A DNA stretch of 21,600 nt from a virus, in the IMG/VR virus record IMGVR_UViG_3300022074_000435, positions 1 through 21,600 of that record. One strand, written 5' to 3'. Shown here piece after piece: positions 1 through 21,600 of the stretch. Position numbers and translations under genes: made by a program. The notes beneath the pieces were generated by a model. The model was given only the letters and a program-made list of their open reading frames with translations. It did no database searches and was not told the DNA's origin. Every line of letters starts with the position of its first letter. Within the stretch, counting starts at the first letter, position 1.

Positions 1-614
1 GCGAAATATTACAGCAAACCGACAATTGTCAAATTTTACCAACTAATAGATCACAGGTTAGACCATTTCTAGGTTATTTAAAAAATCCTAGCGAAGCTGT
101 TGAAATTTGGAAAACTGCTTGTTCTGAAGCTGGAAGCAATAAAGTACCTACTTATCATCAGGTAAATAATGCTTTTTATTCATATAGAGCCAAAATAAAT
201 TCATTACAAAAACAACCAGAATTAAAATCAGATAACAATGTTGAAACAGTTTCTTATACAGAACCTACATATGAAACATCAACAAATACAAGTTACGAAC
301 AACCCAAAACTTCTACTATTCCAGTATGGGAACAAGAAAGAAATACACAAGAAGTAGATCCTTATTCTGAATGTAAAAAATTACATGATGTTTTATATGC
401 AGCAGAGAAAAGTTTACAAGACTTACATGGTGTTCTTTATCATCAAATAAATAAGTATGGGAGTGCTTATTTAGATCAGATGAAACAATTTGATGCTGGG
501 TTATATTCAGTTTCAGATATTGATGAAAAGATAGATTCATTGCATGAACAAACAAGTTATCTTGTTGATTTATTGCAGAAAGATGTAGAACCTAATGATC
601 TTGTAAATGAGTAA
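1..614 (+). CDS. Partial early protein of unknown function (3' part, 203 codons visible)
   Basis: The frame is open from base 3 to the TAA at 612-614 with no start codon near the window edge, so the gene begins upstream. The N-terminal visible part (about residues 9-60) contains LPTNRSQVRPFLGYL followed by a stretch with the form PxEAxxxWxxACxEAGxxKVPTxxxV. This resembles a motif I know from ParB-like or replication-associated phage and plasmid proteins, where LPT-S-x-x-QVRPL precedes an 'AW...A' helix and a 'vT...V' segment. The middle (about 75-110) is Thr/Ser/Glu-rich and probably disordered. The last 80 residues look helical (KKLHDVLYAAEKSLQDL) and may form a coiled coil. The 3' end overlaps the start of the nuclease-like gene by 8 bases, which places it in the same early operon. 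A DNA-binding or partition-like role is inference; the coding call is firm. Confidence 0.75.
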   Translation, partial: EILQQTDNCQILPTNRSQVRPFLGYLKNPSEAVEIWKTACSEAGSNKVPTYHQVNNAFYSYRAKINSLQKQPELKSDNNVETVSYTEPTYETSTNTSYEQPKTSTIPVWEQERNTQEVDPYSECKKLHDVLYAAEKSLQDLHGVLYHQINKYGSAYLDQMKQFDAGLYSVSDIDEKIDSLHEQTSYLVDLLQKDVEPNDLVNE

Positions 615-942
615 TCCACAGAAACAAAAAGGTGATAAAGCTGAAAGAGAAGCAGCAGAACTCTTAACAGAAGTTACTGGCTTTGAATGTCAACGTAATC
701 TATCAGCAGGAATCCCAGGGGATGTCGGTGATATATATGGCATACCTAATTGCGTTATACAGGTATGTGATTGGAAGGACAAATCAAGAGCTTGTCTTGT
801 TAAGCCTAGAGAAGTAGAAACACAAAGAGAAAATGCCAGGGTAGACTTTGCTACGACTATGGTTAGGTTCAGAGGAGGACAATGGCGACACGTTTTGACA
901 CCAGAACAATTCAACACATTGTTACAAGCTGCCTTGCAGTAA
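607..942 (+). CDS. Restriction-endonuclease-fold protein, Holliday-junction-resolvase-like
   Basis: A 111-residue protein with the layout of small PD-(D/E)xK nucleases. An N-terminal helix carries acidic residues (E13, E15, E18), followed by a Gly/Pro turn with D39 and D42 (PGDVGDIYG), a beta strand (VIQVCDW, 50-56), and a C-terminal RFRGGQWR...LTPEQF segment. Phage proteins of this layout are usually annotated as Holliday junction resolvases. In them the strand normally carries an E-x-K pair (for example IEVKN). Here that position reads Q52-V53-C54, with D55 and K57 slightly downstream, so the catalytic set may be altered. The gene lies directly upstream of an ERF recombinase, which fits a recombination/replication role. 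It starts inside the end of the preceding gene (AAATGAGTAA). The family call is moderate; nuclease activity is uncertain. Confidence 0.6.
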   Translation: MSNPQKQKGDKAEREAAELLTEVTGFECQRNLSAGIPGDVGDIYGIPNCVIQVCDWKDKSRACLVKPREVETQRENARVDFATTMVRFRGGQWRHVLTPEQFNTLLQAALQ

Positions 943-947
943 ACATG

Positions 948-962
948 ATATTACTGTAATAT
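948..962. promoter_or_regulatory. Perfect inverted repeat upstream of erf, candidate operator
   Basis: ATATTAC-T-GTAATAT is a perfect 7-bp inverted repeat with a 1-base centre. It lies in the only real gap (943-985) of the early operon. A wider nested pair, GATATT...AATATC (947-969), shares part of it. It could be a binding site for a dimeric repressor, for example the small ribbon-helix-helix-like protein encoded at 1687. That link is inference. The sequence is AT-rich, so chance is a real alternative. Confidence 0.3.
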
Positions 963-985
963 AAATATCAAGTAAACAAATACTA

Positions 986-1690
986 ATGGCAACAAAACAG
1001 CCTTCCACTTTAATTGAGGCACTCAATGCTTTCCAGCAAAAGTATCATGCTGCTGGTTTAGATGGTAAAAATCCATTCTTTAAAAGCAAATACACGACAT
1101 TGTCTCAAGCTTTACTTGCTGTTCAACCAGCTACAGAGTTTGGTCTTTGTCATACACAATTGAATGACTTTGTTATGACTCCTGATGGAGAAATTATTAC
1201 AATAGTCATCACTAAATTGATGCACGTTTCTGGTGATGAACCTTTAATCAGTAAGTTTCCTGTTCCCAAGATTCCTACTAACGTAAAGAATGTTCATCAG
1301 GAAGCAGGGTCAGCACAAACTTATGCTCGTAGATATGGATTACTTTCTGTCTATGGATTAGCTAACGATGATGATGATGGTAATTCTTTAATGAAAACAC
1401 CACCACCAAAAACAGGTGTTGCTAAAACTCCAATGAAGCCTAATCAACAATTAGAGCCTACTTCTGTTTTAGAGAAACTTCCTGATCCTATTAGCAAAGA
1501 TGCAAAAGTAGTAATCCTTGAAAAGCTACAGACACTTCATAGTCTTCATCCAGAAAAGATGAAAGAACTTGTTGAAGCATTTAGAGAAAAGTTTGGTATC
1601 AAAGACTTAAAGATTACCAGACATATTACTACTGCTGAACAAGGAGAGTTCTTAGCTCGTGCTATTTCCAAAATAGATGAGAGCTTATGA
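986..1690 (+). CDS. erf: ERF-family single-strand DNA annealing protein (recombinase)
   Basis: A 234-residue protein with the hallmarks of the ERF superfamily, phage proteins that bind single-stranded DNA and anneal complementary strands during recombination and replication-end repair. The N-terminal region has NPFFKSKYTTLSQALLAVQP (29-48). It is followed by the beta-rich core (VMTPDGEIITIVITKLMHVSGDEPL). The strongest signature is EAGSAQTYARRYGLLSVYGL, which then runs into an acidic ANDDDDGN (about 106-133). A Pro/Lys-rich linker (about 138-165) leads to a helical C-terminal domain. The ATG at 986 follows the short intergenic region holding the inverted repeat. The stop overlaps the next start (ATGA at 1687-1690). 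The neighbouring nuclease-fold protein and SSB-tipped protein suggest a compact recombination module. Confidence 0.88.
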   Translation: MATKQPSTLIEALNAFQQKYHAAGLDGKNPFFKSKYTTLSQALLAVQPATEFGLCHTQLNDFVMTPDGEIITIVITKLMHVSGDEPLISKFPVPKIPTNVKNVHQEAGSAQTYARRYGLLSVYGLANDDDDGNSLMKTPPPKTGVAKTPMKPNQQLEPTSVLEKLPDPISKDAKVVILEKLQTLHSLHPEKMKELVEAFREKFGIKDLKITRHITTAEQGEFLARAISKIDESL

Positions 1691-1896
1691 ATGCAGATGA
1701 AGTAAACAATGCGAGAGAAGAAGTATTAAAGGAGCTTCTTCTTCGTAAACAGCAATCAAAAAAAGATTGGAATAAAAACATCTTTAGCGTCAGAACCAAT
1801 GACGATTTAGCTGTTAAAATAAAGAATCATTGTACAAAAAACAAGACTTCTTTTAACTCCTTTTTCAACACTTTATTAAACAAATTTTTTAATTAA
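1687..1896 (+). CDS. Small ribbon-helix-helix-like protein
   Basis: A 69-residue basic protein whose start overlaps the erf stop (ATGA), so it is probably translationally coupled. The N-terminal 30 residues are a charged helix. Residues about 30-69 have the profile of a ribbon-helix-helix (CopG/Arc/MetJ type) DNA-binding domain: a short strand (NIFSVRTN), a first helix (DDLAVKIKNHCTKNKT), then a second helix after an S-F-N-S turn (SFNSFFNTLLNKFF). Such proteins dimerise through the strand and bind palindromic operators. An AT-rich inverted repeat lies about 0.7 kb upstream in the same operon. The fold assignment rests on pattern only. It could instead be an unrelated small helical protein. 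Confidence 0.5.
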   Translation: MNADEVNNAREEVLKELLLRKQQSKKDWNKNIFSVRTNDDLAVKIKNHCTKNKTSFNSFFNTLLNKFFN

Positions 1897-1898
1897 TT

Positions 1899-2216
1899 AT
1901 GTCAAATTCTAATTTTGATTTTAACCCAGCATTACCTCTACCTATCGGATTTAAAATTCAAGATGGTAAATATGGTAAGCAATTAGTTTTATTCATTCCA
2001 ACAGAATCTATTACGCATTTGATGGATCATATGCAAAACTTAGTAAACACAAAATCAACATCTGGAAAAGTTTATCTTGGAAAAGAAAAAGGCAACATTA
2101 ATACTGAAGGTATATACATCAACGCTAAAACGTTGGAGTCAGAGTACGGAATTTATGGGCAAATTAATCCCCAGAAAATAGCTACAGCACCATCTACTGA
2201 AGAGTTACCTTTCTAA
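1899..2216 (+). CDS. Early protein with SSB-like C-terminal acidic tip
   Basis: A 105-residue protein starting 2 bases after the preceding stop. The first 85 residues alternate short strands (GFKIQDGKYGKQLVLFIP, GKVYLGKEKGN, GIYINAKTLESEYGIYGQI). No family is firmly recognised. The last residues, TEELPF, match the acidic-hydrophobic tip of bacterial and phage single-stranded-DNA-binding proteins (typically D-D-x-P-F), which docks to repair and replication partners. The preceding PQKIATAPS stretch resembles the flexible linker that usually carries this tip. Placed after a nuclease-fold protein and ERF, the gene could encode a phage SSB analogue, possibly with a degenerate OB fold. The tip is seen directly; the SSB function is inference. 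Confidence 0.62.
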   Translation: MSNSNFDFNPALPLPIGFKIQDGKYGKQLVLFIPTESITHLMDHMQNLVNTKSTSGKVYLGKEKGNINTEGIYINAKTLESEYGIYGQINPQKIATAPSTEELPF

Positions 2217-2271
2217 TTTAGAGGCATTTGATTTTGTAAGATTTTTCATTGTAAGTCCTCACTTTTTTATC

Positions 2272-2388
2272 ATGCAAAAAAAAACTAATAGATATTTAGT
2301 AAAAGATCCTTTACTAAACATTCATTTCAAAATTATTGATGGAGTCCGTTATTGGATTACAGTTCCTCCTGTTACATATCAAAAATGA
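2272..2388 (+). CDS. 38-residue hypothetical protein coupled to the next gene
   Basis: A short frame from the ATG at 2272 to the TGA at 2386-2388. The product is basic at its N-terminus (MQKKTNRYLVKD) and has a beta-like centre (HFKIIDGVRYWITVPP). Its stop overlaps the ATG of the next gene in the classic ATGA arrangement (2385-2388), which supports both this small gene and the choice of the downstream start. No family is recognised. It is not impossible that it serves only as a leader for translational coupling. Confidence 0.5.
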   Translation: MQKKTNRYLVKDPLLNIHFKIIDGVRYWITVPPVTYQK

Positions 2389-2669
2389 GTAAGCCAAAAG
2401 AATCTGTTCTTAAGTTACGCAAACTTAAACAAATAAGACGTAAAAACTTAGAAAAAAACTTATTGGATGTTCAATTAAAAGGGCAAGATCATTATGTCTT
2501 TATCAAAGAAAATGGTAAAGCCCAAGTGGTTTATAAAGATGGAGAATGGATTGCAGAACATATAAGAACTGCAATTCTTAAGTTTAATTATGAAGTAGAC
2601 AAAATAGATAAATTATTTATCAGAGATTTTACTGATGATGAACTTAACGAATACGAAAAAATTTCTTAA
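2385..2669 (+). CDS. Small basic/acidic hypothetical protein
   Basis: A 94-residue protein. I place the start at the ATG at 2385, which overlaps the stop of the 38-residue gene, rather than at an in-frame TTG 33 bases upstream. Residues 1-30 are strongly basic and helical (KLRKLKQIRRKNLEKN). The middle (about 36-56) looks like two strands (HYVFIKENGKAQVVYKDGEW). The end is acidic (DFTDDELNEYEK). The basic N-terminus suggests nucleic-acid or membrane-surface contact, but no family is recognised. The 3' end overlaps the convergent gene by 26 bases, so this is the last gene of the early plus-strand run. Confidence 0.65.
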   Translation: MSKPKESVLKLRKLKQIRRKNLEKNLLDVQLKGQDHYVFIKENGKAQVVYKDGEWIAEHIRTAILKFNYEVDKIDKLFIRDFTDDELNEYEKIS

Positions 2670-2919
2670 TTGGATTAGTCTTCTTTTCTTTTCTTACTTG
2701 ACTTACAACAAGATTAGCTTCTAATTCTATTAACCTTCCTAACATCGAAGCAAGAAACATATCTTGTTCTAGTTTATGCCTTACGAGATGAGTGCAATAC
2801 CTTTTAATATCAATTACATTATCACTTGCCATAATTTCTCTACATCTCATTTCAACATCTAACTTCATTTCTAAAGGTGCTGGATCAATGTCGATATTGA
2901 GAAATTTTTTAATGTTCAT
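2644..2919 (-). CDS. Conserved small helical phage protein, function unknown
   Basis: A 91-residue, mostly helical protein starting at the ATG at 2919. It has a central segment ALEMKLDVEMRCREIM-type (about 15-31) and LVRHKLEQDMFLASMLGRLIELEA (about 46-69), with a very basic tail (KEKKTNPIKKFFRIR). Proteins with a '-PLE-...-EM-CREI-...-LVRHKL-Q..F-ASML-R-IELEA-' pattern are, to my recollection, common unnamed proteins of marine cyanophages. I cannot assign a role. Its start overlaps the stop of the 55-residue gene upstream (TCAT on the plus strand at 2916-2919). Its 3' end overlaps the convergent early gene. Confidence 0.65.
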   Translation of the reverse strand: MNIKKFLNIDIDPAPLEMKLDVEMRCREIMASDNVIDIKRYCTHLVRHKLEQDMFLASMLGRLIELEANLVVSQVRKEKKTNPIKKFFRIR

Positions 2920-3083
2920 TTTACTGAAGGAGGAAAGAGTTGATTTTCTATAATCACAACTGCTTTATCATCAAGAGTATTTGTAGTTTGTTTAGCAAGT
3001 GACTTCAATAAGTCCACAACTAATTTCTTAACAGCAGTTGTTGTTAAAAACGTCATCAAGATTGGTTTTAAGATTTTATACAT
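2916..3083 (-). CDS. 55-residue hypothetical, coupled to the downstream small gene
   Basis: An open frame from the ATG at 3083 to the TGA at 2918-2916. The stop overlaps the next ATG (ATGA), which is the main support for its reality. The N-terminus is short and hydrophobic with basic residues (MYKILKPILMTFLTTTAVKK). It is followed by an amphipathic helix (LVVDLLKSLAKQTTNTLDD) and a C-terminal AVVIIENQLFPPS segment. A membrane-surface or holin-accessory role is possible. Similar short 'AVKKLVVxLLxxLAKxTxNxLDD' proteins occur in phage genomes without a known function. Confidence 0.6.
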   Translation of the reverse strand: MYKILKPILMTFLTTTAVKKLVVDLLKSLAKQTTNTLDDKAVVIIENQLFPPSVK

Positions 3084-3120
3084 AAAAAAGATATATGTTG
3101 TATCCCAAACATAACAAAGA

Positions 3121-3282
3121 TTAGTCGTTTTGACCTTCTATACGACTTACTGCTCTTTCTAACCTATTAATTCGATTAAATAATTCAATAATATCTCGAT
3201 CTCTTCTGTTACTTACATTAGATAAAACCATCAAAAACGCAGTAGCACCAGCACCTATCAGGGCTGCATATATCTCAGGCAT
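3121..3282 (-). CDS. 53-residue membrane-anchored coiled-coil protein
   Basis: An open frame from the ATG at 3282 to the TAA at 3123-3121. Residues 4-22 form one predicted membrane helix (IYAALIGAGATAFLMVLSN). It is followed by a basic turn (NRRDR) and an amphipathic heptad-like helix (DIIELFNRINRLERAVSRIEG). This 'one TM plus short coiled coil' design is typical of small phage membrane proteins near lysis genes, although no specific role can be read from the sequence. It is the first gene of a three-gene minus-strand set and is divergent from the gene at 3329. Confidence 0.6.
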   Translation of the reverse strand: MPEIYAALIGAGATAFLMVLSNVSNRRDRDIIELFNRINRLERAVSRIEGQND

Positions 3283-3328
3283 TGATTTAAGCTATAATTA
3301 TGCTTAGTATGACTAATAAATTCAAGTT
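3283..3328. promoter_or_regulatory. Divergent intergenic region with a plus-strand TATAAT box
   Basis: This is the only divergent gap between the minus-strand trio and the plus-strand secreted cassette. A perfect plus-strand TATAAT occurs at 3293-3298, suitably placed to start transcription about 25 bases before the ATG at 3329. No convincing -35 box is visible. No clear Shine-Dalgarno sequence precedes either start. Confidence 0.35.
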
Positions 3329-3724
3329 ATGACAGAAGAAGTCAAAAAAGGCCCACTCAAAAAACTCAAAGAAACTATTGAGGATAAAGAGGAGCAACTT
3401 GCCTTTATCTCAGTTGTAGTAAGACTTGTTGTAGTCGGGTGGAGCGGTTTTATCGTCAGCCTAAACTACATCTCTATCCCAGGTTATACAAACGAACCAA
3501 AGGATATAACTTTTCCTGCTTCTCTGCTGACAGGTGCGTTAGCCAGTTTTGGTTTAGAAGGTGCTAAAAAAAGAGGTGATGGTACTTTTAAACCTGATGA
3601 AAAACCACTAAACAAGAAAGAAGTTGAAGCGTTACTAGCACAACAGTCGGGTGGTTATCAAACAGTTAGAATAGAAACACCTATAAAAATTATTGGTACT
3701 AAAGTAGTTGATCCAAAAAAATGA
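3329..3724 (+). CDS. Two-helix membrane protein, possible holin
   Basis: A 131-residue protein with a charged N-terminus (KKGPLKKLKETIEDKEEQ). It has a first hydrophobic segment at about 25-47 (LAFISVVVRLVVVGWSGFIV) and a second at about 59-76 (ITFPASLLTGALASFGL). A hydrophilic C-terminal half follows, ending in KVVDPKK. Two membrane spans and a charged tail are compatible with a class II holin, but the tail is long and no holin family is recognised. It heads the cassette that encodes three signal-peptide proteins, and its stop overlaps the next start (ATGA at 3721-3724). An alternative is a membrane partner of those secreted proteins. Confidence 0.65.
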   Translation: MTEEVKKGPLKKLKETIEDKEEQLAFISVVVRLVVVGWSGFIVSLNYISIPGYTNEPKDITFPASLLTGALASFGLEGAKKRGDGTFKPDEKPLNKKEVEALLAQQSGGYQTVRIETPIKIIGTKVVDPKK

Positions 3725-4227
3725 AAAAACTTCTTCCATTCTTGTTTTTACTGTCAGCACCAGCTTATGCTGATATAACAAGTAAATTTACATCAAGCGT
3801 TAGCGTTAAAGTTGATGCGGCTATGACCCAAGGTACAAGAATTGGTGCGTCATATAGTGCTTCTGGAAGCAATATCGGGACAAGTAATACTAATGATCAA
3901 ATCGGAGGGCTTACTGTCAGCAATAATACTGTCAGTTTAACTGCTGGAAATTATTCAATAAATGGTTGTGGAGCTACACCAGCAGCTTGTGCAGATACAT
4001 GGTCTTTATCAGAATCTTATACTGCTGCTGATACTATTCCAAGTAGCAATTCAAATATTACGGCTGGAACAGTTCCTAATTTTGGTAGCGTAATTTCTAC
4101 AGCGAATGGAACTGGTGATGGCTTTGCAGGGGCTATTACATCTGGTCATGGAATTACAGGATTACATGAAGGTGGAGCAGGTTCTACAGTTACAGGTCAA
4201 TTCGTAACGGAGCTAACTATAAGATGA
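3721..4227 (+). CDS. Secreted Ser/Thr/Gly-rich protein 1 of the cassette
   Basis: A 168-residue protein with a textbook Sec signal peptide: MKK, a hydrophobic core (LLPFLFLLSAP) and an A-Y-A cleavage site after residue 17. The mature part is rich in Ser, Thr, Gly and Asn with almost no charge. It has repeated short strands (VSVKVDAAMTQ, GLTVSNNTVSLTAGNYSI) and a C-terminal HEGGAGSTVTGQFVTELTIR. A possible disulfide pair (C81, C88) lies in GCGATPAACAD. The overall pattern suggests a secreted or surface beta-rich protein. It is translationally coupled to the membrane protein before it. I recall similar cassettes in marine cyanophages, where the function is not established. Confidence 0.75.
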   Translation: MKKLLPFLFLLSAPAYADITSKFTSSVSVKVDAAMTQGTRIGASYSASGSNIGTSNTNDQIGGLTVSNNTVSLTAGNYSINGCGATPAACADTWSLSESYTAADTIPSSNSNITAGTVPNFGSVISTANGTGDGFAGAITSGHGITGLHEGGAGSTVTGQFVTELTIR

Positions 4228-4230
4228 TCT

Positions 4231-4671
4231 ATGAAAAAACTCTTATTGTTGCTTTTGCTATATGTTGTACCTGTTAAATCACAGCCAGTTGTCCCAAATT
4301 TCACTACGGGAACACTCAGTAGCACCACGAATACAACCACTTCAATCAATGAGACTATCACTTCTACAGATTATCATGGTAATTCTTATGAGTATTCTGT
4401 TACTGGATTGGGAGTCACAACCAATGGATCAGTCGCTCCAAATACAACGAATGTTGATGGGACAGTAAATGGACAGAGTTATACATGGACAGGTTTAGAT
4501 TTATCAAACGGAAACAAACCAGTATTCAACCTAGCAAATCCCAGTTCTGGCAACGCATTTCAATATACAGAAACCTATCGTGGCCCAGGTGGGGTTTCAA
4601 ACGTAACAGTAATACAAAGAAATATAGAATCAACTTCAGTCGTCACAAGTACCTCAGTCTTCTCTCAGTAA
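4231..4671 (+). CDS. Secreted Thr/Asn-rich protein 2 of the cassette
   Basis: A 146-residue protein with a strong signal peptide (MKKLLLLLLLYVVPVKS, cleavage probably before Q18). It starts 3 bases after the stop of the previous gene. The mature sequence is very rich in Thr, Ser, Asn and Gly, with no cysteine. It carries beta-like stretches (GNSYEYSVTGLGVTTNGSV, NAFQYTETYRGPGGVSNVTV) and ends in STSVVTSTSVFSQ. The last 187 bases overlap, in another frame, the region upstream of the next secreted protein, including that protein's whole signal peptide. Function unknown; secreted or periplasmic location is inferred from the signal. Confidence 0.72.
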   Translation: MKKLLLLLLLYVVPVKSQPVVPNFTTGTLSSTTNTTTSINETITSTDYHGNSYEYSVTGLGVTTNGSVAPNTTNVDGTVNGQSYTWTGLDLSNGNKPVFNLANPSSGNAFQYTETYRGPGGVSNVTVIQRNIESTSVVTSTSVFSQ

Positions 4672-5267
4672 TACTGCTATCTCCTGCACAGGTCTTAGCT
4701 AATGCAGTAAGTCAGTCAAATAATGGCTCGGTTACGAATATGGCTATACAATCCTTAACAGGAAATATGACAACTAATCAATATGGTGGAAATATAGTTT
4801 GCCAAGGGCCGACATTAACGATTAGTCCATTCTCAACTTTTGGAGCAAACTATCAAAAACCTTATCGGGATTTTTATGAAACTCCTGTGTACGATCCAAC
4901 AGATGCTAATGATGATGGAGTACCAGACAACCCAGGGAATATTCTTTACTATCAACAGAATTATTCTGGAACGAATAAGGATAGTTATGCTGCCAACTTT
5001 GGTATCTCTGCATCTTTTAGTATTCCATTAGATAGAGGATTACAAAATCAATGTAAAAGTGCAGCAGATACACAGATTAATATACAAAAACAAGTACTGG
5101 AGAATAAACGATTAGATTGGCAGATTGCTCGGATTCGTGAATGTGGAAAACTAAAACAAGAAGGTATTATGATTGCTAAATCCAGCCCATTTTTTGATGT
5201 TTGTAAGGATATTTATTTAATACCAAAGGCTAATCAGGTATTACCACATACTCATAAATTAAAATAG
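4485..5267 (+). CDS. Secreted protein 3 with a calcium-loop-like motif; start uncertain
   Basis: Numbering from the ATG at 4485 gives 260 residues. The obvious signal sequence lies deep inside, at about 50-72 (RHKYLSLLSVILLSPAQVLA, mature protein from N73). The real start is therefore probably near codon 49, where the only candidate is a rare ATC (4629). ATG 4485 would add about 48 residues that overlap the previous gene. The mature part has IVCQGPTLTISPFS (104-117) and a thrombospondin-3/EF-like loop TDANDDGVPD (139-148). A strand-rich patch (AANFGISASFSIPL) is followed by a helical, possibly coiled region (about 193-216) with four cysteines overall (C106, C190, C220, C240). It resembles an unnamed protein that I recall following similar secreted genes in cyanophages. 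Function unknown. Confidence 0.68.
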   Translation: MDRFRFIKRKQTSIQPSKSQFWQRISIYRNLSWPRWGFKRNSNTKKYRINFSRHKYLSLLSVILLSPAQVLANAVSQSNNGSVTNMAIQSLTGNMTTNQYGGNIVCQGPTLTISPFSTFGANYQKPYRDFYETPVYDPTDANDDGVPDNPGNILYYQQNYSGTNKDSYAANFGISASFSIPLDRGLQNQCKSAADTQINIQKQVLENKRLDWQIARIRECGKLKQEGIMIAKSSPFFDVCKDIYLIPKANQVLPHTHKLK

Positions 5268-5293
5268 ACAAGCTACGGGTAGTTACTTGTCTA
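5265..5293 (+). repeat. Hairpin overlapping the stop of the secreted cassette
   Basis: TAGACAAG (5265-5272) and CTTGTCTA (5286-5293) form a perfect 8-bp inverted repeat. A second short pair, CTAC/GTAG, lies inside. The first arm contains the TAG stop. There is no U-run after it, so it is not a standard intrinsic terminator. It may stabilise the 3' end of the mRNA. Confidence 0.35.
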
Positions 5294-5435
5294 AAGAAGC
5301 ACCCGATTATCTTTGAACAGGGACTAGATCTAGCTAGTGTGCCAACAGACTCTTGGTACTTAAAAACAAAGGATCATCTTCGAGCAGAGATTGAATCGAG
5401 CCAATATGCCTACAGCTTCCTTTGCTTAATATTTA
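5268..5435 (+). other. Spacer between convergent genes, with an unexplained open frame
   Basis: This 168-base gap separates the plus-strand cassette from the convergent minus-strand genes. A plus-strand frame is open from about 5258 to about 5493 but has no ATG. It reads protein-like in part (HPIIFEQGLDLASVPTDSWY). Its codon use (CTA, CGG, CCG, AAG) differs from the neighbouring genes. A 10-base palindrome, CTAGATCTAG, lies at 5324-5333. No tRNA, terminator U-run or promoter is clear. It could be a gene remnant, a gene with an unusual start, or a non-coding element. Confidence 0.3.
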
Positions 5436-6077
5436 TTATACCTTATCTTTCTTCTTTGTCAGCTTTTTTACTACTTGTTTTACTAAAGGTTTGACTGCGT
5501 TAAGAAGTAATGGACTACTGGCAGCGACCAAGCCGATAACAGCAGTAGATACAAGAGTAGAAACTTCTGGAATGTACTGATCTTTAAATGGGACGTTTTC
5601 ATAAAGCGTTATACACTCAATTAAATCATCGCCTCTTTTATGTCCGATGACACGTTCCAATCGTTTTTCGTTACGAAAGTCTCCTACTCTTTGATCCCCT
5701 TTACCAGGACAGGGTTCTAACTTTATTTCTTCTTCCTTTTCAGGTGTCTTAGGTATCTCAGGTGTTTTAGATTCTGGGATCTCAGGTGTTGTTATTGGTT
5801 GTTCTTGCTTTTGCTCTACAATCTCTATCCTTTTTCGGTCATAATTTATTGGAACGAAAGAAGGTATCTTTCCTTCTGGGCAGCTATAAAACGCTCCATT
5901 AACATCATCTTCTATTATCTGTGTGTTTGTAACCGAAGCATCTCTATGCGTCTTTACGCAGCCTGGTAGATCAATATTAGGTAAAGGTACGTTTAATACA
6001 GGTAAAGGAGTATAAATATAATGATTAACAGTTGGAATCTCTGGAATTATAATCTCAGGGATTTCAGTCGTAGGCAT
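5436..6077 (-). CDS. Pro/Glu-rich protein with C-terminal membrane anchor, conserved phage hypothetical
   Basis: A 213-residue protein. The N-terminal 60 residues are Pro/Ile-rich (IPEIIIPEIPTV, LPVLNVPLPNIDLPGC), followed by VNGAFYSCPEGKIPSFVPINYD (59-80). Residues 95-115 are a TPEIP-type repeated linker (TPEIPESKTPEIPKTPE). After a second cysteine-containing part (C123, C155) comes one membrane span at about 172-193 (VSTAVIGLVAASSPLLLNAV). It ends in a very basic tail (KKLTKKKDKV). The 'PGCVxxHRDxx...DDxxGxxxxCPxGxxPSFxPxxY' core is a pattern I recall from unnamed cyanophage proteins, possibly virion or membrane associated. It is the last gene of the long minus-strand run and starts inside the zinc-ribbon gene. 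Confidence 0.7.
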   Translation of the reverse strand: MPTTEIPEIIIPEIPTVNHYIYTPLPVLNVPLPNIDLPGCVKTHRDASVTNTQIIEDDVNGAFYSCPEGKIPSFVPINYDRKRIEIVEQKQEQPITTPEIPESKTPEIPKTPEKEEEIKLEPCPGKGDQRVGDFRNEKRLERVIGHKRGDDLIECITLYENVPFKDQYIPEVSTLVSTAVIGLVAASSPLLLNAVKPLVKQVVKKLTKKKDKV

Positions 6078-6225
6078 CTCTTTTCTTTAATACTTCTACT
6101 TCTGCATGGCATTTAGGACAAGATAAATTAGTCATCACCGAAAACTCAGGATAACCATTCATCCCATCTTCAATATCAATGTCACCACCTATTATTAATT
6201 CTGTATTACACCAATAACAGTTCAT
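6064..6225 (-). CDS. 53-residue zinc-ribbon protein
   Basis: An open frame from the ATG at 6225 to the TGA at 6066-6064. It has two CxxC-type knuckles: C3-Y-W-C6 (MNCYWCNTEL) and C36-P-K-C39 (LSCPKCHAEVEVL), separated by a Gly/Asp/Glu-rich middle. This is a minimal zinc ribbon. The start codon shares its first base with the preceding stop (TAATG), and the end overlaps the next start by 14 bases, so the gene is embedded in a coupled operon. Many phages carry such small zinc ribbons. Partner and target (DNA, RNA or protein) are unknown. Confidence 0.72.
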   Translation of the reverse strand: MNCYWCNTELIIGGDIDIEDGMNGYPEFSVMTNLSCPKCHAEVEVLKKRDAYD

Positions 6226-6455
6226 TAGAACTTAGGAAGTTTTGTTGTGGGTAAAGATGGGCCTGTCATATCAGGTAATCCTTGGTCTAACATCTTTGGC
6301 ATTAGTCCTTGTACATTACCTAAGACTTCATTCATTAATTTTGTTTTAAACTGTTCTGATGTTACATATTTATAACCAAAGTAGCTTCCACCGATGACAG
6401 ATGACACCAAAACAAAGGAAACTATACTAAGAATGTTAGCTATTTTTTGAAACAT
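6225..6455 (-). CDS. 76-residue single-span membrane protein
   Basis: The frame could begin at a GTG at 6509. The ATG at 6455 gives a cleaner protein: a short basic N-terminus (MFQKIAN), then one membrane helix at about 8-28 (ILSIVSFVLVSSVIGGSYFGY). An amphipathic segment follows (TSEQFKTKLMNEVLGNVQGL), and then a Met/Pro-rich tail ending GPSLPTTKLPKF. No Shine-Dalgarno sequence precedes either start. The start codon overlaps, head to head, the start of a small gene on the other strand, sharing one CATG. Small proteins of this shape recur in cyanophages without a known role; a lysis or envelope function is possible. Confidence 0.6.
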   Translation of the reverse strand: MFQKIANILSIVSFVLVSSVIGGSYFGYKYVTSEQFKTKLMNEVLGNVQGLMPKMLDQGLPDMTGPSLPTTKLPKF

Positions 6456-6582
6456 GATAAAAGAAGCATTTTTAAAAGCATTAATGCCTGTCACTATTAT
6501 AACCTTCACAGGAATTATGGCATTAGCACCACTTTATGTAACTTTAGGTGTTATGCAACGTCAGATGACAACTAAGAATTAG
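6454..6582 (+). CDS. 42-residue membrane protein on the strand opposite to the operon
   Basis: An open plus-strand frame from the ATG at 6454 to the TAG at 6580-6582 fills the gap between two minus-strand genes. The product is basic at the start (MIKEAFLKAL). It has a hydrophobic span at about 11-33 (MPVTIITFTGIMALAPLYVTLGV) and ends in a polar tail (QRQMTTKN). Codons follow the AT-rich preference of the neighbours. No ribosome binding site is visible. Its 3' end overlaps the convergent gene at 6572 by 11 bases. Its reality rests on composition and the otherwise empty gap, so it remains tentative. Confidence 0.42.
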   Translation: MIKEAFLKALMPVTIITFTGIMALAPLYVTLGVMQRQMTTKN

Positions 6583-7120
6583 GATCTTCTGGATATTGTG
6601 TCATATTAGGCTTCCAAGTCTTATCGCTCTGCTCTGTACTTCCATACAAAGTAACTAAAGCTGCGGTATCTGCACAATTATCAATCTCTGTTTCTCTTGT
6701 TGTACAAGCAGTTCGGACTCCATCACGATATGTACTGATTGCTGTAGGTATTGCAGTAGATTTTTCAGCTTTTCTTACAACGTACCAATCATATTTTGCT
6801 AACAAACTACCAGCAGTAACTTTTTCCTGTGCCTTTAATACTGATTTAACACCTAAAGTAACAACTTGATCTCCATTTTCATCTAATACTGGATCACCAT
6901 TTTCATCAACTACATTTGTATCTGTTAGTGTTTTTGCAGTTCCGTTGCCCCAGTAAAAACGTGAGTCATACACTGGATCGTCAGCTACCTCTGTAATACC
7001 AATGGCTGTTTTCTCATCTGCTGTTGATAATCTTAACCAGTTAGCAGGGTACTGAGTTCCATCAGATGTTTTAAATGCAACATCAACAGCTAAAGGTGAT
7101 CCGTCTAATTTAAAAGCCAT
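6572..7120 (-). CDS. Tail-fibre assembly/chaperone-like protein
   Basis: A 182-residue protein directly downstream (9 bases) of the largest fibre gene. The N-terminus (PLAVDVAFKTSDGTQYPANW) followed by LRLSTADEKTAIGI and DSRFYWG is a pattern common to phage tail-fibre accessory proteins of marine phages. An Asp/Glu/Asn/Gly repeat occurs at about 73-85 (DENGDPVLDENGD). The C-terminal half is helical (IPTAISTYRDGVRTACTTRETEIDNC) and ends with WKPNMTQYPEDPNS. The WK...YP ending recalls the two 109-residue chaperone-like genes upstream. Its position right after a fibre gene fits a fibre-trimerisation or assembly helper. Function is inferred from position and pattern. Confidence 0.62.
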   Translation of the reverse strand: MAFKLDGSPLAVDVAFKTSDGTQYPANWLRLSTADEKTAIGITEVADDPVYDSRFYWGNGTAKTLTDTNVVDENGDPVLDENGDQVVTLGVKSVLKAQEKVTAGSLLAKYDWYVVRKAEKSTAIPTAISTYRDGVRTACTTRETEIDNCADTAALVTLYGSTEQSDKTWKPNMTQYPEDPNS

Positions 7121-7129
7121 AACTATATA

Positions 7130-9952
7130 CTACCTTGCCCTTGCATTTTTGAAAGGAGATTCTGCAAATGCAAAATAAATATATGTATCATTTGAAGAGT
7201 TAATACCAGTTCCCCCTGATCTTATCTTAAAACCATTTGATAAGAAGTCACATTGTCTACCATTACCACTTTCTTCGTAATAACTTAAATCAGCATATAA
7301 CCATCCTAAATCATCATTCACTGCACCTCTTTTGTTATCCATTATGATCCAGTTATTATCATCATCTACCTCTCGTATCAAAAGCCAAGCGACTCTAAAA
7401 CCTGTAAAAACAAAAGGGCCATCTGAGTTTGCAGTTCCAATATAGCTGCCAAACTTGCTATAGCCTGCTACATCACTGAATACATAAGCTACATATGTTT
7501 CCCCACTTGCATTTACACTGTCATAAGTGTACTCATTATTATATCTAGTTATAGAGTAAGTACTAGAACTACTAAAATTGCTAATAATTCCTTGACCTGA
7601 ATGATTATTATCAAAAGCATCAGTATTGTCTAAATAACCACTTAATCCACCAGCACCCGAATGTTTTACGTTCCAGTTTTTACCACCACCACTTAATTTT
7701 TTAGTTAAAGCAACATTTGGTGTAACTCCTAGACCATGACCTATAGTTGCATCTGCTCCTGTTCCTGAGTAAGTAATAATTGAAAACCCTGCTGAAGTAT
7801 TTGTTTTAATAGTTGTTTGTATTGAACCATCAAAATTACTTGATCCAAGAGTTGTGTTTGTATTTACACCTCCACCCATTCCATTGTGGTTATAACAAAA
7901 ATAAAATAAATTATTTGTAGTAGCTGGTATTGTAAATTCTAATCTTCTTGTTGAGGCTGCTGAAAAACCAGCATGATATTGTGCAAAAGTTTTTACAACA
8001 CCATCTAACTTATAAACAATTCCCGATCCGAAAGGTGCTGTAGCATCATCGGCTGCAGTTCCAATCATAAATGGATGGGAAGCATTTGAAGCATCATCCA
8101 TATTAAAGATATAAGTACCACCTTCTGCAAGGTCAAGAGTTACAGCAGACGTTCCAAAGCCGTCAAATCTATATTTATTACCAGAATCAGAAACAACTGT
8201 TACTGTATAAGTTTTGCCATCGGTATCGCCAGCGTTCCAGTTCCATGCAACTTGAGTAGAAGATCCACTTGGAGTACCATTTACATACCAACTTGTGTTG
8301 TAGCCAACTGTAAAACCATTACTTAAAAATGCTGAAAAAGCTGTTTGTGAATCTGAAGAATTATTTTCTGCATCTCCTTCATTTGATGCAAGTATTTTTC
8401 CTACTCCCCTCACGGAATCAATTAAAGCATGCCACCCACTTGTCGAGTATACTTTTAACCAAACCCAATCAGGTTGAAAGTTGAGGGAAGTAATATTTTG
8501 AGTTCCAGAACCTGATCCTGTATAAAGAACAGTATCAAAATGTTTATTAGGTAGCAGTATTGTTGGGTCGGGTAAGTTTGCTGAACATAATGCTTTATAT
8601 CCACTAGGAACTGAATAATAAAAGTCACCTTGACCACTTCCATCTGTGTTGCCTTGTGCTGTTTTTGTACCAGCAAATGAACTATCTTGTCCAAAATTAG
8701 TAATAAAAGTATGATTTTCACTACTATTACTATTGTGCATTGTAGGGGTTACTGTTCCAGATACATTTGTGTGTATTTTGACATCTATTAAAGTGCCGTT
8801 TTTAGATACTTTCCAGCTACCATCATCTAAGTCAAGAAGAATACCTATAATGTCACCAGTTACCCAACTGAGTCCTGATACATTTGCTTGAGAACCATTA
8901 TGATCTGATTCACCACCTCCACCACGAACTCTCCAAAAATCACTATTGTCAACTGATTTAACACCGACACCAACATTACTTGCATTTCCAGTAGATGATT
9001 GCATATATTCTTCCCAATACCATTTACCACTACTAACAGCAAAAGTAGCACCTGATTCTTCATCACTACCTTGATATGCAATCACAGTTTTTAAATTTCC
9101 TTCTGAAAAAGTATTATCTTTTCCTTTCGCATCTACTATATTCCAAATTGCAAAATTATTTGTCGGGCTATCTTTTACAGCATCACCAGTTACAAAATTA
9201 TTTGGTGTGAAGTTGTTAGAGTTACCGCTTGAATCTTTGCCAAGAGTGGTTGCTGTTGTGGCACTGTTATCACTGAAGTTTAGGTAAAACCCATTTGTTC
9301 CATAACTTCCTGTGTATTTTTTAGGATTCCATTGACCAGTTGTTGCATTTGTTTCAGCAAAATATGATGGGCCATAAGCAAATCCATCAATAAAGTTTAC
9401 TTCTGCTAAATAACCATCAAGTCTGTAGGCATGAGAAGTGCTATAGGAATAAGCTCCAATAGTAGTTGATGAATTATTATTAAGAGGTGTATCCGCATTT
9501 TGTGATAGACCTAATTGATTATTATAAATTAAATCTCCATTAACATATACTTTAAATCTATTTACAGCAGTAGATTCTGTTGTATCCATAACCCAAACAC
9601 AATGATACCAAGCACTTGGATCTCTTAATCTAGCAGTAGAGTAATATCCACCAACACCATAATAATCAACACCAATATAACCATTATTTGTAATTCTGTA
9701 GGTCATATTTGCTCCACCTGAACCAGCACCAGTACTTAAGAAAAGTCCATTCCCCGGATCATTTGAAGTACTAATTCCTGTTTGTCCTAATTTTACCCAT
9801 GCACTAAAAGTAAAAGTTTTTCTGTTACCAGCAGAGGAAGGAGTTCTTGTTAAATATGCGTTGTCATTTCTATTAAACCTTAAACTACGTTCTACTTCGT
9901 ATGCCTTCTTCCCTGCTAGAAAGAAAGGTGATGGACTTCCTAGGCTGCTCAT
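7130..9952 (-). CDS. Large multidomain tail fibre / adhesin (LamG, SPRY, cupredoxin-like)
   Basis: A 940-residue protein. Order of parts: residues 1-25 are a short N-terminus. About 45-230 form a LamG/concanavalin-like lectin fold (FTFSAWVKLG, AWYHCVWVMD, RFKVYVNGDLIY, RLDGYLAEVNFIDG). About 285-450 form a SPRY-like domain (SSGKWYWEEYM, VGVGVKSV, GSWKVSKNGTLIDV, GYKALCSANLP). About 470-575 form a marine-phage fibre repeat (FDTVLYTGSGSGTQNI...FQPDWVWLK...VAWNWNAG). About 580-700 form a cupredoxin-like insert with H626, C686, H689 and M692. About 705-935 are a second copy of the fibre repeat type (IITYSGTGADATIGHGLGV, ETYVAYVFSDVAG). It is probably a receptor-binding or glycan-binding tail fibre. 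The start shares a base with the previous stop (TAATG). The end is followed by the assembly-like gene. Confidence 0.8.
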   Translation of the reverse strand: MSSLGSPSPFFLAGKKAYEVERSLRFNRNDNAYLTRTPSSAGNRKTFTFSAWVKLGQTGISTSNDPGNGLFLSTGAGSGGANMTYRITNNGYIGVDYYGVGGYYSTARLRDPSAWYHCVWVMDTTESTAVNRFKVYVNGDLIYNNQLGLSQNADTPLNNNSSTTIGAYSYSTSHAYRLDGYLAEVNFIDGFAYGPSYFAETNATTGQWNPKKYTGSYGTNGFYLNFSDNSATTATTLGKDSSGNSNNFTPNNFVTGDAVKDSPTNNFAIWNIVDAKGKDNTFSEGNLKTVIAYQGSDEESGATFAVSSGKWYWEEYMQSSTGNASNVGVGVKSVDNSDFWRVRGGGGESDHNGSQANVSGLSWVTGDIIGILLDLDDGSWKVSKNGTLIDVKIHTNVSGTVTPTMHNSNSSENHTFITNFGQDSSFAGTKTAQGNTDGSGQGDFYYSVPSGYKALCSANLPDPTILLPNKHFDTVLYTGSGSGTQNITSLNFQPDWVWLKVYSTSGWHALIDSVRGVGKILASNEGDAENNSSDSQTAFSAFLSNGFTVGYNTSWYVNGTPSGSSTQVAWNWNAGDTDGKTYTVTVVSDSGNKYRFDGFGTSAVTLDLAEGGTYIFNMDDASNASHPFMIGTAADDATAPFGSGIVYKLDGVVKTFAQYHAGFSAASTRRLEFTIPATTNNLFYFCYNHNGMGGGVNTNTTLGSSNFDGSIQTTIKTNTSAGFSIITYSGTGADATIGHGLGVTPNVALTKKLSGGGKNWNVKHSGAGGLSGYLDNTDAFDNNHSGQGIISNFSSSSTYSITRYNNEYTYDSVNASGETYVAYVFSDVAGYSKFGSYIGTANSDGPFVFTGFRVAWLLIREVDDDNNWIIMDNKRGAVNDDLGWLYADLSYYEESGNGRQCDFLSNGFKIRSGGTGINSSNDTYIYFAFAESPFKNARAR

Positions 9953-10386
9953 TAGACAAAATTTGCAACAAGTTGTGCAGAAATTTTAGTAGATGATCGA
10001 GCGATCCAGACAATCATATCTACTGCTGCTGCTGTTGTAGATAAAACAGGAGGTGTTCCTCCATCTGGAAAATCCCAATAATCTTGGTATGACAATAATT
10101 TACTACCTCCAGACCCTTGAGTTATAAACAGAACTCCAGATTGTCCAGCAGCTAAAGTTGTAGGATTCATTAAAGTAGTAGCTCCTGTTAAGGTCATTGA
10201 AAAATTATTAGCAGTTTTAAAATCTATAGTAGTATTTCCTGATATATCTCCTAGTGCAGAAACTTCTCCGATAGTTCCTTTTGTAGTAACCCTTCCGTTA
10301 CCACCAGACGTTCCACCGTTATCAAATACAAGGGTGTTAAGTCCACTTGTTTCGTGCTTTACGTTAGTGACTTTTAATGTGCTCAT
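9952..10386 (-). CDS. Small tail-fibre / fibre-tip protein
   Basis: A 144-residue protein. It begins MSTLKVTNVKHETS, a short helix-to-strand motif common to the N-termini of fibres attached to marine-phage tails. The rest is Thr/Gly/Ser-rich beta sequence (LGDISGNTTIDFKTANNFS, LAAGQSGVLFITQG, YWDFPDGGTPPVLS), ending in WIARSSTKISAQLVANF. This 'G-x-T-x-L-x-N-x-x-x-L-x-x-G-Q-S-G' plus 'FPDG..P' pattern recurs in fibre tips of many marine phages. It overlaps the chaperone-like gene upstream by 4 bases and the large fibre downstream by one. Confidence 0.68.
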   Translation of the reverse strand: MSTLKVTNVKHETSGLNTLVFDNGGTSGGNGRVTTKGTIGEVSALGDISGNTTIDFKTANNFSMTLTGATTLMNPTTLAAGQSGVLFITQGSGGSKLLSYQDYWDFPDGGTPPVLSTTAAAVDMIVWIARSSTKISAQLVANFV

Positions 10387-10712
10387 GGCTTGGGATATTT
10401 AGCTTTTACTGCTGCAACGTGATCTTTCCATGTAGTCGTACCATTAACAGCGTCTTTATACTGCATATCTAGCTGGTCTCCTATTGAAGCATATATAGTG
10501 TCTGTAGTACCTGCTGCTCCTGTTCTTTGAGTCTTGTATAAAATTGCTGCTGCGGCTGTGTCAAGAGAAGTTCTAGCTGCATCTATTTTAGTTTGATCTA
10601 AAGTTACTGAATTACCATCAGCGTCAAACGCACCAGCAGAGTCATCTATAGAAACAACAGGTTTTGCTTCTGATTTATAAGCTTCGTAAATAGCTTCGTG
10701 ATCTAAGGCCAT
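10383..10712 (-). CDS. Fibre-chaperone-like protein, copy 2
   Basis: A 109-residue protein, mostly helical. Its C-terminal 40 residues (YASIGDQLDMQYKD, WKDHVAAVKAKYPKP) match those of the gene at 11377 in spacing and key residues (DQLD..Y......WK......K.KYPKP). The N-terminal halves differ. Both are exactly 109 residues. Each sits between fibre genes, which suggests dedicated assembly helpers. It starts 32 bases after the upstream fibre stop, preceded by AAGGA about 10 bases before the ATG, a rare recognisable ribosome binding site in this window. The chaperone role is inferred from position. Confidence 0.62.
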   Translation of the reverse strand: MALDHEAIYEAYKSEAKPVVSIDDSAGAFDADGNSVTLDQTKIDAARTSLDTAAAAILYKTQRTGAAGTTDTIYASIGDQLDMQYKDAVNGTTTWKDHVAAVKAKYPKP

Positions 10713-10744
10713 AATAGTTTTTCCTTAATTATAGAAGATAGCCA

Positions 10745-11380
10745 CTATGCTGCTACCTCCATAAGTGTAATAGTTGAACACGCTGCAACTGATTGAGGGT
10801 GAGTAGGGTTAGTATGAGGTCTATTTAAATAAGCATAACCTTGACTTGTATCGGAATAATTATTACGAAAAAATATTTTATAGTTTTGTGAAGTACCAGA
10901 AGGTGTGTCTAAAAAAGCATTAGACATTGATACTTGACCATAAGAGTAAGGTGTAACAAAGTCACCAGCAAAAGCTCTTATTGAGCCACCATTATCATCA
11001 CCTCGAAAAGCTGTAACTTCCGAACTACCATTATAAAGTTTAAAAGATACGGCATATCCAGCACCTTGACCAACATACAAATTAATAAAAATTAAAACTT
11101 TATTTCCAGAAGTTATAGTAATTGCTTTTTCAAGACCAGTTGTTACAAAGCTGGTTGAGTTGGTTGATGCTGTATTTGTTTTAGTTTCACTTACAACTTG
11201 AACAATTTTACCTGTACCAGCAAATGATAAATTTCCCGAAGCATCTGTAACTATAGCCTGTCCAGATGTACCATCAGCATTTGGTAGTTTAAATGCTACG
11301 TCTGCTGCACTTGGAGCGTTGGTTGGTGAGTTAAGTGAAACAACATTACCGCCTGAGTGTTTTAGTGATATTTTGCTCAT
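10745..11380 (-). CDS. Tail-fibre protein with beta-sandwich C-terminus
   Basis: A 211-residue protein. The N-terminal block, MSKISLKHSGGNVVSLNSP followed by ADVAFKLPNADGTSGQAIVTDASGN, is a widespread attachment module of fibres in marine phages. The C-terminal 150 residues are a jelly-roll-like sandwich (AITITSGNKVLIFINLYV, GYAVSFKLYNGSSEV, YKIFFRNNYSDTS) ending in STITLMEVA, typical of trimeric fibre heads. The start overlaps the stop of the chaperone-like gene upstream (ATGA). The receptor is unknown. Confidence 0.7.
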   Translation of the reverse strand: MSKISLKHSGGNVVSLNSPTNAPSAADVAFKLPNADGTSGQAIVTDASGNLSFAGTGKIVQVVSETKTNTASTNSTSFVTTGLEKAITITSGNKVLIFINLYVGQGAGYAVSFKLYNGSSEVTAFRGDDNGGSIRAFAGDFVTPYSYGQVSMSNAFLDTPSGTSQNYKIFFRNNYSDTSQGYAYLNRPHTNPTHPQSVAACSTITLMEVAA

Positions 11381-11706
11381 GGTTTAGGATATTTGTCTTT
11401 GGTAACTTTGATAGTAGCTTTCCAAGCATCTATACCATTATTATAGATGTCGTCTAACTGGTCAACAATAGAAGGATATTCTGCTCTTCGCTTAGATTTG
11501 TAACTATCATTTTCTAAATCCCATGCAGCTTGTAACGCTGCTAATCCTGTAGTGCAATCTGATTCTGTAGGTTTAGACCCTCCATCATGCACTATGAGAT
11601 TTGCATAAATTTTATTAGTTGGGTCACTAAATCCAAACCAACCTCCTGTGCGAACAGTAATTAAATAATCTTCTATGTGATTTGGTCTACCTGTTAAATA
11701 ATCCAT
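11377..11706 (-). CDS. Fibre-chaperone-like protein, copy 1
   Basis: A 109-residue protein. The N-terminal half (MDYLTGRPNHIEDYLITV, KIYANLIVHDGG) is more structured than in the other copy. The C-terminal part (VDQLDDIYNNGIDAWKATI, KVTKDKYPKP) is paralogous to the gene at 10383. The segment ALQAAWDLENDSYKSKRRAEYPSI is helical and recalls small tail-fibre assembly proteins with an XkdW/DUF4376-like C-terminus. It starts one base after the upstream fibre's stop, and its stop overlaps the next fibre start. An assembly-helper function is inferred. Confidence 0.62.
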   Translation of the reverse strand: MDYLTGRPNHIEDYLITVRTGGWFGFSDPTNKIYANLIVHDGGSKPTESDCTTGLAALQAAWDLENDSYKSKRRAEYPSIVDQLDDIYNNGIDAWKATIKVTKDKYPKP

Positions 11707-11707
11707 A

Positions 11708-12382
11708 TTAAGTATCAGCTAAACGAATAAAATTAAATCTAGTCCAATAATCATCGCTTGCACCTAATAAATAGGCTTGTGAATCATCAGGAATAAATTT
11801 AAATTTTATTTTTACATTTGAGGTATCAATACAATCTATCATGGCTTGAGCCGAAACACCTCCAAGTCTATCTTGACCATAATTATCAAACCACATTGAG
11901 GTTGGTGCTGTTCTAAAGTAAGTACTATTATTTTCTGTTGATTCTATTGATAATACATTATCTCTACTAGCTCTACCACTTGTAAGTACGATTGTAGAGT
12001 GTGCTTGTACAAGCCAAAATCCTGTTGAAGGAAAAGTCCAAATACCACTACTAACACTCATTCCAGTTCCTAATTTATTAAAAGCATCATTAGAACTACC
12101 ACATCTACTTAAATTATTTTGTATAGGGTCGGTAGCACCACTGGCACTACTTGTTAAATACCATGAGTCTATTTCTGTTATTCCACCAGCAGATATCCCA
12201 GTACCAGAAATACCGCTATTTGTTATTGATATTCTTTCAACACCACCAGTTGAAAACTTGATAGTGTCAGCAGCAGGGAAGCTTATTCCTGTATCAGCAT
12301 CATCACCAGTAATAGCTGGTGCGGATACAGATCCAGCTACTCCTTTGATCGCTGGTGTTGTTCCTGATAGTTCTAAGCTCAT
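11708..12382 (-). CDS. Tail-fibre protein with C1q/TNF-like C-terminus
   Basis: A 224-residue protein. The N-terminal part (MSLELSGTTPAIKGVAGSVS, DADTGISFPAADTIKFSTGG, ERISITNSG) is the usual attachment and shaft motif of marine-phage fibres. The C-terminal 150 residues (FNKLGTGMSVSSGIWTFPSTG, FWLVQAHSTIVLTSG, KIKFKFIPDDS, YWTRFNFIRLAD) fit a C1q/TNF-like beta sandwich, which normally trimerises at fibre heads. It lies 2 bases after the preceding fibre gene. Domain calls rest on pattern only. Confidence 0.7.
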   Translation of the reverse strand: MSLELSGTTPAIKGVAGSVSAPAITGDDADTGISFPAADTIKFSTGGVERISITNSGISGTGISAGGITEIDSWYLTSSASGATDPIQNNLSRCGSSNDAFNKLGTGMSVSSGIWTFPSTGFWLVQAHSTIVLTSGRASRDNVLSIESTENNSTYFRTAPTSMWFDNYGQDRLGGVSAQAMIDCIDTSNVKIKFKFIPDDSQAYLLGASDDYWTRFNFIRLADT

Positions 12383-12384
12383 AA

Positions 12385-13014
12385 TTAAAGAATAACAAGA
12401 GTTGCACCATCTGGCACAGTTACTTCGACATTATTATTAATTGTAGGCGATACTGTAACCGCATTTTTACCAGCACTTAAAGAATAAGTTGTCGTTACTG
12501 TCTGGCCTGTCTCCAAAAACACCTCATCAGTACCGCCTCCAGTAGCTCCAGCACCTCCTCCAATCGCACCCCAAGCACCATTGTTATAGCCTTCAAACTG
12601 ATTCAAAGTGCTATTGTGCCTCAACATACCAACAGCAGCACTTCCATCTCTTTGGGCTGTCGTACCAGAGGGTATAGTTAAACTGGTTGTATAGTTATGA
12701 ATTACTTTTCCTGTAAATGTAGAGCCTGATAATGCTGCATGACCAAAATTGGCTTCGTTTATCTTTCCTAAAACAACATAAGTTGCAGAATCACCCGAAA
12801 CTGCTGTTGCTATTTTTAATTCGTTTGTAGAAGTGTTTATATGAGGTTGATATTGAGCTATGCTTGCTGCACCTGATGGGTCGCTACTTCCAGAGCTTAA
12901 TGTTCTTAATGCTGTAAATATTTCATTAATTTTTGCACGAACCGCAGCACCCGTTCCGTTATCGGTATTGTAATTATTACCCGTTACGCTAGTGGTAGTT
13001 CCTGGTCTAGCCAT
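12385..13014 (-). CDS. Tail-fibre-like protein next to J
   Basis: A 209-residue protein, the first gene after the tip protein J (29 bases). The N-terminus (NNYNTDNGTGAAVRAKINEIFTALRTLSSG) is a helical attachment segment of a type common in fibres that bind the tail tip. The middle (GMLRHNSTLNQFEGYNNGAWGAIGGG) is the short beta 'hairpin and Gly' motif found in many phage fibres. The end (ALSGSTFTGKV and VTVSPTINNNVEVTVPDGATLVIL) is beta-structured. It may connect J to the following fibres. Confidence 0.7.
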   Translation of the reverse strand: MARPGTTTSVTGNNYNTDNGTGAAVRAKINEIFTALRTLSSGSSDPSGAASIAQYQPHINTSTNELKIATAVSGDSATYVVLGKINEANFGHAALSGSTFTGKVIHNYTTSLTIPSGTTAQRDGSAAVGMLRHNSTLNQFEGYNNGAWGAIGGGAGATGGGTDEVFLETGQTVTTTYSLSAGKNAVTVSPTINNNVEVTVPDGATLVIL

Positions 13015-13043
13015 TTTTAAAAAGTAACATTGATTTTATTGTA

Positions 13044-16000
13044 CTACCCTTTTCCAAAACCGACAGCCGTATATGAGAAATTCTTACCAATCGAAGCATT
13101 GGAACTATTCTTGAAATCTATGGTAAATCCCGTTCCAGAAAGATTTGTTATTACAAAATAATCTCCAGAAGCTAAATTTTGTGCCGTTATATTTACTGAA
13201 GGTAAATTACTATTGGCTCCTAATAAAGCAGCCGTTCCAGTGAAAAATGTATTGTCAAAAGTATATGCTGTAGCTGCTGCACTTTGAGTAATATTTGTTT
13301 TTATCTCCTGTCTTGCCTGTATTTTTGCAGTGTATCCTAATTCAAATACTCTAATATCTTGCTCTGGGTCGGCACTTGTAAGAACTGTTCTAAATTGAAA
13401 ACCTCTTGCTTTAAACGTACCGCTTGAAAAAGGTTCAAAAGATGTATAAGTAGGAGAACCAGAAGTAGGATCATCCTGTGTTCTTCGTACAAACAACTGA
13501 GCATCTACATCATTAGCCTCTGTTCCATCAAAATTACCAGTAGTAGGAAATGCAGGATTTCTTGAATCAAATAAATCTGATGGGAAAAAACCTTCTGTTT
13601 TAAAGTGTCTTACTAAATCAAGACTGAATATAGCACCCAAATCTAAAGTATCTTTAAAGTCATAAGTTCCAGAAGGTGCAATGCCTCCTATGTCATCTAA
13701 CGAACCAACGTCATCAAATGTTCCTGTAATACTGCCACCAATATCATCAAATAAACCAACACCAGCCAAGTTAAGAGCATCTGTAGCTTCATCTACAGCA
13801 GTATTTACCTTTACACCTTGAAACTTAGGAACATCTTGATCTTCTCTTCTTGTTTGAACTAATAAATTGTTTGAAGTATCAGCAAGTTGTACTACAGCAC
13901 TACCTTCTCCTGTACTAAATCTCCCACCATCATCTTGAAACTTAAGGATGTATTCTCCAGTAATTGCAGGAACTATTGCAAAAGTTGAGTTTCCAGGTAC
14001 AGCTTCTATTAAATCTACAGCGTTTTCAAAAGTACCTGTTCCATCGGTTCTGGAACTGTCGTGTCTGATATAAACAAATCCACCATGTGTAACATCTAAA
14101 TCAGTAGATTTATTCCACCTTAATCTTATTGATCCATTATCTCCAGGTATTTGTTCAGCAGATACTCCTGTTACATCTCCTGGAACAGCAGTTTTACCAA
14201 CAGTATTAAAAGTATCGGTTGCAGATGTAGCACTAGCTTCTAACGCAGCATTTACACTAAAAACAGATACTTCATAAGATCCTACTTTTGTATTAAAGAT
14301 TTCAAAATCAGGACTACCAGTTGTAGCTGAAACAATATTATTATCACCAAATCTATAGTTAACCATGTAATTGGAAACACCAGTTACAGGTTGCCATCTA
14401 ACAATTAATTTAGATACAGGTTGATTATTTATTAATACGATTACTTCATCTGCTGATAATCCACTAGGAGGTGGCTTTAATAAATTTAAAGTTGATATTT
14501 GCTGTGGTGTAATTGTTTCACCATCTTCAATAAATGCGTATTTTTCATTTACATAAGCTAATGCTGATATTCCATAACTAATCCCATCTCGTTCTTCAAC
14601 AGACATAACTCTGAATGACTGAGCAGAAACAGTATCATTTTCTAACATCCAAATACTATTAACATTTGGGGTAGCACTAAATGGACTAGAAGAATCAATC
14701 GTAATCACTTTCCCTGTTATGTTAGTTACATTTTTAATTTCTACAGTTCCATTTGGCATTATTACACTTAATTTAGGATTATTTTGATCTGATAAATCAG
14801 TATCACTAGAATCATCTACTGTGATTTGAGTAGTTGTAGCTGTATTAATTCTTCCTGCCCTCCTTATCCCTGATCTCGCTGGATCGGAAATACTAATAAT
14901 CGCTCCAGGTCTTACAACACATCCTGATTCCATTGAAACAGAGAAGTTTACAGCTTCAGTTTCTCTTTGTTCTGCAAATAATATAGCTTTTGCAAACCTT
15001 CTGGCCTGACCTCTACTTGTGCAACCTAATGCCTTTACTCTCTTAACGTGCAATCCATATTTACTTCTATAAGCTGCTTCTGCTTCTACCTCTTCATAAT
15101 CTAAATCTCTAGTTTCCATATTAAAGTAGGAAACTGCAACTACTGTACTTCTAGTTTTTAAACTGCTTCCTGTATAGCTAAATCCTTCTGCACTGACATT
15201 GGCTAAAGTAAATAAATAACTAGGATCTTTTGGACTGTCTTGAGTAAGAAGTAATGCACCCTCAGACCAGATAGGCATACATCTCATTATTCCTGACAAA
15301 GTGTTTATGACAGTAAACGCTTCAACACTTGTTTGAATATTTATGTTGCAAGCAAATCTAGCTTCCTGTCCACCAAATCCATCATCAACAAGAGTATTAG
15401 AGAATTTACTAGCAGTTACAAATGAAAATAAATCTAAATTACTATCAATAATATGATTACCTAGCCCATACCTAGTATTAGTAAGTAAATCGAGAAGTAT
15501 TAAAGAAGGGCAAGTTGTCCATTGAGCAGCACCCATTACTCCATTAAAGATATAACCAGCAGGGTAAACAACTCTTCCAGTTTGTAAGTCTACAGTGGGA
15601 GTACCCGATCCACTAGCTCCTGCACCTGGGATTCTTACTTTTACTCCTCTAACTCTAAATTTTCTACCTGGAATCCTGCTAAAAAATTCTGAATCTAAAC
15701 GTAATCTTGTATAAGCACTATTCGGATATGTACTTGCATCATCTTCTAACTCTGAAAAAGATTGCCAAATTAAATCTCTTTGTATTCTATCTGTGCTATT
15801 TGCTGATGTTTTTACTAAACGAACATCTACGGGATGAGCACCAGTAAGCTCAATTCTATATTCTCTATTGTAAGCATCTGCTGTTCTACCTCTGATAGTA
15901 TCCGAATGAACTGTGGTAAAACCACCTCCATTATATTGAAGTTGTATATCGAAATTAACTTGAGAACCTATAACATCTCCATCATCTTCAATTACTTGCA

Positions 16001-16475
16001 AAATAGGCACAGTAATAGTAACTTTTACAGCATCTAAATCAGAATTATTAGTAAGTTGTCTTGTTATTGGAGAACCATTTTCAACTTTAACTCCTACATT
16101 AAAAAGCGAAGCACTTCCCGAAACTTTAGACATTTTTGCTTGGGGATCTGTACCAAAACGAATATCAAGGTCTACATTTTGATGATTGAAGTCAACACTT
16201 TGTGGATCGGTTGAATCAGCATTAGAAGATAAAATAGGAGTATCGTCTAAGAAAATATCTTTTTTTGCAGCATTTTTATATGCAGTAGTACCTTTAGTTC
16301 TACCTTCTTTTGAAGGACTAGAAAAACCTTCTATTTCACCTTCAGAAATAAGATCAAGTAAGGTCGCAAATTGTTTACTATGTAAATTATCGGGTGTGAT
16401 AGTTGGTGGATCACCACCGCCACCTTTACCACCACCACCGCCAGATCCAGCTATATGTTTATTATCTTCAATCAT
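13044..16475 (-). CDS. J: Host-specificity tail-tip protein (lambda J-like)
   Basis: A 1143-residue protein that begins with a Gly-rich segment (11-21) and QFATLLDLISEGEIEG (35-50), the standard start of lambda-J-family tip proteins. Residues about 100-300 form the tip domains (GRKFRVRGVKVRIPG). They are followed by CPSLILLDLLTNTRYGLG (322-339) and the conserved central region (FSYTGSSLKTRSTVVAVSYF, about 432-451; GCTSRGQARRFAKAILFAEQRET, about 484-506). Two fibronectin-III-like domains lie at about 670-760 and 765-868. The C-terminus carries an unusual Asp/Gly repeat (FDDIGGSITGTFDDVGSLDDIGG, about 909-931) and a late beta domain ending in GFGKG. J binds the host receptor and closes the tube. 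The stop lies 29 bases before the first fibre, and the start overlaps the I-like gene (ATGA). Confidence 0.9.
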   Translation of the reverse strand: MIEDNKHIAGSGGGGGKGGGGDPPTITPDNLHSKQFATLLDLISEGEIEGFSSPSKEGRTKGTTAYKNAAKKDIFLDDTPILSSNADSTDPQSVDFNHQNVDLDIRFGTDPQAKMSKVSGSASLFNVGVKVENGSPITRQLTNNSDLDAVKVTITVPILQVIEDDGDVIGSQVNFDIQLQYNGGGFTTVHSDTIRGRTADAYNREYRIELTGAHPVDVRLVKTSANSTDRIQRDLIWQSFSELEDDASTYPNSAYTRLRLDSEFFSRIPGRKFRVRGVKVRIPGAGASGSGTPTVDLQTGRVVYPAGYIFNGVMGAAQWTTCPSLILLDLLTNTRYGLGNHIIDSNLDLFSFVTASKFSNTLVDDGFGGQEARFACNINIQTSVEAFTVINTLSGIMRCMPIWSEGALLLTQDSPKDPSYLFTLANVSAEGFSYTGSSLKTRSTVVAVSYFNMETRDLDYEEVEAEAAYRSKYGLHVKRVKALGCTSRGQARRFAKAILFAEQRETEAVNFSVSMESGCVVRPGAIISISDPARSGIRRAGRINTATTTQITVDDSSDTDLSDQNNPKLSVIMPNGTVEIKNVTNITGKVITIDSSSPFSATPNVNSIWMLENDTVSAQSFRVMSVEERDGISYGISALAYVNEKYAFIEDGETITPQQISTLNLLKPPPSGLSADEVIVLINNQPVSKLIVRWQPVTGVSNYMVNYRFGDNNIVSATTGSPDFEIFNTKVGSYEVSVFSVNAALEASATSATDTFNTVGKTAVPGDVTGVSAEQIPGDNGSIRLRWNKSTDLDVTHGGFVYIRHDSSRTDGTGTFENAVDLIEAVPGNSTFAIVPAITGEYILKFQDDGGRFSTGEGSAVVQLADTSNNLLVQTRREDQDVPKFQGVKVNTAVDEATDALNLAGVGLFDDIGGSITGTFDDVGSLDDIGGIAPSGTYDFKDTLDLGAIFSLDLVRHFKTEGFFPSDLFDSRNPAFPTTGNFDGTEANDVDAQLFVRRTQDDPTSGSPTYTSFEPFSSGTFKARGFQFRTVLTSADPEQDIRVFELGYTAKIQARQEIKTNITQSAAATAYTFDNTFFTGTAALLGANSNLPSVNITAQNLASGDYFVITNLSGTGFTIDFKNSSNASIGKNFSYTAVGFGKG

Positions 16476-17095
16476 GCTTGTACCGCTTCTGTATCTACAT
16501 CACCACTAATAACAACTGAACCTGTAAATATTTCACCATAAACAATAGGAACTGGAGTACCAGCCCTTGCTGTGTTTTGCGTTCCAGAAAAGTTAAATGA
16601 TATTTGTGGATTATCTTCAAAGGTAGGATCTTCAGTTGGGTAAAGCATATTACCAACACCTTGCAATACTAAACCAGCACCAATCGCACTTAAACCTGTA
16701 CCAATAAGAGTTCCTGCTCCTGTTCCAGCTAATCCTGCTGCTCCAGTTGCTCCTATAGCTTGTGTACCAAATAATCCTGCACCTGGGAAAAAGAATGATG
16801 CTCCAATAAGTGCTGCTCCCAACAAAATAGTATTAAAAGTATCTCCACCAGCACCGCTAATAACAGGAATTATATGAATATCCTGTTGACCTATTGGATC
16901 GTTTATTTCATTTTCAGTTATTTCATAATTACCTATTTTCACTAAATAATGTTTTGGATTCATATACTTTTCAACTTCTGGGAAGTTATTTATTAAAAAA
17001 CTAACAGCTTGAGGTAAGTTATGTACCTGTATTTCAAATTCTTTATGGCCGATAAATGTAGCCAACTCTCCATATAGTTTTAATTTACGCAACAT
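16472..17095 (-). CDS. I: Tail assembly protein I-like
   Basis: A 207-residue protein. The N-terminal 85 residues form a ubiquitin-like beta-grasp ([38 protein letters not shown]), typical of lambda tail assembly protein I. They are followed by a Gly/Ala-rich hydrophobic stretch (about 88-150; [39 protein letters not shown]). The C-terminus ([21 protein letters not shown]...SGDV) is the conserved exit segment found in I/J-adjacent proteins. It acts with K, L and J in tip assembly. It overlaps K by 11 bases and J by 4. Confidence 0.87.
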
Positions 17096-17789
17096 AACGC
17101 AACCTCTTGCCTGTGCATTTTAGTAACCAAGGTGAGTATGGTTCTTTACAACTAAGTCTACTAGATAAATGATGTAAGACATCTCCATCTATAAAAATAG
17201 CTACATGATTTAAACCAGCATCCATTATTGACATAAATAATAAATCACCATTCTCAAGTTTCTCATTTGGTTCTAATTCTCTAAAACCAGTAGCTTCAGC
17301 ACATTTTTCAAACATAGGATTTCTTATAAATTCTTCTGGTGTTGTAGGTCTTTGCCAATCCCTGAGTTCAATATCTTTTTCTTCTTTATACCAATCTCTT
17401 ACTAATGACCAGCAATCTGTAACACCCCAAACCCATTCTCTACCAATAATCGGAGCTTTATAACCTTTTGGTTCGCAATATCCCCATTGCTCTGTTTTAG
17501 GATTAACAATATACCAAGGTAAATTAGAACTTTCGCAACTAACTAAGTCTGCCTGACTAGGAATTGGGGGTGTAATTGGATGACTATGAACGATACCTGT
17601 AATTTCTCCTGTATTATCAGCTTTTACATAATCTTCTGGATCAAGAATGAAACATTGATAATTAGTCATAGATAAATTACGACAAGGATAATATCTTTCT
17701 TTTCCTTTGATGTTTAACAATAAACCACAACATTCTTTAGGATCTTCAACCTTTGCATGACTAAGAGCAGCTTCTTTCCACTCACTCAT
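17085..17789 (-). CDS. K: Tail-tip peptidase: JAMM/MPN domain fused to NlpC/P60 (lambda K-like)
   Basis: A 234-residue protein with two domains. The first is JAMM/MPN (about 1-100), with E19 and H68-S69-H70 followed by [11 protein letters not shown], giving the E...HxHP...S78..D81 metal-ligand set. The second is NlpC/P60 (about 115-234), with the catalytic Cys in DCW (C126), H195 (LNHVAIF) and a third-site H206/H207. Lambda-family K proteins have this fusion: the first domain is a putative metallopeptidase and the second a cell-wall hydrolase. The lytic half would help local peptidoglycan opening during infection. Both active sites look intact. The start overlaps the L-like gene (ATGA). Confidence 0.9.
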
Positions 17790-18376
17790 GGCATAAACGT
17801 ACCAATAGAAGGAAATAGTGCTTTAGTACAAACTCTTAAAGGAATACGAATATTGGCAAGATCAAAAGCAGCAGCTAATTCAAACTGTACTACTGCTCTG
17901 TTTTCTGCTGATTTTCTATCAATTTTATAAATTTCTTTTGCGTATTCTGCTGTAGGATCTGGAGTTCCGTAAGGATTTGTTCCTCCTGTAAAATTAACAG
18001 CATCTAAAAATCTTGCTAATGTTCTAACTCTAGTTACAACAGCACCAGTTAAATCATTTCCAGGGGTTACAACATTTACGTTTAATAAAATAGCGGTAAT
18101 TAAGTTTGTAACATTACTAATGGTAAGTGTAGGTCTAGGTAGTTGACCATTGGCATATTTAAATCCATCAGCTTCCAAAGGTACTGCAATATAATTATTT
18201 CCGTTCCAAATAATATTTCCGTGAGAACTACCACTTCCATAAGGTATTGGATTTGTTCCATCGTGAAATCTGTACGTAGTAGCAGATCCATGTAAAGCTG
18301 CATCTGTTGTTAGCTCAAATAGTTCAATAACTGAACCAGGATTTATGGATTGGGTTTCAGATACAGGATTTGCCAT
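17786..18376 (-). CDS. L: Minor tail protein L-like, lacking the C-terminal Fe-S domain
   Basis: A 196-residue protein matching the N-terminal two thirds of lambda [19 protein letters not shown], then [25 protein letters not shown], and [13 protein letters not shown] (about 79-91). The end is [22 protein letters not shown], then only a dozen residues to the stop. In lambda L (232 residues) the region after this carries four cysteines that bind an iron-sulfur cluster; here only one cysteine (C186) remains. No frame break is visible, and the next gene starts normally by ATGA overlap. The L-family call is firm. The missing domain is a real feature of this sequence. Confidence 0.86.
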
Positions 18377-18717
18377 TAAGGTTCAAATACTTGTGTAAAT
18401 GTTGCATTAATTCTATTTCTATCAAAACTAAATACTTCTTTAGTAAAAGAAGGACATACCCATTTAAAAGTAGTAGATGAATCTGGAGGTGACCAATCAA
18501 AAGATGCTCCATCAACTTTTCTTGCTTCTAAAAATGTTTCAATTTCTCCTGCGTCTTCATTGTCAACATTAAATGTAAGACTCCATTGCTTTGCTTTTTG
18601 ATTTATACCAAATGTAAATCTTTGTTGGTAGCCATCACCAAACTGAACTGTTCTTGTATTTGTAATATCAGCCTTATTTGCAGAAAAAACAGGATTATAA
18701 CTAGGAAAAGTAGCCAT
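18376..18717 (-). CDS. M: Minor tail protein M-like
   Basis: A 113-residue protein with the classic M pattern: an N-terminus PSYNPVFSANKADITNTRTVQF, then GDGYQQRFTFGINQKAKQWSLTF, then EIETFLEARKVDGASFDWSPP (about 58-78) and FKWVCPSFTKEV, ending FTQVFEP. M is part of the tip complex in lambda-type tails and joins the tape measure end to L. It is fused by a shared base (TAATG) to the tape measure upstream and to the L-like gene downstream. Confidence 0.88.
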   Translation of the reverse strand: MATFPSYNPVFSANKADITNTRTVQFGDGYQQRFTFGINQKAKQWSLTFNVDNEDAGEIETFLEARKVDGASFDWSPPDSSTTFKWVCPSFTKEVFSFDRNRINATFTQVFEP

Positions 18718-20714
18718 TATCTTAATAAACCTCCAGGTCTTCTTTGCTTTAATAATTCTGATTGTATCGCTGCTGAAATAACTCTGCCAAGTTCTTTACC
18801 TTGTTGCTCATCACTTTGAACAGACGATCCAGAGGCATCTACATTTACGCTGATGTTTGTACTACCTCCTCCACCCAGTTTGTCGTTAGGAATTATTGTA
18901 CCTGATCTTTTTGGTACGAATAGTTCTGGGCCTTTCTCTCCTACAAGTGAAGGTCTACCAACAGGGGGTCTACCACCACTTGCAAACTTTAACATTGGTA
19001 AGCTACCAAAGATGCCAGAAGAACCTCCTGTTAAACCACCTAACAATGTATTCACACCAAGTCTTATAAGTGTGGAACTTAAATCATTTAATATTGATTT
19101 AGCTGCCTCTCCTAAAGTTTTTGTTCCTTGAATTGCAGCAACTAGATTATCACTGACACCAGAAGCAATAGATTGACCTATTTTTTCAAAATTAGTACCT
19201 ATATCACTAGTAGCTTTATCAAGCTCTTTGGCAGCTTCAACTCCCTCTTCTTTCAATTTAACGTGTTCTCTTAGCTCATTTGTTTGTTCTTGTAATTCTA
19301 CTTTTATTTGATTTACTTTTTCTAAACTTTTTTCATCTTCTACTGCTTGTAAAAGTTTTTGTTTAGTTTGTGCAATTTTAGCTTCTAATATCTTTTGGTC
19401 TTCATCAAAAGTTTGATCTAAGATTGCAAGAGTTCTTGCAAGCTCTTTATTCATACCTCCTTTTACTGCTTCATTTATTTTGTTTTGTAATTCAAGGTCT
19501 TTTTGAGTCTCAGCTACTAGATTTTGAGATTTAGATAGTAAAACATCAGCTTCAATAGCAGTATTTCTTCTTACAGCAAATATCTTCTCTTCAACTTCTA
19601 AAGCCTCTAATGCTGCTTTTTTCCTTCTACCTTCACCACCTCTAACTCCCATTGCTTCAATAGATTTTCTTCTTTCAACTAAAGCTTTTGCTGCCTCATC
19701 ACCTTCTCCTGCTGCTGCTTTTACTGTATCTTGTGCTGCTCCAGCTTCTAATTTATCTTCAAGTCCAGTAATCCTGATAACAAAATTTGCGATTCCTGCT
19801 GCAAACGCTTGAATCTTGGTTAAAGCAAGTGTAAATTGAGTGTTTAATAATTGAGTAGATTCTCCAAATTTCTTAAGAGCTTGAACTCCTTTCTCTCCTA
19901 TCTGACCTGACATGACTTGCATAGCTGCATTAAACGCAGCAGTTTTACCTTGAGTCTCTTCAATTAATCTTATACGTTCACCTTCAGCCGTACCTTGTAA
20001 TCCTAATGCTGTTTGAACAGCCTGTGTATCTTGAGCAAATTTTCCAAGAGCTTTTCCTAACTCACTAATAGCGGAAACAGCAGTTGTTATTTGTTGAAGG
20101 GCAGCAGTAGCAACAAGACCTCCTGCAAAACCCCCCATCTGTCCACCCATTTTTGTTCCTATAAATCCACCAGCAAAACCAGTAGCAGCACCTAATGGCC
20201 CTTGTCCAAATAACAATGGAAATGCACCACTAACCAATCCACTTTGTAATGCCCCATCACCTCCACCTCCTCTTCCTACTCCTCCTCTACCTCCTCCAAA
20301 ACCACCACCTTGAGCAGCCCTTAATATTTTTTGTTGTGTTAATTCTTTAGTCTGAGCTTGTAATGCTTTTAATTCAAGCAAAGCTGCATCAGTAGATGCT
20401 TTTGCAACTTTAAATTTACCTTGAGAATTTGCTAATGCTGCTCTATTCAAAGCTCTACTTGCTTTATCTGTTTTTAATCCTGCCTCCTTTGCCCTTTGTA
20501 TCTGATCTCCAATACTTCTAACTCGAACCATTGAGGCTCTTTTCTTTTCCTGAAGACTTGCAGATTCTTTTTCTGATTTATTATTTTTATTTGCACTACC
20601 ACCTCTTTTGTTTAAACTATCTACTTTGCCACTAACTTTATCTAATTGTTTTGATAATTCTTGTACTTTTTTAAGACCTTTTACATTAATTTCTATATCT
20701 GCTCTAGTTGCCAC
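18717..20714 (-). CDS. H: Tape measure protein
   Basis: A 665-residue protein. The N-terminal 130 residues are a basic coiled coil (VKGLKKVQELSKQLDKVSGK, KRASMVRVRSIGDQIQRAKE). A Gly-rich linker (136-155) is followed by a hydrophobic, potentially membrane-inserting region (about 155-215). A long helical section runs to about 545. The C-terminus holds the conserved ending FASGGRPPVGRPSLVGEKGPE, then LFVPKRSGTIIPND (577-611). Using the known lambda-type ruler of about 1.5 A per residue, it would set a tail of roughly 100 nm. It is expected to extend inside the tube and help DNA entry. The start lies 32 bases after the GT stop. Confidence 0.9.
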   Translation of the reverse strand: MATRADIEINVKGLKKVQELSKQLDKVSGKVDSLNKRGGSANKNNKSEKESASLQEKKRASMVRVRSIGDQIQRAKEAGLKTDKASRALNRAALANSQGKFKVAKASTDAALLELKALQAQTKELTQQKILRAAQGGGFGGGRGGVGRGGGGDGALQSGLVSGAFPLLFGQGPLGAATGFAGGFIGTKMGGQMGGFAGGLVATAALQQITTAVSAISELGKALGKFAQDTQAVQTALGLQGTAEGERIRLIEETQGKTAAFNAAMQVMSGQIGEKGVQALKKFGESTQLLNTQFTLALTKIQAFAAGIANFVIRITGLEDKLEAGAAQDTVKAAAGEGDEAAKALVERRKSIEAMGVRGGEGRRKKAALEALEVEEKIFAVRRNTAIEADVLLSKSQNLVAETQKDLELQNKINEAVKGGMNKELARTLAILDQTFDEDQKILEAKIAQTKQKLLQAVEDEKSLEKVNQIKVELQEQTNELREHVKLKEEGVEAAKELDKATSDIGTNFEKIGQSIASGVSDNLVAAIQGTKTLGEAAKSILNDLSSTLIRLGVNTLLGGLTGGSSGIFGSLPMLKFASGGRPPVGRPSLVGEKGPELFVPKRSGTIIPNDKLGGGGSTNISVNVDASGSSVQSDEQQGKELGRVISAAIQSELLKQRRPGGLLR

Positions 20715-20746
20715 GACTAAACAATAAAAGGTTACTTTATTCTATC

Positions 20747-21270
20747 TTATCTTCTTCGTTTTGCTTTTTCAAATTCTTTTTCCTGTTCTTCATTAATTAT
20801 TTGAAAATATGCACTCCAACCTATAAGTTCTTCCATTGTCATACTTCTTACTTCAACAAGACTTTTACCTAATTCTTTTGCAACACCAAACTGTAACATC
20901 ATAAGATTGTCTTTTTTCAGTTGGGCAGCTAACTCTTTGGGTCAGGGGTTTCCTCTTCTGAATTAATAACAGCAAGCATTAAAGTTTGTAAATCACTATC
21001 TTTAACTTCATTTTTTAATACGTCTATTTCTCCTGCACTAAATAATTTTCTACCATTTTCATCTTGTGCTTTAGCAATAAGTAATTGTAAAGCAAAAGCA
21101 TTTGCATCATCACTTTTAGCTTGTTTTTGTGCTCTTTCTCTTTCTGCCATTGTTAATGGACTTACATACATTTCAAAAACAGAACCATCAGATAATTCAA
21201 CTTCTTTCTTTGTCGGTTCAAGATTTGCAGCTTTTCTAAGCCTATCTAGTGCTGATAGATTGCTTGCCAT
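20747..21270 (-). CDS. GT: Tail assembly chaperone GT, made by -1 frameshift (join at 20935)
   Basis: The G frame runs from 21270 to the slippery heptamer at 20941-20935. After -1 slippage the reading continues as GAG TTA GCT... to the TAA at 20749-20747, giving a 174-residue fusion (112 residues of G plus 62 residues of T). The T part (ELAAQLKKDNLMMLQFGVAK, then ELGKSLVEVRSMTMEELIGW and an acidic/basic tail EKEFEKAKRRR) has the usual size and composition of the T extension in siphoviruses. The T frame has a TGA just before the heptamer and no other way in. Gp G and GT bind the tape measure before tube assembly. The T frame ends 32 bases before the tape measure start. Confidence 0.87.
20929..21270 (-). 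CDS. G: Tail assembly chaperone G
   Basis: A 113-residue acidic, helical protein (ALDRLRKAANLEPTKKEVEL, then VFEMYVSPLTMAERERAQKQ). Start: the ATG at 21270; an in-frame TTG at 21282 would add four residues and is less likely. It ends EEETPDPKS with the TAG at 20931-20929. Size and location (between tail tube and tape measure) are those of lambda G, the product made when no frameshift occurs. The slippery site CCCAAAG lies four codons from its stop. Confidence 0.84.
   Translation of the reverse strand: MASNLSALDRLRKAANLEPTKKEVELSDGSVFEMYVSPLTMAERERAQKQAKSDDANAFALQLLIAKAQDENGRKLFSAGEIDVLKNEVKDSDLQTLMLAVINSEEETPDPKS
20935..20941 (-). promoter_or_regulatory. Programmed -1 frameshift slippery site CCCAAAG
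   Basis: In the G frame the site reads C CCA AAG, the X XXY YYZ form (X=C, Y=A, Z=G). Slipping back by one base pairs the two tRNAs with CCC and AAA, and reading continues into the T frame, which is blocked by TGA just upstream. The G stop follows two codons later. Confidence 0.85.
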
Positions 21271-21314
21271 GAATAAAAACAATATTATATTTATATTATT
21301 CTAATATAAAACAT
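21271..21314 (-). promoter_or_regulatory. AT-rich leader of the G/GT operon, possible promoter
   Basis: This 44-base, nearly pure A/T stretch lies between the terminator and the G start. Minus-strand TATAAT occurs at 21289-21284, and other TATAAA/TAATAT-like boxes lie further up. If used, the nearest box would leave a very short leader. A promoter here would restart transcription after the terminator, but the base bias makes chance matches likely. Confidence 0.3.
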
Positions 21315-21338
21315 AAAAAAACCCCAGATAATCTGAGG
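21315..21338 (-). terminator. Intrinsic terminator after the tail tube gene
   Basis: Read on the minus strand, CCTCAGA-TTA-TCTGGGG forms a 7-bp stem (one G-T pair) with a 3-base loop, followed directly by TTTTTTT. It lies 24 bases beyond the stop of the tail tube gene. It would separate the abundantly needed tube protein from the chaperones and tape measure. Confidence 0.85.
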
Positions 21339-21361
21339 TTCGTTAAGTTATGCTAATTTAA

Positions 21362-21600
21362 CTAAGCAGATTTAGATAAGTCAAATGTAGGAGCAGCACT
21401 AGGTCTGAAGGCTATTTCTACAACCTGTCCGTCATCTGGGTTTACGTTAAAACTTGCAGATGTAAGAATAATGTCTGCCAAAATTGATCTACTTGCGTTT
21501 TGATCTACGTTAGCACCACTCATCTGACGATCAATATACAATCTAACCTTTGCACCAGCTTGTTGACGTTGGATAACGTCTTCAACCATTCTACTGGATA
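21362..21600 (-). CDS. Major tail (tube) protein, 3' part
   Basis: The frame is open to the right edge without a stop, so the gene begins beyond the window; the internal Met at 21589 is unlikely to be its start. The visible 79 or so residues (DVIQRQQAGAKVRLYIDRQM, SILADIILTSASFNVNPDDG, VVEIAFRPSAAPTFDLSKSA) have the strand pattern of the C-terminal end of siphovirus tail tube proteins. Its position just before a terminator and the G/GT genes is exactly that of the tube gene in lambda-type phages. Polymerised in stacked rings around the tape measure, it forms the tail. Confidence 0.75.
   Translation of the reverse strand, partial: SSRMVEDVIQRQQAGAKVRLYIDRQMSGANVDQNASRSILADIILTSASFNVNPDDGQVVEIAFRPSAAPTFDLSKSA

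Follow-up and report, generated by a model that had tools for sequence, protein, structure and literature searches.

A small SSB-like protein of marine phages whose C-terminal tip changes together with the C-terminal domain of the neighbouring annealing protein

In this study, we describe a family of small, SSB-like viral proteins in which the class of the C-terminal tip changes together with the type of C-terminal domain carried by the annealing protein (SSAP) encoded upstream. The member under study is encoded at positions 1899-2216 of the window, that is, the whole stretch of 21,600 nucleotides that was analysed (positions 1 to 21,600 of the IMG/VR virus record IMGVR_UViG_3300022074_000435). 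The tip is conserved across the family, the SSB-like gene and the SSAP gene form a fixed pair, and tip and domain switch in concert. We propose, with a probability of about 0.65, that the product is a small phage SSB, or a functional stand-in for one, whose tip recruits the cognate SSAP. The β-rich core would coat the single-stranded DNA arising from replication or from end resection, and the tip would bring in the annealing protein through a direct contact with the SSAP C-terminal domain. The features of the window to which this model refers are the following.

607..942, + strand: nuclease/resolvase-like gene, upstream in the same module (phrog_244, 1.6e-10; PDDEXK_15, 0.002, not reaching its cut-off)
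986..1690, + strand: SSAP with an ERF-type N-terminal core, the proposed partner (PF04404 ERF, 3.9e-15; phrog_2324, 9.2e-26)
1403..1687, + strand: SSAP C-terminal domain (type A), last 95 residues, the proposed tip reader (tip and domain types agree in 169/169 loci; 1 tip change on the domain tree)
1687..1896, + strand: small RHH/Arc-like gene, between the SSAP gene and the SSB-like gene (phrog_582, 9.4e-5; 1 tip change on the RHH tree)
1899..2216, + strand: SSB-like protein of 105 aa, the coordinates running to the end of the stop codon (165 distinct full-length relatives)
1944..2165, + strand: predicted folded core, residues 16-89, with two strands, a 17-residue helix and four strands in succession (AlphaFold2, mean pLDDT 82.4, pTM 0.63)
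2196..2213, + strand: TEELPF, the C-terminal tip (residues 100-105), modelled as disordered (basis of the tip classes; residues 98-105 with pLDDT <50)

The open reading frame starts with ATG and has its coding part at 1899-2213, with the stop codon extending to 2216. Its product ends in TEELPF, as the first-pass annotation of this DNA had stated, and the nuclease, ERF and RHH neighbours named there are recovered by profile matches (phrog_244, PF04404 and phrog_582). The SSAP gene, the RHH gene and the SSB-like frame follow each other in a tight run, the TGA of the SSAP gene overlapping the ATG of the RHH/Arc-like gene at 1687. The tail hub protein of the virus is closest, among named isolates, to those of the Prochlorococcus siphoviruses MED4-117 and P-HS2 (37-38% identity), and the SSAP of the window shares 87% identity with its counterpart in Marine virus AG-345-A17; on the basis of these likenesses, the host is likely to be a picocyanobacterium. 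Further along the window, at 3329-4671, a gene for a membrane-protein-like product (phrog_2714, function unassigned) precedes two small ones whose starts resemble signal peptides, a trio that is present in 70-85 of the family loci and has no named function.

Neither the window protein nor the sampled relatives gave a significant sequence match in Pfam, PHROG or the PDB, and the family appears from these searches to be undescribed. The weak Pfam and PHROG matches (DUF7424, 0.15; phrog_34452, 0.015; thymidylate synthase, 0.032; TFA2_Winged_2, 0.01; and others) were judged to be due to chance. Scans of IMG/VR retrieved relatives sharing as little as 32% identity with the window protein, in 319 rows that gave 209 loci and 165 distinct full-length proteins; 17 rows without a start or short and 4 without a stop were removed, and then the duplicates, defined as contigs identical in the gene and its flanks, with near-identical relatives staying in the set. 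No relative came up when 84,980 genomes of bacteria and archaea were scanned with a profile, and one phage record, MH327490 of Marine virus AG-345-A17, contains one. A structure search of BFVD returned a clear relative, A0A8S0HZS3 (45% identity, TM 0.81), and a possible one, A0A6M9Z756 (18% identity, TM 0.51), both of them viral UniProt proteins without a product name that match the predicted fold. The family is probably made up of proteins of marine viruses with cyanobacteria as hosts. In two GC-rich relatives (L049, at 5309-6214, and L095, at 760-1668) the next gene encodes a sigma-70 family factor with regions 1.2, 2, 3 and 4, which is unusual beside a recombination module.

The tip is the conserved part of the tail, since phenylalanine is the last residue in all 165 distinct full-length relatives while the linker that precedes it varies in length and sequence. 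An acidic -PF tip, as in bacterial SSB, is found in the window protein, and 122 of the 165 relatives end in -PF; another 34 end in -QGLF and the 9 remaining ones in other forms, those known from a smaller, earlier set being DEPAF, DDIAF, TEPVF and DSAGF. This uniform ending is not due to chance, since F is the last residue in only 163 of the 1464 other distinct ORFs of at least 80 aa on the + strand of the same loci, many of which are probably not true genes. Four of these background ORFs end in PF, and none in [DEN][DE]xPF or in QGLF. The conservation of the tip, which the first-pass annotation had singled out as a point to be checked, thus holds for the terminal residue, although the tip exists in several forms.

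An SSAP gene lies at most 1.5 kb upstream in each of the 147 loci with sufficient upstream sequence, and the adjacency of an SSB-like gene and an annealase gene, which characterizes phage SSAP-SSB modules, is therefore present in 147/147. The annealase is ERF-type in 91 of these loci and Sak-type in 56, the latter call being based in one of two examples on phrog_659 (1.2e-6) and phrog_8492 (3.2e-5), with a weaker match (0.11) in the other. Both cores precede a C-terminal domain of recognisable types, of which type B carries the motif DIRT[AST]EQG, and a PDB sequence search with this domain gave nothing significant. Across the domain tree of 110 loci, the N-terminal core alternates between ERF and Sak before the same C-terminal domain, with 18 core-type changes. 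The SSAP gene is itself preceded by one of two nuclease genes, either a window-like one (55 loci, all with -PF tips) or a RusA-like one (56 loci, 30 with QGLF and 26 with -PF tips), the names RusA and PDDEXK coming partly from a reading of the sequences. No canonical SSB (PF00436) was found in the record of the window, nor in 14 long records of the family (16-42 kb), which are possibly fragments.

The QGLF tip and the type B domain imply each other in 169 of 169 loci: 33 loci combine QGLF with type B, and the 127 loci with PF tips and 9 with other tips are devoid of it. In a smaller set, tip class and domain type agree in 133 of 133 loci. The match holds for either annealase core and for any SSB core, both annealase cores being seen with both tip classes, and in the relatives with DEPAF and DDIAF tips the C-terminal region of the SSAP differs. 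The domain types were named after viewing the sequence listing; the counts of tip changes on trees are independent of these names. For the same 110 loci, the fewest tip changes required are 1 on the tree of the SSAP C-terminal domain, 1 on that of the RHH gene, 5 on that of the SSB core and 17 on that of the downstream neighbour, against 25-26 for shuffled labels on these four trees of the full set. On the annealase-core trees, the fewest changes are 2 for the ERF core (73 loci) and 6 for the Sak core (35 loci), with shuffled-label expectations of 9.3 and 11.8 on the two trees. These main counts exclude the 'other' tips, and the 110-locus set (of 157) further requires the RHH and downstream genes; when the 9 'other' tips are counted, in a separate and earlier set of trees, the SSB-core tree needs 8 tip changes and the domain tree 4.

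Several individual loci illustrate how the exchange has taken place. Loci L053 (a contig also labelled L176) and L058 have SSB cores that are 99% identical both as DNA and as protein, yet their tips are DELPF and QGLF, respectively, and their SSAP C-terminal domains are 54% identical as DNA and 33% as protein. The DNA downstream of the L053 gene is likewise of the PF kind, so that this event, taken by itself, is a swap of the core. Two further loci (L013 and L024) have cores like that of the QGLF-tipped L019, yet their tips are DELPF; their upstream DNA, in a later check, proved to encode domains of type A, with 71% and 69% identity to the one in the window, and the rule fits them. The well-supported independent switches number only four, all of them concordant (sign test, p = 0.125). 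A possible violation of the rule is found in L003 (positions 1-430), where the end of the RHH gene and the SSB core are of the PF type, but the tail is QGLF and the DNA downstream is of the QGLF type. The junction falls in a stretch of about 30 nt in which the two parents hardly differ, so that a recombinant and an assembly chimera are indistinguishable here. The contig does not include the SSAP, and the junction lies a few hundred bases from its end.

All together, these data raise the possibility, to which we give even odds, of a private and switchable recruitment code existing in at least two mutually exclusive versions, type A with -PF and type B with -QGLF, in which recombination exchanges the DNA-binding core and the annealase core without restriction but keeps reader and tip in register, the QGLF version being orthogonal to the host SSB.

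The association could also have arisen in other ways. The RHH tree, with its single tip change, follows the tip as well as the domain tree does, the downstream DNA of L053 kept its PF kind as in a pure core swap, and in a close group the upstream nuclease differs along with the tip, all of which favours the RHH protein as the partner of the tip, or else a linked block of domain, RHH gene and tip without any contact. We nevertheless consider either version unlikely, given that loci with 72-75 nt between the SSAP and SSB-like genes, and hence without a full RHH gene, still have -PF tips. Within the same 110 loci, moreover, there are 18 changes in the type of the annealase core, which lies immediately before the domain, and 17 tip changes on the tree of the gene immediately after the tip, so that linkage in the vicinity has often been broken, with frequent recombination just 5′ of the domain and just 3′ of the tip. 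The SSB core has been exchanged as well, yet domain and tip remain matched. A pure marking of lineage by the tip is disfavoured too, the trees of downstream genes showing 15-21 tip changes in sets of 70-95 loci in addition to the 17 in the 110-locus set.

As for partners in the host, the first-pass annotation had considered that the protein might be a decoy, whose tip competes with the host SSB for partners such as RecO, PriA or exonuclease I. A PF00436 search of 26 picocyanobacterial genomes identified SSBs in 24 of them, and each of the 26 sequences read from them has a -PF end, QGLF being absent, so the -PF tips of the phages do resemble those of the host. The QGLF tips, present in 34 of the 165 distinct relatives, are however unlike any of the 26, which argues against mimicry as the main role; the tip, in addition, tracks the C-terminal domain of the phage's own SSAP, whose gene always adjoins, and we regard the decoy as quite improbable. 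Sliding-clamp-binding motifs include QLxLF, for example, and the -GLF ending recalls such motifs. Being one residue short of that consensus, and being paired with the type B domain of the SSAP in 33 of the 33 QGLF loci, the QGLF tip points to the SSAP instead, and a clamp-binding role is very hard to credit. An accessory factor (mediator or adapter) that binds the SSAP by its tip, and does not itself coat single-stranded DNA, would agree with fold searches that return no OB fold and with a core that is not basic. The PF00436 search, which finds no other SSB in the 14 long family records, and the adjacency of erf and ssb, the usual phage arrangement (PMC8093625), make us doubt this explanation, and a small SSB that recruits the SSAP remains our preferred reading.

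The fold of the protein bears directly on this reading. AlphaFold2, run with 47 relatives, gave a mean pLDDT of 82.4 for the best of five models (ranging from 82 to 61), and this run and a second AlphaFold2 prediction agree on the order of elements: strand, strand, 17-residue helix and four strands. This predicted order is in line with the hallmark of T7-type SSBs, a long helix straight after β2, in a comparison of element order alone that we treat as a lead, and the model is compatible with a minimal T7-type OB-like fold. Searches of the PDB with the two models gave best values of E 0.44 and 0.55 in Foldseek, none significant, and of Z 2.9 and 3.0 in VIA-align, each for a LOV-histidine kinase chain and none convincing; hence we assign no fold family. 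The PF00436 profile did not match the window protein in the Pfam search, and profile-profile comparison gave probabilities of 2.5% against the 26 picocyanobacterial SSBs and, with hhalign, of 2.9% against DUF2815 and 0.8% against gp2.5, the control comparison of gp2.5 with DUF2815 reaching 92%. The local match to DUF2815 covers only 13 columns, at the end of β2 and the start of the helix, with a score above those of 60/60 column shuffles, and the scores of the gp2.5 and host SSB profiles were reached by 2/60 and 1/60 shuffles, respectively. Across 182 loci, the net charge of the core, the last 15 residues being excluded, lies between -6 and +2.

The first-pass annotation had remarked that there was no obvious OB-fold match, which is true of the Pfam, PHROG and PDB sequence searches, and had suggested a fold prediction, whose outcome is divided: the order of elements is compatible with an OB fold, while the PDB fold searches and the profiles give no OB match. 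It had also held that a variable C-terminus coupled with the lack of an OB-like structure would speak against an SSB; the C-terminus, though of several forms, always ends in F, and the objection fails on this side, while on the side of the fold the searches and the element order stand as just described. Of its proposals, that of a diverged phage SSB belonging to a recombination module has the best support, in view of the SSB-like tip, the SSAP in 147/147 loci and the absence of a PF00436 SSB from the records searched, an OB fold being compatible with the predicted topology.

The matching of SSAP and SSB helps to decide whether phage recombination proteins work in a new host, and is as such a practical limit in recombineering. 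The present family is a natural series of combinations, tip and candidate reader changing together amid extensive shuffling, and the contact could be mapped and tested with short peptides. It also provides a likely function for a common marine phage protein that is unnamed in the family libraries searched.

A number of known systems resemble parts of this arrangement. In the Sak4-SSB pair of coliphage HK620, as here, the phage SSB gene adjoins the annealase gene, and Sak4 requires the last six residues of the SSB, with the tip NDYPPF, in order to bind single-stranded DNA coated by the SSB, stimulation depending on these residues as well (PMC5928155). Sak4 is RecA-like and its SSB is a distant SSB homologue (PMC5928155), whereas the SSAP described here is of ERF or Sak type, the core matches no SSB profile, there is a QGLF class of tips, and the observed link between tip and SSAP is one of co-variation. 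The T7-type SSBs, such as T7 gp2.5 and Enc34 ORF6 (DUF2815), have as their stated hallmark a long helix right after β2, followed in Enc34 ORF6 by more strands (PMC5686142); the succession of strand, strand, long helix and strands, and then a flexible C-terminal tail, is the one predicted here. The present protein differs in being about half as long and in having no significant profile similarity to them, and its tail is short and ends in PF or QGLF, whereas six cyanophage gp2.5 proteins end in DDF, YDF or EDF. In the case of Redβ, a small C-terminal domain of the annealase serves for protein contacts, with lambda exonuclease and potentially with SSB (PMC9512822), a role that we propose for the SSAP domain here; this domain, unlike that of Redβ, has no significant PDB sequence match and its proposed partner is encoded by the phage. 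In Firmicutes phages, the SSAP gene likewise adjoins an ssb gene in erf-ssb modules, and C-terminal domains are common to unrelated SSAP families; the available part of that source (PMC8093625) does not mention a matching of shuffled domains with SSB tips, and our literature search, with limited terms, found no description of an SSAP C-terminal domain type matched to an SSB tip type. Thus, the SSAP-SSB module, the sharing of domains and the erf-ssb adjacency were known already, and what appears to be new is the matched switching of domain and tip.

Follow-up and report, generated by a model that had tools for sequence, protein, structure and literature searches.

A predicted cupredoxin domain with a type-1 copper ligand set in the tail fibre of a marine siphovirus

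The fibre gene and its genomic context

The window that we analyzed is a 21.6 kb record of a marine virus (21,600 nucleotides). Its minus strand has a siphovirus tail operon that resembles that of lambda, with homologs of the J, K, I, and L types. The fibre gene at 7130..9952 (minus strand; ORF 9952-7130) encodes a protein of 940 amino acids that belongs to the virion structural protein family phrog_19943 in PHROGs (E = 1e-176). We place this gene in a siphovirus tail operon because a lambda J-like central tail fibre is encoded at 13044..16475, also on the minus strand (phrog_31, E = 1.4e-165).

The closest annotated relatives of the window are the Prochlorococcus siphophages MED4-117, MED4-184, and P-HS2, with J proteins about 37–38% identical to its own, and the single-cell virus AG-345-A17, so a Prochlorococcus-type host is plausible from sequence similarity. 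This agrees with a preliminary description of the window, which had presumed a phototrophic host. In AG-345-A17, pieces of J are 61–64% identical to the protein in the window, and the DNA is 83% identical over part of the window. Elsewhere in the window (3721-4671, plus strand) are two adjoining small ORFs with signal-peptide-like starts (MKKLLPFLFLLSAPAYA and MKKLLLLLLLYVVPVKS).

A domain inserted into the DUF7483 region

The fibre protein contains a SPRY domain at residues 310-417 (8702..9025, minus strand; Pfam, E = 1.1e-7) and is a member of the DUF7483 family (PF24299), with a score of 289.6 bits versus a cut-off of 27 bits and E = 4e-86 for the whole protein. Pfam's model for DUF7483 matches the fibre in two stretches, of which the best is the C-terminal part, at residues 702-933 (7154..7849, minus strand; positions 107-330 of the profile). 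The N-terminal side of the interrupted region includes the left flank at residues 470-574 (8231..8545, minus strand), as judged from the two DUF7483 stretches and from relatives with an empty site. Between these flanks is the inserted domain, at residues 575-702 (7847..8230, minus strand).

The preliminary description had also proposed that a domain interrupts the fibre, at residues 580-700 or so and between two copies of a fibre repeat. The interruption holds up, with limits that we redraw to 575-702. The two copies of a repeat do not: because Pfam finds two stretches of one family, and because insert-free relatives join the flanks with just 4–7 residues, the domain lies inside a single DUF7483 region.

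In the fibres of Roseobacter phage CRP-811, Methylophilales phage MEP301, and cyanophage SS120-1, both flanks align and the domain is absent. Similarly, viral contigs that we recruited by the flanks, and that contain both of them, have either a gap of 110–130 amino acids with the cupredoxin or a gap of 4–7 amino acids without it. In a fibre from an uncultured Mediterranean phage (L330:544-4239), about 280 amino acids of unrelated sequence occupy precisely the position where the cupredoxin is otherwise inserted, so it appears that display domains can be exchanged at this site. Such exchange in turn suggests that the domain is exposed and has an accessory function, for example in attachment.

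Four residues of the domain are predicted copper ligands, and their codons (all on the minus strand) are where the preliminary description had put them: His626, within SHPF, at 8075..8077; Cys686, the putative thiolate ligand, at 7895..7897; His689, at 7886..7888; and Met692, the putative axial ligand, at 7877..7879. The beta strands that it had quoted are present in the translation as well. Cys686 is the only cysteine in the domain, so we rejected the possibility that it forms a disulfide within the domain. The preliminary description had cautioned that plastocyanin-type sites have a somewhat longer spacing between Cys and Met. This is true of plastocyanin, but it is not a concern for the site, as C-x2-H-x2-M is exactly the spacing of amicyanin (the CTPHPFM loop, in the title of PDB entry 2fta). 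We therefore rejected the idea that the loop is too short for a type-1 copper site.

The domain is predicted to have a cupredoxin fold

The preliminary description had proposed a structure prediction, and the predicted fold is of the kind that it had named. Using an alignment of 31 homologs, AlphaFold2 modeled the domain from the window with a pLDDT of 89.3 and a pTM of 0.85. The form of the domain from gp9-type baseplate proteins (discussed below) was modeled with a pLDDT of 95.3. Both models are Greek-key beta-sandwiches with the cupredoxin topology. As is usual for cupredoxins, the cysteine in the model of the window's domain ends a strand (108-112), and the second histidine and the methionine are in the loop that precedes the last strand (120-123).

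When the model was re-aligned to the PDB with VIA, all 50 of the matches listed were cupredoxins or multicopper proteins. The best match for the window's domain was residues 24-134 of 2dv6 (Z = 9.6, rmsd 2.7 Å over 102 residues), and the gp9-type form aligned to the same structure with Z = 10.7 and 2.2 Å over 94 residues; Z scores of about 9–10 are modestly above the level that this tool calls common. Most of the best matches from Foldseek were cupredoxins, laccases, or nitrite reductases, and its top match for the window's domain was the cupredoxin AcoP (7z3b, E = 3e-4). The domain almost certainly has a cupredoxin fold. We also noticed that two "Beta-sandwich proteins" in BFVD, from Pithovirus and Marseillevirus (A0A481Z6J5 and A0A481YWX9), match the same fold.

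Sequence profiles relate the domain to blue copper proteins

We compared a hidden Markov model of 43 diverse homologs to all of the sequences in the PDB. All 28 matches with E < 10 were blue-copper or multicopper proteins, including amicyanin, plastocyanin, azurin, pseudoazurin, other blue copper proteins, nitrite reductase, and multicopper oxidase. In the alignments to amicyanin, the C-x2-H-x2-M motif of the phage proteins falls on CTAHPFM or CTPHPFM, and the first histidine of the phage proteins falls on the first histidine of amicyanin. Also, an alignment to cyanophage plastocyanins with hhalign (probability 94.6, E = 7e-8) has the His, Cys, and His residues in register. Thus, the putative ligands have the order and spacing of a type-1 site (His ... 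Cys-x2-His-x(2-4)-Met).

Only the family profile found these relatives: a direct search of the PDB with the single domain sequence from the window had no matches. Likewise, the domain from the window did not match the amicyanin family of NCBIfam (TIGR02657), or Copper-bind of Pfam (PF00127) at E < 1, let alone at the curated cut-off of 21.2 bits. We dismissed the Pfam matches of the lone domain (PilA4) as chance. Among the 43 homologs, the most-matched family is TIGR02657, albeit weakly (10 homologs, best E = 0.0018), followed in NCBIfam by the halocyanin model (8 homologs). In Pfam, 9 homologs match PF00127 (best E = 2.2e-4). Structural proteins from the cyanophages P-SSM2 and P-HM2 approach the cut-off for PF00127, at 19.8 and 19.3 bits. 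There are also weak matches of 9/43 homologs to the plant At5g54830-like domain (PF25489), which might be another distant relative of the cupredoxins.

The phage domains differ from plastocyanin and amicyanin in the position after the first histidine, which is proline in 39/43 homologs instead of the usual asparagine of the plastocyanin, azurin, and amicyanin families. A Bacteroidetes protein (L270) that scores above the cut-off for PF00127 has His-Pro as well. The domain has His-Pro instead of His-Asn, and it lies outside of PF00127 by the curated cut-off. We place it in the cupredoxin superfamily as a new and divergent branch, in a setting that is new as well.

The putative ligands are retained or lost together

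The preliminary description had suggested a survey of homologous fibres, on the reasoning that ligands of a metal site should not vary freely. In close homologs of the window's domain, His626, Pro627, Cys686, His689, and Met692 are invariant (81/81 aligned sequences), while the intervening stretch varies in both length and sequence. Within the 43-member alignment, the four residues rank 1, 4, 5, and 7 for conservation among 85 columns, but this alignment omits the copies without ligands, so the ranking is partly by construction.

To avoid recruiting homologs by their ligands, we conducted a census with the four ligand columns masked. Of 66 representatives (under 80% identity), from contigs that were fetched by peptide patterns, some of which contain the motif, 60 have all three of the His/Cys/His residues, 6 have none of them, and none has a partial set. 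(A few very divergent copies, such as the first copy in L186 and gp10 from S-PM2, appear to be partial but align poorly.) The axial position of the 60 ligand-keeping copies is usually Met (57 copies), with one instance each of Lys, Gln, and Leu, so the site tolerates axial changes while keeping its two histidines and cysteine. As an approach that does not rely on the domain itself, we also considered the inserts that were recruited by the flank outside of it, and all 18 of the complete ones keep all four residues. The assignments of Cys686 and His689 thus draw on homologs, profile alignments, and the masked census, and for Cys686 on the AlphaFold2 model too.

The six copies without ligands have F, R, Q, D, or N in place of the first histidine and S, A, or G in place of the cysteine. 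All six are the second copy within gp10-type proteins from one lineage, so there was perhaps a single loss. They retain the scaffold motif (RGKTYIFNQDDSSN or a close variant), which argues that the ligands were not lost by general decay. Gp10-type proteins from marine contigs (L198, L206, L217, L218, L195, and L192) have two copies each, the first with intact ligands and the second without any; where we inspected the order (e.g., L198 and L218), the intact copy is upstream. Overall, the occurrence of the four residues is well beyond chance, the putative ligands do not vary freely, and the pattern of joint retention or joint loss in these sequences indicates that the residues of the predicted metal site are under selection as a unit.

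Distribution in phages and cells

Scans of viral contigs for the domain found 122 related stretches in the first scan and over 500 in the second. Relatives of the window's domain were found in 303 phage records, nearly all of them from cyanophages, and a gp9-type query had matches in 370 phage records. In PHROGs, the domain is found within phrog_708 ("baseplate wedge subunit") and phrog_677 ("baseplate wedge tail fiber protein connector"), and the N-terminus of one gp9-type protein matches T4_gp9_10_N from Pfam. By these family assignments, the same domain serves in both siphovirus fibres and contractile-tail baseplates. Hundreds of cyanophages have it in their tail and baseplate proteins, which suggests that a copper site is present on the host-contacting part of many viruses in the ocean.

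When we scanned genomes with one peptide pattern for a cellular source of the domain, we found a single relative. A metagenome-assembled genome from the Bacteroidetes (L264:1871-4258) encodes a cellular counterpart, a collagen-like protein of 796 amino acids that has a signal-peptide-like start and, at its C-terminus, the same cupredoxin domain with the four residues. In P-SSM2 (L253), the domain adjoins a collagen-like stretch.

Comparison to known copper proteins

Blue copper proteins are soluble or membrane-bound electron carriers or domains of enzymes, and we know of none on a virion. Among the small blue copper proteins, the best relative by profile is amicyanin (TIGR02657; PDB 1aac and 1sf3), which has the same first histidine and an identical C-x2-H-x2-M spacing. 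However, amicyanin is a periplasmic electron carrier with Asn after the first histidine, while the phage domain has Pro at that position, has a longer and variable middle, and is part of a fibre. The best matches by fold are the N-terminal cupredoxin region (24-134) of the nitrite reductase from Hyphomicrobium denitrificans (2dv6), which is also one domain of a larger protein, and AcoP (7z3b). In contrast to the fibre domain, these are an enzyme and a respiratory protein, with no phage context.

Cyanophages do encode another blue copper protein, the plastocyanin petE, whose His/Cys/His residues are in register with those of the fibre domain. Unlike the fibre domain, petE is a separate gene for a soluble photosynthesis protein (L265-L267), as is established (PMC3037559), with a C-x2-H-x4-M loop, and it is not a domain of the virion. 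The gp9 and gp10 baseplate proteins of cyanomyoviruses (phrog_677 and phrog_708) share both the domain and its residues, albeit in a contractile-tail baseplate instead of a siphovirus fibre. Their putative copper site is apparently undescribed in the literature that we searched. More broadly, our search of published open-access papers found no report that joins cupredoxins with phage tails or with structural proteins of cyanophages.

Does the site bind copper?

The fold, the register of the ligands, and their conservation all support what the preliminary description had proposed, a cupredoxin-like domain with a complete set of type-1 ligands (as a predicted site). Our preferred explanation, to which we assign a probability of roughly 75%, is that a siphovirus fibre has gained, by insertion into its DUF7483 part, a divergent cupredoxin whose type-1 copper site is of the amicyanin kind. 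Copper binding by the predicted site is strongly implied, and we expect that a type-1-like metal site is probably occupied in the virion.

Instead, the cupredoxin scaffold might be inert and metal-free, reused by the phages for adhesion or as a spacer, with the four residues kept for packing. Beta-sandwich domains are often reused in phage fibres, and the gp10-type copies that lack ligands retain the scaffold, which indicates that the fold works without the site. If each of the residues were important for packing, though, we would expect partial losses, and there were none among 66 representatives; where the site is lost, its positions drift freely. It is also hard to explain otherwise why a free cysteine would be kept across phages of different morphologies, so we consider a metal-free structural copy to be improbable. 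Another explanation, which we view as somewhat unlikely, is that the site holds a different metal such as zinc, or that copper is a tight structural staple instead of a redox center. Zinc forms of azurin are known, and a set of two His, one Cys, and one Met is able to coordinate Zn(II); in addition, free copper is scarce in the cytoplasm, where the fibre folds. On the other hand, all of the nearest families by profile are copper proteins, and the variation among Met, Gln, and Leu at the axial position is typical of type-1 copper: stellacyanin has an axial Gln, and some laccases have an axial Leu. A structural copper staple would be compatible with our preferred explanation.

What the metal would do is less certain. 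It is an even bet whether the metal is needed for attachment to the host or for the stability of the virion, and a true role in electron transfer or redox sensing seems unlikely. One proposal along these lines is that the site senses the redox state of photosynthesis close to the surface of the cyanobacterium, which would explain the light-dependent adsorption of some cyanophages. P-SSP7, in which we did not find copies of the domain, infects in the dark, as this proposal would predict. But P-SSM2 has four copies and reportedly adsorbs in the dark, and S-PM2, which is said (from the 2010 work on light-dependent adsorption) to adsorb only in the light, has just one weak match without a clear set of ligands. 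P-HM2, which has five copies, agrees with the proposal in that it fails to adsorb in the dark (PMC7112961). These are too few phages to prove anything, and because no clear site was found in S-PM2, we did not adopt this as a general explanation for light-dependent adsorption; it is very unlikely.

Returning to the copper-binding cupredoxin, we propose that the domain would fold without metal in the cytoplasm of the host and that, as the most likely course, it would take up copper after lysis. The bound metal would then order the loops where Cys686, His689, and Met692 lie, at one end of the sandwich, and this metal-dependent end would be the functional face, which may dock to a component of the host's surface. 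A redox-dependent change at this end is conceivable but less certain. We are doubtful of a stronger version, in which marine phages of several morphologies have a functional type-1 copper (redox) center on their host-contact apparatus, and in which the metal or its redox state controls attachment or the triggering of the baseplate, so that the virion would be a device gated by metal or redox state.

Implications

Even if the domain is metal-free in nature, it represents a widespread and unannotated family, whose members are currently labeled as hypothetical proteins or as baseplate wedge subunits. Phage tails have been proposed to carry iron, and a copper site on the tail would parallel that proposal. 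If copper is bound, then viruses that rank among the most abundant in the ocean would carry copper into and out of contact with their hosts. This would bear on copper limitation and copper toxicity for picocyanobacteria, and it would provide a concrete metal center to consider in the triggering of phage tails.
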